A DNA stretch of 64,000 bases from Frigoribacterium sp. PvP032 (GTDB lineage: Bacteria; Actinomycetota; Actinomycetes; Actinomycetales; Microbacteriaceae): positions 1,922,001 to 1,986,000 of the forward strand of contig NZ_JAFIBM010000001.1 in assembly GCF_017833035.1 (NCBI RefSeq), given 5' to 3'. Position 1 is the stretch's first letter; every line of letters starts with the position of its first letter. This document shows, piece by piece, positions 1 through 64,000 of the stretch. The position numbers were made by a program, and so were the translations under genes. The notes below the pieces were generated by a model. It did no database searches and was not told the origin of the DNA. It saw nothing but the letters and a program-made list of their open reading frames with translations.

Positions 1-1035
1 CCCGACGACGCCGACCTTGCCGACCTTGCGCGCCACGTCGGGCGACGGAGCCCCCGCGGGCTTCTTCGCCCGCTTCTGCACCAGGTCGAAGGCGTACATG
101 CTGGCGTGGAACTGATCGCCCGACACGAGCTCGGCGAGGGCCTCGTCCTCCGCGGCGAAGCCCGTCGCCCGGTCGGTGTTCCGTGCTGCCTCGAGCAGGT
201 CGAGGGCGACCCAGGGGGAGCGCGCGACCGTGCCGATCTTGGACTCGAGCGACTTGCGGGCGATCGAGATCGCGGCGCCCCACTTCACGGCGCGCTCGAT
301 CTTGCCTGGCACGTTCGGCCGGGCGACCTTCGTGCGACCCGCCACGACGCCGTCGGCCCAGCGGATCGAGTCCTCGAGGAATGCCGCCGGGCCGAACTCG
401 ACGTCGACGATGCCGAGCTCGAGGGCCTGCGCGGCCTTGAGCGTGCGGTTGTTCTTGAGCGGGTTCTCGAGCACGACCTTCAGCGCGTTCTCGATCCCGA
501 TCAGGTTCGGCAGCAGCCAGGCGCCGCCCCAGGCGGGGACGATGCCGAGGAACACCTCGGGCAGGGCGATGGCCGCTGCGGACGAGTCCACCGTGCGGTA
601 GTCGGCGTGCAGGGCGATCTCGAGACCGCCTCCGAGGGCCAGGCCGTTCACGAACACGAACGTCGGGACCCCGGCGTCGTGCAGCTTGCCGAGCGTCGAG
701 TGGCCCAGGCGGGCCAGCTCACGAGCGACGTCGCGGCTCGGGATCTGGCTGACCTTGCTGAGGTCGGCACCTGCCGCCAGGAAGTACGGCTTGCCGGTGA
801 CCGCGATGGCCTGGACCTCGCCGCGGGAGGCGCGGGCCCGGAGGTCGTCCAGGGTCGCGGACAGCTCGACGAGGGTCGCGGGCCCCAGCGTGCTCGGCCG
901 CTTGTGGTCGCGGCCGTTGTCGAGGGTGACGAGGGCGAGGACGCCGCCAGAGGGCAGCGGCACGTCGCGGACGAACGAGTGCGTCACCACCTCGTCGGCG
1001 CTGAGGGCGGTGAGCTGGTCGACTGCGTTGCTCAC
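1..1035 (-). CDS. fadB: FadB-type multienzyme, N-terminal part (enoyl-CoA hydratase, start of 3-hydroxyacyl-CoA dehydrogenase); runs off window
   Basis: Alpha subunit of the fatty-acid beta-oxidation complex; it hydrates enoyl-CoA and oxidises 3-hydroxyacyl-CoA. The visible 345 codons hold a crotonase domain (oxyanion-hole stretch NGLALGGGLEIALHADYR, then LPEVFLGIVPAWGG) and end in VARKVGKVGVVG, the first strand of the NAD-binding Rossmann fold, so roughly half of a 700-residue protein is cut off. The GTG start overlaps the stop of the upstream thiolase (GTGA), so the two are translationally coupled as a fadA-fadB pair. The family call is firm; substrate chain length cannot be told. Confidence 0.93.
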   Translation of the reverse strand, partial: MSNAVDQLTALSADEVVTHSFVRDVPLPSGGVLALVTLDNGRDHKRPSTLGPATLVELSATLDDLRARASRGEVQAIAVTGKPYFLAAGADLSKVSQIPSRDVARELARLGHSTLGKLHDAGVPTFVFVNGLALGGGLEIALHADYRTVDSSAAAIALPEVFLGIVPAWGGAWLLPNLIGIENALKVVLENPLKNNRTLKAAQALELGIVDVEFGPAAFLEDSIRWADGVVAGRTKVARPNVPGKIERAVKWGAAISIARKSLESKIGTVARSPWVALDLLEAARNTDRATGFAAEDEALAELVSGDQFHASMYAFDLVQKRAKKPAGAPSPDVARKVGKVGVVG

Positions 1036-2237
1036 GATCGAGCCGCCTTCCGTGAGTGGTGGGGGTTCTCCCAGATGACGCTGCCGCCCTGGCCGAGGCC
1101 GACGCACATGGCCGTGAGCCCGTAGCGGACCTCCGGGTGCTCTTCGAACTGGCGGGCCAGCTGGATCATCAGGCGGACGCCCGACGACGCGAGCGGGTGG
1201 CCCACGGCGATGGCGCCTCCCCAGGGGTTGACCCGAGGGTCGTCGTCGTCGACGCCGAAGTGGTCGAGCAGCGACAGCACCTGCACGGCGAAGGCCTCGT
1301 TCAGCTCGAACAGGCCGATGTCGTCGATCGTCAGCCCCGCCTTGCGCAGGGCCTTCTCGGTCGAGGGCACCGGGCCGATGCCCATGATCTCGGGCTCGAC
1401 CCCGGCGTAGGCGAAGCTGACGAGGCGCATCTTGACGCCGAGGCCGAGCTCGTCGGCGGCTCCGCGGGAGGCGAGCAGGCTGACGGTCGCACCGTCGTTC
1501 AGCCCCGACGAGTTGCCGGCGGTGACCCGCCCGTGGGGGCGGAACGGCGTGCGCAGCCCGGCCAGCCCCTCCATCGTGGTCTCGGGCCGCGGCGCCTCGT
1601 CGCGCGTCGCGAGGCCCCAGCCCTCTGGCGTCTGCACGGCGACCGGGACGAGGTCGGGCTGGATGTGACCTGCCTCGTAGGCGGCGGCGAGCTTCTGCTG
1701 CGACCGCAGGGCGAAGCGGTCGGAGCGCTCCTTGGTGAGCTGCGGGAACCGGTCGTGGATCCGCTCGGCGGTCGAGCCCATGTTCAGGGCGTCGCCGCTG
1801 ACGAGCTTCTCGGTGAGGAACCGGGGGTTGGGGTCGGCGGCGAAGCCCATCGGGTGCCGGCCCATGTGCTCGACCCCGCCCGCGAGGACGACGTCGTAGG
1901 CGCCGAACGCGATGCCCCCGGCGAGGGTCGTGACGCTGGTCATGGCGCCGGCGCACATCCGGTCGATCGCGAAGCCGGGCACCGACCGGGGCAGCCCCGC
2001 CAGGAGCGCCGTCGTGCGGCCGAGGGTCAGGCCCTGGTCGCCCTGCTGCGTCGTCGCCGCGATCGCGACGTCGTCGACGCGGTCGAGGGGGAGCGACGGG
2101 TTCCGCTCGAGCAGGCCCTTCATGGCCTTCACGACGAGGTCGTCGGCCCTCGTTCCCCAGTACATGCCTTTTTCGCCGGCCCTGCCGAACGGGGTGCGTA
2201 CCCCGTCGACGAAGACCACGTCTGTTCTCTCGGCCAC
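1032..2237 (-). CDS. fadA: Acetyl-CoA C-acyltransferase (thiolase)
   Basis: Thiolase of 401 residues that cleaves 3-ketoacyl-CoA in beta-oxidation. The acylated cysteine is C95 in DRMCAGAMTS. The C-terminal catalytic parts are present: the histidine of GGAIAVGHPLASSG and the cysteine of MCVGLGQGGSV. The GTG start is preceded by GGAGG at 7-8 bases. It is followed by the FadB-type gene with a 4-base overlap, so the products probably form one complex. Length is normal for the degradative thiolase subfamily. Confidence 0.96.
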   Translation of the reverse strand: MAERTDVVFVDGVRTPFGRAGEKGMYWGTRADDLVVKAMKGLLERNPSLPLDRVDDVAIAATTQQGDQGLTLGRTTALLAGLPRSVPGFAIDRMCAGAMTSVTTLAGGIAFGAYDVVLAGGVEHMGRHPMGFAADPNPRFLTEKLVSGDALNMGSTAERIHDRFPQLTKERSDRFALRSQQKLAAAYEAGHIQPDLVPVAVQTPEGWGLATRDEAPRPETTMEGLAGLRTPFRPHGRVTAGNSSGLNDGATVSLLASRGAADELGLGVKMRLVSFAYAGVEPEIMGIGPVPSTEKALRKAGLTIDDIGLFELNEAFAVQVLSLLDHFGVDDDDPRVNPWGGAIAVGHPLASSGVRLMIQLARQFEEHPEVRYGLTAMCVGLGQGGSVIWENPHHSRKAARS

Positions 2238-2309
2238 AGTGCCTCCAGTGCTCGGAACTGCTCCGATCCTAGGGAGGGCCCTGCTGCGGGGAGAATCCTT
2301 CGCGGATTG

Positions 2310-3626
2310 CTACGAAGCGTCGACGGGGTCGCTCTCGGGCTCTTGGTGGGCGTCGACAAACGCCTCCGCAAGCCGCTCGGCGACGGCGTCCACCTGCCAC
2401 GGGCGCGCGCCGAGCTCGACGAGCGACGCTGCGAGGGTCTCGGTGTCGAACGGGATCGGCGGCTCCCAGCAGAGGCGCCGCAGCAGCTCGGGAGTGAGGA
2501 GGTTCTCGACGGGCAGGTCGAGTCCCTCGGCGATCTCGGCCACCGCAGGGCGTGCGTGCCGGAGGCGCGCGTCGGCCATCGGGTTCTTGTCGGCCCAGCT
2601 GCGGGGAGGCGGCAGGGTGTCGCCCGCCGGGCCACGGGAGGAGGGCAGGTCGCGAGTCGTCATCCCGCGCTCGATCGCGGCCCACCAGCGGTCGAGCTCG
2701 CTGCGGCTGGCGCGGCCGACGAACTCCTTCACCCCGGCGAGGGCGCGCTTGTCGGCGGGCTGTGCCTTGGTCGCGGCGACGAGCGACTGATCGGGCACCA
2801 GGCGGCCGGCTGCCGTGTCGACCTGACGCGCGTACTCGTCGCGGGCCAGCCAGAGCTCGCGGGCGACCGCGAGCGACCGGGCGCCGCGCACGGTGTGCAG
2901 GCCCGTCAGGCGGCGCCAGGGCTCGGCCTTGGCCGGCTTGGCCTCGCGGGCGACGGTCGCGGCGAACTCCTGACGCGCGATCTCGAGCTTGCCGTCGCGC
3001 TCGAGCAGCGCGGCCATCTCGTCGCGGAGGTCGACGAGGAGCTCGACGTCGAGGGCGGCGTAGACGAGCCAGCTCTGCGGCAGGGGCCGGGTCGACCAGT
3101 CGGCGGCCGAGTGCTCCTTGGCGAGGTGGACGCCGAGCAGCTGCTCGACCACGGCGCCGAGACCGACCTTCGGCAGGCCCGCGAGGCGCGCGCCGAGCTC
3201 CGTGTCGAAGACGAGGTCGGGGTCGAGGCCGACCTCGCGCAGGCACGCCAGGTCCTGGCTGGCGGCGTGCAGCACCCACTCCTCGTGGCCGATGACGGCC
3301 TGCAGCTCGTCGAACGAGCCGATGGCCGGAGGGTCGAAGAGGAACACCCCGCTGCCGCGGCGGAACACCTGGATGAGGTAGGCACGCTGCGAGTACCGGT
3401 AGCCGGACGCGCGCTCGGCGTCGATCGAGACGGGCCCGTGCCCCGCGGCGATCGACTCGACGGCCTCGAGGTAGGCCTCGCGGTCGGCGATGACGTGCAC
3501 CTCGCCGTGCACCGAGTCGGCGGTCGCGGCGCGCGGCGCGATCGTCTCCGGCGCGACCGTGACGGCGGGGGAGGAGGGTGCCGACGACTCGTCGGCGGGG
3601 GATGACTCGGGTGTGGGGGCGCTCAT
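2310..3626 (-). CDS. rnd: Ribonuclease D-type 3'-5' exonuclease with HRDC domain
   Basis: Predicted 3'-5' exoribonuclease of the DEDDy family, 438 residues. A disordered Ser/Pro/Ala-rich N-terminus of about 40 residues precedes the exonuclease domain, which shows DAERASGYRYSQ (DxE), HAASQDLACL and the YAALDVELL tyrosine-aspartate motif. An HRDC-like helical domain follows (LHTVRGARSLAVARELWLARD). The ATG start was chosen because it lies 20 bases after the DUF3000 stop and just before the Ser/Pro-rich segment; the frame stays open further upstream but there overlaps DUF3000. Gene order DUF3000-rnd is common in actinobacteria. Confidence 0.92.
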   Translation of the reverse strand: MSAPTPESSPADESSAPSSPAVTVAPETIAPRAATADSVHGEVHVIADREAYLEAVESIAAGHGPVSIDAERASGYRYSQRAYLIQVFRRGSGVFLFDPPAIGSFDELQAVIGHEEWVLHAASQDLACLREVGLDPDLVFDTELGARLAGLPKVGLGAVVEQLLGVHLAKEHSAADWSTRPLPQSWLVYAALDVELLVDLRDEMAALLERDGKLEIARQEFAATVAREAKPAKAEPWRRLTGLHTVRGARSLAVARELWLARDEYARQVDTAAGRLVPDQSLVAATKAQPADKRALAGVKEFVGRASRSELDRWWAAIERGMTTRDLPSSRGPAGDTLPPPRSWADKNPMADARLRHARPAVAEIAEGLDLPVENLLTPELLRRLCWEPPIPFDTETLAASLVELGARPWQVDAVAERLAEAFVDAHQEPESDPVDAS

Positions 3627-3646
3627 GTCTCCGTCGTTCCGGGGGG

Positions 3647-4240
3647 TCAGTCGCGGCCCACGCGACGCGAGGCGAGGAGCGTGACGCCCTCGACGGTCGG
3701 CGGCAGGCCCGCGAGGGTGCAGATCAGCTCGCTCCACGCGGCGACGTGGGGGGCGAGGTCGGTGCTGGTGGGGGTCCACGAGGCGCGCAGCTCGAGCTGG
3801 GCCCCGTCGCCCTGGGCGGCGAGCTCGCCGTAGCCGGACGAGAGCACCTTCGTGGCGGTGCCCGACGCGGAGTGCCGGGAGGCGCCTCCTGCGTCGAGCG
3901 AGTCGACGAGCCAGGACCACGCGACGTCGGCGACGAAGGGGTCGAGGGCGAGGTCGGTCTCGAGGGGCGCCTGCGCGAAGCAGACGACGCGGAACACGCC
4001 GCCCCACGCCTCGGGCGCGCTCTCGTCGTACAGCAGGACGAAGCGCCCCGTGCCGAGCTCGGCGTCGGCCCTGCCTGACGCGCCCACCACGTCGCCGGCG
4101 AGGGCGAGGGCGTACGGGGCCAGTCCGCCGGGGGCGGGGATCTCGGACACGGCGAGGTCGTCTCGGGAGAGAGCCTCGCGGACGGCGGCCGACGCGGCGG
4201 CGAACGCGGCCGGTACCGGCGGCGAGGAGGTGTCGGACAC
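3647..4240 (-). CDS. DUF3000 family protein
   Basis: Conserved actinobacterial protein of 197 residues and unknown function. It resembles DUF3000 proteins, including ALSRDDLAVSEIPAPGGLAPYALALAGDV and the central RFVLLYDESAPEAWGG. No signal peptide, membrane helix or catalytic motif is evident. It starts at GTG (SDTSSPPVP) and sits directly upstream of the ribonuclease D gene with 20 bases between them, so they are probably cotranscribed. The divergent hydrolase begins 90 bases away. Confidence 0.85.
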   Translation of the reverse strand: MSDTSSPPVPAAFAAASAAVREALSRDDLAVSEIPAPGGLAPYALALAGDVVGASGRADAELGTGRFVLLYDESAPEAWGGVFRVVCFAQAPLETDLALDPFVADVAWSWLVDSLDAGGASRHSASGTATKVLSSGYGELAAQGDGAQLELRASWTPTSTDLAPHVAAWSELICTLAGLPPTVEGVTLLASRRVGRD

Positions 4241-4330
4241 CTCAGCAGACTAGGCTCCCACCCGGCTCACAGCCGAGCGGCACGCCGCAGGTGCCCGCCG
4301 GCTCGTGCCCTCGACCGACCGGAGGTCTCG

Positions 4331-5566
4331 TTGTCCCGTCGCACACGCCCTCGCCGCACGCCGGCTGCCGTCGCCGGCCTCGTCGTGTCGATCTCCGTCG
4401 GCGGCACGGTCGTCGCCGCGTCCCTCGCCCTGGCCGCCGGCGCCGTCACGATGGCCAGGAAGGTCGTCACGCCGGCTCGTCGGCGGCCCGACGACGTCCG
4501 CGTGCTCGGGCACGACCCCGCCGCCGCGACGGTGACACTCGCGGCGAACGCCGACACGCGCCTCCCCGGCCGCTACAGCTTCTGGTTCGACCACGGCAGG
4601 GGCCACGCCCGCCTCGGCGAGGTCGTCGAGGAGCAGCGCGGCCGGGTCGTGCGCCGCGTCGAGGTGGTCGACGAGGGCGACCTCGCCACGGCCAGGGCAG
4701 GCCGGATCGGCGGCTGGCTCTGGCGGTCGCCGCTCGACGCCGGGCTCGCGGTCGAGGACGTCGAGGTCGGGACGCCCGTCGGCCCGGCACCGGCCTGGCT
4801 CGTGCCGGGCCCCGAGGGCACCGACGGGCCCTGGATGATCGGCGTGCACGGGCGCGGCGTGACCCGGGCCGAGACGGTGCGCGCGGCGCCGGTGTTCCAC
4901 CGTGCGGGGCTGACCTCGCTGCTCGTGTCGTACCGCAACGACACCGAGGCACCCCGCTCGCCCGACGGCCGGTACGCGCTCGGCGACGCGGAGTGGACCG
5001 ACGTCGAGGCCGCGATGGGCTGGGCCGTCGAGCACGGCGCGACGTCGATCGTGCTGATGGGCTGGTCGATGGGCGGCGCCACCGTGCTGCAGGCGGTGAC
5101 CCGGGCCGAGCACCGCGACCGCGTCGTCGGGGTCGTGCTCGAGTCGCCCGTCGTCGACTGGCGCACCACGCTCCGCTACCAGGGCGCCGCCATGCGCGTG
5201 CCGCGGGTCGTGCAGGAACTGGCGATGCGCCTCCTGCAGTCGTCTCGGACCTCGTGGCTCAGCGGCCGGGCCGAGCCCGTCGACCTCGACCGGCTCGACC
5301 TGGTCGAGCAGGCCGGCCTCCTGCACGTGCCCGTGCTGGTGCTGCACAGCGACGACGACGGGTTCGTGCCGTCGACCGCGTCGCACGCCCTCGCTGCCGC
5401 ACGGCCGGACATCGTGCAGCTCGAGGTGTTCTCGGTCGCACGTCACACGAAGATCTGGAACTACGACCCCGAGCGCTTCGAGGCGGTCATCGCCGAGTGG
5501 CTGGGCCGTCTGCCACGAGCCAGCGCGCGTACAGGGCGCTCTGGTCGTCCAGCATCAGCTGGCTGA
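4331..5566 (+). CDS. Alpha/beta hydrolase with N-terminal membrane anchor
   Basis: Predicted membrane-anchored or exported serine hydrolase of 411 residues. A basic start and one hydrophobic segment at about residues 12-40 (VAGLVVSISVGGTVVAASLALAAGAV) give an anchor or uncleaved signal. The nucleophile elbow is GWSMGG with S246; an acid in LHSDDDGFVP and a histidine in VARHTKIW complete a plausible triad. It starts at TTG, with GGAGG seven bases upstream. The 3' end overlaps the convergent reductase gene by 80 bases. The substrate is unknown. Confidence 0.85.
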   Translation: MSRRTRPRRTPAAVAGLVVSISVGGTVVAASLALAAGAVTMARKVVTPARRRPDDVRVLGHDPAAATVTLAANADTRLPGRYSFWFDHGRGHARLGEVVEEQRGRVVRRVEVVDEGDLATARAGRIGGWLWRSPLDAGLAVEDVEVGTPVGPAPAWLVPGPEGTDGPWMIGVHGRGVTRAETVRAAPVFHRAGLTSLLVSYRNDTEAPRSPDGRYALGDAEWTDVEAAMGWAVEHGATSIVLMGWSMGGATVLQAVTRAEHRDRVVGVVLESPVVDWRTTLRYQGAAMRVPRVVQELAMRLLQSSRTSWLSGRAEPVDLDRLDLVEQAGLLHVPVLVLHSDDDGFVPSTASHALAAARPDIVQLEVFSVARHTKIWNYDPERFEAVIAEWLGRLPRASARTGRSGRPASAG

Positions 5567-6254
5567 GCGAGAGCCGCGACGGGTCGAAGCGCTCCCGGCC
5601 GAAGACGGGCAGCCCGCTGCCGATGACGACGGGCGAGGTCGACAGGCAGAGCTCGTCGACCAGGCCGTCGTGCAGGAGCTGCCCGGCGAGCGACGGGCCG
5701 CCCTCGCAGACGAGGGAGCGCAGGCCGTGGCCGCGAAGGCGGTCGACGAGCGTCGAGGGGGCGACCACCCCGTCGACGTCCTCGACGACGAGCACGGTCG
5801 CTCGGGCCGCGACCTCGGGGCCGAGGGTCTCCGTGACGCGGTCGACCGCCGAGGCTGGACAGACGACGACGACACGGTCGGCGCGCTCGGGGTCCATCCG
5901 GTGCCCGCTGAGGTCGCCGCTGGCCGTGAGCACGGCGAGCTGGGCCGACCTGGGCACCCGGTAGCCCTCTGCCCTGACGCTCGCGGCGCCCACGAGCACG
6001 CCGTCGGCCAGGTCGCGGATGGCGGCAAGCACGGCGCGGTCGTCAGCGTTGCTCAGCGTGTCGGAGGTGCCGTCCTCGCCCGCCGCGTCGCCGCTGACGG
6101 CCGCGATCAGGTTGAGGCGCAGCCAGTCGGCCGCAGGAGGCGCGTAGAGCTCGCGCAGACGCGCCCGCCCCTCGTCGGTGTCCGCCTCCACGACGGTGCC
6201 GTTGCCTGCCCCGCCATCAGGTGCCGGTGCCGGGTGCAGCACCCGTAGAGTCAC
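5487..6254 (-). CDS. Pyrimidine reductase family protein (RibD C-terminal domain)
   Basis: Protein of 255 residues with the dihydrofolate-reductase-like fold of the RibD C-terminal domain: LRLNLIAAVSGD, DRAVLAAIRDLADGVLVGAASVRAEGY and CEGGPSLAGQLLHDGLVDELCLSTSPV. Family members use NADPH to reduce a ribosylamino-pyrimidine in riboflavin synthesis, but the deaminase domain of true RibD is absent, so the exact substrate is open. Its GTG overlaps the SufE stop as GTGA. The 3' end runs 80 bases into the convergent hydrolase gene. Confidence 0.85.
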   Translation of the reverse strand: MTLRVLHPAPAPDGGAGNGTVVEADTDEGRARLRELYAPPAADWLRLNLIAAVSGDAAGEDGTSDTLSNADDRAVLAAIRDLADGVLVGAASVRAEGYRVPRSAQLAVLTASGDLSGHRMDPERADRVVVVCPASAVDRVTETLGPEVAARATVLVVEDVDGVVAPSTLVDRLRGHGLRSLVCEGGPSLAGQLLHDGLVDELCLSTSPVVIGSGLPVFGRERFDPSRLSLSQLMLDDQSALYARWLVADGPATRR

Positions 6255-6700
6255 GCCGCCGACTTCTCTCGGACCTGGCGCTTCGCCCTGGCGAGCAGCG
6301 CGGTCATGCCCCGCACGCGGAGCGGGCTGACCGCCACGCCGAGGCCGATGGTCTGCGGGTAGTCGTCGGGGACGTCGTCGAGCACCTCGCGCACCGACAG
6401 GCCGCTCAGCCCCTGGGCGAGGATCGAGGCGAAGCCGCGGGTGGTGGGAGCCTCTCGAGGAGCCGTCGCGTGCATCGTCACGATGCCGTCGGACACCTCG
6501 ACGAAGATGAACACGGGGGACTGGCACTCCTCGACCCGCTCGAGCAGGTCGGGGTGCCCCTCGTACTCTGCGGGGAGCGGAGGCAGCTCGTTCGAGAACT
6601 CCAGCAAGAGCTGCAGCCTGTCCCTCACGTCGAGGGCGAGGAAGTCCTCACGGGTCTCGGCGAGGACGCGGGGGAGCGCCGTGGGCTCGGAGGCCGACAC
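6251..6700 (-). CDS. sufE: SufE-family sulfur acceptor protein
   Basis: Protein of 149 residues that in this family accepts persulfide sulfur from a cysteine desulfurase and passes it to Fe-S cluster assembly. The acceptor cysteine is C59 in VEECQSPVFIFVE, the hallmark SufE motif. The GTG start lies five bases after the sulfurtransferase stop. Both flanking genes are close enough for one operon (sulfurtransferase-sufE-reductase). The desulfurase partner is not adjacent; a SufS/SufU pair lies 32 kb away. Confidence 0.92.
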   Translation of the reverse strand: MSASEPTALPRVLAETREDFLALDVRDRLQLLLEFSNELPPLPAEYEGHPDLLERVEECQSPVFIFVEVSDGIVTMHATAPREAPTTRGFASILAQGLSGLSVREVLDDVPDDYPQTIGLGVAVSPLRVRGMTALLARAKRQVREKSAA

Positions 6701-6705
6701 CGCGC

Positions 6706-7605
6706 TCAGCGTCCCGGGACCGTGCCGGGCTCGACGCCCTGCACGATCGGCACGCGCACCGCGCTGCCCCACTCGGTCCACGAGCCGTCGTAGTTGCGGA
6801 CGTTCTCGAACCCCATCAGGTGGTGCAGCACGAACCAGGTGTGGCTCGACCGCTCGCCGATGCGGCAGTACGCGACGACGTCGTCCCCGTCGGAGAGGCC
6901 GGCGCCGTCACGGTAGATCGCGTCGAGCTCGCCGAGGCTGCGGAAACGGCCGTCCTCGGCCGCCGCCCTGCCCCACGGCACGTTCTGCGCCGACGGGATG
7001 TGGCCGGCGCGGAGGGCGCCCTCCTCGGGGTAGGCCGGCGCGGTGGTCCGCTCGCCCGAGTACTCCTCGGGGGAGCGGACGTCGATCAGCGGCGAGCCGA
7101 GGTGCGCGAGCACGTCGTCCTTGTAGGCGCGGATGCGGCTGTCGTCGCGCTCGACGACGGGGTAGTCGGTGGCGACCGGCTCGGGAGCGTCGGTCGTGTA
7201 CTCACGGCCCTCCGCCTCCCACGCCGCTCGTCCGCCGTCGAGCAGGCGCACGTCGTCGTGGCCGAAGAGCGAGAAGACCCACAGGGCGTAGGCGGCCCAC
7301 CAGTTGTTCTTGTCGCCGTAGATGACGACGGTGCTGTCGCGGGCGATGCCGCTGCGCGACATCAGGGCGGCGAACGCCTCGCCGTCGACGTAGTCGCGCT
7401 GCACGGGGTCGTTCAGGTCGAGGTGCCAGTCGATCTTGACGGCGCCCGCGATGTGGCCGGTGTCCCAGAGGAGCACGTCCTCGTCGGACTCGACGACCAC
7501 GAGGCCGGGCGTGCCCAGGTGCTGCTGCAGCCAGTCGGTGCTGACGAGGCGCTCGGGATGGGCGTACTCGCTGAACCGTGCGGACGTGTCGTGCTCGACG
7601 ACCAT
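6706..7605 (-). CDS. sseA: Sulfurtransferase, tandem rhodanese (thiosulfate/3-mercaptopyruvate type)
   Basis: Two rhodanese domains in 299 residues. The N-terminal domain (about residues 15-140) is inactive-like; the C-terminal domain (about 155-285) carries the active loop [11 protein letters not shown] with C247. CRxGERS is typical of thiosulfate sulfurtransferases of the CysA/SseA type. Start ATG follows a strong AGGAGG at 7613-7619. It is cotranscribed with sufE downstream, which suggests persulfide delivery, although the physiological donor is not shown by the sequence. The gene symbol is provisional. Confidence 0.92.
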
Positions 7606-7793
7606 TGCTGTACCTCCTGGGTCGGCCCCGTGGGGCTGGGCGGTGCTGTGGGGGCGGCGGATAGGATCGCCGCGCGGCCCCGTCGAGGCTACGCACCCTC
7701 GGTGTGCCCCGGCCGGGTCCCTCTGACTCTGACACAGATCGCGTCCCGGACATTCCCGCGGGCGCCCGTCCCGACGCCTGCGAGGTCGCACCG

Positions 7794-8810
7794 ATGTCCA
7801 CCGATCCCCTCCGCACCGTCGTGTCGCTCGTCGACCGGGCCCCGACCATCACGGGCGCCGAGATCGTGGCCGAGCTCGTGCCGCCGCGCCAGTTCGCCGA
7901 GGCGTCGCTCGAGAACTACCGGCCCGACGACGCGTTCCCGTCGCAGGCGGAGGCCGTCGAGGCCGTCGCCTCGTTCTGGGCCGCCGCCGAGCGCCCGGCC
8001 CGGCGCGGGCTGTTCCGACGTCGTCCCGACACGCAGGAGGCGCCTCCCGGCCTCTACCTCGACGGCGGCTTCGGCGTCGGCAAGACGCACCTGCTGGCCG
8101 CGGCGTACAACCGCGCGGCAGGCCGGCGCTACTTCGGCACCTTCATCGAGTACACGGCCCTCGTCGGTGCGGTCGGCTACGCGGGGGCCGCGAAGCAGCT
8201 CGAGGGCGCGGCGCTGGTCTGCATCGACGAGTTCGAGCTCGACGACCCGGGCGACACGATGATGATGACCCGCCTGCTGGGCGACCTCGCCGACGCGGGC
8301 ACCCGCATCGCGGCGACCTCGAACACGCCCCCCGGCGCTCTCGGCGAGGGGCGCTTCGCCGCCGCGGACTTCCTCCGCGAGATCCAGGGCCTGTCCGACC
8401 GGTTCCGCACCCTCCGGATCGACGGGAACGACTACCGGCGCCGAGAGGTCGAGGCGAGGGCGCACGTCGTCGACGACCTGGACGCGGCCGTCGCCGCGGT
8501 CGCGGGCACCGCCTCCCTCGACGACTTCGGCGCTGCCGTGCAGCACCTCTCGACCGTGCACCCGAGCCGCTACGTCAAGCTCATCGACGGCCTCGACGCC
8601 GTCGGGCTGCGCGACGTCACACCGTTCACCAGCCAGACCGACGCCCTGCGGTTCGTCGCGTTCGTCGACCGCCTCTACGACGCCCAGGTGCGGGTGCTCG
8701 CGACCGGGACGCCCCTCGACGAGGTGTTCAGCGACGAGATGCTCGCGGGCGGCTACCGCAAGAAGTACCTCCGCGCGACGTCGCGGCTCGTGGCGCTGAC
8801 GTCCTCCTAG
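7794..8810 (+). CDS. zapE: Cell division protein ZapE / AFG1-family ATPase
   Basis: P-loop ATPase of 338 residues. Walker A is GGFGVGKTH at residues 91-99, Walker B is LVCIDEFEL near 140, and a sensor follows in IAATSNTPP. The [15 protein letters not shown] and FEL signatures separate AFG1/ZapE from other AAA proteins. In E. coli ZapE acts at the Z-ring; in actinobacteria its role is less clear. I chose the ATG at 7794, with a weak GAGG upstream; the frame is open for 30 more codons. It is divergent from the sulfurtransferase. Confidence 0.9.
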
Positions 8811-8901
8811 TCCTCTCCAGCCCTCTCCGGGCACTCGCAGGGCGCGGTCCCTGCCGTCCCGGAGCCTCGGGAAACGCGTTGTTCACACGGGGCCTGATCC
8901 T

Positions 8902-8939
8902 GTTACATCGCCGAAACACGGGTGCACACGGTCCGAAAT
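8902..8939 (+). promoter_or_regulatory. GlnR-type operator upstream of amt
   Basis: Four five-base half-sites lie at constant six-base spacing: GTTAC (8902-8906), GAAAC (8913-8917), GCACA (8924-8928) and GAAAT (8935-8939). The first pair fits exactly the gTnAC-n6-GaAAC pattern known for the actinobacterial nitrogen regulator GlnR, and the second pair repeats it with mismatches. It is 118 bases ahead of the ammonium transporter start, where an activator or repressor site would be expected. Regulator identity is inferred. Confidence 0.6.
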
Positions 8940-9056
8940 GCGGCGCCGCGACACTGGGGACCGCACCGCCCGAGCCCCGTGCTCACAGCCCGCTCACCCT
9001 CGCGGACGGGTCGGGCCCGGTGCGCCCCTGGCTCCCGAACTCGAGAGGTACCACCC

Positions 9057-10337
9057 ATGGATCAAGGCAACACCGCGTTCATGCTGATCTGCGCAGCACT
9101 CGTGCTGCTCATGACGCCCGGACTGGCGTTCTTCTACGGAGGCCTCGTCAAGGCCAAGAGCGTCATCAGCATGATGATGCTCAGCTTCGGCGCGATGGGC
9201 CTGATCGGCGTCCTGTGGGTGCTGTACGGCTACGCGATCGCGTTCGGCAACCCGACCTCGATCCCCGGCGGCTCCGACGCGTTCGTCGGCATCCAGGGCT
9301 GGTTCGGCATCGACACCGCGTCCCTCGGCCTCGACAGCGCCTTCCAGGACAGCCTCGCCCCGGCCGGCGACTACCCGACGATCGCCTTCGCCGCCTTCCA
9401 GGCGACCTTCGCGATCATCACCGTCGCCCTCATCTCCGGCGCCATCGCCGACCGCGCCAAGTTCGGCGCGTGGATGATCTTCGCCGGCGTCTGGGCCACG
9501 GTCGTCTACTTCCCCGTCGCGAGCTGGGTCTTCAACTTCACCACGGACGACGACGGCAACGTGGTCGGCGGCTGGATCGCGGCCATGGGCGTCATCGACT
9601 TCGCGGGCGGCACGGCCGTCCACATCAACGCCGGTGCCGCAGCACTCGCCCTGGCCCTGGTGCTCGGCAAGCGCGTCGGCTTCGCCAAGGGCGCCGACAA
9701 GCCTCACAACCCGCCCTTCGTGCTGCTGGGCGCCGGTCTGCTCTGGTTCGGCTGGTTCGGCTTCAACGCCGGCTCCGAGCTCGCTGCCGACGGCGTCGCG
9801 GCCCTCGCGTTCCTCAACACGATCGCCGCACCTGCCGCCGCCGTGCTCGGCTGGCTCGTCGTCGAGAAGCTCAAGGACGGCAAGGCCACGTCGGTCGGCG
9901 CCGCCTCGGGCGCCGTCGCGGGTCTCGTCGCCATCACCCCGGCCTGCGCCGCGCTGACCCCCGGCTGGGCCGTCGTGCTCGGCGTCGTCGCCGGCGCCGT
10001 CTGCGCCCTCGCCATCGACCTCAAGTTCAAGCTCGGCTTCGACGACTCGCTCGACGTCGTCGGCATCCACCTCGTCGGCGGCCTGCTCGGGACGCTGTAC
10101 CTGGGCATCTTCGCCAACGACACCGGCCTGATCTTCTCCGGCACCTTCACGCAGCTCGGCATCCAGGCGCTCTCGGCCGTGGCCGTGATGCTCTACTCGT
10201 TCGTGCTCGCCTTCGTCATCGGCTTCGTCATCGAGAAGACGATCGGCTTCCGCGTCAAGAACGAGGACGAGGTCGCCGGCATCGACCTCGCCCTGCACGG
10301 CGAGGAGGGCTACGTGCTCGAGAACGCGCGCGCCTAG
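9057..10337 (+). CDS. amt: Ammonium transporter, Amt family
   Basis: Ammonia/ammonium channel of the Amt/Mep/Rh family, 426 residues, with the usual run of about eleven hydrophobic segments. Hallmarks include TPGLAFFYGGLVKAKS near the N-terminus, DFAGGTAVHINAGAAALALAL, WFGWFGFNAGSELAADG and DVVGIHLVGGLLGTLYLGIF, whose histidines correspond to the pore twin-His pair. The ATG was chosen by homology and by GAGAGG upstream; the frame is open earlier. No glnK or glnD follows. The leader carries a GlnR-like operator and the gene ends in a strong hairpin. Confidence 0.97.
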   Translation: MDQGNTAFMLICAALVLLMTPGLAFFYGGLVKAKSVISMMMLSFGAMGLIGVLWVLYGYAIAFGNPTSIPGGSDAFVGIQGWFGIDTASLGLDSAFQDSLAPAGDYPTIAFAAFQATFAIITVALISGAIADRAKFGAWMIFAGVWATVVYFPVASWVFNFTTDDDGNVVGGWIAAMGVIDFAGGTAVHINAGAAALALALVLGKRVGFAKGADKPHNPPFVLLGAGLLWFGWFGFNAGSELAADGVAALAFLNTIAAPAAAVLGWLVVEKLKDGKATSVGAASGAVAGLVAITPACAALTPGWAVVLGVVAGAVCALAIDLKFKLGFDDSLDVVGIHLVGGLLGTLYLGIFANDTGLIFSGTFTQLGIQALSAVAVMLYSFVLAFVIGFVIEKTIGFRVKNEDEVAGIDLALHGEEGYVLENARA

Positions 10338-10377
10338 CGCTCAGCCTCGCCGCACCTCCTCGGCGCACGTCCTCAGG

Positions 10378-10408
10378 CGGCCCCGGTCTTCACGACCGGG
10401 GCCGTTCT
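10378..10408 (+). terminator. Terminator of amt
   Basis: Perfect 11-bp stem CGGCCCCGGTC / GACCGGGGCCG with loop TTCAC, followed by TTCT. It begins 41 bases after the amt stop. Confidence 0.8.
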
Positions 10409-10632
10409 GCGTGCCCGGCCGGCTGCGTGCCCGGCGTCTGCGCGGCGGCGCAGGGGCGTCGACACCCGCGGAAGCCGCGCGGACCCTCGTGCGCGCCGAG
10501 GGGTGTGCGCGGCTTCGAGGGGTGCCGGCAGCCGAGGAGGCGCGGGCCGGGCACCCGGGGGAGCCAGCGGCCGCCTGGACCGGGTCGGGCGACGACGCGA
10601 GCTCGATGACAGCACGAGCCCGGGAACGACGG

Positions 10633-10656
10633 AGGCCCCCGATCTCTCGGGGGCCT
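10633..10656 (-). terminator. Terminator hairpin downstream of the tRNA Gly-Cys-Val unit
   Basis: Perfect 10-bp stem AGGCCCCCGA / TCGGGGGCCT with a four-base loop, nine bases beyond the 3' end of tRNA-Val(GAC). There is no long T tract on either strand, so it may work as a G+C-rich hairpin stop for the minus-strand tRNA transcript. Confidence 0.65.
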
Positions 10657-10664
10657 TCTCTGTG

Positions 10665-10736
10665 TGAGCGATACTGGGATCGAACCAGCGACCTCTTCCG
10701 TGTCAGGGAAGCGCGCTACCGCTGCGCCAATCGCTC
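10665..10736 (-). tRNA. tRNA-Val(GAC)
   Basis: Cloverleaf with acceptor GAGCGAT/ATCGCTC, D-arm GCGC-AGCGGTA-GCGC, anticodon arm CTTCC-CTGACAC-GGAAG (anticodon GAC), T-arm GCTGG-TTCGATC-CCAGT and discriminator A. CCA is not encoded. It is the last member of a three-tRNA minus-strand unit. Confidence 0.96.
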
Positions 10737-10802
10737 ATGCTTGTTCAGTTGTGACCGTCTCGCGGAGACGGATCGATCATAGACCCAGAGGATGGTCCAT
10801 GG

Positions 10803-10873
10803 AGGTGGAGACGGGATTTGAACCCGCGTGAACGGCTTTGCAGGCCGGTGCCTCGCCTCTCGGCCACTCCACC
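10803..10873 (-). tRNA. tRNA-Cys(GCA)
   Basis: Acceptor GGTGGAG/CTCCACC, anticodon loop CTGCAAA (anticodon GCA), T-arm with GGTTCAAATCC, and discriminator U as expected for cysteine tRNA. The 3' CCA is encoded (complement of 10800-10802). It is the middle gene of the Gly-Cys-Val unit. Confidence 0.96.
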
Positions 10874-10886
10874 AGATGAGATACTC

Positions 10887-10920
10887 CCAGAGGGAGCCAC
10901 CATCGGTGGACTCCCTCTGG
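10887..10920 (-). other. Long hairpin between tRNA-Gly and tRNA-Cys
   Basis: CCAGAGGGAG (10887-10896) pairs with CTCCCTCTGG (10911-10920), and CCACC (10897-10901) pairs with GGTGG (10905-10909) around an ATC loop, with one unpaired A. It is a nearly perfect 15-bp stem inside the tRNA transcript. A processing signal or a partial terminator are both possible. Confidence 0.6.
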
Positions 10921-10935
10921 TGAGCTTTACACTCG

Positions 10936-11007
10936 AGCGGATGACGAGATTCGAACTCGCGACCCTCACCTTGGCAAGGTGATGCGCTACCACTGCGCCA
11001 CATCCGC
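10936..11007 (-). tRNA. tRNA-Gly(GCC)
   Basis: Acceptor GCGGATG/CATCCGC, D-arm GCGC-AGTGGTA-GCGC, anticodon loop TTGCCAA (anticodon GCC), T-arm GCGAG-TTCGAAT-CTCGT, discriminator U. CCA is not encoded. It is first in the minus-strand unit, about 50 bases from the predicted transcription start. Confidence 0.96.
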
Positions 11008-11065
11008 ATTTCGGTTCGCATTCCTGCGATGTTTCTTTCGTTCCGCATCGCTGCGAACAAGAAGA

Positions 11066-11094
11066 ACACTACCCAGACCCTGGACAGAAAACAA
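11066..11094 (-). promoter_or_regulatory. Promoter of the tRNA Gly-Cys-Val unit
   Basis: On the minus strand TTGTTT (complement of 11089-11094) and TAGTGT (complement of 11066-11071) are separated by 17 bases, a good sigma-70-type promoter for this G+C-rich genome. The start would fall near 11059, about 50 bases before tRNA-Gly. Confidence 0.65.
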
Positions 11095-11209
11095 ATCGAG
11101 AGATGTTCGTGTCTTCGTCGCCTCCTCGACACCTCACCGGAGGTGCTGCCAGCCCCCTCGAATGGCGTCGGGGCCAGAAGATCCACTAGTATCGACGAGT
11201 CCCGATCAG

Positions 11210-11282
11210 GGGCGATTGGCGCAGTTGGTAGCGCGCTTCCTTCACACGGAAGAGGTCATCGGTTCGAGTCCGGTATCGCCCA
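11210..11282 (+). tRNA. tRNA-Val(CAC)
   Basis: Acceptor GGGCGAT/ATCGCCC, D-arm GCGC-AGTTGGTA-GCGC, anticodon arm CTTCC-TTCACAC-GGAAG (anticodon CAC), T-arm ATCGG-TTCGAGT-CCGGT, discriminator A. CCA is encoded at 11283-11285. It is divergent from the three-tRNA unit; a TAGTAT at 11187-11192 could be its -10 element. Confidence 0.96.
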
Positions 11283-11484
11283 CCACGTTCTCCCCGCAGT
11301 CGACGAAGCCCCGGCCCCGCCGGGGCTTTCCTCATGCCGCAAGCCTCCCGACGGCCCGTTCGACCTGCTCGTCGAGGGCTGAGCCGAGGGGGCTGGCGCC
11401 ACCGTCGCCATCGACGAGACGTCGCCCCCGTCAGGGCACACTGCAACTCCGCAGCCACCGCCTGACGCTGCACACGAGGGAGAC

Positions 11485-12996
11485 ATGACCACCGACTCGG
11501 ACGAGCAGACCTCACGGCCCGCGGCCGCGACCCGTTCCGCGGACGGCGTCCTCACCGGTGCCGTGCTCTGCCCGGTGTGCCATCAGCACCGTGGCCGTGG
11601 GGTCTCGCACCGCTGCGCAGCACCCGGCCTCGTCGTCCTGCCTGCCCCGGCTCACCGCATCCTCGACGCGCTCCGCGCTGCCGGCGGCCGCCCGCTCGTC
11701 GTCGGCGGCGCCGTCCGCGACGCTCTCCGCGACGCTCTGAGCGGAGGGGCCTCCAGCGCGACCCCGAAGGACGTCGACATCGAGGTCCTCGACGTGGACG
11801 AGCTCGAGCAGCTCCGCCCGCACCTGGCCCGCGTCGCCCGGGTCGACGACGTCGGAGCCTCCTTCGGCATCCTCGTCGCGACCGTCGGCGGAGTCGACTT
11901 CGACATCTCCGTCGCTCGCGAGAGGTCGACCGCGGGGGGAGAGACCGCCGCGTCCAGCCGTCGCGACTTCACCGCCAACGCCCTCGGCTGGGACTACGCC
12001 ACCGGCGAGCTCGTCGACCCCTGGGGCGGAGCTGCCGACGTCGCGGCGAGCGTCCTCCGCCGCGTGGGCCCGTCCTTCTCCGACGATCCCCTCCGGCCCC
12101 TCCGCGCCGTGCAGTTCGTCGCCCGCTTCGGGTGGCGCATCGACGAGGAGACGCTCGAGGCCTGCCGCGACCTCGCCCCGTCCTACGGCACCGTTCCGCG
12201 CAGCCGTGTCTGGGGCGAGTGGAAGAAGCTCGCCACCCGCGGGATCCACATCTCCCGGGCCGTGCAGGCCCTCGAGGACATGGGGTGGCTGTCGCACTTC
12301 CCTGCCCTCGCTGCGGCGCGAGGCGTCCCGCAGGACCCCGTCTGGCACCCGGAAGGCGACGTCCTCACCCACCTCGGCCTCTCGGCCGACGCCGCCGCGG
12401 CCTCCGCCGAGAGCAGCGGCCTGCCCGCTGACGCCCGCCTCCTCGCCGTCCTCGGGGCACTCGTCCACGACGTCGGCAAGCCGTACGTCACCGCCGTGAC
12501 CGACGACGGCCGCATCACGAGCTACGGCCACGACACGGTCGGCGACCCCGTCGCGCAGGACTTCCTCACCGGGATCGGCTCACCGCACGTCCTCCGAGAC
12601 CGCATCGGCGGGCTCGTCGCCGAGCACATGTGCCACGTCAGCACAGTGGGCTCGCCGACGAAGGCAGCGGTCAGGCGCCTCGTCAGGCGCCTGGACCGGC
12701 GGTCCGGCGTGACCATCCTCGACTGGGCCAGGGTCGTCGACGCCGACGTCGCCGGACGCGGCCCTGCCGGGAGCCCGCCGGTCTCGGGACCGTGGGTCGC
12801 CCTGGCGACCGAGCTCGGCCCTTCGCCCCGGAAGAGCCTCCTCACCGGACGTCACCTCATGAGCCTCGGCTACCGGCCGGGCCCGCAGCTCGGCGTGATC
12901 ATCGCGGCTGCCGTCGAGGCGCAGGACGACGGGCTCTTCGACGACGAGGAAGGCGCCGTCGCGTGGTTCGTCGAGCAGGAGGTGCCACGGGCCTGA
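11485..12996 (+). CDS. CCA-adding/poly(A) polymerase-type nucleotidyltransferase with HD domain and Cys/His N-terminus
   Basis: Class II tRNA nucleotidyltransferase-like protein, 503 residues. The N-terminus holds C29PVC32, then H42-R-C44, a possible small zinc site not usual for CCA enzymes. The polymerase head follows: LVVGGAVRDAL at 71-81, catalytic KDVDIEV at 95-101, RRDFTANALGWDY, and DDPLRPLRAVQFVARFGW. An HD domain with LVHDVGKP lies near residue 328. Start ATG has GAGGGAG just upstream. Two of the four adjacent tRNA genes lack an encoded CCA. It may be the tRNA CCA enzyme or a second family member; this window cannot decide. Confidence 0.82.
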   Translation: MTTDSDEQTSRPAAATRSADGVLTGAVLCPVCHQHRGRGVSHRCAAPGLVVLPAPAHRILDALRAAGGRPLVVGGAVRDALRDALSGGASSATPKDVDIEVLDVDELEQLRPHLARVARVDDVGASFGILVATVGGVDFDISVARERSTAGGETAASSRRDFTANALGWDYATGELVDPWGGAADVAASVLRRVGPSFSDDPLRPLRAVQFVARFGWRIDEETLEACRDLAPSYGTVPRSRVWGEWKKLATRGIHISRAVQALEDMGWLSHFPALAAARGVPQDPVWHPEGDVLTHLGLSADAAAASAESSGLPADARLLAVLGALVHDVGKPYVTAVTDDGRITSYGHDTVGDPVAQDFLTGIGSPHVLRDRIGGLVAEHMCHVSTVGSPTKAAVRRLVRRLDRRSGVTILDWARVVDADVAGRGPAGSPPVSGPWVALATELGPSPRKSLLTGRHLMSLGYRPGPQLGVIIAAAVEAQDDGLFDDEEGAVAWFVEQEVPRA

Positions 12997-13053
12997 GAGG
13001 CAGCTGTCGCGCGCGCGACCGCCATCGTCGCCCGACGGTGCCAGGATCGGGGG

Positions 13054-14085
13054 ATGCGCGCCGTCCAGTACGACCACTTCGGGTCCGTCCCGACCATCGT
13101 CGAGCTCCCCGAGCCTGCAGCGCCGGCGGACGGCGTGGTCGTCGGGGTCGCCGCGACAGGGGTCTGCCGCAGCGACTGGCACGCCTGGAAGGGGCACGAC
13201 GACTCGGTGCGGCTGCCGCACGTCCCCGGGCACGAGTTCGCCGGCGTGGTCACGGCCGTGGGCCCCGACGTCAGGCGGGTCTCGGTCGGAGACCGTGTCA
13301 CCGCCCCCTTCGTCTTCGCGTGCGGCACGTGCGACGAGTGCCGGGCGGGGGCGACCCAGGTGTGCACCCGCCAGGAGCAGCCTGGCTTCACCCGGCTCGG
13401 CTCCTGGGCCGAGTCCGTGGTCGTCCCGCACGCCGACGTCAACGTGGTCGCCCTGCCGGACGCCGTCGGGTTCGAGGCCGCCGCCGCGCTCGGCTGCCGC
13501 TTCGGGACGGCGTACCACGCACTCCACGACCGGGCCAGGGTGAGCCAGGGCGAGCACGTGGCCGTCTTCGGCTGCGGCGGCGTCGGCCTCTCGGCGATCG
13601 CGGTGGCCGTCGCCGCAGGCGCGCGCGTCGTCGCCGTCGACATCTCGCCCGCGGCGCTCGAACGGGCAGCTGCCCTCGGCGCCGACGTCGTCCCGATGGA
13701 CGAGCAGGCCGTCGAGGCGGTCCGGGTCCTCACCGGAGGCGGTGCGCACGTCGCGCTCGACGCCTACGGCAGCCGTGCCACGTCCGCCGCCTCGGTGCGG
13801 TCCCTCAGGCCGCGGGGCAGGCACGTCCAGGTGGGGCTCCTCCTCGACGACGAGGCCGCACCGGTAATCCCGATGGGGAGGGTCATCGCCGACGAGCTCG
13901 AGCTGCTGGGCAGCCACGGCATCTCGGTCGGCGAGTACGCCGCGATGATCGCCGACGTCGTCGCCGGCCGCCTGCGACCCGACGAGTCGATCGGCCGGAC
14001 GATCGGCTTCGACGACCTCCCCGGCGCACTGGCCGACATGGACCGCCCGGCGACCACCGCCGGCATGACGGTGGCCGTGTTCTGA
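13054..14085 (+). CDS. Zinc-dependent alcohol dehydrogenase, MDR family
   Basis: Medium-chain dehydrogenase of 343 residues. Catalytic zinc ligands appear in GVCRSDWHAW and PHVPGHEFAG; the structural zinc lobe has four cysteines in ACGTCDECRAGATQVC. The Rossmann fold starts at VAVFGCGGVGLSAIAVAVAAG with D in VVAVDIS, pointing to NAD preference. It is probably an oxidoreductase acting on alcohols or aldehydes; the substrate is unknown. It follows the nucleotidyltransferase by 57 bases with a weak AGGA upstream of ATG. It converges on the LtrA-type gene. Confidence 0.9.
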   Translation: MRAVQYDHFGSVPTIVELPEPAAPADGVVVGVAATGVCRSDWHAWKGHDDSVRLPHVPGHEFAGVVTAVGPDVRRVSVGDRVTAPFVFACGTCDECRAGATQVCTRQEQPGFTRLGSWAESVVVPHADVNVVALPDAVGFEAAAALGCRFGTAYHALHDRARVSQGEHVAVFGCGGVGLSAIAVAVAAGARVVAVDISPAALERAAALGADVVPMDEQAVEAVRVLTGGGAHVALDAYGSRATSAASVRSLRPRGRHVQVGLLLDDEAAPVIPMGRVIADELELLGSHGISVGEYAAMIADVVAGRLRPDESIGRTIGFDDLPGALADMDRPATTAGMTVAVF

Positions 14086-14121
14086 GGACTCGACCGGGCG
14101 ACCGGCCGCCGACCCGCCTCC

Positions 14122-15327
14122 TCAGTGGGGCTCGGCCGACGTCGGACGAGCACTCCGATCTGCGGCCACCGCGGCGACGACGAGCGCCGAGCAGACGGCC
14201 GCGACGCCGACGAGGGAGCCGCCGACCCCGAACGGCAGCGCGAGGAACGGCGTCGCGAGCACCACGGCGGCTGCAGGCAGCATGAGGCGCCCGCTCGTCC
14301 GTCGACCGTCTCGGAGCGGCGCGTGCACAGCCCAGACGACGACGAGCACGAGCGTCACGGGCACGGCGACGGCTGCGCCGACCACCACGTCGGAGGCGCG
14401 GAGATGGCCCCCGACAGCAGCGACCGACACCTCGAGCCCGGCCCCCAGGGCCCCGAGGGCGGCGAAGACGACGTAGTGGGCGTAGCCCCAGCGGTACGAG
14501 AGATCCCGACGGCTCTCGAGCAGCTCGCCGGCCGGCTGCAGCCACCAGATCCACCAGAGCGCGAAGACGACCACGAGTGCGCAGCCGGCCACGAGGACCA
14601 GCTCGAGGCTGACGCCTCCCTCGGCCAGCGCCTCCTGGACGCCGTTCACCGCGGCCAGGACGCTCTCGCCCAGCAGGATGATCGCGAAGAGCCCGTACCG
14701 CTCGGCGATGTGGTGCGGGTGCCAGCCGGGACCGCCGGCACGGGCCGCCCACAGCGGGACCGCGAGCTCGAGCCCCGCGAGGACGACGAAGCTGGCCACC
14801 CCCAGGTGGTCGGGCAGCAGGAGGCGGAGGACCCAGCCGACCTGGACCAGCGTCACCCCGACGGCGTTCCGCAGCGCCGTCCGCCGGTGCTCCGGCCCGG
14901 CCGCGGCCACGCGCAGCCACTGCGCGACCTGCGCGCCTCTCATCACCGCGTACCCGATCGTGACGGCCGTGTAGTCGCCCGCGCCGAACGCGGCGGGCAC
15001 ACCGGCGGCCAGGACGAGCACGCCCGCCATCTGCGCCAGGGTCAGCAGCCGGTACGAGACGTCGTCGGTGTCGTAGCCAGAGGCGAACCAGGTGAAGTTC
15101 ATCCACGCCCACCAGATGGCGAAGAAGACCATCCCGTAGGGCAGCACGGCCTCGGCGAGGTGCCCCGCCTCCGCGCCGTGCACGAGCTCGCGGGCGACCT
15201 GGGCGATCGCGACGACGAAGGTGAGGTCGACGAGCAGCTCGAGCGGGCTGGACACCCGTCCCGACTCGTCGGAGGAGCGGGGGCGCATGCGCACGTGGGG
15301 GAGACCGGAGGTCGTCACGGCGGTCAT
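14122..15327 (-). CDS. ltrA: Low temperature requirement A (LtrA) family membrane protein
   Basis: Polytopic membrane protein of 401 residues, almost entirely hydrophobic helices. LtrA-family marks are SSPLELLVDLTFVVAIAQVA near the N-terminus, FFAIWWAWMNFTWFASGYDTDD, and the conserved AERYGLFAIILLGESVLA. In Listeria the family founder is needed for growth at low temperature, but the molecular function is unknown. The C-terminus contains several more helices. The ATG start is the first in frame before the hydrophobic core. Confidence 0.88.
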   Translation of the reverse strand: MTAVTTSGLPHVRMRPRSSDESGRVSSPLELLVDLTFVVAIAQVARELVHGAEAGHLAEAVLPYGMVFFAIWWAWMNFTWFASGYDTDDVSYRLLTLAQMAGVLVLAAGVPAAFGAGDYTAVTIGYAVMRGAQVAQWLRVAAAGPEHRRTALRNAVGVTLVQVGWVLRLLLPDHLGVASFVVLAGLELAVPLWAARAGGPGWHPHHIAERYGLFAIILLGESVLAAVNGVQEALAEGGVSLELVLVAGCALVVVFALWWIWWLQPAGELLESRRDLSYRWGYAHYVVFAALGALGAGLEVSVAAVGGHLRASDVVVGAAVAVPVTLVLVVVWAVHAPLRDGRRTSGRLMLPAAAVVLATPFLALPFGVGGSLVGVAAVCSALVVAAVAADRSARPTSAEPH

Positions 15328-15377
15328 CCTGGCACCGACACGGCCCGGCCCGCACGGCGGCCAGCCGCAGCGACGAC

Positions 15378-15407
15378 GGAGAGCCCCGGGCTTCCCCGGG
15401 GCTCTCC
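15378..15407 (-). terminator. Hairpin downstream of the manganese catalase remnant
   Basis: Thirteen-base perfect stem GGAGAGCCCCGGG / CCCGGGGCTCTCC around a four-base loop, 25 bases beyond the ancestral stop of the catalase remnant. It probably terminated that gene and now separates it from ltrA. Confidence 0.7.
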
Positions 15408-15417
15408 GGCGTGCGAG

Positions 15418-15447
15418 CTACCTGCCCGTCGGCTACTTGCCCGTCGG
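15418..15447. repeat. 15-bp tandem duplication at the catalase stop
   Basis: CTACCTGCCCGTCGG (15418-15432) and CTACTTGCCCGTCGG (15433-15447) are adjacent copies with one difference. Read on the minus strand the second copy encodes the last residues PTGK and the TAG stop; the other copy repeats them downstream. Confidence 0.85.
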
Positions 15448-16160
15448 CCCGTAGAAGCTCTCGATGTCGGCCAGCTCCATCTCGGCGGTCTGCTGGATGA
15501 GCGACAGCAGGTCCTAGTCGAGGCCGGGGGAGAACTCCTCCAGGCGCTCGGGCGAGATCGTCGACGGTGCGCCCTTCGGCGCCTGCCCGGTCGACGACAG
15601 CTCCGTGCCGTCGCCCGACGGGGAGGTGCCCTGGAAGATCTTGCCTGCCTCCGACTTGCCGTCGAGGTCGAACGTGTACTGCTTGCTCTGCAGCCCGAGG
15701 TCGACGAGCTCCTTCACCTCGGGGAACTGCTCGGCGTTGGTCTTCGGGATCGGCAGCAGCTTGCCCCAGTCGACGCCCAGCGTCTCGAGTGCCTTGGCGT
15801 AGGCGTTCTCGTGCGCCTGGTCGCGCACGATCAGGTACGCGACGGTCTTGCGGGCCACGGGGTTGTCCGTCATCTCGTAGATGCGGCTCTTCTGCAGCCG
15901 GCCCGTCGACTCGAGCATCAGGTTGTACAGCAGGTCGAGCGGCAGGTTGCCCGAGTTGTAGACGTAGCTGCCGCTCCACGGGTTGCCCACCGAGTCGACC
16001 GGCAACGCGCCCTGGGCGCCCACGAGGTAGTGGTGGATGTTGCCCGTGTCGAGCGCGATGGCCAGGGGCGTCGCGCCTCCTGCACCCGGGGTGTCGAGCG
16101 GGTCGGTGAGCTTGCCGGTGTAGTCGGGGCTGCCGTCGAGCAGCCGGCCACGGCAGTGGT
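15433..16160 (-). pseudogene. Manganese catalase remnant: 5' half missing and internal amber stop
   Basis: The frame from about 16150 gives LLDGSPDYTGKL, DTGNIHHYLVGAQGALP, NPWSGSYVYNSGNL, LESTGRLQKSRIYEMTDNP and RDQAHENAYAKALE, which is the C-terminal part of a ferritin-like dimanganese catalase. Of the five metal ligands only the later two (E of LESTGR, H of DQAHEN) remain; the N-terminal helices with the first three are absent. An in-frame TAG at 15514-15516 follows SPGLD, and the frame then continues DLLSLIQQTAEMELADIES to the ancestral TAG at 15433. Upstream lies repeat-rich DNA. It is almost certainly inactive as a peroxide-detoxifying enzyme. Confidence 0.87.
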
Positions 16161-16185
16161 AAAGACGGGGGACCAGGAGGCGGGG

Positions 16186-16215
16186 ACGAGGAGGCGGAGG
16201 ACGAGGAGGCGGAGG
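16186..16215. repeat. 15-bp tandem duplication at the catalase breakpoint
   Basis: ACGAGGAGGCGGAGG occurs twice back to back (16186-16200, 16201-16215), preceded by a degenerate purine-rich copy. It lies exactly where homology to manganese catalase stops, between the remnant and the glycosyltransferase stop. Confidence 0.85.
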
Positions 16216-16232
16216 ACGCGCGCGACTACCGC

Positions 16233-17081
16233 TCAGGCCGGCACGCGCTCCCAGCCGCCGTCCTCGGCGACGCGCACCGCGCCTCCGTCGCGGAAGGCCT
16301 CGAGCCAGCCGCCCATCGGCCACTCTCCCCAGCGCTCGGCGAAGCGCCGGCCGTTGCGGAGGATGTCGTCGAGGTGCTGCCAGGGCGGCGACGTCGTGGG
16401 GTGCCACTGGTGGTACGCGTGCGCCCCGCCGACCCAGACGAGCGGCAGGCCGAGCGACCGGGCCGTGAAGGCGAAGTCGGTGTCCTCGCCGCCGTAGCCC
16501 TCGTAGCCGGGCTCGAAGCCGCCGGTCCGCACCCAGGTGTCGGCCGTCAGGGCGAACGAGAGCGACCAGAACAGCGGGTACTGGTCGTGCCCGGCGACGA
16601 CCGTCTCGCCGGCGACGGGCGACGGGCGCGCCGCGTGCGGACGGGTGGCCGCCGCGAGCGAGTCGTCGTCGAGGCCGACGTGCCCCTCAGGCAGGTAGGT
16701 GACCGGGCCGCAGAGCAACGAGCCGGAGTGCGCCGCCGCGGCCGCCTCGTACCGGGCGACGAGGTCGGGGCCGGGGACGCAGTCCGCGTCGAGGAACACC
16801 ACGAGCGACGCGCCGAGGGCGATCGCCCGCTCGGAACCCGCGTTGCGACCGGCCGCGAGGCGCAGGCCGTGCGGTCCCGGCGGCACGTGCAGCACGTGCG
16901 CGTCCGCCAGCTCGGGGAGGTCGGGCGCCGGCGCCTCGTCGAGCCAGACGACGACGTGGGGCACCGACGGCCGGAGGCGCGCGAGGGCCTCGCGCTGCGG
17001 CAGGAGGTGGTCGAGACGGGCGGCCGAGCAGAGGGTCACCGCGACCGTCGAGCCGATCGGCCCCGACTGCTGCCCGGTCAC
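16233..17081 (-). CDS. Glycosyltransferase family 2 with galactosyltransferase-type C-terminal domain
   Basis: GT-A fold glycosyltransferase of 282 residues. The N-terminal strand is shortened (VAVTLCSAARLDHL), the nucleotide-sugar and metal site is FLDADC near residue 110, and the acceptor domain has GGFEPGYEGYGGEDTDFAF followed by AYHQWHP, the Glyco_transf_7C pattern. It is soluble with no membrane helix. Its GTG overlaps the stop of the upstream glycosyltransferase (GTGA). It is the last of four coupled genes. Donor and acceptor are unknown. Confidence 0.86.
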   Translation of the reverse strand: MTGQQSGPIGSTVAVTLCSAARLDHLLPQREALARLRPSVPHVVVWLDEAPAPDLPELADAHVLHVPPGPHGLRLAAGRNAGSERAIALGASLVVFLDADCVPGPDLVARYEAAAAAHSGSLLCGPVTYLPEGHVGLDDDSLAAATRPHAARPSPVAGETVVAGHDQYPLFWSLSFALTADTWVRTGGFEPGYEGYGGEDTDFAFTARSLGLPLVWVGGAHAYHQWHPTTSPPWQHLDDILRNGRRFAERWGEWPMGGWLEAFRDGGAVRVAEDGGWERVPA

Positions 17082-18145
17082 CGGGCGACCTCGGCGATCA
17101 CGGCCGCGGCGCGGGCGGCAGCGCCGTCGACCTGCCAGGGCGACCAGTCGGGACCGAGCGCGCGTGCCCGGTCGAGCAGGTCGGGCCAGTCGTCGGGGGC
17201 AGGCCACGCGTCGGGCGCGGTCGAGCCGGGCTCGGGCACGACGGCCAGCCCTCGGGCGGCGAGGAGGCGCGCGGTCGTCCGCTGCTCGTCGAACGGACGG
17301 TCCTGGGGCACGACGACGGCGCGGGCGCCGGCCGCCGCGAGGTCGGCGACGCTGTTCTGGCCCGCGGCGGAGACGACGACCTCCGCGCCGCGGAGGAGCG
17401 GCCACGGGTCGTCCACCCAGCTGTCGGCGGAGGCGCCGAGCACGGTCCACCGCCAGGCGGGCGTGGCAGCCGAGGCCGCGGCGACGCGCTGCGCGAGGCC
17501 CTCACGGCCCTCGGCGCCGCCGCCTGCCAGGACGAGGACGGTGCCGGACGACGGGGACGCGGGGCCGTCTGCACGGCCGTCGTGCCGGGAGATCCCGCCG
17601 ACGAGCCGGACCCTGTCCCGCACGCGCTCGAGTGCTGGCGAGACGTGCAGCCCCTCCGCCCAGGGCGCGAGGAGGCGATCGGCCGCGTCCCAGCCGAGGG
17701 CGTGCGCGGCGTCCGACCGGTCGCCGGGCTGCACCACGACGACGGGCGGCACGCCGAGCAGGCGGACGAGCAAGGTCACCTCGACGGAGACGTCGACGAC
17801 GAAGGCCCGAGGACGGGCGTGCGCGATCCAGGCAGCGACCGCCGCGAGCCGACCGGCGTGGCCGTCGTGGTGCAGCGGGGCCCAGTGCAGCAGCCCGCGC
17901 ACGGTCGGGTCTGCGCCCGACTCGGGATCGCCGGGGGCCCTGGTGGTGCCGTCGGGCGCGACGACGTCGTGGTCGTCCCGGGGGAGCTGCAGCCAGGTCG
18001 TCCCCTCGGGCAGGACGGCCGGGGCGGCCAGGGAGCTGAAGACGACGACGTCCGCCTCGAGGTGCGGCCGCACGGCCAGCAGCCGCGTGAGGTGCCCGGC
18101 GCCGTGGTGGTGCACGTACCAGCCGACGAGGGGCCGCGGGGTCAC
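17078..18145 (-). CDS. Glycosyltransferase, GT-B fold, MurG/GT28-like
   Basis: Protein of 355 residues that begins GWYVHHHGAGHLTRLLAV, the glycine/histidine loop of GT-B enzymes such as MurG and UDP-glucosyl lipid transferases. The C-terminal donor site shows VLVLAGGGAEG, then VVVSAAGQNSVADLAAAGARAVVVPQDRPFDEQ, where the glutamine-asparagine pair and the late aspartate/glutamate match nucleotide-sugar binding in GT28. It is coupled at both ends by 4-base overlaps. Substrate unknown; a lipid or glycan acceptor is likely. Confidence 0.83.
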   Translation of the reverse strand: MTPRPLVGWYVHHHGAGHLTRLLAVRPHLEADVVVFSSLAAPAVLPEGTTWLQLPRDDHDVVAPDGTTRAPGDPESGADPTVRGLLHWAPLHHDGHAGRLAAVAAWIAHARPRAFVVDVSVEVTLLVRLLGVPPVVVVQPGDRSDAAHALGWDAADRLLAPWAEGLHVSPALERVRDRVRLVGGISRHDGRADGPASPSSGTVLVLAGGGAEGREGLAQRVAAASAATPAWRWTVLGASADSWVDDPWPLLRGAEVVVSAAGQNSVADLAAAGARAVVVPQDRPFDEQRTTARLLAARGLAVVPEPGSTAPDAWPAPDDWPDLLDRARALGPDWSPWQVDGAAARAAAVIAEVAR

Positions 18146-19362
18146 GACCCTGCTCCCGGGACGAGCACGCGGACGGTGGCCCGGCCGCCCCCGGGACGGT
18201 ACGCGGCGACCAGGGCCTCGTGCACCTCCTCGACGACCTCGGCCCGCCGGTGCAGCGAGAAGCGGTCGAGGGCGTCGGCCCGCACCCTGCTGCGGAAGCC
18301 CGGCGTCGTCGACGCCGCCTCCGCGAGGCCGGCGGCGAGGTGGGCGAGCCCGGCCACGTCGCCCCTCGGCACGAGGCCGGCGCCGATGCTCGAGCCGACG
18401 ACCTCCGGGACGCCGCCGGTCGAGAACGACGCCACGGGCGTGCCGGTCGACAGGGCCTCGGCGATGACGAGCCCGAACGGCTCCTCCCAGCAGGGGGTGA
18501 CCAGGGCGCAGGCGGAGCGGCCGACGAGCTCGGCCAGCTCCGGCTGGCGCAGCGGGCCGACGTGCTCGGCGTCCGCGCCCAGCAGGGGCACGACCATCGA
18601 CTCGTGGTAGTCCACGTCGCCGACCCGTCCGGCGAGCACGATGCGCCGACCGGCGAGGCGCGCGGCCTCGATCGCCAGGTGCGGCCCCTTCTCGGGCACG
18701 ATCCGCCCGGTCCAGACCAGGTCGTCCCCCCCGGGGCCGAGGGGCCAGAGGTCGGTGTCGACGGCGTTCGGCAGCACGCGCGCCTCGACGCCCTCGGCCC
18801 GCCAGACGGCCGCGGTGTGCTCGCTGACCGCGAGGAACGCGCTGCGAGGCTCGACTCCTGCACGGTGGTGCTCGAGCAGGTCGGGCAGCGTGGGGGTGTG
18901 CAGGGTCGAGACGACGGGCACGCCGAGCTCGCCGGCGCGGGAGAGGACGTGGCCGCTCAGGGAGTGGTTCTCGACGACGTCGATCTCGTCGGCGTGGTCG
19001 CGGATCCAGTCCAGGGCGCGGTGAAAGGCAGGCAACGCCACCTCGAGGTAGCCGTCGGGGTAGCTCGAGTCGGTGGCGTCGGCCGGGTCGTCCCAGTGCA
19101 CGGCGGGGAGGGCGAACTCCGGCGGCCCGCCGAGCAGGTGGTCGCTGCCCTCGACGGCGCAGAGCAGCACCTGGTGCCCGCGGGAGCGGAGGACGCGCAC
19201 CTGGTGCCAGACGCTCGACTCCAGGCCGCCGGCGTGCGGCTCGGCGATCGGGTAGCGCAGGGGGGCCACGACGACGATGCGGCGTGGACGCTCGGCGGTG
19301 CGGACGCGCTCGACGGTCGTGGCCGACGAGGAGGTGGTGCCCGAGTCGTGCAGGGCCGTCAC
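18142..19362 (-). CDS. Glycosyltransferase family 4
   Basis: GT-B glycosyltransferase of 406 residues. The N-terminal domain begins RIVVVAPLRYPIAEPHAGGLES, typical of GT4 enzymes. The donor domain has LVWTGRIVPEKGPHLAIEAARLAG and the retaining E-x7-E motif in CWEEPFGLVIAEALSTGTPVAS. No signal peptide or membrane segment is seen, so it acts in the cytoplasm, probably with an activated sugar. The GTG start overlaps the preceding stop as GTGA. Confidence 0.9.
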   Translation of the reverse strand: MTALHDSGTTSSSATTVERVRTAERPRRIVVVAPLRYPIAEPHAGGLESSVWHQVRVLRSRGHQVLLCAVEGSDHLLGGPPEFALPAVHWDDPADATDSSYPDGYLEVALPAFHRALDWIRDHADEIDVVENHSLSGHVLSRAGELGVPVVSTLHTPTLPDLLEHHRAGVEPRSAFLAVSEHTAAVWRAEGVEARVLPNAVDTDLWPLGPGGDDLVWTGRIVPEKGPHLAIEAARLAGRRIVLAGRVGDVDYHESMVVPLLGADAEHVGPLRQPELAELVGRSACALVTPCWEEPFGLVIAEALSTGTPVASFSTGGVPEVVGSSIGAGLVPRGDVAGLAHLAAGLAEAASTTPGFRSRVRADALDRFSLHRRAEVVEEVHEALVAAYRPGGGRATVRVLVPGAGS

Positions 19363-20561
19363 GAGACGAGCTCCGCGGGTCGTGCCGAGCCGGCTGTGGC
19401 CTGCGCGATAGGCGCCGGACGGGCAGCGGCCGTGCCGACTGCGCGCTCGTACACGGCGAGGTGCGCCCGCGCGATCTCGTCGCGCTGCGCACGTCGCCGC
19501 TCCCGGCGCTCCGCCACGAGGGCCTCGCGGCCCTCCGACCCCGGCCGGGCGGGCTCGTCGGAGCGCGCCCGCAGGAGGGCGGCCACCGCGGCCGCCAGCT
19601 GGTCGGCGTCGCCGGCGTCGAAGGACGCGGTGTCCACGGCGTCGGGGTGCTGGTCGGCGACGTGGCCGACCCGCGGCGCCGCGACGGGCACGCCCAGGTC
19701 CCAGCTCAGCTCGACCCAGCCGGAGTGGGTGCCGTGCGAGTAGGGCAGCAGCACCACGTCGAGGTCGGCCAGCGCCTCGGCGAGCTCGTCGTCGCCCAGC
19801 CGCGGGTGCAGCACCAGGGAGACGTCGAGGTGGTCGGGCGCGTCGGCCACGAGGGCCCGCACCTCGGCGAGCGCCGAGGCGTCGCGCACGCGCTCGTTGA
19901 CGTCGACGCGCACAGTGACTGGCTCACCGGCCTCGGCCAGCAGCCCTGCGGCGGCGATCAGGGTCGCGACGGAGCCCGGGCCGTCGACGTTGGGGCGCAG
20001 GTCGCGCAGGCTGACGCCGACGACGACCTCGTCGCGCGCCGTGCCGGTCGGGGCGACCGCGTCGAGGGGCAGGAGGTGCGGGTGCGGCACGACGACCGGC
20101 CGACGTCCGAAGGTGCGCTCGACCTCGGCAGCGGCGCCCTTTGTGAGCGTGATCAGCTCGTCGGACTCGGCGACGAGCAGCCCGAGGTGGGCCAGGTGCG
20201 GCGCCTGGTCGACGAGCTGGGGGTTGACCAGGTCGTGCACCGTGTGGACGAGAGGGATCCGCGCGGCACGGGCGGCGTCGACGACGCGGCGGAGGTGGTC
20301 GAGGCCGTACGACTCGGTGCCGAAGTGCACGTGCAGCACGTCGACCTCGTCGGCGTGCTCGGCGATCCAGCCGGCGTCGAGCACGACGGGCGGCCACCAG
20401 CGGGCGGGCTCCGCGGGGTCGGGCAGAGGGTCGGCGAGCCGCAGCACGGCACGGGTCACGGCGGACCCGTCGACCGGCTGGAGGTGCTGCACGTAGGGGT
20501 GCCCGGCGGGCACGGACGCGACGCGGAGGGCGTCGCGGGCGGGCGGCGGGGTGTCGATCAT
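19359..20561 (-). CDS. Glycosyltransferase, GT4-like
   Basis: First gene of the minus-strand glycan operon, 400 residues. It has the GT-B layout: DVLHVHFGTESYGLDHLRRVV and IPLVHTVHDLVNPQ in the acceptor domain, and PYSHGTHSGWVELSWDLGVPVAAP in the donor domain. The normal E-x7-E motif is replaced by H-S-G-W-V-E-L-S-W, so donor binding may differ. The ATG is preceded by GGAGG at 20565-20569; the frame is open further upstream without a better signal. The C-terminus is rich in Arg, Ala and Glu. Confidence 0.83.
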   Translation of the reverse strand: MIDTPPPARDALRVASVPAGHPYVQHLQPVDGSAVTRAVLRLADPLPDPAEPARWWPPVVLDAGWIAEHADEVDVLHVHFGTESYGLDHLRRVVDAARAARIPLVHTVHDLVNPQLVDQAPHLAHLGLLVAESDELITLTKGAAAEVERTFGRRPVVVPHPHLLPLDAVAPTGTARDEVVVGVSLRDLRPNVDGPGSVATLIAAAGLLAEAGEPVTVRVDVNERVRDASALAEVRALVADAPDHLDVSLVLHPRLGDDELAEALADLDVVLLPYSHGTHSGWVELSWDLGVPVAAPRVGHVADQHPDAVDTASFDAGDADQLAAAVAALLRARSDEPARPGSEGREALVAERRERRRAQRDEIARAHLAVYERAVGTAAARPAPIAQATAGSARPAELVS

Positions 20562-20815
20562 CGGGCCTCCTCGGCTCAGTCGTTGCGCGACGGTCGGCGA
20601 GGACCGTCGGGAGGTGAGCCGGGGCGACTCGGGGACCCTGGGGAGACCGGGGGCCCGGTTCGCGTCGAGGGAGGAGGCCGATGGGAGCGGCCTCTGTGCA
20701 CCATAGCCCGCGACGGCCCCCCGTGCCCGCTCGCGGATCCTGGCCCTCGCGGCCCCGCATCCAGCACGATGGAGTCGTGACGTCCGCAGCTCACGGGACG
20801 TCACGGAGAGGCACC

Positions 20816-21748
20816 ATGACCCCGCACACCCAGGCCGTCGACGGCCGCACCCGGCACTACGGGCATTTCTACGGTCTCGGCGAGCATGAGGGCGACGGCC
20901 CCGTGGCCGTCGTGATCGGCAACTGCCAGGCCGAGTCGCTCCGCGTCGCTCTCGACGGGGGCGGTCTCCGCACCGTCCGGACACCTGCTGTTCACGAGCT
21001 CGTCACCGCCGACCTGCCGCACCTGGAGCGCTGGCTGGCCCGCGCCTCCCTGCTCGTCTCGCAGCCGGTGCGCGACGACTACCACGACCTCCCGCTCGGC
21101 ACTCGGCAGCTGACTGCCCGGCTCGGGCCGACGGCGCGCGTCGTCGCCGTGCCCGTCATCCGGTTCGCCGGCCTGTACCCGACGTCGGCGATCGTCCGGC
21201 CTCCGCACGACCCGTCGCTGGTGCCGCCGCTGGTCGACTACCACGACCTGGTCGTGCTGGCGGAGGCCGCTGCTCGCCGCGACGGCACGACGCCCCGCGT
21301 CCCCCGGCTCGACGCGGAGGCGGTCCGGTCGGTCGCGGCGCTCTCGCTGCACGAGCTGCGGAAGCGCGAGGAGGCGCACGACGCGGTGGTCGTGTCCGAC
21401 CTGTTCGAGCACCCGTCGTTCGCGCAGATGCGGACGCTCAACCACCCGGGCAACCCCGTGTGGACGGCGCTCGCGTCACGGGTCCGTGAACGCCTGGGGC
21501 TGGCCGAGCACGTGGTCGACCCGGGACGTCAGCTGCTCGACAGCGTCCACGCACCCCGCCTGGAGGCGGTCGTCGTCGCCTACGGGCTCGACGAGGAACC
21601 CACCGACCACTGGGTCGTCGAGGGCACCCGCGTTCCCCGCGAGGAGGTCAGGGAGGCGCACCTCCGGTGGTACGAGCGCGAGCCGCAGGTCGTCGACGCC
21701 GGCCTCGCCCGCCATGCCGACTCGCTGGCGCTGCTGGGCCTGGCGTGA
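20816..21748 (+). CDS. WcbI-like polysaccharide biosynthesis protein
   Basis: Protein of 310 residues with VAVVIGNCQAESLRVAL near the N-terminus, the GNCQ signature of the WcbI family, and later SDLFEHPSFAQMRTLNHPGNPVW, which resembles the family's conserved D-x-x-HP/NHP part. WcbI of Burkholderia capsule clusters is a CoA-binding enzyme thought to modify capsule sugars. The ATG follows GGAGAGG; an in-frame GTG at 20777 is an alternative. It is the first gene of the plus-strand arm of the glycan cluster and overlaps the next by GTGA. Function here is inferred. Confidence 0.75.
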   Translation: MTPHTQAVDGRTRHYGHFYGLGEHEGDGPVAVVIGNCQAESLRVALDGGGLRTVRTPAVHELVTADLPHLERWLARASLLVSQPVRDDYHDLPLGTRQLTARLGPTARVVAVPVIRFAGLYPTSAIVRPPHDPSLVPPLVDYHDLVVLAEAAARRDGTTPRVPRLDAEAVRSVAALSLHELRKREEAHDAVVVSDLFEHPSFAQMRTLNHPGNPVWTALASRVRERLGLAEHVVDPGRQLLDSVHAPRLEAVVVAYGLDEEPTDHWVVEGTRVPREEVREAHLRWYEREPQVVDAGLARHADSLALLGLA

Positions 21749-22830
21749 GCACCCTCGACCGCACGGCGCAGGCTCCGTCCGTGCCGGCCCTCGTCGTCAC
21801 CGACGACCCGCAGCACGGCGTCAGCGGCCTCGCCCGCCACGTCTCCGAGGCCGTGACCCGCCGGACGGGCCGCGACCACTCGGTCTCGCCGGCCGACCTG
21901 GCCGGGCCGACGCCGCCCGCCGCCGCGCACCTGCACTTCACCGACCGGCTCTGGGCGACGTCTCCCGAGGCCGCCGCCGACCGCCTCGTCGACCTGGCTG
22001 GCCGCGTCGCGCTCACGGTCACCCTGCACGACCTGCCCCAGCCCTCGGACGGCGAGCGCAACCTCGTCCGGCGCGGCGACTGCTACCGGCGCGTGGTCGA
22101 GGCGGCGGCGGGCACCGTCGTCAACAGCGAGCACGAGGGGCGGCTGCTCGCCGAGCACACGACGACCACGGTGCGCCCGGCCGTCGTTCCCCTGCCCGTC
22201 GACCTCGCGCCGCCTCTCGCCGAACGACCAGCGCCCGACGGCACCGCGGCCGTCATCGGCTTCGTCTACCCGGGCAAGGGCCACGCGGAGCTCGTCGACG
22301 CCGTCGCCCGGCTGCGGGCCGGCGGCGACGACGCGGCAGGGGCGCTGCGCGTCACCGCGCTCGGCCGTGCCAGCGCGGGGCACGAGGCCGAGACCGACCA
22401 GCTCGTGGCGGAGGCCGCCTCCCTCGGGGTCGTCCTCGACGTGACCGGGTACCTCGACGACGCCGTGCTCCTCGACCGCTGCCGCCGCGCCTCCGTGCCG
22501 GTCGCCGTGCACCGGCACGTCTCGGCGTCGGGCTCGATCGCGACCTGGATCGGCGCCGGGCGACGCCCGATCGTGCCGGACACCCGGTACTCCCGCGAGA
22601 TGGCCGCCCTCAGGCCCGGCACCCTCACGCTGATCGACGACGACCCCGACTCCCTGGCCCAGGCGCTCGTGCGGGCCGTCGCCGACCCCGACTCGACCTG
22701 GCTGTCGCCGGACGCCGTCACGGCGCCGGGCATCGACGACGTCGCGGCGGCGTACCTGGCGTGGTGGGCCGATGGCGACCAGCTCGGCCGTGGACACGCC
22801 GACCCCGAGCGCACGGCGGCGACGTCGTGA
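21745..22830 (+). CDS. Glycosyltransferase, GT-B fold
   Basis: Protein of 361 residues with a GT4-like plan: PALVVTDDPQHGVSGLARHVSEAV at the start, VALTVTLHDLPQP, VVNSEHEGRLLAEH, and a donor domain with VIGFVYPGKGHAELVDAVARL and a sugar-nucleotide loop HRHVSASGSIATWIGAGRRPIVPDT. The E-x7-E motif is not obvious. No signal peptide. GTG start overlaps the WcbI-like stop, and the stop overlaps the next gene, so three proteins are made from one coupled message. Confidence 0.82.
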   Translation: MSTLDRTAQAPSVPALVVTDDPQHGVSGLARHVSEAVTRRTGRDHSVSPADLAGPTPPAAAHLHFTDRLWATSPEAAADRLVDLAGRVALTVTLHDLPQPSDGERNLVRRGDCYRRVVEAAAGTVVNSEHEGRLLAEHTTTTVRPAVVPLPVDLAPPLAERPAPDGTAAVIGFVYPGKGHAELVDAVARLRAGGDDAAGALRVTALGRASAGHEAETDQLVAEAASLGVVLDVTGYLDDAVLLDRCRRASVPVAVHRHVSASGSIATWIGAGRRPIVPDTRYSREMAALRPGTLTLIDDDPDSLAQALVRAVADPDSTWLSPDAVTAPGIDDVAAAYLAWWADGDQLGRGHADPERTAATS

Positions 22831-24218
22831 CCGACGACCCGAGAGACGAGGAGGCGCGGGCGCAGTCCCCGAGACGGCCTCGGGGAGTCCCCGGCAACCG
22901 CTGGGACCTGCTCGACGGCCTCGTCCCCGACCCGCTGCCGACCGTCTCGGTGGTCGTGGCGCACTACCGCCAGCAGGCCGAGCTCGACCGCACCCTCGCC
23001 GCCCTCGCGCGGCAGGACCACCCGGCCGAGCTGCTCGAGGTCGTCGTGGTCGACGACGGCTCGCCCGAGGCGCCCCGGGTGCCCGACGGCGTGCGGCTGG
23101 TCGTCCAGGCCGACGAGGGCTTCCGGCTCTCCGCGGCCCGCAACCTCGGGGTGCGCTCGTCGACGGGCGAGGTCATCTGCTTCCTCGACGCCGACACGGC
23201 GCCCGAGCCCGGCTGGGTCACCGCCATGTCGAGGCTGCCCGGCCTCGCACCCGAGGCGGTCGTCGTCGGCACGCGGCGCCACGCCGACTTCGCCGGAGTC
23301 CCCGTCGACGCACCCGTCGAGCAGGAGGGGCCCCGGCACGAGCTTCCCGCACCGCGCTGGCTCGACGACGCCTACCGCGGCAGCCGCGACCTGCTCGACG
23401 CCGACGACCGCTCGTACCGGCACGTCATCGGCGCCGTGCTGTCGTGCTCCCGCTCGTTCATCGAGACCATCGGCGGCTTCGACGAGGGCTTCACCACCTA
23501 CGGCGGCGAGGACTGGGAGTGGGCCTGGCGGGCCTGGCGTGGGGGCGCGCTGCTCGCCCACGAGCCCGCCGCCGTGGCCTGGCACGACGGCCCGGACTGG
23601 GCCGGCCGGGACTCGGTCGACCGCCAGCGCCAGAAGAACGGCGAGACTCTCGTGCTCAGCGGGCTCGTCCCGGTCGAGGGCTCGCGGCCCCGGGGCCTCC
23701 GCGGGACGACCGCCGACGTGCTGGTCCGGCTCGCCGCGGCGCCCTCGGCGGGCACGGCGTGGCTCTGCGTCGACACGGTCCTGGCCGCGCTGCCGGCCTG
23801 CGTCGTCGCGGTGCCCGACGAGCACCTCCCCCTCTTCGCCGCCGACCCCCGGGTCGTCGGGGCCTCGGACGAGGCCGCCGCGCGGGCGGCCCGCACCGCA
23901 CGGGTGACCGTCGACCTGCCGGCGCCGGTGCGCGTCCGGGACGCGGCCCCCCTGCTCGAGGCGGTCGCCTCGGTCGGGGTCGGCACCCTCGGCACGGTCG
24001 AGGTGGTGACGGCGGGCGTGGCGGGCGACGAGCCGGACGGCGCACCCGGCGCAGGAGGCGGCGCTCCCGTCCTGCGCATCCGCTCGAGCCGGGCCGAGGC
24101 CCGCGCCCTGCTGCACGGCACCGAGGAACTCTTCGAGACCCGCAGTGGCCGAGCCCGGTGGTGCGAGCGGATCGAGGGCGAGCCCTCCCTCGCCGCCTAC
24201 CTGGGCGGCTGGGGCTGA
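22827..24218 (+). CDS. Glycosyltransferase family 2 with additional C-terminal domain
   Basis: 463 residues, of which about the first 285 form a GT-A enzyme: TVSVVVAHYRQQAELDRTL, VVVDDGSPEAP, AARNLGVRSSTGEVICFLDADTAPEPGW, and an acceptor domain GGFDEGFTTYGGEDWEWAWRAW with WHDGPDW (Glyco_transf_7C). The remaining roughly 170 residues (from VLVRLAAAPSAGTAW) have no motif I recognise; they contain alternating strands and helices rich in Val and Ala. GTG start is coupled to the previous gene. It is followed by a strong hairpin. Confidence 0.86.
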   Translation: MTDDPRDEEARAQSPRRPRGVPGNRWDLLDGLVPDPLPTVSVVVAHYRQQAELDRTLAALARQDHPAELLEVVVVDDGSPEAPRVPDGVRLVVQADEGFRLSAARNLGVRSSTGEVICFLDADTAPEPGWVTAMSRLPGLAPEAVVVGTRRHADFAGVPVDAPVEQEGPRHELPAPRWLDDAYRGSRDLLDADDRSYRHVIGAVLSCSRSFIETIGGFDEGFTTYGGEDWEWAWRAWRGGALLAHEPAAVAWHDGPDWAGRDSVDRQRQKNGETLVLSGLVPVEGSRPRGLRGTTADVLVRLAAAPSAGTAWLCVDTVLAALPACVVAVPDEHLPLFAADPRVVGASDEAAARAARTARVTVDLPAPVRVRDAAPLLEAVASVGVGTLGTVEVVTAGVAGDEPDGAPGAGGGAPVLRIRSSRAEARALLHGTEELFETRSGRARWCERIEGEPSLAAYLGGWG

Positions 24219-24240
24219 GAGCAACCGTCACCTCGTGAAA

Positions 24241-24278
24241 GCGACAAGACGACGCGGCATTCTCCGTCGTCTTGTCGC
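24241..24278 (+). terminator. Strong hairpin ending the plus-strand glycan operon
   Basis: Perfect 14-bp stem GCGACAAGACGACG / CGTCGTCTTGTCGC with a ten-base loop, starting 22 bases after the glycosyltransferase stop. No T tract follows. It separates the glycan operon from the ABC importer; the 3' arm could alternatively pair with CGGAG at 24284-24288. Confidence 0.7.
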
Positions 24279-24462
24279 CTTCGCGGAGGTTCCCGGCGGT
24301 CAAGGTCGGCGGTGCGCGCGCCATCGAGCGTTCACCCGCGCTCCACCCGGCGCCCCCCGGCGCGACGCCGGGCCTCCCTACCGTGCACGCAGGCCGACCG
24401 ACGCCCCTCCGCGAGCTGATCCCCAGACGCGACCGGCGGCCGAGCACCAGGAGGACCCACCC

Positions 24463-25596
24463 GTGATCGACAAGCGACACCTCGCCGCCGCCGCCGCCCT
24501 CGGCGCACTCGCCCTCGGCCTGACCGGCTGCTCGGCCTCCGCCGACGCGTCAGACGCGGCAGGCGCCTCCGGCACCGACGCCGCCACCGCGACCAGCGCC
24601 GCCGACCTGGGCGGCATGGACGCCCTCGTCGCCGCTGCCGAGGCGGAGGGCGAGCTGAACGTCATCGCCCTGCCCGACACCTGGGCCAACTACGGCAAGA
24701 TCATCGACGCCTTCGAGGCCGAGTACGACATCACCGTCAACTCGGACAGCCCCGACGTGTCGAGCGCCGAGGAGATCACCGCGGCCCAGAACCTCGAGGG
24801 CCAGGACGGCGCCCCCGACGTCTTCGACCTCGGCTCGGCCGTCGCGCTGGCGAACACCGACCAGTTCGCGCCCTACAAGGTGACGACGTGGGACGACATC
24901 GCCGACGACCACAAGGACGCGGACGGCACCTGGGTCTACGACTACACCGGCCTCATGTCGGTCGGCTACGACGCCGACGCCGTCCCCGAGCCCACCAGCC
25001 TCGACGACCTGCTCGGCGACGACTACAAGGGCAAGATCGCGATCAACGGCGACCCGACCCAGGCGGGCGCGGCCGCGGCCGCCGTCCAGTGGGCTGCCCT
25101 GCAGGACGGGGGCAGCGCCGACGACGTGCAGCCCGGCATCGACTTCTTCGGCCAGCTCGCCGACGCCGGCAACTTCCTGCCGACCGACCCGACGCCCGCG
25201 ACGATCGCCTCGGGCGAGACGCCGGTCGTCTTCGACTGGAGCTACAACAACCTCGCCGCCGCCGACGACGCGGGCGGCCGTGACTGGAAGACCGCCGTGC
25301 TGCCCGGCACGGCCCTCGCCAGCTACTACAACCAGGCGATCAACGTCGACGCGCCGCACCCGGCCGCCGCGCGCCTGTGGCAGGAGTTCATCATGGGCGA
25401 CACGGCGCAGAACCTGTACCTCGCCGCCGGCGCCTACCCCGTCCGCCTGGCCGCGATGGTCGAGGCCGGCACCGTCGACCAGGACGCCCTGGACGCCGTG
25501 GGCGAGCAGCCCGAGGACACCGTGCAGCTGACGAGCGAGCAGACCGAGGCCGCCTCGGCCCTGCTCGCGCAGTCGTGGGCCGCGGCGATCGGCTGA
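24463..25596 (+). CDS. ABC transporter substrate-binding lipoprotein (polyamine/iron/thiamine type)
   Basis: Extracellular binding protein of 377 residues. A short basic start, hydrophobic segment and lipobox LTGC (C23) mark a lipoprotein. A Ser/Ala/Asp-rich linker precedes the binding domain: GELNVIALPDTWANYGKIIDAFEAEYDI, then DVFDLGSAVALAN and VVFDWSYNNLAAAD, as in PF13416-type proteins. Start GTG is preceded by AGGAGG. The permeases and ATPase follow directly. The ligand cannot be read from sequence; polyamine, thiamine, ferric ion and phosphonate importers share this layout. Confidence 0.9.
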   Translation: MIDKRHLAAAAALGALALGLTGCSASADASDAAGASGTDAATATSAADLGGMDALVAAAEAEGELNVIALPDTWANYGKIIDAFEAEYDITVNSDSPDVSSAEEITAAQNLEGQDGAPDVFDLGSAVALANTDQFAPYKVTTWDDIADDHKDADGTWVYDYTGLMSVGYDADAVPEPTSLDDLLGDDYKGKIAINGDPTQAGAAAAAVQWAALQDGGSADDVQPGIDFFGQLADAGNFLPTDPTPATIASGETPVVFDWSYNNLAAADDAGGRDWKTAVLPGTALASYYNQAINVDAPHPAAARLWQEFIMGDTAQNLYLAAGAYPVRLAAMVEAGTVDQDALDAVGEQPEDTVQLTSEQTEAASALLAQSWAAAIG

Positions 25597-25598
25597 TC

Positions 25599-26516
25599 GT
25601 GACCACCCTGGCGGAGACCGTTCCCCAGGCCTCCGTCACCCCCGACGGCGCCGTGCCCACGAGGGCACGGCGCCGTCCGGCGGCGTGGTGGGGGCTCACG
25701 CCGTTCGTGCTGTACGTGCTCGCGTTCCTCGTGCTGCCGTGCCTGCTCGCGCTCGGCACCGGCCTCGTCGACGGCGACGGCCGCCCCACCCTGTCGAACC
25801 TGACGGCGCTCGGCGACCCCGTCGTGCTCCGCACCTTCGCCAGCTCGTTCCTCGTCTCCGGCGTCACCGCCGTCGGGGGAGCGGTCGTCGGCGCCCTCGT
25901 GTGCTGGGGCCTCACCGCCCTGCGACCCGACGGGCTCGTCCGCAGCCTCGTCGACGGCGCCGCCAGCGTGCTCGCCCAGTTCGGCGGCGTGATGCTCGCC
26001 TTCGCCTTCACCGCGACCATCGGCATCCAGGGCGTCGTCACGCAGCTGTTGCTGACCCGTGCGGGCGTCGACATCTTCGCGGGCGGGGCGTGGATCTACG
26101 AGGTCCCCGGCCTGTTGCTGCCCTACCTGTACTTCCAGGTGCCGCTGATGGTGATCACCTTCATGCCCGCGGTCACCGGCCTCAAGCCCCAGTGGCAGGA
26201 GGCGGTGGCCACCCTCGGCGGGACCGCCCGCCAGCACCTGCTCCGCGTCGTCGTCCCGGTGCTGGCGCCCGCCTTCGCCGGCAGCCTGCTCCTCCTCTTC
26301 GCCAACGCGTTCTCGTCGTACGCGACCGCCGCGGCGCTGATCAGCCAGGGCTCGCAGATCGTGCCGCTGCAGATCCGCGCGGCCCTGGTCAGCGAGACCG
26401 TGCTCGGCCGGGAGAACGTCGCGGGCGTGCTCGCCCTCGGGATGGTGCTCGTGATGGTCGTGCTCATGGTCGGCTACTCGCTGCTGCAGCGCCGCACCGA
26501 CCGGTGGACGCGATGA
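25599..26516 (+). CDS. ABC transporter permease, subunit 1
   Basis: Inner-membrane permease of 305 residues with about six hydrophobic segments. The EAA loop that contacts the ATPase is EAVATLGGTARQHLLRVVVP in the C-terminal half. A cytoplasmic N-terminus of about 25 residues precedes the first helix (WWGLTPFVLYVLAFLVLPCLLALG). The GTG start lies two bases after the binding-protein stop. It resembles PotB/ThiP-type permeases and pairs with the next gene. Confidence 0.9.
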   Translation: MTTLAETVPQASVTPDGAVPTRARRRPAAWWGLTPFVLYVLAFLVLPCLLALGTGLVDGDGRPTLSNLTALGDPVVLRTFASSFLVSGVTAVGGAVVGALVCWGLTALRPDGLVRSLVDGAASVLAQFGGVMLAFAFTATIGIQGVVTQLLLTRAGVDIFAGGAWIYEVPGLLLPYLYFQVPLMVITFMPAVTGLKPQWQEAVATLGGTARQHLLRVVVPVLAPAFAGSLLLLFANAFSSYATAAALISQGSQIVPLQIRAALVSETVLGRENVAGVLALGMVLVMVVLMVGYSLLQRRTDRWTR

Positions 26517-27376
26517 GCGCGGTCGGCCGCCGCACGACCCGCGGCAGGGGTCCCGGCGCCGCGTCGCCCGCCGCCCGCCGCGCCGCCCTCGTCGTCATCG
26601 GCCTCGTCTTCGCCCTGCCGATCGCCGCCATGGTCGCCTTCTCGCTGCGGAGCGCCGACGGCACCGGCCACGACCTCGGCCACTGGCTGGCCCTGGCCGA
26701 CCCGGAGAACGGCCGCGCCTACCGCAACCTCGTCGAGGGCGTGACGAACAGCCTGGTGCTCGCGGTCGTCACCGCGGTGGTCGTCCTCGTGATGCTCGTG
26801 CCGGCCATGGTGCTCGTCCACCTGCGGTACCCGCGGCTGTCACGCGTGCTCGAGTTCGTCTGCCTGGTGCCGATCACGGTCCCGGCGATCGTGCTCGTCG
26901 TCGGGCTCGCGCCCGTCTACTCGGTCGTGGCGCGCCTCCTCGGCTCGGGGGCCTGGACGCTCGCACTCGCCTACGGCGTGACCGTCTTGCCCTACGCCTA
27001 CCGGGCCGTGCAGTCGGACCTCGCGGCGACCGACCTGCGCACCTTGACCGAGGCGTCGCGCACCCTCGGCTCGAGCTGGCTCGTGACGCTGGTGCTCGTC
27101 GTCGTGCCGAGCCTCCGGCGCGGGCTGCTCGCCGCGGCCTTCATCACCGTGGCCGTCGTGCTCGGCGAGTACACGATCTCGTCCCTGCTCAACCGCGTCA
27201 CCCTGCAGACCTCGCTCGTGCAGATCAGCCGCAGCGACCCGTTCGCCGCCGTCATCGTGGCCCTGCTCGCGCTCGCCTTCGCCTTCGTGCTGCTCGTCGT
27301 GATGGGCCGGGTCGGCTCGATCGGCACAGCCCGCCCCGCCGCTCCCTCCACCACCTCCCGGAAGGCCCTCTCGTGA
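26513..27376 (+). CDS. ABC transporter permease, subunit 2
   Basis: Second permease of the importer, 287 residues, starting with ATGA overlap. Hydrophobic segments begin at AALVVIGLVFALPIAAMVAF; the EAA loop is LTEASRTLGSSWLVTLVLVVVP, followed by two more helices. It resembles PotC/ThiP C-half permeases. With the first permease it should form the heterodimeric channel. The C-terminus is a short polar tail (TARPAAPSTTSRKALS). Confidence 0.9.
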   Translation: MSAVGRRTTRGRGPGAASPAARRAALVVIGLVFALPIAAMVAFSLRSADGTGHDLGHWLALADPENGRAYRNLVEGVTNSLVLAVVTAVVVLVMLVPAMVLVHLRYPRLSRVLEFVCLVPITVPAIVLVVGLAPVYSVVARLLGSGAWTLALAYGVTVLPYAYRAVQSDLAATDLRTLTEASRTLGSSWLVTLVLVVVPSLRRGLLAAAFITVAVVLGEYTISSLLNRVTLQTSLVQISRSDPFAAVIVALLALAFAFVLLVVMGRVGSIGTARPAAPSTTSRKALS

Positions 27377-28458
27377 CCGCCACCCTGCCTGAGCGGCCCG
27401 CCGCCGCCGCCTCCTCGACGTCGACCGTCCCCGTCGGCGCGGCCGTCGCCTTCCGCTCCGTGGTGAAGGAGTACGCGGGTCACCGTGCACTCACCGGCTT
27501 CGACCTCGACCTCGGCGCCGGCGAGCTGGTCGCACTGCTCGGGCCGTCCGGCTGCGGCAAGACCACGGCGCTCCGCAGCCTCGCCGGGCTGGAGGCCGTC
27601 ACCAGCGGGAGCGTCTCGATCGACGGCCGCGACGTGGTCGGCGTGCCCACGCACCGCCGCGACGTCGGGATGGTGTTCCAGGCGTATTCGCTGTTCCCGC
27701 ACCTCACGGTGCAGCAGAACGTCGAGTTCGGGCTGCGGATGCGGCGCGTGGCCCGGGGCGAGCGCGCGCGGCGCGCCGCCGAGATGCTCGACCTGGTCGG
27801 GCTCGGCGACCTGGGCGCCCGGTACGCGCACCAGCTCTCCGGCGGCCAGCAGCAGCGCGTCGCGCTCGCCCGCGCCCTCGTCACCCGGCCGCGCGTGCTG
27901 CTGCTCGACGAGCCGCTCAGCGCCCTCGACGCGAAGGTGCGCGTGCAGCTGCGTGACGAGATCCGTCGCATCCAGCACGAGCTCTCGATCACGACGCTGT
28001 TCGTCACCCACGACCAGGAGGAGGCGCTGGCGGTGGCCGACCGGGTGGCCGTCATGCGGGCCGGCGGCATCGAGCAGATCGGCGCGCCTGAGGAGCTCTA
28101 CGCGACGCCTGCCACGCAGTTCGTCGCGGAGTTCGTCGGGACGAGCAACCGGCTGCGCTCAGAGGTCGTCTCGGGGCGCGTGCGCCTGCCAGGGGGAGAG
28201 GTGCCGGCGGTCGGCGTCTGCGCGGACGGCCCGGTCTGGGCCTACGTCCGGCCGGAGGACGTGGTGTTCGCGGACCGCGGGCTGGCCGGCACGGTCGAGC
28301 AGGTGTCGTTCCGCGGGGCCACCGTGCGGAGCGTCGTGCGGACCACCGGCGACGTGCTGATCACGCTCGACCACCGGGCCGACGGACGTCGCGCCGTGGG
28401 CGACGTCGTGTGCCTCGCCATCACGGCACAGGCCGTGGCCGTCGCCGCGATCGACTGA
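27373..28458 (+). CDS. ABC transporter ATP-binding protein with TOBE domain
   Basis: ATPase of 361 residues. Walker A is GPSGCGKTT, the Q-loop is VFQAYSLFPH, the signature is LSGGQQQRVALARAL, and Walker B is VLLLDEPLSALDAKV, with the switch histidine in FVTHDQEEAL. From about residue 255 a TOBE-type domain follows, where many MalK/PotA-class ATPases sense ligand or regulators. A poorly conserved Ala/Ser-rich stretch of about 25 residues comes first. It is the last gene of the operon and is followed by a tandem repeat and a hairpin. Confidence 0.93.
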   Translation: MTATLPERPAAAASSTSTVPVGAAVAFRSVVKEYAGHRALTGFDLDLGAGELVALLGPSGCGKTTALRSLAGLEAVTSGSVSIDGRDVVGVPTHRRDVGMVFQAYSLFPHLTVQQNVEFGLRMRRVARGERARRAAEMLDLVGLGDLGARYAHQLSGGQQQRVALARALVTRPRVLLLDEPLSALDAKVRVQLRDEIRRIQHELSITTLFVTHDQEEALAVADRVAVMRAGGIEQIGAPEELYATPATQFVAEFVGTSNRLRSEVVSGRVRLPGGEVPAVGVCADGPVWAYVRPEDVVFADRGLAGTVEQVSFRGATVRSVVRTTGDVLITLDHRADGRRAVGDVVCLAITAQAVAVAAID

Positions 28459-28462
28459 GCCC

Positions 28463-28514
28463 GCACGGGACCGGCCCGCACCGGACCGGTCCGCACCGGA
28501 CCGGTCCGCACCGG
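28463..28514. repeat. 15-bp tandem repeat downstream of the ABC operon
   Basis: Units are GCACGGGACCGGCCC (28463-28477, degenerate), GCACCGGACCGGTCC (28478-28492), an identical copy (28493-28507) and a seven-base partial copy (28508-28514). Each unit contains the palindrome GGACCGGTCC or a close variant. Confidence 0.9.
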
Positions 28515-28519
28515 GCTCT

Positions 28520-28545
28520 GCCGCGGCGGCGCGTGCCGCCGCGGC
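28520..28545. terminator. Bidirectional terminator hairpin
   Basis: Perfect 11-bp stem GCCGCGGCGGC / GCCGCCGCGGC with loop GCGT between two convergent genes (ABC ATPase and the small minus-strand gene). No T tract; G+C-rich stem. Confidence 0.65.
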
Positions 28546-28551
28546 TGTGGC

Positions 28552-28821
28552 CTAGTCGTTCTTCTTGGTCTTCTTCGTGGCGATCGCGTCCCGCTCGCCG
28601 CGCAGCGACTGCACGGTCTCGGGGTCGAGGAAGTCGACGAACGGGTTCGGCTGACCCGTCTTGTCGGCGACGACCTGCGAGTAGGCCGAGGCGGCCTGGC
28701 GCACCTTCTCCGTGGCCCGGCCCGCGCGCTTGGCGCTGACGGGACGGTCGCTCATCACCTCGCCGTGGTGCTCGAGGGCCTTGACGAGGGACTTGAGGGC
28801 TGCGTCGATCTTCTTGCTCAC
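28552..28821 (-). CDS. Small conserved actinobacterial protein, function unknown
   Basis: 89 residues, strongly charged: SKKIDAALKSLVKALEHHGE, a middle part rich in Ala/Arg (KRAGRATEKVRQAASAYSQVV), and a lysine-rich tail KKTKKND. No membrane segment. It could bind nucleic acid, but no family is recognised. The GTG start was chosen because it begins the conserved-looking helix and lies six bases after a plausible -10 element, implying a leaderless message; there is no ribosome binding site. Confidence 0.7.
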   Translation of the reverse strand: MSKKIDAALKSLVKALEHHGEVMSDRPVSAKRAGRATEKVRQAASAYSQVVADKTGQPNPFVDFLDPETVQSLRGERDAIATKKTKKND

Positions 28822-28827
28822 GGGGGC

Positions 28828-28855
28828 ATTGTGTCGCACCGAGGTTAACGCGCAA
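28828..28855 (-). promoter_or_regulatory. Promoter of the small minus-strand gene, probably leaderless
   Basis: On the minus strand TTGCGC (complement of 28850-28855) and CACAAT (complement of 28828-28833) are 16 bases apart. The GTG start begins seven bases after the last -10 base, so transcription and translation probably start at the same place. Confidence 0.45.
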
Positions 28856-29014
28856 GTCGACGTCCCCCGGTCGACGTCCGGCGTCCCCCGCCGGCGACGC
28901 CTGTCGATCTCGTCACCGCGGACGAGCGAGATGCTCCCTGAGGACGACGCACCGCCGTGTCGCCGGCTCCTAGCGTCGGGAGGACGCCGACCCACGGCGT
29001 CGGGGGAGGCCGTC

Positions 29015-29836
29015 ATGAGCAGTGCACGATCCGTCGCAGGCAGCCGCGCAGGAGGCGCCGACCGCCTCCTCGAGGCCGGTCGCGACCTCGTCGCGTTCGG
29101 CGTGCAGCAGGCGCTCTCCTGCGCCTTCGCCGTCGCCGTCCTCGCGGGCCTCGCCGTGACGAGCGTCGTCGACGTCGGCCTGCCGCGCTACGACGCGATG
29201 CTCGTCTGGTGCGTGCTCGTCCAGGTCGTCTTCGTCGTGACGCGGCTCGAGACGCGCGACGAGCTCGTCGTGATCTGCCTGTTCCACCTGCTGGGGCTCG
29301 GCCTCGAGGTGTTCAAGGTGGCGGTCGGGTCGTGGTCGTACCCCGAGCCCGGCGTGCTGCGGATCGGCGACGTCCCGCTCTACAGCGGCTTCATGTACGC
29401 GGCCGTGGGCAGCTACGTCTGCCAGGCCTGGCGGCGCCTCGACCTGCGGGTCGACCGGCTGCGGATGCTCCCGACCCTCGCCCTCGCGCTCGCCTTCTAC
29501 GTCAACTTCTTCACGAACCACTGGATCGTCGACCTGCGCTGGGCGCTGCTCGGCGTCGCCGTCCTGCTGCTCGGCCCGAAGGGCGTGACGTTCCGGGTGC
29601 GGGGCCGTGACCGGCGGATGCCCCTGCTCGTGGCCTTCGCCCTGATCGGCTTCTTCATCTGGATCGCCGAGAACGCGGCGACCCTGATGGGCGCCTGGAC
29701 CTACGCGGCCCAGGCCGGCGGCTGGGCGATCGTGCACCCGAGCAAGATCGGGTCGTGGATGGTGCTCATCGTCTTCAGCTTCACGCTCGTGCTGTGGCTG
29801 AAGCAGCGCCGGCCGAGGCAGCGCCGAGCAGGCTGA
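29015..29836 (+). CDS. DUF817 family membrane protein
   Basis: Polytopic membrane protein of 273 residues with about seven or eight hydrophobic segments. Typical DUF817 stretches are HLLGLGLEVFKVAVGSWSYP, IGDVPLYSGFMYAAVGSYVCQAW, FYVNFFTNHWIVDLRWALLG and FFIWIAENAATLMGAWTYAAQ. The family has no known function. Start ATG follows GGGGGAGG. The last 56 bases overlap the convergent coaBC gene. Confidence 0.88.
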   Translation: MSSARSVAGSRAGGADRLLEAGRDLVAFGVQQALSCAFAVAVLAGLAVTSVVDVGLPRYDAMLVWCVLVQVVFVVTRLETRDELVVICLFHLLGLGLEVFKVAVGSWSYPEPGVLRIGDVPLYSGFMYAAVGSYVCQAWRRLDLRVDRLRMLPTLALALAFYVNFFTNHWIVDLRWALLGVAVLLLGPKGVTFRVRGRDRRMPLLVAFALIGFFIWIAENAATLMGAWTYAAQAGGWAIVHPSKIGSWMVLIVFSFTLVLWLKQRRPRQRRAG

Positions 29837-31145
29837 CCACGGCGTCGAGCAGGGCGCGCGCCGTGTCCGCCTTGGTGCCGCTCGACTCGCCGACGACCGT
29901 GCCGTCCCGGCCGAGCAGGACCGCCACCGACTCGTCCCTGCCGAAGCCCTCGGCCCAGCCGACCTGGTTGAGCACGAGCAGGTCGGCGGGCTTGCGGGCG
30001 ACCTTGCGACGGCCCAGGGCGATGAGGTCGTCCCGCCCGGTCGAGGTCTCGGCGGCGAAGCCCACGACGACCTGGCCCTCCCGGCGGCGCGCGACGAGGC
30101 CGGCCAGCACGTCGACGGTGCGCACCAGGTCGAGGGTGAGGCGGTCGCCCGCGTCGTCCTTCTTCAGCTTGGCGTCGGCGACGGAGGCGGGCGTCCAGTC
30201 CGCGACGGCGGCCGCCATCACGAGGACGTCGGCCGACTCGGCCGCGGCGGTCGTCGCGACGTCGAGCTCGGCCGCGGTGCCCGCGGTCCGCACCTCGGTG
30301 CCGGGCAGCTGCGCGACGGCGGCGGCGACGTCGTCGTCGACGTGAGCTGCGACGAAGACGACACGGGCCCCACGGGCCGCGGCCTCTCGGGCGACCGCGA
30401 GCCCCTGCTTGCCGCTCGAGCGGTTGCCGAGCCAGCGCACCGGGTCGAGGGGCTCGCGGGTGCCCCCGGCCGTGACGACGACGACGCGACCGGCGAGGTC
30501 GCGACTGGCCAGGTCGCGACCGGCCAGGTCACGCTGCCGCGCCTCCTCGGCCCGGCCCACGACGACCGCGAGCGCCGCGTCGACGATGACGTCCGGCTCG
30601 CTCAGACGCCCGGGGCCGCTGTCGCCGCCGGTCAGCGGGCCGTCGTCGGGGCCGACCACGACGACGCCCCGCGCCCGGAGGAGGGCGACGTTGTCCGTCG
30701 TCGAGGCCGCCTGCCACATCTGCGTGTGCATCGCCGGCGCGACGACGAGCGGCGCCGTGCTCGCGAGGACGGTCGTGCCGAGCAGGTCGTCGCTCAGCCC
30801 GTGGGCGAGCTTCGCGAGGGTGTGCGCGGTCGCCGGGGCGACGACGATCAGGTCGGCCTGCTGGCCGAGGGCGACGTGGCGCACCTGGGCGACGTCGTCG
30901 AAGACTGAGGTGTGCACCGGGTTGCGGCTGATCGCCTCGAGGGTGGGGGCGCCCACGAAGCGGAGCGCCGCCTCCGTGGGGACGACGTGCACGTCGTGGC
31001 CGCGCAGCACGAGCTCGCGCACCACGGAGACGGCCTTGTAGGCGGCGATGCCGCCGCAGATGCCGACCACGACGGTCAGGCGCCGGGCGTCGTCGGCCCC
31101 GGGGGAGGACTGGCTGGCGGCCGTGGTCTCGGCGGTGTCGGTCAC
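29781..31145 (-). CDS. coaBC: Bifunctional phosphopantothenoylcysteine decarboxylase/synthetase
   Basis: Makes 4'-phosphopantetheine in coenzyme A synthesis, 454 residues. The N-terminal flavoprotein CoaC half shows VVGICGGIAAYKAVSVVREL, HTSVFDDVAQVRHVALG (active histidine), VVAPATAHTLAKLAHGLSDD and APAMHTQMW. The CoaB half starts at VVVTAGGTREPLDPVRW with NRSSGKQG, MAAAVADW, KLKKDD and VVGFAAETS. A tandem repeat (AGRDLASRDLAGR) forms the linker. GTG start is followed by about 20 non-conserved residues. It is a core gene, usually near rpoZ or priA; here it overlaps a convergent gene. Confidence 0.95.
   Translation of the reverse strand: MTDTAETTAASQSSPGADDARRLTVVVGICGGIAAYKAVSVVRELVLRGHDVHVVPTEAALRFVGAPTLEAISRNPVHTSVFDDVAQVRHVALGQQADLIVVAPATAHTLAKLAHGLSDDLLGTTVLASTAPLVVAPAMHTQMWQAASTTDNVALLRARGVVVVGPDDGPLTGGDSGPGRLSEPDVIVDAALAVVVGRAEEARQRDLAGRDLASRDLAGRVVVVTAGGTREPLDPVRWLGNRSSGKQGLAVAREAAARGARVVFVAAHVDDDVAAAVAQLPGTEVRTAGTAAELDVATTAAAESADVLVMAAAVADWTPASVADAKLKKDDAGDRLTLDLVRTVDVLAGLVARRREGQVVVGFAAETSTGRDDLIALGRRKVARKPADLLVLNQVGWAEGFGRDESVAVLLGRDGTVVGESSGTKADTARALLDAVVSLLGAASAGAASATARA
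30486..30530. repeat. 15-bp tandem repeat inside coaBC linker
   Basis: Three adjacent units, GCGACCGGCGAGGTC, GCGACTGGCCAGGTC and GCGACCGGCCAGGTC. In the minus-strand protein they encode repeated (A/S)-G/R-R-D-L type pentapeptides between the CoaC and CoaB domains, keeping the frame. Confidence 0.88.
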
Positions 31146-31252
31146 GGTGGAGCCCCTCGTCGGTCGGCCGCCGAGCTCGTGCCCGTCGGCGGGTAGCGTT
31201 GCAGCCACCACGATGCCGCATCCCGACGGATCGTGTCGGAGGAGGCAGCACC

Positions 31253-31999
31253 GTGTGCACCGTCGTCGTGTCCGTCGCCCCCGGGGCCGAGTGGCCGGTG
31301 GTGTTCCTCGGGCTCCGCGACGAGTCCGCCGACCGCCCCTGGGATCCGCCCGCCGCCTGGTGGCCCGAGCTCGGCGACCGCGTCGAGGGCGTGCACGACC
31401 GCGAGGCAGGGGGAGCCTGGCTGGCCACGGCGACCGGGCCGGCCCGCGCCTCCGTCGTCCTCAACCGGCGTGAGCAGCCGCCGGTGCCCACCGGGGGCTG
31501 GCGCACCCGCGGGTCGCTCCCGCTCGAGGCCGCCGCGGCCGGACGACTGCCGACCGGACGTCCCGCGACCCGCACCTTCAACCTCCTCTCGGCCGACGCC
31601 TCCGGCGCGGTGCACACGAGCTGGGACGGCGACCGGCTCGAGACCGTGCCGCTCTCATCGGGGGTGCACGTGCTCACGCACGGGGCTCCCGACGACGACT
31701 CGGTTGCCCGGGTGGCGCGCTGGCTGCCGCTGTTCCGCGGTGCCGCCGCACCGGTCGGCCCGCTGCCCGAGCACGACGAGGGCAGCTGGCGGCCGTGGCT
31801 CGACCTGCTCCGCGAGAGCAGCACGCTGCCGCTCTCCGACGAGGAGGCGCTGGTCAGGGCCGACCTGCTGCAGGGCACCTGGTTCGGCTCCCTCTCGCTC
31901 AGCCTCGTAGCGCTCTCCGCCGACCGCGTCGCCCACGAGCACCTGCGGCTCGACACCGGCTCGGGCGTCGACCTGCCGGGTGCGCTCGCCGGCCGCTGA
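31253..31999 (+). CDS. NRDE/TANGO2-family protein
   Basis: 248 residues beginning M-C-T-V-V-V-S, which places a cysteine at position 2 as in the NRDE (DUF833/TANGO2) family, whose fold resembles N-terminal nucleophile hydrolases. An FLGLRDE stretch replaces the usual NRDE motif, and WLATATG, VVLNRRE and FNLLSAD follow as family-like segments. The function of the bacterial family is unknown. Start GTG has GGAGGAGG upstream. It is divergent from coaBC. Confidence 0.82.
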   Translation: MCTVVVSVAPGAEWPVVFLGLRDESADRPWDPPAAWWPELGDRVEGVHDREAGGAWLATATGPARASVVLNRREQPPVPTGGWRTRGSLPLEAAAAGRLPTGRPATRTFNLLSADASGAVHTSWDGDRLETVPLSSGVHVLTHGAPDDDSVARVARWLPLFRGAAAPVGPLPEHDEGSWRPWLDLLRESSTLPLSDEEALVRADLLQGTWFGSLSLSLVALSADRVAHEHLRLDTGSGVDLPGALAGR

Positions 32000-32119
32000 G
32001 CCCCCCTGCCGATGCTCCGGAGGCGTCATGCGACGACACCGGGAATCACGGCCGCGACTGCGCGGTTAGGGTCGGAGGCCCGGCAGACCCGGGCAGCTCA
32101 TCGACCAGGAAGATCACCC

Positions 32120-32986
32120 GTGACGTTCTCGACTCCTCGCCTCTCCCGCACGACCCGGCTCCTCGCCGTCGGCGTCGTCTCCGCCGCGGCCCTGCTGCTG
32201 ACGGCGTGCGCTCCCGCCTCGACCGACGACGTCGTCTCGCAGACCGGGGACGCCACGGCGGACACCAGCGCGGCGAAGAGCCTCTCCGACATCCAGGACG
32301 CGGGCGTGCTCGTCATCGGCACGGAGGGCACCTACCAGCCCTTCACCTACCACGAGGGCGGCTCGGGGGCCCTGACCGGCTACGACGTCGACGTGGCCAC
32401 GGCCGTCGCCGAGAAGCTCGGCGTCGACGCGAGCTTCCAGGAGACGCAGTTCGACGCCCTGCTCGCCGGGCTCGACGCTGGCCGCTTCGACGTCGTCGCG
32501 AACCAGATCTCGATCACCGACGAGCGCGAGGCGACCTTCGACTTCTCGACGCCGTACACGGTCAGCCGCGGCGTCGTCGTGACGGCCGCCGACGACACCT
32601 CGATCACGTCGCTCGCCGACCTCGCGGGCAAGACGACCGCGCAGTCGCAGTCGAGCAACTTCTACGACACCGCGAAGGACGCCGGCGCCGACGTGCAGGT
32701 CGTCGAGGGCTGGGCCCAGTCGGTCGCCCTCGTCGAGCAGGGGCGAATCGACGCCACGGTCAACGACGAGCTCACCTTCCTCGACTACGTCAAGACCAAC
32801 CCCGACCAGGCGGCGGCGATCAAGATCGCGGCGACGACCGACGACGTGTCCCGCTCTGCTCTCGTGACGACCAAGGGCAGCGACGACCTCGTGCAGGCGA
32901 TGGACGACGCCCTCGCCGAGCTGAAGGCGGACGGCACCCTCGCGCAGATCTCCGACAAGTACTTCGGCCAGGACGTCAGCGAGTAA
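32120..32986 (+). CDS. Amino-acid ABC transporter substrate-binding lipoprotein
   Basis: Family-3 binding protein of 288 residues. The signal ends in lipobox LTAC with C30. The periplasmic-binding fold starts at SLSDIQDAGVLVIGTEGTYQPFTYHE; QFDALLAGLDAGRFDVVANQISITDEREATFDFSTPY is the classical ligand-contact region of polar amino-acid binders. GTG start with AGGAAG upstream. The genetic context with sulfur genes suggests cystine or another sulfur amino acid, but residues for ligand choice were not tested. Confidence 0.92.
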   Translation: MTFSTPRLSRTTRLLAVGVVSAAALLLTACAPASTDDVVSQTGDATADTSAAKSLSDIQDAGVLVIGTEGTYQPFTYHEGGSGALTGYDVDVATAVAEKLGVDASFQETQFDALLAGLDAGRFDVVANQISITDEREATFDFSTPYTVSRGVVVTAADDTSITSLADLAGKTTAQSQSSNFYDTAKDAGADVQVVEGWAQSVALVEQGRIDATVNDELTFLDYVKTNPDQAAAIKIAATTDDVSRSALVTTKGSDDLVQAMDDALAELKADGTLAQISDKYFGQDVSE

Positions 32987-32987
32987 C

Positions 32988-33653
32988 GTGCAGTCCTCAC
33001 TCGACCTCTTCGGCCGGGCATTCTGGCCGATCGCGTCGGGTGCCCTGGTCGCCTCGATCCCGCTGGCCCTCGCCTCCATGGCGATCGGTCTGGTCATCGC
33101 CCTCGTCGTGGCGATGATGCGGTTGTCGGGGCGCGCCTGGCTGTCCGGGCTGGCCCGGTTCTACACGTCGGTGATCCGGGGCACGCCGCTGCTGGTGCAG
33201 TTGTTCGTCGTGTTCTACGGGCTGCCATCGATCGGCGTCCGGCTCGACCCGTGGCCGAGCGCGATCATCGCCTTCTCGTTGAACGTCGGCGGCTACGCGG
33301 CCGAGGTGATCCGGGCGGCGATCCTCTCCGTGCCCAAGGGCCAGTGGGAGGCGGCGCACACGATCGGCATGTCGCGTCCCCTGGCGCTGCGGCGCATCAT
33401 CCTGCCGCAGGCGGCCAGGGTCTCGGTGCCGCCCCTGTCGAACACGTTCATCAGCCTCGTCAAGGACACCTCGCTCGCGAGCGTCATCCTCGTCGTGGAG
33501 CTGTTCCGGCAGGCCCAGCAGATCGCGACCGTGTCGAACCAGTTCCTGCTGATCTACCTCGAGGCGGCCCTGATCTACTGGGTGATCTGCCTCGTGCTGT
33601 CGTTCGGACAGGACGCCCTCGAGAAGCGATTGGACCGACATGTCGCCCGCTGA
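32988..33653 (+). CDS. Amino-acid ABC transporter permease
   Basis: Permease of 221 residues of the HisMQ/TcyB type, with four or five hydrophobic segments. RGTPLLVQLFVVFYGLP is the family signature, and GQWEAAHTIGMSRPLALRRIILPQA is the EAA loop. The GTG lies one base after the binding-protein stop region (TAACGTG). A single permease implies a homodimeric channel. It overlaps the ATPase gene by 14 bases. Confidence 0.94.
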   Translation: MQSSLDLFGRAFWPIASGALVASIPLALASMAIGLVIALVVAMMRLSGRAWLSGLARFYTSVIRGTPLLVQLFVVFYGLPSIGVRLDPWPSAIIAFSLNVGGYAAEVIRAAILSVPKGQWEAAHTIGMSRPLALRRIILPQAARVSVPPLSNTFISLVKDTSLASVILVVELFRQAQQIATVSNQFLLIYLEAALIYWVICLVLSFGQDALEKRLDRHVAR

Positions 33654-34470
33654 CCCGCCCCTGTCCGGCGCCTCCTCCCGGCCCGGTCCCGGCCGCGACG
33701 GCCAGGCTGCCGCTCTCGTCCTCCGCGTCGAGGGCCTCCGCAAGTCGTTCGGCGCCACGGAGGTGCTCAAGGGCATCGACCTCGAGGTCCGTCGCGGCCG
33801 CGTGGTCGCGATCATCGGCCCGTCCGGCTCGGGCAAGACGACCGTGCTGCGGTCGCTGAACAGCCTCGAGGTGCCCGACGGCGGCCGGGTGACCCTGTCG
33901 GACGACCGCGTGGTCGACTTCGGCGGGAAGGTCGCGAAGCGCGACCTGCTGGCCCTCCGCGACCGGTCGTCGATGGTGTTCCAGCACTTCAACCTGTTCC
34001 CGCACCTGACCGTGCTCCAGAACGTGGTCGAGGGGCCGATCCGCGTCCAGGGCCGCGACCCCGAGGAGGCGCGGGCCGAGGCCCGCGAGCTGCTCACCCG
34101 GGTGGGCCTCGCCTCCCGCGTCGACGCCTGGCCGGTCGAGCTCTCCGGCGGCCAGCAGCAGCGCGTCGGCATCGTCCGCGCCCTGGCCCTGCGGCCGGAG
34201 CTGCTGCTCTTCGACGAGCCCACCAGCGCCCTCGACCCCGAGCTCGTCGGGGACGTGCTCTCCGTCGTCAAGGAGCTCGCCGACGAGGGCTGGACCATGG
34301 TCGTCGTCACCCACGAGCTCGAGTTCGCCCGCCGGGTCGCCGACGAGGTGGTCTTCATGGACGACGGGGTCGTGGTCGAGCGCGGGGCCCCCGCCGACGT
34401 GCTGAACCGCCCCCGGGAGCCGCGCACGCAGCAGTTCCTCCGCCGCGTGCTCAAGCCCCTCGACGACTGA
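33640..34470 (+). CDS. Amino-acid ABC transporter ATP-binding protein
   Basis: ATPase of 276 residues. About 25 poorly conserved residues precede LRVEGLRKSFGATEVLKGIDLEV; Walker A GPSGSGKTT, Q-loop VFQHFNLFPH, signature LSGGQQQRVGIVRAL, Walker B LLLFDEPTSALDPEL and switch VVVTHELEFAR. It belongs to the GlnQ/TcyN polar amino-acid class and has no TOBE domain. Overlap with the permease supports coupled expression. It converges on the flavin-dependent oxidoreductase gene. Confidence 0.95.
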   Translation: MSPADPPLSGASSRPGPGRDGQAAALVLRVEGLRKSFGATEVLKGIDLEVRRGRVVAIIGPSGSGKTTVLRSLNSLEVPDGGRVTLSDDRVVDFGGKVAKRDLLALRDRSSMVFQHFNLFPHLTVLQNVVEGPIRVQGRDPEEARAEARELLTRVGLASRVDAWPVELSGGQQQRVGIVRALALRPELLLFDEPTSALDPELVGDVLSVVKELADEGWTMVVVTHELEFARRVADEVVFMDDGVVVERGAPADVLNRPREPRTQQFLRRVLKPLDD

Positions 34471-34518
34471 CCTCGCTCCGCCGGCGGCTGCGGGAACCCG
34501 CCGCACCCCGCCGTCCGG

Positions 34519-35838
34519 CTAGAAGTCGAACAGGTTGCCGCGCAGACCGCCGTCGCCGAGCTCCTGCCTGAGCACCCCGCGCCGCCGCAGCACCGGCACG
34601 AGCTCGTCGAGCATCCGGTGCACCGTGACGGGGTGCAGGTCGCCCGAGAAGATCATCCCGTCGCTGCCGCCGTCGTCGCCGAGCTCCTCGACGAAGTCGG
34701 CGAACTCGTCCGCCGTCCCGACGAACCCGGCCCGTTCGCTGACCAGGCCCTTGCGCGCCTTCACGGTGAGCAGCTCGCGCAGGGTCGCGTCCGCGAACGA
34801 CCCCGCGCCGCCGAGCAGCCCCTTGATCGAGCCGTGCGACACGTGCTCGCCGAAGACGGCAGGGTCGACCGGCCGGTCGAGGTCGAGCGTCGTCAGGTCC
34901 GTCTCGAGGTCGCTCGACTGGCCGAGCGCGATCGCCCGCAGCACGTCGTCCGACGGGTGTCGGGACGCCTCGACGACCCGCACCGCCTCCTCCCGGCTCG
35001 GCACGATCTCGGGCTTGACGACGAAGAGCACCCGGATGTCGGACGCCGTGCGTCCGCGCTCCGTCGCGGCGCCCAGGATCCGAGCCCGGTAGTCGCGCAC
35101 GCTCCTCGCGTCGAGCGGCGCGAGGGCCAGCTGCACATCCGACTGGGTGCCGGCGAAGGCGAGACCGCGAGCTGACCCTCCTGGCGAGACGACCACCGGG
35201 TCGCCGCGCTCGAACGGCACCGCGTTGAGCGGCCCCGCGACGTCGAAGTACTCGCCCTGGTGGCGGAACGCGTCGAGGGCGGCCCCGTCGGCGAAGCGAC
35301 CGGTGCTCGGGTCGGCGACCAGCGCCTCCTCGCCCCAGCTGTGCCACAGGCGGCGGACGACGGCCATCCACTCGTCGGCGCGGTCGTAGGCGGCGTCGTG
35401 CCCGAGGGCAGGCAGGCCGAAGTGCCGTGCGCTGCCCGTGTCGGTGACGAGGTTCAGGCCGAAGCGGTCGTCGCTGAGGTGGGCCAGTGTCGCGAACTGG
35501 CGCGCGGCGAGGTAGGGCGGGTACGCGCCCGCGTTGATCGTCGGCGCGATCCCGATGCGCGACGTCGCGGCGAACAGGTACGGCGTCAGCATGAGCGGGT
35601 CGTGCTTGGGACCGCCGTAGGCGCCGCGGACTCGCAGGTCGAGCGTCTCGGGGGAGCCGAGCGAGAGCGCGTCCTCCATGATCACCAGGTCGAGCCCCGC
35701 CTGCTCGAGCTCGCGCACCGACTGCTGGTAGAGCGCGGGCTTCGTCCAGTCGTGGTTCCACTCCCGGTACGGGTGGCCCCAGCCCTGCGGGCCGAAGCCG
35801 CGCGAGAAGAACCAGCCGAAGTGCTGCAGTCGGGTCAC
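34519..35838 (-). CDS. LLM-class flavin-dependent monooxygenase (NtaA/DszA/SnaA type)
   Basis: 439 residues of the bacterial-luciferase-like fold, in the subgroup of two-component monooxygenases that use reduced FMN from a partner reductase. Marks are GLDLVIMEDALSLG, MLTPYLFAATSRIGIAPTINAGAYPPYLAARQFATLAHLSDDRFGLNLVTD, and VVVSPGGSARGLAFAGTQSDV. The GTG start overlaps the MetY stop. Its place beside MetY, a methionine-type methyltransferase and an amino-acid importer suggests release of sulfur or carbon from organosulfur compounds. No flavin reductase is adjacent. Confidence 0.9.
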   Translation of the reverse strand: MTRLQHFGWFFSRGFGPQGWGHPYREWNHDWTKPALYQQSVRELEQAGLDLVIMEDALSLGSPETLDLRVRGAYGGPKHDPLMLTPYLFAATSRIGIAPTINAGAYPPYLAARQFATLAHLSDDRFGLNLVTDTGSARHFGLPALGHDAAYDRADEWMAVVRRLWHSWGEEALVADPSTGRFADGAALDAFRHQGEYFDVAGPLNAVPFERGDPVVVSPGGSARGLAFAGTQSDVQLALAPLDARSVRDYRARILGAATERGRTASDIRVLFVVKPEIVPSREEAVRVVEASRHPSDDVLRAIALGQSSDLETDLTTLDLDRPVDPAVFGEHVSHGSIKGLLGGAGSFADATLRELLTVKARKGLVSERAGFVGTADEFADFVEELGDDGGSDGMIFSGDLHPVTVHRMLDELVPVLRRRGVLRQELGDGGLRGNLFDF

Positions 35839-37250
35839 GCCGCGTCCTCCTCTGCGGTCGGGCGCAGCCGAGGAGGCGCGGCGTCGGCCACCGGGACCGC
35901 GCCCGGGAGACGGGACGCCCCGGCCGAGCGCACTGCGGCCAGGCCGCGCCCGAGGTCGCGGAGCAGGTCGTCGACGTCCTCGATGCCGACCGACAGCCGC
36001 AGCAGCCCCGGCCAGATTCCGGCGGCGAGCTGCTCGTCCGGCGTCCGCAGCGCGTGCGTCGTCGTGCCCGGGTGCAGGATCAGCGACCTGACGTCGCCGA
36101 GGTGCGTCATGCGGCTGAACAGCTCGACGGCGTCGACGAACAGCTCGGCCGCCTCGATGCCGCCGCGCAGGGTGAACGAGAAGACGCTGCCCGCGCCCCG
36201 GGGCAGGTACCGCTCGGCGAGGGCGTGGTGAGGGCTCGACGCCAGGCCCGCGTAGTCGACGGACTCGACCTCGGGCTGCTGCTCGAGCCACACGGCGACG
36301 GCCAGGGCGTTGGCCGAGTGCCGCTCGACGCGCAGCGACAGCGTCTCGACGCCCTGCTGGACGAGGAACGCGTTGAACGGCGACGGCGCCGGTCCGATCC
36401 GCGCCGCCACGACCTCGCGGGCGTACGCGAGCGCGGCCCGCCCGCCGAACCGCTCGGCGTAGCTGGCACCGGCGAGAGCGCGACGCGGCTCGACCAGGTG
36501 CGGGAACCGCGGCGTCCCGCTCGCGTCGACGACGGTCCAGTCGAACGCCTCGCCCGTGACGACGACGCCGCCGAGGGCGGTGCCGTGCCCCGCGAGGAAC
36601 TTGCTCGCCGAGTGCAGCACGACGTCCGCCCCGTCGTCGAGCGGACGCCAGAGGTACGGAGACGCGAGCGTGTTGTCGACGACGATCGGCAGCCCGGCCT
36701 CGTGGGCCACCCCGGCGATCGCCGCCACGTCGAGCAGGTCGTTCTTCGGGTTCGGGATCGGCTCGCCGTAGAGCAGCTTCGTCTCGGGACGGATCAGCCG
36801 GCGCCAGGCCTCGGGGTCGCCCGCCTCGTCGACGAACGAGACCTCGATGCCGAGCCGGGCGAAGTTGTCGACGAAGATGCCGCGCGTGCCCTCGTAGATG
36901 CTGCTCGCGCTCACGAGGTGGTCGCCGGCCTCCAGCAGGGCGAGCAGCGCGACCGTGATCGCCGCCTGGCCGGTGCCGACGAGCAGCGCGTCCGTGCCGT
37001 GCTCGAGCAGGGCGAGGCGGCGCTCGACGGCGGCCGTGGTCGGGTTGCCGCTCCGGGTGTAGACGTAGCCGGGGTCGTCGCCGGCGAAGCGGTCGCGGGC
37101 CTGGGCGAAGTCGTCGAAGACGAAGCCGGCGCTGAGGTGGATCGGCGAGACGCGGGCGCCGAAGTCGGCGTCGGTCGCGGCTCCTCCGTGCACCTGCTCG
37201 GTGGTGAACCCGTGTCGGTCGTGGTCTGCTCGCTGGTCTGCCTGGCTCAC
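35835..37250 (-). CDS. metY: O-acetylhomoserine sulfhydrylase (aminocarboxypropyltransferase)
   Basis: PLP enzyme of the Cys/Met metabolism family, 471 residues; forms homocysteine from O-acetylhomoserine and sulfide. Features include GYVYTRSGNPTTAAVERRLALLE, VDNTLASPYLWRPLDDGADVVLHSASKFLAGHG with PLP lysine K217, and HLGDVRSLILHPGTTTH. A C-terminal Ala/Pro/Glu-rich tail of about 30 residues is extra. The GTG start has GAGAGGAGG at 37258-37266. It is 25 bases downstream of the MetE-like gene and overlaps the monooxygenase gene, forming a three-gene operon. Confidence 0.94.
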   Translation of the reverse strand: MSQADQRADHDRHGFTTEQVHGGAATDADFGARVSPIHLSAGFVFDDFAQARDRFAGDDPGYVYTRSGNPTTAAVERRLALLEHGTDALLVGTGQAAITVALLALLEAGDHLVSASSIYEGTRGIFVDNFARLGIEVSFVDEAGDPEAWRRLIRPETKLLYGEPIPNPKNDLLDVAAIAGVAHEAGLPIVVDNTLASPYLWRPLDDGADVVLHSASKFLAGHGTALGGVVVTGEAFDWTVVDASGTPRFPHLVEPRRALAGASYAERFGGRAALAYAREVVAARIGPAPSPFNAFLVQQGVETLSLRVERHSANALAVAVWLEQQPEVESVDYAGLASSPHHALAERYLPRGAGSVFSFTLRGGIEAAELFVDAVELFSRMTHLGDVRSLILHPGTTTHALRTPDEQLAAGIWPGLLRLSVGIEDVDDLLRDLGRGLAAVRSAGASRLPGAVPVADAAPPRLRPTAEEDAA

Positions 37251-37275
37251 CGTGCGCCTCCTCTCAGTCGTGTGC

Positions 37276-38502
37276 TCAGCCGAACAGGCGCGAGCTCGCG
37301 ATGCGCGCGCCCTCGCCGAGCGCAGCGAGCTTCGCCACGGCGATCTGCGGGTGGATCCGTCCGCCGAGGCCGCAGTCGGTCGACGCGACGACCCGCTCGG
37401 GCCCCACGACCGACGCGAACGCCTCGATGCGGTCCGCGACGAGCTCGGGGTGCTCGACGACGTTCGTCGCGTGGCTCACGATGCCGGGGATGATCTTCTT
37501 GTGCGCCGGCAGGTCGAGGTCGCGCCAGACCTTCCACTCGTGCTCGTGCCGCACGTTGGCCGCCTCGAACGAGTAGGCGCCGGCGGTGATCTCGAGCATG
37601 AGGTCGGCGATGTGCCGGAACTCGATGTCCGTCGTGTGCGGTCCGTGCCAGCTGCCCCAACAGAGGTGGAACCGGATCTGGTCCTCTGGCAGGCCGCGCA
37701 GGGCGTGGTTCAGCGCCTCGACCCGGATCCGCGTGAAGGCGCGGTAGTCCTCGACGCTCGGCTCGGGGACGATCTGGTCCCAGTTCTCGGCGATCGACGG
37801 GTCGTCGATCTGCACGGTGAGGCCGGCCTCGACGATCGCCGTGTACTCCTCGCGCAGAACCTCGGCCCAGGCCCAGATGTGCTCCTCCTCGGTCGCGTAG
37901 AAGTCGTTCGCGATGCGGGCGCCGCTGCCGGGGGAGAGCGAGGTGATGAAGCCGGACGACGGGTCGGCTCCGGTCGCGGCGAGCCCCGCCTTGAGGTTGG
38001 CGATGTCGGAGGCGATGGCCGACTGCCCGACGTAGGCGAGCGGCCCCGTCGTGCTGGGGAACGCGGTCGCGGTCTTGCCGGTGCTGATGCCCGAGGTCGG
38101 GTCCTGGTAGGCCTCGGCGAAGATCGTCCAGTCGCGCCGGTCGGGGAACGACGTCAGGCGCACGTTCCCCGGCGACGAGCGGACCGGCTCCTGCGAGAAG
38201 ATGTCCGCGCCGGTGACCGACAGCCCCGACACGCGCTGGAACGAGTACGACCACCACGCGCCGTAGTCGACCGCGCTCGTCATCGCCTTGCCGTACTCGC
38301 CGTCGCCGACGACGGTGATGCCGAGGTCCTGCTGGCGCCGCACCAGGTCGACCACCGCGGCGGTCAGCAGCTCGTCGAACTCTGGCGTGCGCTCGAGCGT
38401 GAGGCCGTCGTCGGCCAGGCGGCGGGCGTCGTTGGCCGCGATGAGCTCGGGCGTGCGGGGCAGGCTGCCCGCGTGGCTGGTCTCGATCCTCTGGTTCGTC
38501 AT
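37276..38502 (-). CDS. Short cobalamin-independent methionine synthase-type protein (MetE C-terminal domain)
   Basis: 408 residues, about half of MetE, holding only the catalytic barrel. Zinc ligands can be traced: H and C in FHLCWGSWHGPH, a glutamate in YSFEAANVRHEHEWKVW, and C in ASTDCGLGGRIHPQIA. The N-terminal start is ETSHAGSLPRTPELI, the usual methyltransferase entry. Lacking the N-terminal MetE domain, it may transfer methyl groups from a donor other than polyglutamylated methyl-THF. The ATG was chosen just upstream of that stretch. Three GTCACG copies lie upstream. Confidence 0.88.
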   Translation of the reverse strand: MTNQRIETSHAGSLPRTPELIAANDARRLADDGLTLERTPEFDELLTAAVVDLVRRQQDLGITVVGDGEYGKAMTSAVDYGAWWSYSFQRVSGLSVTGADIFSQEPVRSSPGNVRLTSFPDRRDWTIFAEAYQDPTSGISTGKTATAFPSTTGPLAYVGQSAIASDIANLKAGLAATGADPSSGFITSLSPGSGARIANDFYATEEEHIWAWAEVLREEYTAIVEAGLTVQIDDPSIAENWDQIVPEPSVEDYRAFTRIRVEALNHALRGLPEDQIRFHLCWGSWHGPHTTDIEFRHIADLMLEITAGAYSFEAANVRHEHEWKVWRDLDLPAHKKIIPGIVSHATNVVEHPELVADRIEAFASVVGPERVVASTDCGLGGRIHPQIAVAKLAALGEGARIASSRLFG

Positions 38503-38532
38503 GTGCCGATGCTGGTCCTCGCCCCCGCCCGT

Positions 38533-38561
38533 GTCACGTGCCTGCGTCACGCGCCGTCACG
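38533..38561. promoter_or_regulatory. Triple GTCACG direct repeat between metE-like and sufS
   Basis: GTCACG occurs at 38533, 38546 and 38556, spaced 13 and 10 bases, 31-59 bases upstream of the MetE-like start. The first copy is part of a CACGTG palindrome. Such phased repeats can be operator half-sites; the binding protein is unknown. Confidence 0.3.
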
Positions 38562-38662
38562 AAGGCGCAGGAGGCGGCGGTCCGGGAACAGGACCGGCAC
38601 CCTGGTCGTTGCCCTGGTCGACCGCAGATCGGCCCTGGCTACGATCGTCGGGAAGGGACACA

Positions 38663-39994
38663 GTGACTCAGACACAGAACCAAGCACCCACCCAGCAGCA
38701 GGCCGTCGCCCGCGCCCTCGACGACGTCGAGGTCGAGCGCCTCAGGGCCGACTTCCCGATCCTCGCGCAGCAGGTCTCGGGCGAGCCCCTGGCCTACCTC
38801 GACTCCGGCGCGACGGCGCAGCGTCCGCGCTCGGTGCTCGACGCCGAGCGCCGGTTCCTCGAGACCGAGAACTCGGCCGTGCACCGCGGCGCGCACACGC
38901 TCGCGGCCCTCGCGACCGAGGCGTTCGAGGAGGCGCGCGAGACCGTCGCGCGCTTCGTGGGCGCCGCCTCCCACGAGGTCGTCTGGACCGCCAACGCGAC
39001 CGACGCGATCAACCTCGTCGCGCACGGCTTCACGGCCGCGACCCTGGGTCGCGGAGGCGAGGCCGCACGTCGCTTCGCCCTCAGCCCCGGCGACGAGATC
39101 GTCGTGACCGAGGCGGAGCACCACGCGAACCTCGTGCCGTGGCAAGAGGTGGCGGCCACCACCGGCGCCGTCCTGCGCGTCGTGCCGGTCGACGACGACG
39201 GCGTCTGGACGCTCGACGAAGCCCGTGCCGTCGTCGGCGACCGCACGCGGGTGCTCGCCTTCGCGCACGTCTCGAACGTGACCGGGCTGGTGGCGCCCGT
39301 CGAGCAGCTGGTCGAGCTCGCGCACGGCGTCGGGGCGCTGGTCGTGCTCGACGCCTGCCAGTCGGTCCCGCACCGCCCGGTCGACTTCAGCAGCCTCGGC
39401 GTCGACTTCGCCGCCTTCTCCGGCCACAAGATGCTCGGCCCGACCGGGATCGGCGTGCTCGTCGGCCGCGGCGAGCTGCTCGACGCGCTGCCCCCGTTCC
39501 GCACGGGCGGCTCGATGATCACCACCGTCACGCTCGAGTCCGCCGAGTACCTGCCGGCGCCCCAGCGCTTCGAGGCCGGCACGCAGCCGGTCTCGCAGGC
39601 CGTCGCCCTGGCCGAGGCCGTCCGGTACCTCGAGGCCGTCGGCCTCGATCGCGTCCGCGACCACGAGGAGGCGCTGGCCGAGCAGCTGGTGGTGGGCCTG
39701 TCCCGGGTCCCCGGCGTCCGTGTCGTCGGCCCGCCCGCCGGCGTGCCGAGATCCGGCCTGGCGAGCTTCGTCGTCGACGGCGTGCACGCGCACGACGTCG
39801 GCCAGTACCTCGACGCCCAGGGCATCGCCGTGCGCGTCGGCCACCACTGCGCCCAGCCCCTGCACCGTCGCCTGGGCGTCACCGCGACGACGCGGGCGAG
39901 CACCTTCCTCTACACGACGGCCGCCGAGGTCGACCGGCTGATCGCCGGCGTCGCCGGGGTCCGCGGCTACTTCGGGGCGGAGGACGCCCGATGA
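38663..39994 (+). CDS. sufS: Cysteine desulfurase, SufS family
   Basis: PLP enzyme of 443 residues that mobilises sulfur from cysteine for Fe-S clusters. FPILAQQVSGEPLAYLDSGATAQRP opens the fold; H of EAEHHANLVPWQ and K256 in FSGHKMLGPTGIGVL bind PLP; the persulfide cysteine is C396 in RVGHHCAQPLHRRLG, typical of class II (SufS). GTG start with GGAAGGGA. It overlaps sufU by ATGA. TACGAT at 38640-38645 may be its -10 element. The partner is the adjacent SufU. Confidence 0.95.
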   Translation: MTQTQNQAPTQQQAVARALDDVEVERLRADFPILAQQVSGEPLAYLDSGATAQRPRSVLDAERRFLETENSAVHRGAHTLAALATEAFEEARETVARFVGAASHEVVWTANATDAINLVAHGFTAATLGRGGEAARRFALSPGDEIVVTEAEHHANLVPWQEVAATTGAVLRVVPVDDDGVWTLDEARAVVGDRTRVLAFAHVSNVTGLVAPVEQLVELAHGVGALVVLDACQSVPHRPVDFSSLGVDFAAFSGHKMLGPTGIGVLVGRGELLDALPPFRTGGSMITTVTLESAEYLPAPQRFEAGTQPVSQAVALAEAVRYLEAVGLDRVRDHEEALAEQLVVGLSRVPGVRVVGPPAGVPRSGLASFVVDGVHAHDVGQYLDAQGIAVRVGHHCAQPLHRRLGVTATTRASTFLYTTAAEVDRLIAGVAGVRGYFGAEDAR

Positions 39995-40440
39995 GCGCCT
40001 CGCTCGACTCGCTCTACCAGCAGGTGATCCTCGACCACGCGAAGGCGCGGCACGGCGACGGCGAGCTCCCGGGCGCCGACGCCGAGCACTTCGAGCGGAA
40101 CCCCACCTGCGGCGACGAGATCACCGTCCGGGTCCGGCTCGAGCCCGGCACCGACCGCGTCGCCGACCTGCGCTGGCAGGGCGCGGGCTGCAGCATCTCG
40201 ATGGCGTCGGCCTCGGTCCTCTCCGGTCTCGCACCCGGCCGCACGCTGCCCGAGCTCGCGGCGCTCGTCGACGAGTTCCGCGCGATGATGCGGTCCCGCG
40301 GCGCGGGGGAGCCTGACGACGAGGTGCTCGGCGACGCCGTCGCGCTGCACGGCGTCTCGAAGTTCGTCATGCGCGTCAAGTGCGGCATGCTCGCCTGGGT
40401 CGCCGCCGAGGCCTGCGGCGCCGAGCTCTCCGCGCGCTGA
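39991..40440 (+). CDS. sufU: SufU Fe-S assembly / sulfur-transfer protein
   Basis: 149-residue IscU-like zinc protein. The three cysteines are C40 in NPTCGDEI, C67 in GAGCSISMASAS and one in RVKCGMLAW, with D42, as expected. A Gram-positive-type insertion precedes the last cysteine (HGVSKFVMRVKC). In Bacillus SufU is the zinc-dependent sulfurtransferase partner of SufS. It is coupled to sufS by a 4-base overlap. No sufBCD is seen nearby. Confidence 0.95.
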   Translation: MSASLDSLYQQVILDHAKARHGDGELPGADAEHFERNPTCGDEITVRVRLEPGTDRVADLRWQGAGCSISMASASVLSGLAPGRTLPELAALVDEFRAMMRSRGAGEPDDEVLGDAVALHGVSKFVMRVKCGMLAWVAAEACGAELSAR

Positions 40441-40502
40441 GGCCCCATGCTGGGCCACCGCGCTGAGCCTCCTCCGCTGCGCCCTCTGCTCTGAGCCCCC
40501 AC

Positions 40503-40508
40503 TAAACT
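40503..40508 (+). promoter_or_regulatory. Possible -10 element of thrS
   Basis: TAAACT lies 37 bases before the thrS start codon, in the same CTAAACTG context as the element before pdxS. A matching -35 is not clear, so it is tentative. Confidence 0.3.
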
Positions 40509-40544
40509 GGCGCGCGTCCCCCCCATCGTCAGGAGCTCTCCACC

Positions 40545-42563
<2,019 letters not shown>

Positions 42564-42565
42564 CC

Positions 42566-43144
42566 GTGGGGGAGGGCGCCGACGCGCTGCCTGCCGACGT
42601 CGAGTCGGCGGACGGCTTCGCGTCGGCGCCCGACGCGTTCCAGCGCCTCTGGACGCCGCACCGCGCGGTGTACGTCAGCAAGGGCCAGGGCGCGCACGAC
42701 GACGCGTGCCCGTTCTGCGCGGCGCCCTCCCGTCCCGACGAGGAGGCGCTGATAGTCGCGCGGGGCCGGCACGCCTTCGTGCTGCTGAACCTGTACCCGT
42801 ACAACCCCGGCCACCTGCTGGTCTGCCCCTACCGCCACATCTCGACCTACGACCTGGCGACGCCGGACGAGGTGGCCGAGATCGGCGCCCTGACCCAGAC
42901 GGCGATGCGCGTGGTGCGCGAGGTCTCGCACGCCCAGGGCTTCAACATGGGCATGAACCAGGGGTCGGTCGGCGGCGCCGGCATCGCCGAGCACCTGCAC
43001 CAACACGTCGTGCCCCGGTACGGCGGCGACTCGAACTTCTTCCCGATCATCGCCCAGACGAAGGCCGTCACGCAGCTGCTGGGCGACGTGCGCGAGGCGC
43101 TGGCGGCCGCCTGGCCCGCCGGGGGAGACCAGGCCACTCGGTGA
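42566..43144 (+). CDS. HIT-domain nucleotide hydrolase/phosphorylase
   Basis: 192 residues. The zinc-type CPFC in DDACPFCAAPS and the catalytic HLHQHVVPRYGGDSNF histidine triad place it with actinobacterial Ap4A phosphorylase-like HIT proteins (Rv2613c type). LLNLYPYNPGHLLVCPYRHI is the family nucleotide-binding stretch. GTG starts two bases after the thrS stop. In relatives the order thrS-HIT-pgsA is common; here pdxS follows 54 bases later. Confidence 0.92.
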   Translation: MGEGADALPADVESADGFASAPDAFQRLWTPHRAVYVSKGQGAHDDACPFCAAPSRPDEEALIVARGRHAFVLLNLYPYNPGHLLVCPYRHISTYDLATPDEVAEIGALTQTAMRVVREVSHAQGFNMGMNQGSVGGAGIAEHLHQHVVPRYGGDSNFFPIIAQTKAVTQLLGDVREALAAAWPAGGDQATR

Positions 43145-43183
43145 CGAGCGGCACATCGTCGACGCACGCCCTCGGACAGCGCC

Positions 43184-43189
43184 TAAACT
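43184..43189 (+). promoter_or_regulatory. Possible -10 element of pdxS
   Basis: TAAACT ends nine bases before the pdxS ATG, with GAGG directly after it. The transcript would have only a few untranslated bases, if the element is used. It matches the element before thrS. Confidence 0.35.
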
Positions 43190-43198
43190 GAGGTCATC

Positions 43199-44119
43199 AT
43201 GAGCGACAGCACCCCCACCTCCGTCCCGTCCGCCGGCACCACGACCGGATCGGACCGCGTCAAGCGCGGTCTCGCCGAGATGCTCAAGGGCGGCGTCATC
43301 ATGGACGTCGTCGACGTCGAGCAGGCGAAGATCGCAGAGGACGCGGGGGCAGTCGCCGTCATGGCCCTCGAGCGCGTGCCCGCCGACATCCGCTCGCAGG
43401 GCGGCGTCGCCCGCATGAGCGACCCCGACATGATCGACGAGATCATCGCGGCCGTCTCGATCCCCGTCATGGCGAAGGCCCGCATCGGCCACTTCGTCGA
43501 GGCGCAGATCCTGCAGACGCTCGGGGTCGACTACATCGACGAGTCCGAGGTGCTGAGCCCCGCCGACTACGTCAACCACATCGACAAGTGGAACTTCACG
43601 GTCCCCTTCGTCTGCGGTGCCACCAACCTCGGCGAGGCGCTCCGTCGCATCACCGAGGGCGCGGCCATGATCCGCTCCAAGGGCGAGGCCGGCACCGGCG
43701 ACGTCTCCGAGGCGACCAAGCACATCCGCACCATCTCGAAGGAGATCGCGCAGCTGCAGGGCCTCAAGACCGACGAGCTCTACGTCGCCGCGAAAGAGCT
43801 GCAGGCGCCCTACGAGCTGGTGAAGGAGATCGCCGAGACCGGCAAGCTCCCCGTAGTCCTCTTCACCGCCGGCGGCGTCGCGACGCCCGCCGACGCGGCG
43901 CTGATGATGCAGCTCGGCGCCGACGGCGTCTTCGTCGGCTCCGGCATCTTCAAGTCGGGCAACCCGGCCGAGCGCGCCGCGGCGATCGTCAAGGCCACGA
44001 CCTTCTTCGACGACCCGCAGGTCGTCGCCGACGCGTCGCGCGGCCTCGGCGAGGCCATGGTCGGCATCAACGTGCCCGACCTGCCCGCGCCGCACCGCCT
44101 CGCCGAGCGTGGCTGGTAG
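43199..44119 (+). CDS. pdxS: Pyridoxal 5'-phosphate synthase, lyase subunit
   Basis: 306-residue TIM barrel that makes PLP from ribose 5-phosphate, glyceraldehyde 3-phosphate and ammonia. [52 protein letters not shown] (active lysine), DYIDESEVL and [17 protein letters not shown] (second lysine) are all present. It precedes pdxT with an 11-base overlap, so the synthase-glutaminase complex is made from one message. The short extra N-terminus is Ser/Thr/Pro-rich. Confidence 0.98.
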
Positions 44120-44732
44120 CCGACAGCAGGAGGCGGCGGCCCCGCGGGTCGGGGTCCTCGCCCTCCAGGGCGACTTCCGTGAGCACCTCGCGGTGCTGAC
44201 CTCGCTCGGGGCGGTCGCCGTCCCCGTCCGCCGGCCCGACGAGCTCGCGTCGGTGTCGGGTCTCGTCATCCCCGGCGGCGAGTCCACGGTGATGGACAAG
44301 CTCAGCCGCACCTTCGGCATGGCGGGGCCGCTGCGCGCGGCCGTCCACGGCGGCCTGCCCGTCTACGGCACCTGCGCCGGGCTGATCATGCTCGCCGACC
44401 GGATCGTCGGCGGCACGACCGCGCAGCGCACGATCGGCGGCCTCGACGTCGCCGTCCGCCGCAACGCCTTCGGTGGCCAGAACGAGTCGTTCGAGACCGA
44501 CCTCCTCGTGCCCGTGCTGGGCGACCCGCCCGTGCACGCCGTGTTCATCCGCGCGCCCGTGGTGGCCGAGGTCGGACCGCTGGCCACCGCGGTCGGCGTC
44601 CTCGACGACGGCCGGGTGGTCGCCGTCGAGCAGGGCAACCTCCTCGGCACGTCGTTCCACCCCGAGGTGACGGGCGAGCTCCGGTTCCACGCGCGGTTCC
44701 TCGACAAGGTGCGCGCCTGGTCCTCGCGCTGA
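44109..44732 (+). CDS. pdxT: Pyridoxal 5'-phosphate synthase, glutaminase subunit
   Basis: Class I glutamine amidotransferase of 207 residues that feeds ammonia to Pdx[17 protein letters not shown] opens the fold, [12 protein letters not shown] binds glutamine, C89 in [10 protein letters not shown] is the nucleophile, and [17 protein letters not shown] supplies His and Glu. The GTG start lies inside the pdxS end and the extra N-terminus is about eight residues. Confidence 0.97.
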
Positions 44733-44847
44733 CGCGCCTCCTCGTGTCGGTCCCACCTCGAGGGTGACGACGAAGCCGTCGCTGCCTCCCTGGCGGCGGG
44801 GCTGCCGGTAGGATGATCCGGATCGTCAACCGGAAGTGAGGAGCACC

Positions 44848-45612
44848 GTGTCCGGGCATTCCAAGTGGGCCACGACCAAGCACAAGAAGGCCGTCATCGA
44901 CAGCCGTCGCGCCAAGTCGTTCGCCAAGCTCATCAAGAACATCGAGGTCGCGGCCAAGCAGGGCGGGGCCGACATGTCCGGCAACCCGACGCTCGTCGAC
45001 GCCGTGCAGAAGGCCAAGAAGACCTCTGTCCCCAACGACAACATCGACCGTGCGGTCAAGCGCGGGGCGGGCCTCAGCGGCGAGTCCGTCGACTACCAGA
45101 CCATCGTCTACGAGGGCTACGGCCCGAACGGCGTGGCGCTGCTGATCGAGTGCCTGACCGACAACAAGAACCGCGCGGCGGCGAACGTCCGCACGGTGAT
45201 GTCGCGCAACGGCGGCACGATGGCCGACCCGGGCAGCGTCGCCTACAACTTCAGCCGCAAGGGCGTCATCGCCGTCATGAAGACCGGTGACCTCAGCGAG
45301 GACGACGTGCTCGCTGCGGTGCTCGACGCCGGCGCCGAAGAGGTGACCGACCGCGGCGAGGGCTTCGAGATCGTCACCGAGCCGTCCGACCTGGTGCCGG
45401 CGCGCACGGCCCTCCAGGAGGCAGGGATCGACTACGACTCCGCCGACGTCGAGTTCGTCCCCGGGCTCAAGATCGAGGTCGACCTCGACACCGCCCGCAA
45501 GGTCTTCCGGCTCGTCGACGCGCTCGACGACGACGACGACGTCCAGAACGTCTACGCCAACTACGACGTCCCCGCCGACGTGCAGGCCGCGCTCGACGAC
45601 GACGACGACTGA
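44848..45612 (+). CDS. yebC: YebC/PmpR-family transcriptional regulator or translation factor
   Basis: 254 residues. The start [27 protein letters not shown] is the family hallmark, and [28 protein letters not shown] and [10 protein letters not shown] follow. It ends in an acidic run DDDDD. It is placed just before ruvCAB, as in many bacteria. GTG start with GAGGAG. A TAGGAT at 44809-44814 may be the -10. Members bind DNA; recent work also links them to translation of difficult sequences. Confidence 0.96.
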
Positions 45613-45621
45613 GCCGCCACG

Positions 45622-46197
45622 GTGACCCTGCGGGTGCTCGGCATCGACCCCGGCCTGACCCGCTGCGGGGTCGGCGTGGTCGAGGTCGACGCGACCCGCC
45701 GGGCCACCCTGGTGGCGGTGACCGTGATCCGGTCGCCGGCCGACATGCCGCTCGAGCAGCGCCTGCTGACGATCGGCCGGGGCATCGAGCAGCTGGTCGA
45801 CGAGCACCAGCCGGACGCCATGGCGATCGAGCGCGTGTTCGCACAGAACAACCTGTCGACCGTGATGGGCACCGCCCAGGTGAGCGGCCTGGCCCTGCGT
45901 GCGGCCGCCGAGCGATCCGTGCCCGTCGCCATGCACACGCCGTCCGAGGTCAAGGCGGCGGTGACCGGCTACGGCTCCGCCGACAAGGCCCAGGTGGGTG
46001 CGATGGTGGCCCGTCTGCTCGGCCTCGCCGAGGCGCCGAGGCCCGCCGACGCGGCGGACGCCCTCGCGCTGGCCATCTGTCATGCCTGGCGTCGCGGCGG
46101 CGTGCCGTCGGCACCTGCCGGCGCAGGCCTCACGGCCGCGCAGAGGGCGTGGCGCGAGGCGGAGAAGTCGGCCCGGACTCCTAGGCTGGGCAGATGA
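45622..46197 (+). CDS. ruvC: Holliday junction resolvase RuvC
   Basis: 191 residues. Acidic catalytic residues are D9 in [11 protein letters not shown], the glutamate in [12 protein letters not shown], and the late aspartates in [17 protein letters not shown]. The RNase H-like fold has the usual length plus a C-terminal tail of about 25 residues. GTG starts nine bases after the yebC stop. It overlaps ruvA by ATGA, giving the ruvCAB operon. Confidence 0.97.
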
Positions 46198-46808
46198 TCT
46201 CGAGCGTCCGCGGCACCGTGCTGTCCTCCTCCGGCACCAGCGTCGTCGTCGAGGTCGGGGGAGTGGGCCTCCGGGTCGGGGTCACGCCCCAGCTCGCCCT
46301 CACCGCGTCGGTCGGCACGACCCTGCAGCTCTTCACGACGCTGATCGTCCGCGAAGACGACCTGTCGCTCTTCGGCTTCGCCGAGCTCGAAGAACTCGAG
46401 GTGTTCGACCTGCTGCGGAGCGTCACCGGCGTCGGTCCCAAGTCGGCCCAGGGCGTGCTCGCCACGCTCAGCCCCTCGCAGGTCGCGCACGCCGTCGCCG
46501 ACGACGACGACGCTCCCTTCCGGCGCGTGTCCGGCATCGGGCCGAAGACCGCCAAGCTGATCGTGCTCTCGCTGGCGGGCAAGCTCGACGTCCGCGCCGC
46601 CGCGCCCACCGTGACCGCCGCCTCCTCGACCTCGGCCGACGTGCTCACCGCCCTGGTCGGGCTGGGCTGGTCCGAGAGGGAGGCGCAGGCCGCCGTCGAC
46701 TCGGTCGTCGCCGACCGCGGACCCGACGTCGCCGTCTCCGTGCCCTCGCTCCTGCGCGCGGCCCTCGGCCACCTCGGCCCGCAGAAGTCGCTGGGCGCCC
46801 GCGCGTGA
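46194..46808 (+). CDS. ruvA: Holliday junction branch-migration protein RuvA
   Basis: 204 residues with the OB-fold N-domain ([28 protein letters not shown]), the tandem helix-hairpin-helix region ([20 protein letters not shown] and [19 protein letters not shown]) and the C-terminal three-helix domain that touches RuvB ([22 protein letters not shown]). It is coupled to both neighbours by 4-base overlaps. Confidence 0.97.
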
Positions 46809-47830
46809 CCGACGCCGACCTCACGCGGCCCGTCGTCGAGTCCGAGGCGGAGCTCGCCTTCGAAGGGGCGCTCCGCCCCACCTCGCTCGACGAGTTCGTC
46901 GGGCAGAAGAAGGTCCGCGGCCAGCTCGAGCTGCTGCTCAAGGCGGCCTCGATGCAGGGGCGCACCCCCGACCACATCCTCATGGCCGGTCCTCCCGGCC
47001 TCGGCAAGACCACGCTCGCGATGATCGTCGCCCACGAGAGCGGCCGACCGCTCCGCATGTCGTCCGGACCGGCGATCCAGCACGCCGGCGACCTCGCGGC
47101 GGTGCTCTCGGCCCTCGTGCCCGGCGAGGTCCTGTTCATCGACGAGATCCACCGCATGGCGCGCTCTGCGGAAGAGATGCTGTACCTCGCCATGGAGGAC
47201 TACCGGATCGACATCATGGTCGGCAAGGGCGCAGGGGCGACCAGCATCCCGCTCGAGCTGTCGCCGTTCACCCTCGTCGGCGCCACGACGCGCAGCGGCA
47301 TGCTGCCGAACCCGCTCCGCGACCGCTTCGGCTTCACCGCCAACCTCGAGTTCTACGACCAGGCCGAGCTGACCGAGGTGCTGCGCCGTGCCGCCTCCCT
47401 GCTGGGCATCCCCGTGGACGGCGACGCCCTGGCCGAGATCGCCGGTCGCTGCCGCGGCACGCCCCGCATCGCCAACCGCCTCCTCCGTCGGGTCCGCGAC
47501 TACTCGCTCGTCCACGGGCGGGACGCCGACCTCGCGACCGTGCGGGACGCCCTGTCCCTCTACGACGTCGACGACCTCGGCCTCGACCGGCTCGACAGGG
47601 AGGTCCTGTCGACCGTGCTCAGGCGGTTCGGCGGCGGCCCCGTGGGGCTCGGCACCCTCGCCGTCTCCGTGGGGGAGGAGGCGGACACGATCGAGTCGGT
47701 CGTCGAGCCCTTCCTCGTGCGGATCGGCCTCCTGATCCGGACGCCGCGGGGCCGTGTCGCCACCCCGGAGGCCTGGCGGCACTTCGGCCTGCAGCACCCG
47801 TCAGGGACGCTGTTCGGCGATGAACTATGA
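46805..47830 (+). CDS. ruvB: Holliday junction branch-migration ATPase RuvB
   Basis: AAA+ motor of 341 residues. Walker A is [11 protein letters not shown], Walker [10 protein letters not shown], sensor 1 [11 protein letters not shown], and arginine finger region in NPLRDRFGF; the winged-helix domain closes at [11 protein letters not shown]. The GTG overlaps the ruvA stop. Expected to assemble as hexamers on RuvA-bound junctions. Confidence 0.98.
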
Positions 47831-47912
47831 TCGCCGCTAGGCCTGTCGGCGCGAGGCACCCTCACCACCGCCCGCGCCGCCCATCCCCACTAGCTCCGAA
47901 AGGCAGTTCCTC

Positions 47913-48356
47913 ATGGACGCCACAACAATCATCATGGTCCTCCTCCTGGTGGTCCTCGTCTTCTTCATGTTCCGCAACAAGCGCAAGCGCGACGCCCAGC
48001 AGGCGACGCTGCAGTCCAAGATGGTCCCCGGCGTCGAGGTGATGCTGAGCTTCGGCGTCTACGGCACGCTCGTGTCGATCGACGACGAGGCCAACATCGC
48101 CGAGGTCGAGGTCTCGCCCGGCACCGTCCTTCGCGTGCACCGCCAGACCCTCGGCCGCGTCGTCGAGCCCGTCGTCGCCGACGACGAGGTCGTCTCCGAC
48201 GCCGACGAGCTCGACGCCCGCCCGGCCGACGCCCGTCCGGCCGACGACCTGATCGTCGACGACGCCGCCGACCGCACGTCGCCCGCCTACGGCGAGCGGG
48301 TCGACGAGACGCGCCTCGACACCACCACCGACACGGACAAGCCCCACAAGGCCTGA
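47913..48356 (+). CDS. yajC: Preprotein translocase subunit YajC
   Basis: 147 residues: one N-terminal membrane helix (TIIMVLLLVVLVFFMFRNKRKR) followed by the conserved domain QATLQSKMVPGVEVMLSFGVYGTLVSI and an acidic, Asp/Ala-rich tail of about 50 residues, longer than in E. coli. It precedes secD and secF, the accessory translocon genes. An 82-base gap separates it from ruvB. Confidence 0.95.
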   Translation: MDATTIIMVLLLVVLVFFMFRNKRKRDAQQATLQSKMVPGVEVMLSFGVYGTLVSIDDEANIAEVEVSPGTVLRVHRQTLGRVVEPVVADDEVVSDADELDARPADARPADDLIVDDAADRTSPAYGERVDETRLDTTTDTDKPHKA

Positions 48357-48449
48357 CCCGCCGACAGCCCCGGCCCCTTCGTGAGCCGAGGCCCAGACGA
48401 CGGCGCGCGCCCCTCGGGGCGCGCGCTCCCATGAGAAAGCAGAACATCC

Positions 48450-50210
48450 GTGGCACGTTCGACGCCGGTCAAGAAGGCAATTCGTTCCCTGACGTGGTTG
48501 CTCGTCATCATCGCCGGCCTCGCCGCGCTGAACGGCACGGCCACCGCCCTGAACGACTCGGGTCGTGACGGCTGGTGGGACGGCGCGAGCTGGGTCCCCG
48601 AGCTGGCGCTCGACCTGCAGGGCGGCACCCAGATCACCTTGGCCGCCCAGCTCGACAACGGCCAGTCCGTGTCGAGCCAGCAGCTCGACCAGGCCGTGAC
48701 GATCATCCGTCAGCGCATCGACAGCGCCGGCGTCTCGGAGTCGGAGATCACGCGCCAGGGCGCGCAGAACATCGTCGTGTCCATCCCCGGCCGTCCCGAC
48801 AACGAGACCCTCGAGCGCATCGAGGCGTCGGCCAAGCTGACCTTCCGCCCCGTGCTCTACACGGAGGCCGTGAGCAACGCGGCCGTCGGCGGCGACGCCG
48901 ACGCGACGGCCAGCCCCTCGGCCACGCCCTACACGCCGAACCCCGACCTGAACTCGACGCCCACGGCATCGCCGACGAACGCCTCCGACCTGAACTGGAT
49001 CACGGAGCAGCTCGCCGACGAGTACACGAACTACCAGTGCGCCGCCGACAACGACCTGTCGACCGCTCGCGACGACGAGCCGCTCGTGACCTGCTCCACC
49101 GACGGCACCGCGAAGTTCATCCTCGGCCCGGTCGAGGTGCAGGGCAGCGAGATCAGCGACGCCACCAACGGCCTCGCCACCGACTCGCAGGGCAACTCGA
49201 CCAACACCTGGGCCGTCAACCTCGAGTTCGACGGCCAGGGCACCGACCAGTTCCGGGACGTCACCTCGCGTCTGGTGACGCTGCAGGCTCCGCAGAACCA
49301 GTTCGCGGTCACGCTCGACAACCAGGTCATCACGGCCCCGTCCGCCAACGCGGCGATCACCGACGGGAACGCCCAGATCACCGGCTCGTTCACCCAGGAC
49401 TCGTCGAAGACCCTGGCCGACCAGCTCAAGTTCGGCGCGCTGCCGATCAGCTTCTCCGTGCAGAGCAACGAGAACATCACCGCCACGCTCGGTCAGACCC
49501 AGCTCGTGAGCGGCCTGATCGCCGGCCTCATCGGCCTCATCCTCGTCGTGATCTACTCGCTGATCCAGTACCGCGCCCTCGCCTTCGTCACCGTCCTGTC
49601 GCTGATGATCGCCGCGCTCCTGACCTACCTGGTGATCGCGATCCTGTCCTGGCGCGAGGGCTACCGCCTCTCCCTGGCGGGCGTGACGGGGTTGATCGTC
49701 GCGATCGGCATCACGGCCGACTCGTTCATCGTCTACTTCGAGCGCATCCGTGACGAGCTGCGCGACGGCCGCATCCTCGAGAGCGCCGTCGAGTCCGGCT
49801 GGAAGCGCGCGATCCGCACGATCGTCGCCTCCGACACCGTCAACTTCCTCGCGGCCATCACGCTGTTCATCCTCGCGGTGGGCAACGTGAAGGGCTTCGC
49901 CCTGACGCTCGGCATCACCACGGTCATCGACCTCGTCGTCGTGGCCCTGTTCACCCACCCGATGCTGCAGCTGATCGCCCGCACCCGCTTCTTCGGCGAG
50001 GGCCACGCGTTCAGCGGGCTGAACCCCAAGGCGCTCGGCGCCGTGTACCGCGGCCGGGCACAGTTCCGCACCCCCGTCCCCACGGGGGCTCGCAAGGGCG
50101 CGGGCGGCCGGGAGGCGGCCAAGCGCCAGACCATCGCCGAACGCAAGGCGGCAGAGAGCACGGGCACCCGAGTCGACGACTCTGCGCGCGGTGAAGGGAA
50201 GGACAGCTGA
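48450..50210 (+). CDS. secD: Protein translocase subunit SecD
   Basis: Membrane protein of 586 residues that helps late steps of Sec export using proton motive force. One N-terminal helix, the ELALDLQGGTQITL motif, a large external domain with an actinobacterial Ser/Thr/Ala-rich insertion near residues 145-175, and five C-terminal helices (ATLGQTQLVSGLIAGLIGLI to GITTVIDLVVVALFTHP). A basic cytoplasmic tail of about 60 residues ends the protein. GTG start follows a weak signal; the 93-base gap after yajC lacks a gene. Confidence 0.97.
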   Translation: MARSTPVKKAIRSLTWLLVIIAGLAALNGTATALNDSGRDGWWDGASWVPELALDLQGGTQITLAAQLDNGQSVSSQQLDQAVTIIRQRIDSAGVSESEITRQGAQNIVVSIPGRPDNETLERIEASAKLTFRPVLYTEAVSNAAVGGDADATASPSATPYTPNPDLNSTPTASPTNASDLNWITEQLADEYTNYQCAADNDLSTARDDEPLVTCSTDGTAKFILGPVEVQGSEISDATNGLATDSQGNSTNTWAVNLEFDGQGTDQFRDVTSRLVTLQAPQNQFAVTLDNQVITAPSANAAITDGNAQITGSFTQDSSKTLADQLKFGALPISFSVQSNENITATLGQTQLVSGLIAGLIGLILVVIYSLIQYRALAFVTVLSLMIAALLTYLVIAILSWREGYRLSLAGVTGLIVAIGITADSFIVYFERIRDELRDGRILESAVESGWKRAIRTIVASDTVNFLAAITLFILAVGNVKGFALTLGITTVIDLVVVALFTHPMLQLIARTRFFGEGHAFSGLNPKALGAVYRGRAQFRTPVPTGARKGAGGREAAKRQTIAERKAAESTGTRVDDSARGEGKDS

Positions 50211-51223
50211 TGGCCAGCTTCTCCAAGTTCGGCAACGACCTCTACACAGGGGCTCGTTCGTACGACATCGTGGGCCGTCGGCGCACGTGGTACATCATCG
50301 CCGCGGTCGTCATCGTCATCTGCGCGACGGTGCCGTTCCTCCGGGGCGGCTACCACTTCGGCATCGAGTTCACCGGCGGGTCCGAGTTCCAGGTCGCCCA
50401 GCCCGCCGAGCTCGACCAGGACGTCGCGACGCGCACGGTCGACGAGGCCGCTCCCGGCTCGAACCCCCGGGTCACGCAGGTCGGCAGCGACACCATCCGC
50501 GTCCAGACCTCCCAGCTCGAGGCGACCCAGACCAACGACGTGGCCGACGCCCTGGCGGCGGCCTACGACGTGCCCGCCGAACGAGTCACCTCGTCGTTCA
50601 TCGGCGCCTCCTGGGGCGCCGACATCACGGGCCAGGCGATCAAGGGCCTCGTGATCTTCCTCATCCTCGCGGCGATCGGCATGACGCTCTACTTCCGCAC
50701 CTGGAAGATGTCGCTCGCCGCCATGACGGCGCTGCTGCACGACCTCGTGCTGACGGCAGGCATCTACGGCATCGTCGGCTTCGAGGTCACCCCCGCGGCC
50801 GTGATCGGGTTCCTCACGATCCTCGGCTACTCGCTCTACGACACCGTGGTGGTCTTCGACAAGATCCGCGAGAACACGGCAGAGGACGGCGAGGGCTCGA
50901 GACGCACGTTCGGCCAGTCAATCAACCTCGCGATCAACCAGACCCTCGTCCGGTCGATCAACACGTCGGTCGTCGCGCTGCTGCCCGTGGCCGCGATCCT
51001 GTTCATCGGCGCGTTCGTCCTCGGTGCCGGCACGCTCCGCGACATCTCGCTCGCCCTCTTCATCGGCATCCTGGTCGGCACCTACTCGACGATCTTCATC
51101 GCGTCGCCGCTGTACGCGACGCTGCGGATCGGCGAGCCCGACATCAAGAAGCGCGACGACCGCAAGCGCGCCGACCGCGACCGCGACGCCGACGCCGCGG
51201 CGGCCTCGGTGATCGCGTCGTGA
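50210..51223 (+). CDS. secF: Protein translocase subunit SecF
   Basis: 337 residues, partner of SecD. N-terminal helix, FGIEFTGGSEFQV motif, and five C-terminal helices with TILGYSLYDTVVVFDKIREN, characteristic of SecF. A charged Asp/Arg-rich tail follows. ATG shares a base with the secD stop (TGATG). It overlaps the downstream rhodanese gene by GTGA. Confidence 0.97.
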   Translation: MASFSKFGNDLYTGARSYDIVGRRRTWYIIAAVVIVICATVPFLRGGYHFGIEFTGGSEFQVAQPAELDQDVATRTVDEAAPGSNPRVTQVGSDTIRVQTSQLEATQTNDVADALAAAYDVPAERVTSSFIGASWGADITGQAIKGLVIFLILAAIGMTLYFRTWKMSLAAMTALLHDLVLTAGIYGIVGFEVTPAAVIGFLTILGYSLYDTVVVFDKIRENTAEDGEGSRRTFGQSINLAINQTLVRSINTSVVALLPVAAILFIGAFVLGAGTLRDISLALFIGILVGTYSTIFIASPLYATLRIGEPDIKKRDDRKRADRDRDADAAAASVIAS

Positions 51224-51585
51224 GCACGCCACTGGGCGGCGGCGCCGCCTCCTCGATGCCCGAGGTGACCGTGCAGGAGGCGGTGGCCCTGGTCCGCGAC
51301 GGTGCCTACCTCCTCGACGTGCGCGAGCAGTCGGAGTGGGACGACGGCCACGCGCCCGACGCTGTGCTCGTTCCCCTCTCCGAGCTGGCCGACCGCGTCG
51401 ACGAGGTCCCCGCGGACCGCGACGTCCTCGTCGTCTGCCACTCGGGCATGCGCTCGATGCGGGCCACCGCCGCGCTCCGTCGAGCCGGTCTCCGGGCCGT
51501 GAACGTCGAGGGCGGCATGCTCGCCTGGCGAGACGCGGACGGCGACGTCGTCAGCGAGGGCGACGCCCGCCCGACGGTCGGCTGA
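51220..51585 (+). CDS. Single-domain rhodanese-like protein
   Basis: 121 residues. VTVQEAVALVRDGAYLLDVREQSEWDDGHAPDAVLVPLSEL is the start of a rhodanese domain; the active loop is VCHSGMRSMRA with the catalytic cysteine, and VEGGMLAW closes it. Likely a cytoplasmic persulfide carrier. The GTG overlaps the secF stop. It is the last member of the yajC-secDF operon before the (p)ppGpp enzyme gene. Confidence 0.9.
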   Translation: MSTPLGGGAASSMPEVTVQEAVALVRDGAYLLDVREQSEWDDGHAPDAVLVPLSELADRVDEVPADRDVLVVCHSGMRSMRATAALRRAGLRAVNVEGGMLAWRDADGDVVSEGDARPTVG

Positions 51586-51681
51586 CCAGGAGCGAGTAGC
51601 GTTGTCCCGACTCGTGCACGACCCGACGCCCGTTCCCGGAGGCGCGTCACCGTGCACGAGCGACGACGAGGAGGCGCGGTC

Positions 51682-53964
51682 GTGACCGAGATCACCACGA
51701 GGGAGAACCCCGCTGGGCCCGAGCAGGGCGGCACGGCCTCGCTCCGCACGCTCCTGCCCCGGTTGTTCTCCCGCAGCCAGCCCGCCGGCGCCGTCGACCG
51801 TCTCGTCAAGACGGTCCGCATGCACCACCCCAAGGCCGACCTCGTGGTCATCGAGCGGGCCTACACCGTCGCCGAGAAGGCCCACCGTGGTCAGCTCCGC
51901 AAGAGCGGCGAGCCCTACATCACGCATCCCGTGGCGGTGGCGCAGATCCTCGCCGACCTCGGCATCGGCTCCAAGACGATCGCTGCAGCCCTCCTCCACG
52001 ACACGGTGGAGGACACCGACTACACGCTCGACATGCTGCAGCGCGACTTCGGCGACGAGATCGCGATGCTCGTCGACGGGGTCACCAAGCTCGACAAGCT
52101 CAAGTACGGCGACAGCGCCCAGGCCGAGACCGTCCGCAAGATGGTCGTCGCGATGTCGAAGGACATCCGGGTGCTCGTGATCAAGCTCGCCGACCGGCTG
52201 CACAACGCCCGCACCTGGGGCTTCGTCGAGTCGTCCTCCGCGACGCGCAAGGCCACCGAGACGCTCGAGATCTACGCCCCCCTGGCGCACAGGCTGGGCA
52301 TCCAGGCGATCAAGTGGGAGCTGGAGGACCTCAGCTTCGCCGTCCTGCACCCGAAGCTCTACGTCGAGATCGACAACCTGGTCAAGCAGCGCACGCCCCA
52401 GCGCGAGCAGTTCGTTCAGAACGTCATCAACGCGGTCAAGTCCGACCTGAAGTCGACGAAGATCCGTGGCGAGGTCGTGGGCCGCCCGAAGCAGTACTAC
52501 TCGATCTACCAGAAGATGATCGTGCGAGGGCGCGAGTTCGACGAGATCTACGACCTCGTCGGCATCCGCGTGCTCGTCACGTCGCTGCGCGACTGCTACG
52601 CCGTGCTCGGGTCCATCCACGCCCGCTGGAACCCCATCCCCGGCCGCTTCAAGGACTACATCGCGACCCCGAAGTTCAACCTCTACCAGTCGCTCCACAC
52701 GACGGTCATCGGCCCCAAGGGGCGACCGGTCGAGATCCAGATCCGCACGCACGAGATGCACCAGCGTGCCGAGTTCGGCGTCGCCGCGCACTGGAAGTAC
52801 AAGCAGAGGATGAACGGCGGCCGCGACGACACGGCCACCGGGGCCCGCACCGAGACCGACATGGCGTGGCTGGCGCACATCTCCGACTGGCAGGCCGAGA
52901 CCGCCGACCCTGGGGAGTTCCTCGACAGCCTGCGCTTCGAGATCGGCGCGAAAGAGGTGTACGTCTTCACGCCCCAGGGCAAGGTCATCGGCCTGCCGTC
53001 GGGCGCGACGCCGGTGGACTTCGCCTACGCCGTCCACACCGAGGTCGGGCACCGCACGATGGGCGCAAAGGTCAACGGCCGCCTCATCCCGCTCGAGAGC
53101 GTGCTCAACAGCGGCGACGTCGTCGAGGTGTTCACCTCGAAGAACCCCGACTCCGGCCCGAGCCAGGACTGGCTCGGCTTCGTCAAGAGCCCGCGGGCAC
53201 GGAACAAGATCCGTCAGTGGTTCACCAAGGAGCGACGCGACGAGGCGATCGAGCAGGGCAAGGACGCGATCGCCCGCGCGATGCGCAAGCAGAACCTCCC
53301 GCTGCAGAAGCTGATGAACCAGGACAGCATCACCGAGGTTGCGTCGCAGCTGCGCTACGACGACGTGTCGAGCCTCTACGCGGCCGTCGGCGAGGGGCAC
53401 CTCTCGACGCAGTCCGTGATCGAGAAGGTCCTCGCGTCCGTCCAGCAGCAGACCGAGGTCGAGGGCGAGTACGAGTTCCCGAGCAAGGGCGTCTCGCGCC
53501 CGCTCCGCAACAGCGACTCCGGCGTCCTCGTCCGGGGCGCCCCCGACATCCTCGTCAAGCTCGCCAAGTGCTGCACGCCGGTCCCCGGCGACCAGGTCGT
53601 CGGCTTCGTCACGCGCGGCCAGGGCGTGAGCGTGCACCAGGCGACCTGCCACAACGTGCAGGGCCTGATGCAGGAGCCGGAGCGCATGATCGAGGTCGAG
53701 TGGGCCCCGTCGTCGAAGAGCGTCTTCCTGGTCCAGATCCAGATCGAGGCGCTCGATCGCGCAGGGCTGCTGTCGGACGTGACGCGAGTGCTCTCGGAGC
53801 ACCACGTGAACATCCTCTCCGCCAACGTGTCCACCTCCGACGAGCGGCTGGCGATCAGCCGCTTCGTCTTCGAGATGGGCGACACGACGCACCTCGACCG
53901 CGTGCTCAACGCCGTCCGCCGGATCGACGCCGTCTACGACGTCTACCGGGTCAGCGCGGGCTGA
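51682..53964 (+). CDS. relA: Bifunctional (p)ppGpp synthetase/hydrolase, RelA/SpoT family
   Basis: 760 residues. The hydrolase HD domain (AAALLHDTVEDTDYT, IKLADRLHNARTW) and synthetase domain (RGREFDEIYDLVGIRVLV, YIATPKFNLYQSLHTTVIGP) both look intact, so it is a bifunctional Rel. A TGS domain (VYVFTPQGKVIGLPSGATPVDFAYAVHTEVG), a zinc-finger-like CCTPVPGD region and a C-terminal ACT domain follow. I chose the GTG at 51682 because GAGGAGG sits seven bases upstream; the in-frame GTG at 51652 with GGAGG is an alternative. Confidence 0.96.
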   Translation: MTEITTRENPAGPEQGGTASLRTLLPRLFSRSQPAGAVDRLVKTVRMHHPKADLVVIERAYTVAEKAHRGQLRKSGEPYITHPVAVAQILADLGIGSKTIAAALLHDTVEDTDYTLDMLQRDFGDEIAMLVDGVTKLDKLKYGDSAQAETVRKMVVAMSKDIRVLVIKLADRLHNARTWGFVESSSATRKATETLEIYAPLAHRLGIQAIKWELEDLSFAVLHPKLYVEIDNLVKQRTPQREQFVQNVINAVKSDLKSTKIRGEVVGRPKQYYSIYQKMIVRGREFDEIYDLVGIRVLVTSLRDCYAVLGSIHARWNPIPGRFKDYIATPKFNLYQSLHTTVIGPKGRPVEIQIRTHEMHQRAEFGVAAHWKYKQRMNGGRDDTATGARTETDMAWLAHISDWQAETADPGEFLDSLRFEIGAKEVYVFTPQGKVIGLPSGATPVDFAYAVHTEVGHRTMGAKVNGRLIPLESVLNSGDVVEVFTSKNPDSGPSQDWLGFVKSPRARNKIRQWFTKERRDEAIEQGKDAIARAMRKQNLPLQKLMNQDSITEVASQLRYDDVSSLYAAVGEGHLSTQSVIEKVLASVQQQTEVEGEYEFPSKGVSRPLRNSDSGVLVRGAPDILVKLAKCCTPVPGDQVVGFVTRGQGVSVHQATCHNVQGLMQEPERMIEVEWAPSSKSVFLVQIQIEALDRAGLLSDVTRVLSEHHVNILSANVSTSDERLAISRFVFEMGDTTHLDRVLNAVRRIDAVYDVYRVSAG

Positions 53965-53972
53965 CCCTCGGG

Positions 53973-54009
53973 GCCTCGACTCCCCGAGCCCTGCTCGAGG
54001 AGTCGAGGC
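53973..54009. terminator. Bidirectional terminator between relA and the AbiEi-like gene
   Basis: GCCTCGACTCC (53973-53983) pairs with GGAGTCGAGGC (53999-54009), and an inner CGAG/CTCG extends the stem. It lies between two convergent stops, three bases from the minus-strand one. Confidence 0.75.
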
Positions 54010-54012
54010 TCC

Positions 54013-54567
54013 TCAGACGACCAGTGGGTCCACGAGCGTCCGCAGCCGGTTCGCCGCGCGGCGCCGCCCCGGCAGGCGCCCGTGCCGTCGGACCAGGGCC
54101 GCGACTTGCCGCGGGTCGACGTGGTGGTCGACGAGCAGGGTGCGCACGAGTCTCTCCGCGTCGCCCGACCAGTCGTCGGCCCGGAGCAGGTCGAGCACGG
54201 TCCGCGTGGGGGAGGTCACCCGGACACGGCCGAGCTGCGTGATCTCGTCGTCGTCGATCAGCACCTCGCCGACCGTCAGGTCGGCCCGGTCGACGTGGTG
54301 ACGCGCGGACGACGGCACCACGGCCTCCAGCCGCCGGGGTGCCGCTGCTCGCGCACCCCAGATCCACGCCGCCGTGCCGCGTGCCCCCACCACGATCGGG
54401 CCGAGGGCCTCGGCCAGCGCCTCCGCCCGGCGCCACGCGTCGTCGGGGTCGACGATCGACGCCCAGCTGTCGGCCACCCGGCAGACGTGGCCGTCGAGCG
54501 CGGCAGCCTGGAGCTCGACCTCGGGCAGGTCTCGGGCGGTCAGGAGTCTGGGCAGGGTCGGGCGCAT
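54013..54567 (-). CDS. AbiEi-like antitoxin-type protein (solitary)
   Basis: 184 residues. GPIVVGARGTAAWIWGARAAAPRRLEAVVPSSARHH, then EITQLGRVRVTSPTRTVLDLLRADDW resemble the C-terminal nucleotidyl-fold part of AbiEi-type proteins common in Microbacteriaceae. The usual winged-helix N-terminus is not obvious. No AbiEii toxin is nearby, so it may be an orphan regulator. ATG start is weakly supported. A relation to the abortive-infection family is inferred from fragments only. Confidence 0.6.
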   Translation of the reverse strand: MRPTLPRLLTARDLPEVELQAAALDGHVCRVADSWASIVDPDDAWRRAEALAEALGPIVVGARGTAAWIWGARAAAPRRLEAVVPSSARHHVDRADLTVGEVLIDDDEITQLGRVRVTSPTRTVLDLLRADDWSGDAERLVRTLLVDHHVDPRQVAALVRRHGRLPGRRRAANRLRTLVDPLVV

Positions 54568-54602
54568 GGCTCCAGGATGACCGACCGGTGCCGCGACGAC
54601 GA

Positions 54603-54638
54603 ACCGCCCGCCGCCTCCTGTGGAGAGCGGCGGGCGGT
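54603..54638 (-). terminator. Terminator downstream of DUF349 gene
   Basis: ACCGCCCGCCGC (54603-54614) pairs with GCGGCGGGCGGT (54627-54638); the loop itself can form CTCC/GGAG. It starts 22 bases beyond the DUF349 stop on the minus strand. Confidence 0.75.
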
Positions 54639-54659
54639 CGGTGCCGGGGGAGGCGCGGG

Positions 54660-55898
54660 TCAGGACCCGAGGGCGTCCAGCCAGACGCGGCGCGCGTCCA
54701 GAGCCTCGCGCGCCTCCTTCACCTTGCGGGCGTCGCCGCCGGCCTCGGCCGCGGCGAGCTCGTCCTCGAGCTTGGTGATGGCGTCCTGCAGCTGGCTCGC
54801 GAGCCCCTCCGAGCGTGCCTTGCGCTCGGGGTTGTTCTTCTCCCAGTGCGTCTCGTCGAGCTGGCGGACGTGCGACTCGACCTTGCGCAGCCGATCCTCG
54901 ACGGGCCGCACCTGGTCGCGCGGCACGCGACCGATCTCGTCCCAGCGGAGCTGGATCGTGGTCAGGGCCTCACGAGCCGACACGCGGTCGCCGTTCGTGA
55001 GGATCTTCTCCGCGTCGTCGAGCAGCGCGAGCTTGGCCGTGAGGTTGTCGGCGTACTCGGCGTCGTCCTGCGCGACGATCTCGCCCTTGGCGGCGTAGAG
55101 CACGTCGCCGGCGCGCTTGAAGCGGGCCCAGAGCGCGTCGTCGTACTTCTTGCCGGCACGGCCGGCGCGCTTCCAGTCGTCGAGCAGCCGTCGGTACTCG
55201 GGGATGCCGTCGGCGCCCTTGGCCGCCAGTGCGTCCGCCGCCTCGACGAGGGCCTGCTTGCGCTGACGGGCCTCGCGGTGCGTGGCGTCGAGGTCGGCGT
55301 AGAACGCCTTGCGGTGCTGGTCGATGGTCGACCGGGCCGCGCGGAAGCGCTTCCAGAGGTCGTTGCCCTCGCCCTTCGGGATCCGCGGCCCCTCGGTCTG
55401 GTGCTTCTGCCAGCGGGCGAAGATGTCGTCGACGGAGGCGGTGACCTGCTTCCACTGCACGCGTGCCGGATCCTGGGCGGCGAGGGTCTCGGCCTCCACG
55501 ACCAGGGACGTGCGGTAGGCGACGGCCTCGGCCAGCGCCTCCTGTGCCTCGGCGCTCTGCTTCTCGGTGAGCTCGCCCACCGTGCTGTCGAGGGCGTCGA
55601 CGCGGGTGCGCAGCGCGGCGACGTCGCCGACGGCGCTCGGCTCGACGAGGAGCTGCTTCAGGTGCGCCACCGTCTTGGTCACGTCCGAGGCGGACGCGCC
55701 CCGCTTGACCCGCTGCTCGAGCAGGGTGACCTGCCCGTTCAGCTCGGTGTACTTGCGCTCGTAGTAGGCGAGGGCCTCGGCGGGCGTGGCGTCGGGGTAC
55801 TGCCCCACAGCCCGCTCGCCGTCGCCCTCGCGCACGTAGACGGTTCCGTCGTCGTCGACGCGGCCCCAGGGTGCCTGATCGTCAGTAGCCACTGTCAT
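54660..55898 (-). CDS. DUF349 domain-containing protein
   Basis: 412 residues, largely helical and coiled coil, rich in Ala, Glu, Arg and Lys. Repeated tryptophan-centred segments mark the DUF349 repeats: ARVQWKQVTASVDDIFARWQKH, NDLWKRFRAARSTIDQHR, DDWKRAGRAGKKYDDALWARFKRAGDVLYAAK and LRWDEIGRVPRDQVRPVEDRLRKVE. The function is unknown; it may be structural or bind RNA. No membrane segment. ATG start follows AAGGG. It converges with the AbiEi-like gene's side of a hairpin. Confidence 0.9.
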   Translation of the reverse strand: MTVATDDQAPWGRVDDDGTVYVREGDGERAVGQYPDATPAEALAYYERKYTELNGQVTLLEQRVKRGASASDVTKTVAHLKQLLVEPSAVGDVAALRTRVDALDSTVGELTEKQSAEAQEALAEAVAYRTSLVVEAETLAAQDPARVQWKQVTASVDDIFARWQKHQTEGPRIPKGEGNDLWKRFRAARSTIDQHRKAFYADLDATHREARQRKQALVEAADALAAKGADGIPEYRRLLDDWKRAGRAGKKYDDALWARFKRAGDVLYAAKGEIVAQDDAEYADNLTAKLALLDDAEKILTNGDRVSAREALTTIQLRWDEIGRVPRDQVRPVEDRLRKVESHVRQLDETHWEKNNPERKARSEGLASQLQDAITKLEDELAAAEAGGDARKVKEAREALDARRVWLDALGS

Positions 55899-55982
55899 CC
55901 CTTGCTGGAGGTGCTCGTCGCGGAGCCCAGGACGGGCCCCGGCGATGGGTCCCCAGCCTATTGCACGACCAGGGACGACGGA

Positions 55983-56768
55983 CTACTGAAGCGTCAGGGA
56001 CGTGATCGTGGTCGGCACGACCGGGGCGCCGTCGTTCGGCACCTCGGCCGTGGAGGGCGTGAGGCCCGCGTCGGTGACGTTCGCCGTGAGCTGGTCGAGA
56101 CCGCTGGTCACGCGCCCGACGACGGTGTAGCCGCCGGTCGACGAGTCGAGGTACGTGTCGCCGTAGGTGACGAAGAACTGCGTGGACTGCGAGTCCGGCT
56201 CGGCACCCCTGGCCATCGCGATGGTGCCCGTCGGGTAGAGGCCGTCTGCGGGCACGTTCTCGAGGGGCCCGAAGGTGAAGCCCGCGTCGCCTGTGCCGTC
56301 CCCGTTCGCCGAGCCGCACTGGATGAACTTCGCCGTCTCGGCGTCGCTCATCCGGTGGCAGGTCGTGTCCGTGTAGAAGCCCTGCTGCGTCAGGTCGATG
56401 ATCACCGACGCGGCCTGGGGCGCCGCGGCCCCGTCGAGCTCGATGCCGAGCTGCACGTCGTCGTTCAGGTCGAGCTGGCCCGTCCACGTGCGCCCCTCGG
56501 CGATGTCCGAGCTCGGGACGTCGCCGGTCGCCGACGCGGTCCCGGAGGGGGAGGGGCTGGCGGAGGCGGTGGCCTCGGCGCCGCTGCCGTCCGTGTCCCA
56601 CACGACCTGGGTCACGACCGCGAGCCCGACGACCACCACGACGCCGACCGCGGCGAGGACGTTGTCGCGACGACGGCGAAGCACCTGCGTCTCGTGGACC
56701 CGCTGGCGGGCCGTGTACGCCCTCAGCCGGTCGCGTGCCTCACGGTCCTGGTTCCTGCTCGGTGCCAC
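55983..56768 (-). CDS. Cyclophilin-type peptidyl-prolyl isomerase, membrane anchored
   Basis: 261 residues. A basic cytoplasmic N-terminus (about 40 residues) is followed by one membrane helix ([22 protein letters not shown]), a Ser/Ala/Thr-rich linker and the cyclophilin domain: [50 protein letters not shown] and [14 protein letters not shown]. The catalytic QxxxxFF equivalent is QSTQFFVTY. Probably acts outside the membrane on exported proteins. GTG start with GGAGG upstream; the open frame extends further. Confidence 0.92.
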
Positions 56769-56851
56769 GTGTCCTCCATGCCGGTGATGTCCCGGACGAC
56801 TGTATCCGAGCCGCCGGTCGGTGTCGGCGGCCCGGTCTACCATTGGTCCCC

Positions 56852-58261
56852 ATGAGCCCTCTCCCGCAGAGCTCGACCCCCCTCGCGGTCCGCATGCGCC
56901 CCACCAGCCTCGACGAGGTCGCCGGTCAGCGGCACCTCCTCCGGCCCGGCTCGCCGCTCGTGACCCTGGCGAGCGACACGACCGGCGAGCAGGGCGCCGT
57001 CTCCGTCATCCTCTGGGGCCCGCCCGGCACGGGCAAGACGACGCTGGCGCAGGCGATCGCCCACACGTCGGGGCGTCAGTTCATCGAGCTCTCCGCGGTG
57101 ACGGCCGGCGTGAAGGACGTGCGGCAGGTGATGGAGAAGGCCCTCACCAACCGCGACCTGTACGGCACCACGACCGTGCTGTTCCTCGACGAGATCCACC
57201 GGTTCACGAAGGCCCAGCAGGACGCGCTGCTGCCCGGCGTCGAGAACGGCTGGGTGATCCTCATCGCCGCGACGACCGAGAACCCGTCCTTCTCGGTGAT
57301 CACGCCCCTCCTCTCCCGGTCGCTCCTGCTCACGCTCGAGCAGCTGAGCGACGACGACCTCGGCGACCTCGTCCGACGCGCCGTCGTCGACCCCCGCGGG
57401 CTGGCCGACCGCGTCGTGCTGGACGACGAGGCGCTGGCGACGATCGTCCGTCTCGCGTCCGGCGACGCACGTCGCGCGCTGACGGCCCTCGAGGCCTCAG
57501 CCCACTCCGCGGCGGCCACGGCCGAGGAGGCGCGGGGGGCCAGGCCTGACGACCCGTCCGCCGACGCGGACGCCGACTACGACCCCGACGCCGAGTACGA
57601 CGACCCGGACGACGCGGACGACCGGCCGGTGATCACGGCCGAGACGGTGGCCCAGTCGGTCGACCGCGCCCTGCTCCGCTACGACCGCAACGGCGACGAG
57701 CACTACGACGTCATCAGCGCGTTCATCAAGTCGGTGCGCGGCTCCGACGTCGACGCCGCCCTGCACTACCTGGCGCGGATGATCGAGGCCGGTGAAGATC
57801 CGCGCTTCATCTGCCGACGCATCATCGTGTCCGCGGGAGAGGACATCGGCATGGCCGACCCGAACGCCCTCACGGTGGCCGTCTCGGCGGCCACCGCCGT
57901 GCAGATGATCGGCATGCCAGAAGGGCGCATCCCGATGGCCGAGGCCGTCGTCTACCTCGCCACCGCACCGAAGTCGAACCGCTCGTACAGCGCCCTCGAC
58001 GCCGCGATCGCCGACGTCCGCGCGGGCGCCGCAGGCCCGGTGCCGAAGCACCTCCGCGACGCGCACTACCCGGGCGCGAAGCGGCTCGGCCACGGCAAGG
58101 GCTACAAGTACTCGCACGACTCCGAGTTCGGGGTCGTCGAGCAGCAGTACCTGCCCGACGAGCTCGTCGGGCGCACCTACTACGACCCGACGGCCAACGG
58201 CAACGAACGCGACGTCGCCGCACGGCTCGAGAAGCTGCGGCGCATCACGCGCGGCGGCTGA
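56852..58261 (+). CDS. rarA: Replication-associated recombination protein A (MgsA family ATPase)
   Basis: 469-residue AAA+ protein of clamp-loader type. [22 protein letters not shown] opens it, Walker A is [12 protein letters not shown], Walker [10 protein letters not shown], and [10 protein letters not shown] is sensor 1. A 25-30 residue acidic insertion (near 232-258) carries Asp/Tyr repeats such as [15 protein letters not shown], unlike E. coli. The ATG lies eight bases after TACCAT (56838-56843), a possible -10, so it may be leaderless. Confidence 0.94.
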
Positions 58262-58290
58262 GCCGCCGCGACACGCGCCTCGACCCAGGG

Positions 58291-58319
58291 TCGACCGCGA
58301 GAGCCTGCTCCTGTATGCT
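58291..58319 (+). promoter_or_regulatory. Promoter of rpsD
   Basis: TCGACC (58291-58296) and TATGCT (58314-58319) are separated by 17 bases. The implied start near 58326 leaves a leader of about 170 bases before rpsD. Confidence 0.55.
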
Positions 58320-58325
58320 CGGGGG

Positions 58326-58495
58326 GTTGCCTGCACTCGGGCGTCGACGCGCGGCTGCTGATGACGACCCGACCAAGGCGGTCAGACCTGTAGCCGGTCT
58401 CCGCCGCGGCGATCATCCCTCTTGTTAGGCCCGTCGGCGCTCACGCGCCTGGCTGGCGGAACACCACCACCGACAAGATCTCGATAGGAACACGC
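58326..58495 (+). promoter_or_regulatory. Long 5' leader of rpsD, possibly regulatory
   Basis: About 170 untranslated bases precede the rpsD ATG, with several potential short stems, for example GATGA near 58360 with TCATC near 58414. I see no T-tract terminator in it. S4 autoregulates its own message in other bacteria, so a structured control region is plausible but not shown. Confidence 0.35.
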
Positions 58496-59125
58496 ATGTC
58501 CACCAAGTCCCGCACCCGGAGCAAGACGCGTCTCTCGCGTGCTCTCGGCATCGCCCTCACCCCGAAGGCCGCCCGCTACCTCGAGAAGCGTCCCTACGCT
58601 CCCGGCGAGCACGGCCGCACCAAGCGCAAGACCGACAGCGACTACGCCGTCCGTCTCCGCGAGAAGCAGCGTCTGCGCGCCCAGTACGGCATCCGCGAGG
58701 CCCAGCTCAAGATCGTCTTCAACGAGGCCCGCAAGGCCTCCGGCCTGACCGGTGAGAACCTGGTCGAGCTGCTCGAGACCCGTCTCGACGCCCTAGTCCT
58801 GCGTGCCGGCTTCGCCCGCACCACGGCACAGGCCCGCCAGATGGTCGTGCACCGTCACATCCTCGTCGACGGCAAGCTCGTCGACCGCCCCTCGTTCCGC
58901 GTCAAGCCCGGCCAGATGATCCACGTCAAGGCCAAGAGCGAGACGACCGAGCCCTTCCAGGTCGCCGCGGCCGGCGGTCACGTCGACCTGCTGCCCAAGA
59001 CCCCTGGCTACCTCGAGGTCGAGATCGACAAGCTGCAGGCCCGCCTCGTGCGTCGCCCGAAGCGCGCCGAGGTCCCCGTGACCTGCGAGGTCCAGCTGGT
59101 CGTCGAGTACTACGCCGCCCGCTAG
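58496..59125 (+). CDS. rpsD: 30S ribosomal protein S4
   Basis: 209 residues. RTRSKTRLSRALGIALTPKAARYLEKRPYAPGEHG opens the protein; the four-cysteine zinc motif of some S4 proteins is absent. The S4 RNA-binding domain is LVELLETRLDALVLRAGFARTTAQARQMVVHRHILVDG. It stands alone here, away from the ribosomal operons, as in other actinobacteria. ATG with AGGAAC upstream. Confidence 0.98.
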   Translation: MSTKSRTRSKTRLSRALGIALTPKAARYLEKRPYAPGEHGRTKRKTDSDYAVRLREKQRLRAQYGIREAQLKIVFNEARKASGLTGENLVELLETRLDALVLRAGFARTTAQARQMVVHRHILVDGKLVDRPSFRVKPGQMIHVKAKSETTEPFQVAAAGGHVDLLPKTPGYLEVEIDKLQARLVRRPKRAEVPVTCEVQLVVEYYAAR

Positions 59126-59161
59126 TCGCACCTGCACCACTGCAGCACCCGCACCACTTCT

Positions 59162-59196
59162 GAGGGAGCGCTCCACATCGCGTGGGGCGCTCCCTC
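59162..59196 (+). terminator. Terminator of rpsD
   Basis: GAGGGAGCGC (59162-59171) pairs with GCGCTCCCTC (59187-59196); CCAC and GTGG extend the stem inside. It lies 37 bases after the rpsD stop. Confidence 0.8.
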
Positions 59197-59310
59197 CGTC
59201 GTTCCCGGCGAGGCACTCCTCCCTCGGTCGTTCCCGACGGACGACGGCGACGAAGTAGGCTGACGTGTCGTCTCGTGTGCTCGTCACGGGACACGTCGTG
59301 AGGAGCACCC

Positions 59311-59523
59311 GTGAAGAACCTGGTCCTGCTGTCCGTCGGAGTCGCGCTCGGCCTCGTCGGTGCGCACCTCCTCAACTCGACCCCGCGCGGCCGCCGCTTC
59401 TTCGGCGAGCTCGACGGCGGTCTCGACCACTTCCGTGCCGCGGTCGTCGACGGCTACCGGTCGCGCGACGCCGAGCTGCGCGGCAGCGACCAGCACGACG
59501 ACGGCACGACCAGCGCGAGCTGA
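59311..59523 (+). CDS. Small membrane-anchored protein, function unknown
   Basis: 70 residues. A single N-terminal hydrophobic segment (LVLLSVGVALGLVGAHLL) is followed by NSTPRGRRFFGELDGGLDHFRAAVVDGYRSRDAELR and an acidic/Ser-rich tail. It resembles YtxH-like small proteins in layout only. GTG start preceded by GAGGAG at good spacing. It sits between rpsD and alaS, a conserved spot for such genes in Microbacteriaceae. Confidence 0.82.
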   Translation: MKNLVLLSVGVALGLVGAHLLNSTPRGRRFFGELDGGLDHFRAAVVDGYRSRDAELRGSDQHDDGTTSAS

Positions 59524-59588
59524 CCGCGTGAGGCGCCCGCGCCTCTTCGTCAGCAGCCCCACCGACCGACCCCTCCCTCAGGAGAACC

Positions 59589-62261
59589 ATGCAGACCGCC
59601 GAGATCCGCCGCCGTTGGCTCGACTACTTCGGGGAGCGCGGGCACACCGTCGTCCCGTCCGCCTCGCTGGTCAGCGACGACCCGTCGCTGCTCTTCACCG
59701 TCGCCGGCATGGTGCCGTTCATCCCGTACCTGACCGGTCTCGTGCCGACTCCCTGGTCGCGGGCGACGAGCGTGCAGAAGTGCATCCGCACGAACGACAT
59801 CGAAGAGGTCGGCAAGACCCCCCGCCACGGCACGTTCTTCCAGATGAACGGCAACTTCTCGTTCGGCGACTACTTCAAGGAGGAGGCGATCGGCTACGCC
59901 TGGGAGCTGCTGACCTCGAGCGAGGCCGACGGCGGTCTCGCGTTCTCGCCCGACGACCTCTGGGTCACGGTCTACGAGGAGGACGACGAGGCGATCGCCC
60001 TCTGGAAGAAGGTCGCCGGCCTGCCCGACGAGCGCATCCAGCGCCTCGGCAAGGACACGAACTACTGGCACACCGGCCAGCCCGGCCCCGCGGGCCCCTG
60101 CTCGGAGATCTTCTTCGACCGCGGACCTGCCTACGGCGCCGACGGCGGCCCCGCCACGGACGACGACCGCTACGTCGAGATCTGGAACCTCGTGTTCATG
60201 CAGTACCAGATCGAGAACGTCCGGTCGAAGGTCGACTTCGACATCGTCCGCGAGCTGCCGAACAAGAACATCGACACCGGCATGGGCCTCGAGCGCGTGG
60301 CGTTCCTCAAGCAGGGCGTCGACAACATGTACGAGATCGACCAGGTGCGACCCGTGCTCGACGCCGCCTCCGAGCTGTCGGGGCGTCGCTACGGAGCGGT
60401 CCACGACGACGACGTCCGCATGCGCGTCATCGCCGACCACGTGCGCAGCGCCCTGATGCTGATGAGCGACGGCGTCCGCCCGTCCAACGAGGGCCGGGGC
60501 TACATCCTCCGCCGCCTGCTGCGACGCTCGGTCCGCTCCATGCGCCTCCTGGGCGTCGAGGGCACCACCTTCCCCGTCCTGTTCGCGGCCTCGCGCGACG
60601 CCATGAAGTCGGCCTACCCCGAGGTCGAGCGCGACTGGGACAGGATCTCCGGCCTCGCCTTCGCCGAGGAGGAGACGTTCCTCCGCACCCTGGCTGCCGG
60701 CACGAGCATCCTCGACATCGCGGTCGACGACACCAAGAAGGAGGCGGCGGCCGGCACCGCGCCCCGCCTCGCCGGCGACACGGCCTTCCTGCTGCACGAC
60801 ACCTTCGGGTTCCCGATCGACCTCACCCTCGAGATCGCGGAGGAGAGCGGCCTCACGGTCGACCGCGAGGCGTTCGACCGGCTGATGAGCGAGCAGCGCG
60901 CCCGCGCCAAGGCCGACGCCAAGTCGCGCAAGGTGGCCCTCGCCGACCTGAGCGTCTACAGCGCCTTCCGCGCGCAGGGCGAGACGGTCTTCACCGGGTA
61001 CGACGTGCTCGACACCGAGACGCGCGTGCTCGGCCTGATCGTCGACGGCGCGAGCGTCGACCGTGCCGTCGCGGGCGACATCGCCGAGGTGGTCCTCGCC
61101 GAGACGTCGCTGTACGCGGAGTCGGGCGGCCAGGAGGCCGACGCCGGCAGCATCGTCGGCACGGGCTTCGACCTCGAGGTGCTCGACGTGCAGAAGCCGG
61201 TCAAGGGGCTGGTCAGCCACCGTGTCCAGGTGCGGTCGGGCGAGGTCGGCGTCGGGGACGCCGCGACCAGCGTCGTCGACCCGGCCTACCGCCGCGGGGC
61301 CACGCAGGCCCACTCCGCGACCCACCTGGTGCACGCGGCGCTCCGGGAGGTGCTCGGCCCGGAGGCGCACCAGGCCGGCTCGTACAACAAGGCCGGCTAC
61401 CTCCGCCTGGACTTCAACTGGAGCCAGGCGCTCAGCCCGGCCACCCGCAGCGAGGTCGAGGAGGTCGCGAACGCGGCCGTCCGCGACGACCTCGCGGTCA
61501 CGACCCGCGTGCTGCCGCTCGACGAGGCCCGCTCGCTGGGCGCGATGGCGCTCTTCGGCGAGAAGTACGGCGAGACGGTCCGCATGGTCGACATCGGCGG
61601 CCCCTGGTCGCGCGAGCTCTGCGCGGGCACGCACGTCGCCACGAGCGCGCAGATCGGCCTGATCAACCTCGTCAGCGAGAGCTCGGTCGGCTCCACGAAC
61701 CGCCGGGTCGAGTCGCTGGTCGGCCTGGACGCGTTCCGCGACTTCGCCGCGGAGCGGGCCATCGTGTCGCAGCTGACGTCCTCGCTCCGCACTCCTCGCG
61801 AGCAGCTCCCCGAGCGCATCGGCGACCTCGTGTCGAGCCTGCGCGCGGCCGAGAAGAAGATCGCCGAGTTCGAGTCGGCCCAGCTGTCGCTGCGCGTCCC
61901 GGCGCTCGTCGAGCAGGCGGCCCCCGTGGGCTCCCTGACCGTCGTCGCCGAGTCGGTGGGCACGGTCAAGTCGACCGACGAGCTGCGTTCGCTCGTCCTC
62001 TCCGTGCGAGAGCGCCTCGGCAGCGACTCCGCCTCCGTGGTGGCCCTGGCCGCCGACGTAGCGGGCAAGCCCGCCGTGATCGTCGCGACGACGGCGCCCG
62101 CCCGCTCGGCCGGCGTCAAGGCCGGGCAGCTGGCCCGCACGGCGGCCGGGATCCTCGGCGGCGGCGGCGGCGGCAAGGACGACCTGGCCCAGGGCGGCGG
62201 GTCCGACGTCGCAGCGATCGGCACGGCGCTCACGGGCATCGTCGCCGCGCTGCGGTCCTGA
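59589..62261 (+). CDS. alaS: Alanyl-tRNA synthetase
   Basis: 890 residues with all domains. The catalytic core shows KCIRTNDIEEVGKTPRHGTFFQMNGNFSFGD; the editing domain has HSATHLVHAALREVLG and CAGTHVATSAQIGLINL, which supplies the zinc-binding cysteine; the C-terminal part ends in the glycine-rich GGGGGGKDDLAQGGG of the C-Ala domain. ATG follows AGGAG. The gene is followed by ruvX seven bases later, so they are probably cotranscribed with mltG. Confidence 0.98.
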   Translation: MQTAEIRRRWLDYFGERGHTVVPSASLVSDDPSLLFTVAGMVPFIPYLTGLVPTPWSRATSVQKCIRTNDIEEVGKTPRHGTFFQMNGNFSFGDYFKEEAIGYAWELLTSSEADGGLAFSPDDLWVTVYEEDDEAIALWKKVAGLPDERIQRLGKDTNYWHTGQPGPAGPCSEIFFDRGPAYGADGGPATDDDRYVEIWNLVFMQYQIENVRSKVDFDIVRELPNKNIDTGMGLERVAFLKQGVDNMYEIDQVRPVLDAASELSGRRYGAVHDDDVRMRVIADHVRSALMLMSDGVRPSNEGRGYILRRLLRRSVRSMRLLGVEGTTFPVLFAASRDAMKSAYPEVERDWDRISGLAFAEEETFLRTLAAGTSILDIAVDDTKKEAAAGTAPRLAGDTAFLLHDTFGFPIDLTLEIAEESGLTVDREAFDRLMSEQRARAKADAKSRKVALADLSVYSAFRAQGETVFTGYDVLDTETRVLGLIVDGASVDRAVAGDIAEVVLAETSLYAESGGQEADAGSIVGTGFDLEVLDVQKPVKGLVSHRVQVRSGEVGVGDAATSVVDPAYRRGATQAHSATHLVHAALREVLGPEAHQAGSYNKAGYLRLDFNWSQALSPATRSEVEEVANAAVRDDLAVTTRVLPLDEARSLGAMALFGEKYGETVRMVDIGGPWSRELCAGTHVATSAQIGLINLVSESSVGSTNRRVESLVGLDAFRDFAAERAIVSQLTSSLRTPREQLPERIGDLVSSLRAAEKKIAEFESAQLSLRVPALVEQAAPVGSLTVVAESVGTVKSTDELRSLVLSVRERLGSDSASVVALAADVAGKPAVIVATTAPARSAGVKAGQLARTAAGILGGGGGGKDDLAQGGGSDVAAIGTALTGIVAALRS

Positions 62262-62268
62262 GGGCCAC

Positions 62269-62778
62269 GTGAGGACGGGCGTGCGCCTCGGCGTCGACGT
62301 GGGCAGGGCCCGCATCGGCGTCGCCCGCACCGATCCGTCGGGGATGATCGCCACGCCCGTCGAGACCGTGCCGCGGGCGGCGTCGGGCTCAGCCGACGTC
62401 GACACGATCCTCGGCCACGTGGCCGAGCTCGAGGCCGTCGAGGTCGTCGTCGGCCTCCCGCTCTCGCTGTCGGGAGGCGACACCCCGTCCACCGGCGACG
62501 CGCGGGACTTCGCGGCGGCCATCGCGGCCCGCTGTCCGGTGCCCGTGCGGCTGGTGGACGAACGGCTGTCGACGGTGAGCGCACAGACTGCACTTCGCGC
62601 CTCGGGACGCAAGGGCAAGAGACAACGATCCGTCATCGATCAAGTCGCCGCTGTTATCATCGTCCAGCACGCGCTCGAGCTCGAGCGGTCGAGCGGTCTC
62701 CCGCCCGGTCACCTCGTGAGCGCCCCGGTCGTCGACGACGGCGCCGGAGACCGACCCGACACCGACGAAAGACGATGA
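62269..62778 (+). CDS. ruvX: Holliday junction resolvase-like RuvX (YqgF)
   Basis: 169 residues with RNase H-like fold. RLGVDVGRARIGVARTD holds the first acidic residue; VEVVVGLPLSLSG and VRLVDERLSTVSAQ hold others. Family members process pre-16S rRNA 5' ends. A basic RKGKRQRSVIDQVAAVIIVQHALE region follows. GTG start. Adjacent order alaS-ruvX-mltG is widespread. Confidence 0.95.
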   Translation: MRTGVRLGVDVGRARIGVARTDPSGMIATPVETVPRAASGSADVDTILGHVAELEAVEVVVGLPLSLSGGDTPSTGDARDFAAAIAARCPVPVRLVDERLSTVSAQTALRASGRKGKRQRSVIDQVAAVIIVQHALELERSSGLPPGHLVSAPVVDDGAGDRPDTDERR

Positions 62779-62781
62779 CGC

Positions 62782-64000
62782 GTGGCCGACGATCCGAACT
62801 GGGACGACATCTTCGCCTCCCAGCCCCCCACCGAGGCGAAGGGCGACGCCGGTCGACCTCCCGCCACCGCCCCGACGACCCGCAAGGCGACCCGCGAGCA
62901 GGAGAAGGCGCCGCGTCGAGCTGAGCGCCGCTCCGCTCGGGACGACGCCGGCCACCGGCCCCGCCGCAGCCGCAAGGGCGGCATCGTCCTCCTCGTCATC
63001 GCCCTCGTCGTCGTGGGCGGCGGGACCGCCGGCGTCGTCGCCGCGTGGGGCGCGGTCGCGCCCCTCGTCGCGAAGCTGAGCGGTAACGACGCGCCGGAGG
63101 ACTACCCGGGCAGCGGCAACGGGACCGAGGTCTCGTTCGCGATCACGAGCGGCGAGAACGGCTCGGACATCGCCACCAACCTCTTCGACAGCGGCGTCAC
63201 CGCCAGCTTCGAGTCCGTCTACTCGATGCTCGTCGCGGACACGACCCTCACCTTCCAGCCCGGCACGTACACGCTGCAGCAGGAGATGAGCGCCACGTCG
63301 GCGGTCACCGCCCTGCAGGACAGCGCCAACCGGGTCACCGACAGGCTCGTGATCCCCGAGGGCACCGCCGCCGTCGACGTCTACAGCCTCATCTCGTCGG
63401 CGACCGAGATCCCCGAGGCCGACGTCCAGGCCGCAGCCGCCGACGTGGCGTCCTTCGGCCTCCCTGCCGAGGCCACGTCCCTCGAGGGGTGGCTGTTCCC
63501 CGCGACGTACGAGCTCGACCCCGGGCTCGACGCGCACGGCTACCTGCAGCTCCTCGTCGACACGATGAAGCAGCGGCTCGTCGACGCCGGGGTGGCCCCG
63601 GCCGACCAGCAGCACGTCATCGTCTTCGCCTCGCTGATCCAGCGTGAGGCCGGGCTCGCGGACGACTACCCCAAGGTGGCCCGTGTCTTCCAGAACCGCC
63701 TCGACGACGGCATGCTCCTGCAGTCCGACGCGACCGTCGCCTACGGCACCGGCAACACGCACCGGGTCACGACCACGGACGAGGAGCGCGGCGACGAGTC
63801 GAACCCGTACAACACGTACCAGCACCTCGGCCTGCCGGTGGGGCCCATCTCCAACCCGGGCGACCTCGCGATCAACGCGGCGATCGCGCCGGCGGACGGC
63901 ACGTGGCTGTACTTCGTGACCACCAACCTCGACACGGGCGAGACGACGTTCTCGACGACGCTGGCCGAGCACGAGGCCGCCGTGAAGGTGTGGCAGGCGT
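62782..64000 (+). CDS. mltG: Endolytic transglycosylase MltG, 3' end beyond the window
   Basis: About 406 codons are visible. The cytoplasmic N-terminus (about 70 residues, Lys/Arg/Ala-rich) is longer than in E. coli; one helix (GGIVLLVIALVVVGGGTAGVVAA) follows, then the LysM-like region and the YceG domain with LEGWLFPATYEL, ASLIQREAGLADDYPKVARVFQNRL (catalytic glutamate in QREAG) and SNPYNTYQHLGLPVGPISNPG. It cuts nascent peptidoglycan at the outer membrane face. GTG starts three bases after the ruvX stop. Next genes in relatives are aroE and aroC. Confidence 0.95.
   Translation, partial: MADDPNWDDIFASQPPTEAKGDAGRPPATAPTTRKATREQEKAPRRAERRSARDDAGHRPRRSRKGGIVLLVIALVVVGGGTAGVVAAWGAVAPLVAKLSGNDAPEDYPGSGNGTEVSFAITSGENGSDIATNLFDSGVTASFESVYSMLVADTTLTFQPGTYTLQQEMSATSAVTALQDSANRVTDRLVIPEGTAAVDVYSLISSATEIPEADVQAAAADVASFGLPAEATSLEGWLFPATYELDPGLDAHGYLQLLVDTMKQRLVDAGVAPADQQHVIVFASLIQREAGLADDYPKVARVFQNRLDDGMLLQSDATVAYGTGNTHRVTTTDEERGDESNPYNTYQHLGLPVGPISNPGDLAINAAIAPADGTWLYFVTTNLDTGETTFSTTLAEHEAAVKVWQA

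Follow-up and report, generated by a model that had tools for sequence, protein, structure and literature searches.

In phosphatidylinositol mannoside synthesis, cytosolic GT-B enzymes act on a membrane lipid, CoA-dependent acylation follows, and the cluster contains no dedicated flippase. To our knowledge, PatA-type acyltransferases are unrelated to WcbI, a protein of the Burkholderia pseudomallei capsule (CPS-I) system. In the solved structure of the Burkholderia protein, Cys14 and His201 position acetyl-CoA, but in vitro assays of this founding WcbI revealed no transferase activity (PMC4104973). In Campylobacter jejuni, the TupA-like domain of Cj1438 (Cj1438C) forms amides on the glucuronate of a capsule (PMC11800379). 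Here we describe a conserved glycan module that shares elements with each of these systems. Its parts belong to known families, and their combination and distribution appear to be new.

The window analysed in this work, a stretch of 64,000 nucleotides, corresponds to positions 1,922,001-1,986,000 of a single-contig genome of 3.33 Mb, to which Frigoribacterium is closest among the named relatives. The module comprises seven genes, called A to G below, with the following features (positions within the window).

16233-17081, minus strand: A, GT2 / GT-A glycosyltransferase with Glyco_transf_7C, terminal gene of the left arm (Pfam, motifs)
17078-18145, minus strand: B, GT-B glycosyltransferase with a GT28 C-terminal domain, in GTGA overlap with A (Pfam)
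18142-19362, minus strand: C, GT4 glycosyltransferase (Pfam, canonical EX7E)
19359-20561, minus strand: D, divergent GT4-like glycosyltransferase, first gene of the left arm (Pfam near cut-off, invariant motif)
20562-20815, no strand: divergent intergenic region of 254 bp (gene calls)
20816-21748, plus strand: E, WcbI-family protein, probable CoA-dependent acyl- or acetyltransferase (Pfam, motifs)
21745-22830, plus strand: F, GT-B glycosyltransferase of GT4-like fold (structure model; Pfam below threshold)
22827-24218, plus strand: G, GT2 with a 7C motif and a second alpha/beta domain (Pfam, motifs, model)

The first-pass annotation had described four minus-strand and three plus-strand genes around a 254-base gap, with a GTGA overlap at every internal junction. 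Its coordinates are exact to the base, and all five junctions do read GTGA. The count of six glycosyltransferases and one WcbI-like protein was likewise correct, as judged from Pfam matches and an AlphaFold2 model of F. In relatives, overlaps of the type NTGA are found at 41/41 D/C, 41/47 C/B, 43/46 B/A, 41/41 E/F and 48/48 F/G junctions, and the divergent gap, as called, measures 123-415 bp. No regulator was identified in the 254-bp divergent region.

As for the glycosyltransferases, C has strong Pfam matches to both Glyco_transf_4 and Glycos_transf_1, and its EX7E motif (E294, E302) is kept in all 33 aligned family members. D scores slightly below the Glyco_transf_4 cut-off (27.8 bits for 28.5); EX7E is absent at the usual place, and a GTxSGWxE...D motif is invariant. 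B matches Glyco_tran_28_C (27.6 bits, cut-off 22). A GT2 of the 7C type ends each arm, as first proposed, with Glyco_transf_7C scores of 25.7 bits for A and 33.1 bits for G (cut-off 23). Both have DAD and GGED motifs, at residues 98-100 and 197-200 in A and 121-123 and 226-229 in G, and G also matches Glycos_transf_2 (67.3 bits). The chondroitin polymerase K4CP from E. coli K4, a two-domain GT-A enzyme, has the overall fold closest to that of G (E 8e-27, TM about 0.64, 19% identity), and most of the G model can be aligned with it. Unlike in K4CP, the second domain of G is shorter (about 180 residues) and has no obvious DXD. The structural matches of G include polypeptide GalNAc transferases, and it has a remote match to the mycofactocin glycosyltransferase MftF (84.5 bits, cut-off 280).

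F lacks EX7E at the usual place, and its best Pfam score, 17.5, is under threshold. Its AlphaFold2 model (pLDDT 91.9) has a GT-B fold with structural matches to PimA, SenB, GlgM and TarM and further matches to SdgB and GtfA. The top match, PimA, is a lipid-acceptor glycosyltransferase (TM about 0.6, 19% identity) and provides the likeness to phosphatidylinositol mannoside synthesis, whereas the module proteins have no sequence membership in that system. The PimA match says little about a lipid acceptor, because the fold is the general GT-B/GT4 one and SenB, GlgM and TarM score similarly. Some of the matches of F and G might instead suggest cytosolic O-glycosylation, in which the glycosyltransferases would act sequentially on one or several exported proteins, as they do for serine-rich-repeat adhesins. 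The combination of soluble, sequential glycosyltransferases with an acetyltransferase-like protein resembles the adhesin arrangement, and SdgB, GtfA and the GalNAc transferases are among the matches. Nevertheless, these fold matches are generic, and neither an adhesin, accessory Sec genes nor a conserved target protein was found near the module in the loci read. We thus regard protein glycosylation as very unlikely.

E matches WcbI (PF18588) with 232.7 bits (cut-off 29.2, E = 4e-69), its residues 31-231 covering positions 2-204 of the 205 of the profile. It resembles the B. pseudomallei protein in being a full-length match with GNCQ and NHPGN motifs, encoded among glycosyltransferase genes. 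Unlike the Burkholderia capsule cluster, the module has no polymerase, exporter or sugar-nucleotide gene, and its set of glycosyltransferases differs. Cys37 of the GNCQ motif is kept in 50/50 members whose called start reaches that residue, and His210 of the NHPGN motif in 53/53. By motif position rather than by alignment to the Burkholderia protein, these residues appear to correspond to Cys14 and His201 of WcbI. A phmmer search of E against the PDB returned no match. Since WcbI binds CoA through Cys and His, and since both motifs are kept without exception where covered, we infer at the family level that E probably acylates the product. Such acylation would be non-essential, as E is missing from 7 of 37 cassette genomes.

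To determine how widely the locus is conserved, relatives were collected by a scan for E with one genome per species, giving 60 named loci, followed by tblastn of all seven proteins. A search for the seven-gene order beyond the window's genome, as called for in the first-pass annotation, revealed conserved synteny. The full order and orientation, with A-B-C-D and E-F-G diverging from each other, is present in 33 of the 60 named loci, in four families. Those of Microbacteriaceae belong to Frigoribacterium, Frondihabitans, Subtercola, Labedella, Agrococcus and Microbacterium; the others are six Actinoplanes-group strains (Micromonosporaceae), Serinibacter (Beutenbergiaceae) and two Rhodococcoides (Nocardiaceae). 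The flanks show little conservation beyond close relatives and generic ABC genes: within 5 kb, no gene family occurs in more than 13 of about 80 loci, save a generic ABC-transporter family (20 loci). Phylogenetic analysis of B, C, F and G nested the sequences of Actinoplanes and Serinibacter among those of Microbacteriaceae and rejected a single clade of the non-Microbacteriaceae rows (AU p 0.00095, with some long branches). This nesting makes horizontal transfer of the module likely, within the limits set by the long branches.

The module is found in several arrangements. In the first, A-B-C-D diverges from E-F-G as in the window; in the second, A-B-C-D diverges from F-G, with E elsewhere and often an extra convergent GT4 gene (H); in the third, A-D and E-F-G occupy two loci; and in the fourth, D diverges from E-F-G or F-G, with A, B and C elsewhere. 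The mirrored two-arm layout noted at first is thus present here, but as one of at least four arrangements. The mirror is non-essential, because WcbI and F-G can be separated from D-C-B-A, which forms the core.

A failure of the genes to co-occur had been named as an observation that would speak against the proposal. They co-occur very strongly, even when unlinked, and we regard this as the best argument for a common pathway. In a sample of 200 genomes of the family, E is present in 30, B in 36 and both in 29 (Fisher p 3e-27, kinship ignored), and the sole genome with E and no B (G153) is a fragmented assembly with E on a 4.5-kb contig. At the genus level, all 15 genera with E fall within the 19 with B, out of 85 (p 2e-13). 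In 24 more genomes where E lies apart from the left arm, B is present elsewhere in 24/24. The 200- and 24-genome sets share some species, and the genus-level count is the only phylogenetic correction. As B and E co-occur with the arms unlinked, the functional linkage does not rest on adjacency alone, and the seven genes very probably act in one pathway. We considered whether WcbI-only loci might represent a separate function and rejected this, as such genomes carry B elsewhere, with the quartet and often F-G. That the arms are divergent, and unlinked in many genera, would fit two glycosyltransferase operons that are unrelated and became neighbours by chance. However, the order is kept in 33 loci of four families, and co-occurrence is near-perfect when the genes are unlinked. 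We therefore discarded chance adjacency as extremely improbable.

The D-C-B-A quartet is the core of the module and reaches other actinobacterial classes, with WcbI and F-G as add-ons. Across a phylum-wide sample of 396 genomes, B is present in 17 and E in four, and the three E genomes other than the window's own all carry B as well. Several distant genomes have a plain D-C-B-A operon with no E, F or G within the 20 kb read (L243-L246, L253), and others have rearranged versions of the quartet. Next to distant quartets, genes for Stf0 or other sulfotransferases and for a PlsC-like acyltransferase are found. GAF-ANTAR regulators lie beside some quartets. In several genera, module loci repeatedly have catalase genes in their vicinity, an observation made after the fact that concerns a minority of loci.

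Other partners are associated with the cassette. A TupA-like ATP-grasp protein (PF14305), absent from the window's genome, is encoded in 15/37 cassette genomes versus 3/163 others (p 4e-10), or 10/19 versus 2/66 genera (p 2e-6). Its gene adjoins the cassette in several genera and is fused to a GT2 gene in a Plantibacter, a likeness to Cj1438 of C. jejuni. Unlike in the Campylobacter capsule, TupA is accessory only, and no capsule export genes were seen beside the module. Given the amide formation by Cj1438C on glucuronate, a uronic acid is suggested in the TupA-positive species. The GT4 gene H is present in 9/37 cassette genomes versus 1/163 others. Another family of the same order includes two genera in which acyl-CoA-dehydrogenase-like (ACAD) and NodS-like methyltransferase genes are found next to the module or to its WcbI gene; in one of these genera, the methyltransferase is fused to PIG-L and overlaps E by 4 bases. 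A cluster of this type, with ACAD, PIG-L/methyltransferase and GT2 genes, is also present in the window's genome near 346-350 kb. PIG-L/methyltransferase genes occur in 30/37 cassette genomes versus 40/163 others (genus p 3e-5), with genome size as a possible confounder.

The first-pass annotation had reported no Wzx/Wzy, Wzm/Wzt, sugar-nucleotide or initiating phosphoglycosyltransferase (PGT) gene. In line with this, the Pfam-annotated genes, which are part of those of the window, include none for a polymerase, a flippase, sugar-nucleotide synthesis or a PGT, and no flippase, polymerase or PGT gene was found among the annotated part of the neighbours in relatives. The window's genome has no match to the PF13440 flippase. 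Initiating PGT genes (PF02397) are found in it only at 156 kb and 2098 kb, more than 100 kb from the window (1922-1986 kb), and one of them adjoins genes for a GT4 and a CDP-alcohol phosphatidyltransferase. Wzy_C-type proteins are encoded elsewhere in the genome. The right neighbour of the module is an ABC importer with a solute-binding protein, permeases and an ATPase, kept only in near Frigoribacterium. A Wzm/Wzt transporter pair beside the glycosyltransferases was not found, the adjoining ABC genes being those of an importer and not an exporter. In none of the relatives examined was the module seen to form part of a recognised capsule or teichoic-acid locus. We rejected such a locus as genomic context, as no polymer genes occur among the annotated neighbours in any arrangement. 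A defence island was also rejected, with PADLOC matches for 0/7 proteins at E 0.001.

It is possible that the glycosyltransferases add a WcbI-acylated side chain, before export, to a wall or membrane glycopolymer made from other loci, as TarM and TarS do on wall teichoic acid. A module without export genes would then be expected, F also matches TarM, and the two initiating PGT genes and the Wzy_C-type proteins might supply such a polymer. Nevertheless, six glycosyltransferases are a large set for a side chain, genes for a polymer backbone were seen beside the module in none of the relatives read, and the quartet spans classes whose wall polymers should differ. Decoration is thus a tentative explanation to which we give a limited chance, even if a new carrier-linked oligosaccharide and the decoration of something made elsewhere fit equally well.

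A hydropathy scan revealed no convincing membrane segment in any module glycosyltransferase or WcbI protein; the highest 19-residue value, 2.09, belongs to a stretch inside a confidently folded domain of G. As the module has no convincing membrane protein, its product would be built by soluble enzymes. Alternatively, the product might be synthesised wholly in the cytosol and never leave the cell, being a soluble oligosaccharide or a glycosylated small molecule such as a stress protectant. All the proteins are soluble, no arrangement has an exporter, G remotely matches MftF, and the nearby catalase genes and GAF-ANTAR regulators hint at stress-linked expression. In contrast, members of the WcbI and TupA families are familiar from the synthesis of surface polysaccharides, and the catalase link is post hoc and limited to a minority of loci. 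We consider an intracellular product unlikely.

The reading that we prefer, and to which we give about an even chance, is that the module encodes soluble enzymes that together assemble an acylated oligosaccharide in the cytosol, most probably attached to a lipid-type carrier supplied by housekeeping metabolism. The chain would most likely start on a housekeeping lipid (a glycerolipid, phosphatidylinositol or polyprenyl phosphate). D, C, B and A, three GT-B and one GT-A enzymes, would build its conserved part, and F and G would extend or branch it. E would transfer an acyl group, probably acetyl, from CoA onto the chain. In some relatives, a uronic acid would receive an amine or amino acid in amide linkage through the TupA-like ATP-grasp protein; more distant versions are accompanied by sulfotransferases. 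The donors would be housekeeping sugar nucleotides and the exit route a housekeeping flippase. We propose a housekeeping start, donors and export because in no arrangement was the module seen to be accompanied by a flippase, polymerase, PGT or sugar-nucleotide gene of its own. In this scheme, we infer the sugars, the sequence in which the enzymes act, the acyl group, the lipid acceptor and the export, and the lipid carrier is a guess modelled on the PimA-type assembly of glycolipids in the cytosol.

No description of the module was found in the literature searched. Judged by title, none of the literature naming WcbI concerned actinobacteria, and nothing relevant was found on Frigoribacterium, Microbacteriaceae glycans or the PIG-L cluster. 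It is tempting to speculate that D-C-B-A represents a widespread, undescribed actinobacterial pathway with a fixed core of four glycosyltransferases and exchangeable tailoring, namely WcbI acylation, TupA amidation, Stf0-type sulfation and, perhaps, de-N-acetylation and N-methylation through the separate ACAD/PIG-L-methyltransferase/GT2 cluster. The outcome would be a family of exported lipooligosaccharides tied to stress survival, a broader proposal that we consider rather improbable.

The gene set is well defined and open to direct experiment. With this set, the little-understood WcbI family gains genetic surroundings from which its substrate could be traced. In genera such as Frigoribacterium, Frondihabitans, Agreia, Plantibacter and Microbacterium, the module genes can serve as markers for a glycan that has been overlooked. 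As the pathway is kept intact across actinobacterial families even where its genes are scattered, its product must be useful to these bacteria.

The modelled structure of G, the GT2 with the 7C motif in the seven-gene module, contains a second alpha/beta domain:

window 22827-24218, plus strand: G, second alpha/beta domain at protein residues about 285-463

This domain is modelled with confidence but has no obvious DXD. It is possibly a second, degenerate GT-A domain comparable to that of K4CP, the chondroitin polymerase of E. coli K4.

Among relatives, one Plantibacter locus joins a GT2 to the TupA-like ATP-grasp:

L132 5677-7356: GT2-TupA fusion

The fusion gene adjoins the module and an alpha/beta hydrolase gene, and Cj1438 of Campylobacter has the same type of fusion. 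GAF-ANTAR regulators flank a distant A-D quartet, with relatives in about ten loci, and one such gene lies immediately upstream of a cluster of three overlapping genes in the window's own genome:

L248 6725-7558 and 11784-12554: GAF-ANTAR regulators, one on each side of the quartet
G000:C1 about 346,088-349,715 (L278 7089-10716): acyl-CoA-dehydrogenase-like, PIG-L/NodS-like methyltransferase fusion and GT2 genes

Clusters of this kind are found next to the module in two other genera.

An incomplete manganese catalase gene lies beside the cassette:

window 15439-16146, minus strand: Mn catalase gene lacking its 5' end

It is 97% identical to a 317-aa relative in strain ACAM 257 (L033), of which it keeps residues 81-316 without the first 80; that strain and F. 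faeni (L032) carry full-length genes on the same cassette side. Catalase genes (Mn-type or KatE) close to module or TupA loci occur in several unrelated genera (L126, L135, L216, L279, L219, L245, L250, L252 and the window). This post hoc observation concerns 7 of the 108 loci; for the 46 control genes the corresponding median is 0, although large paralogous families reach 25. Catalase genes near module loci may hint at a stress regulon.
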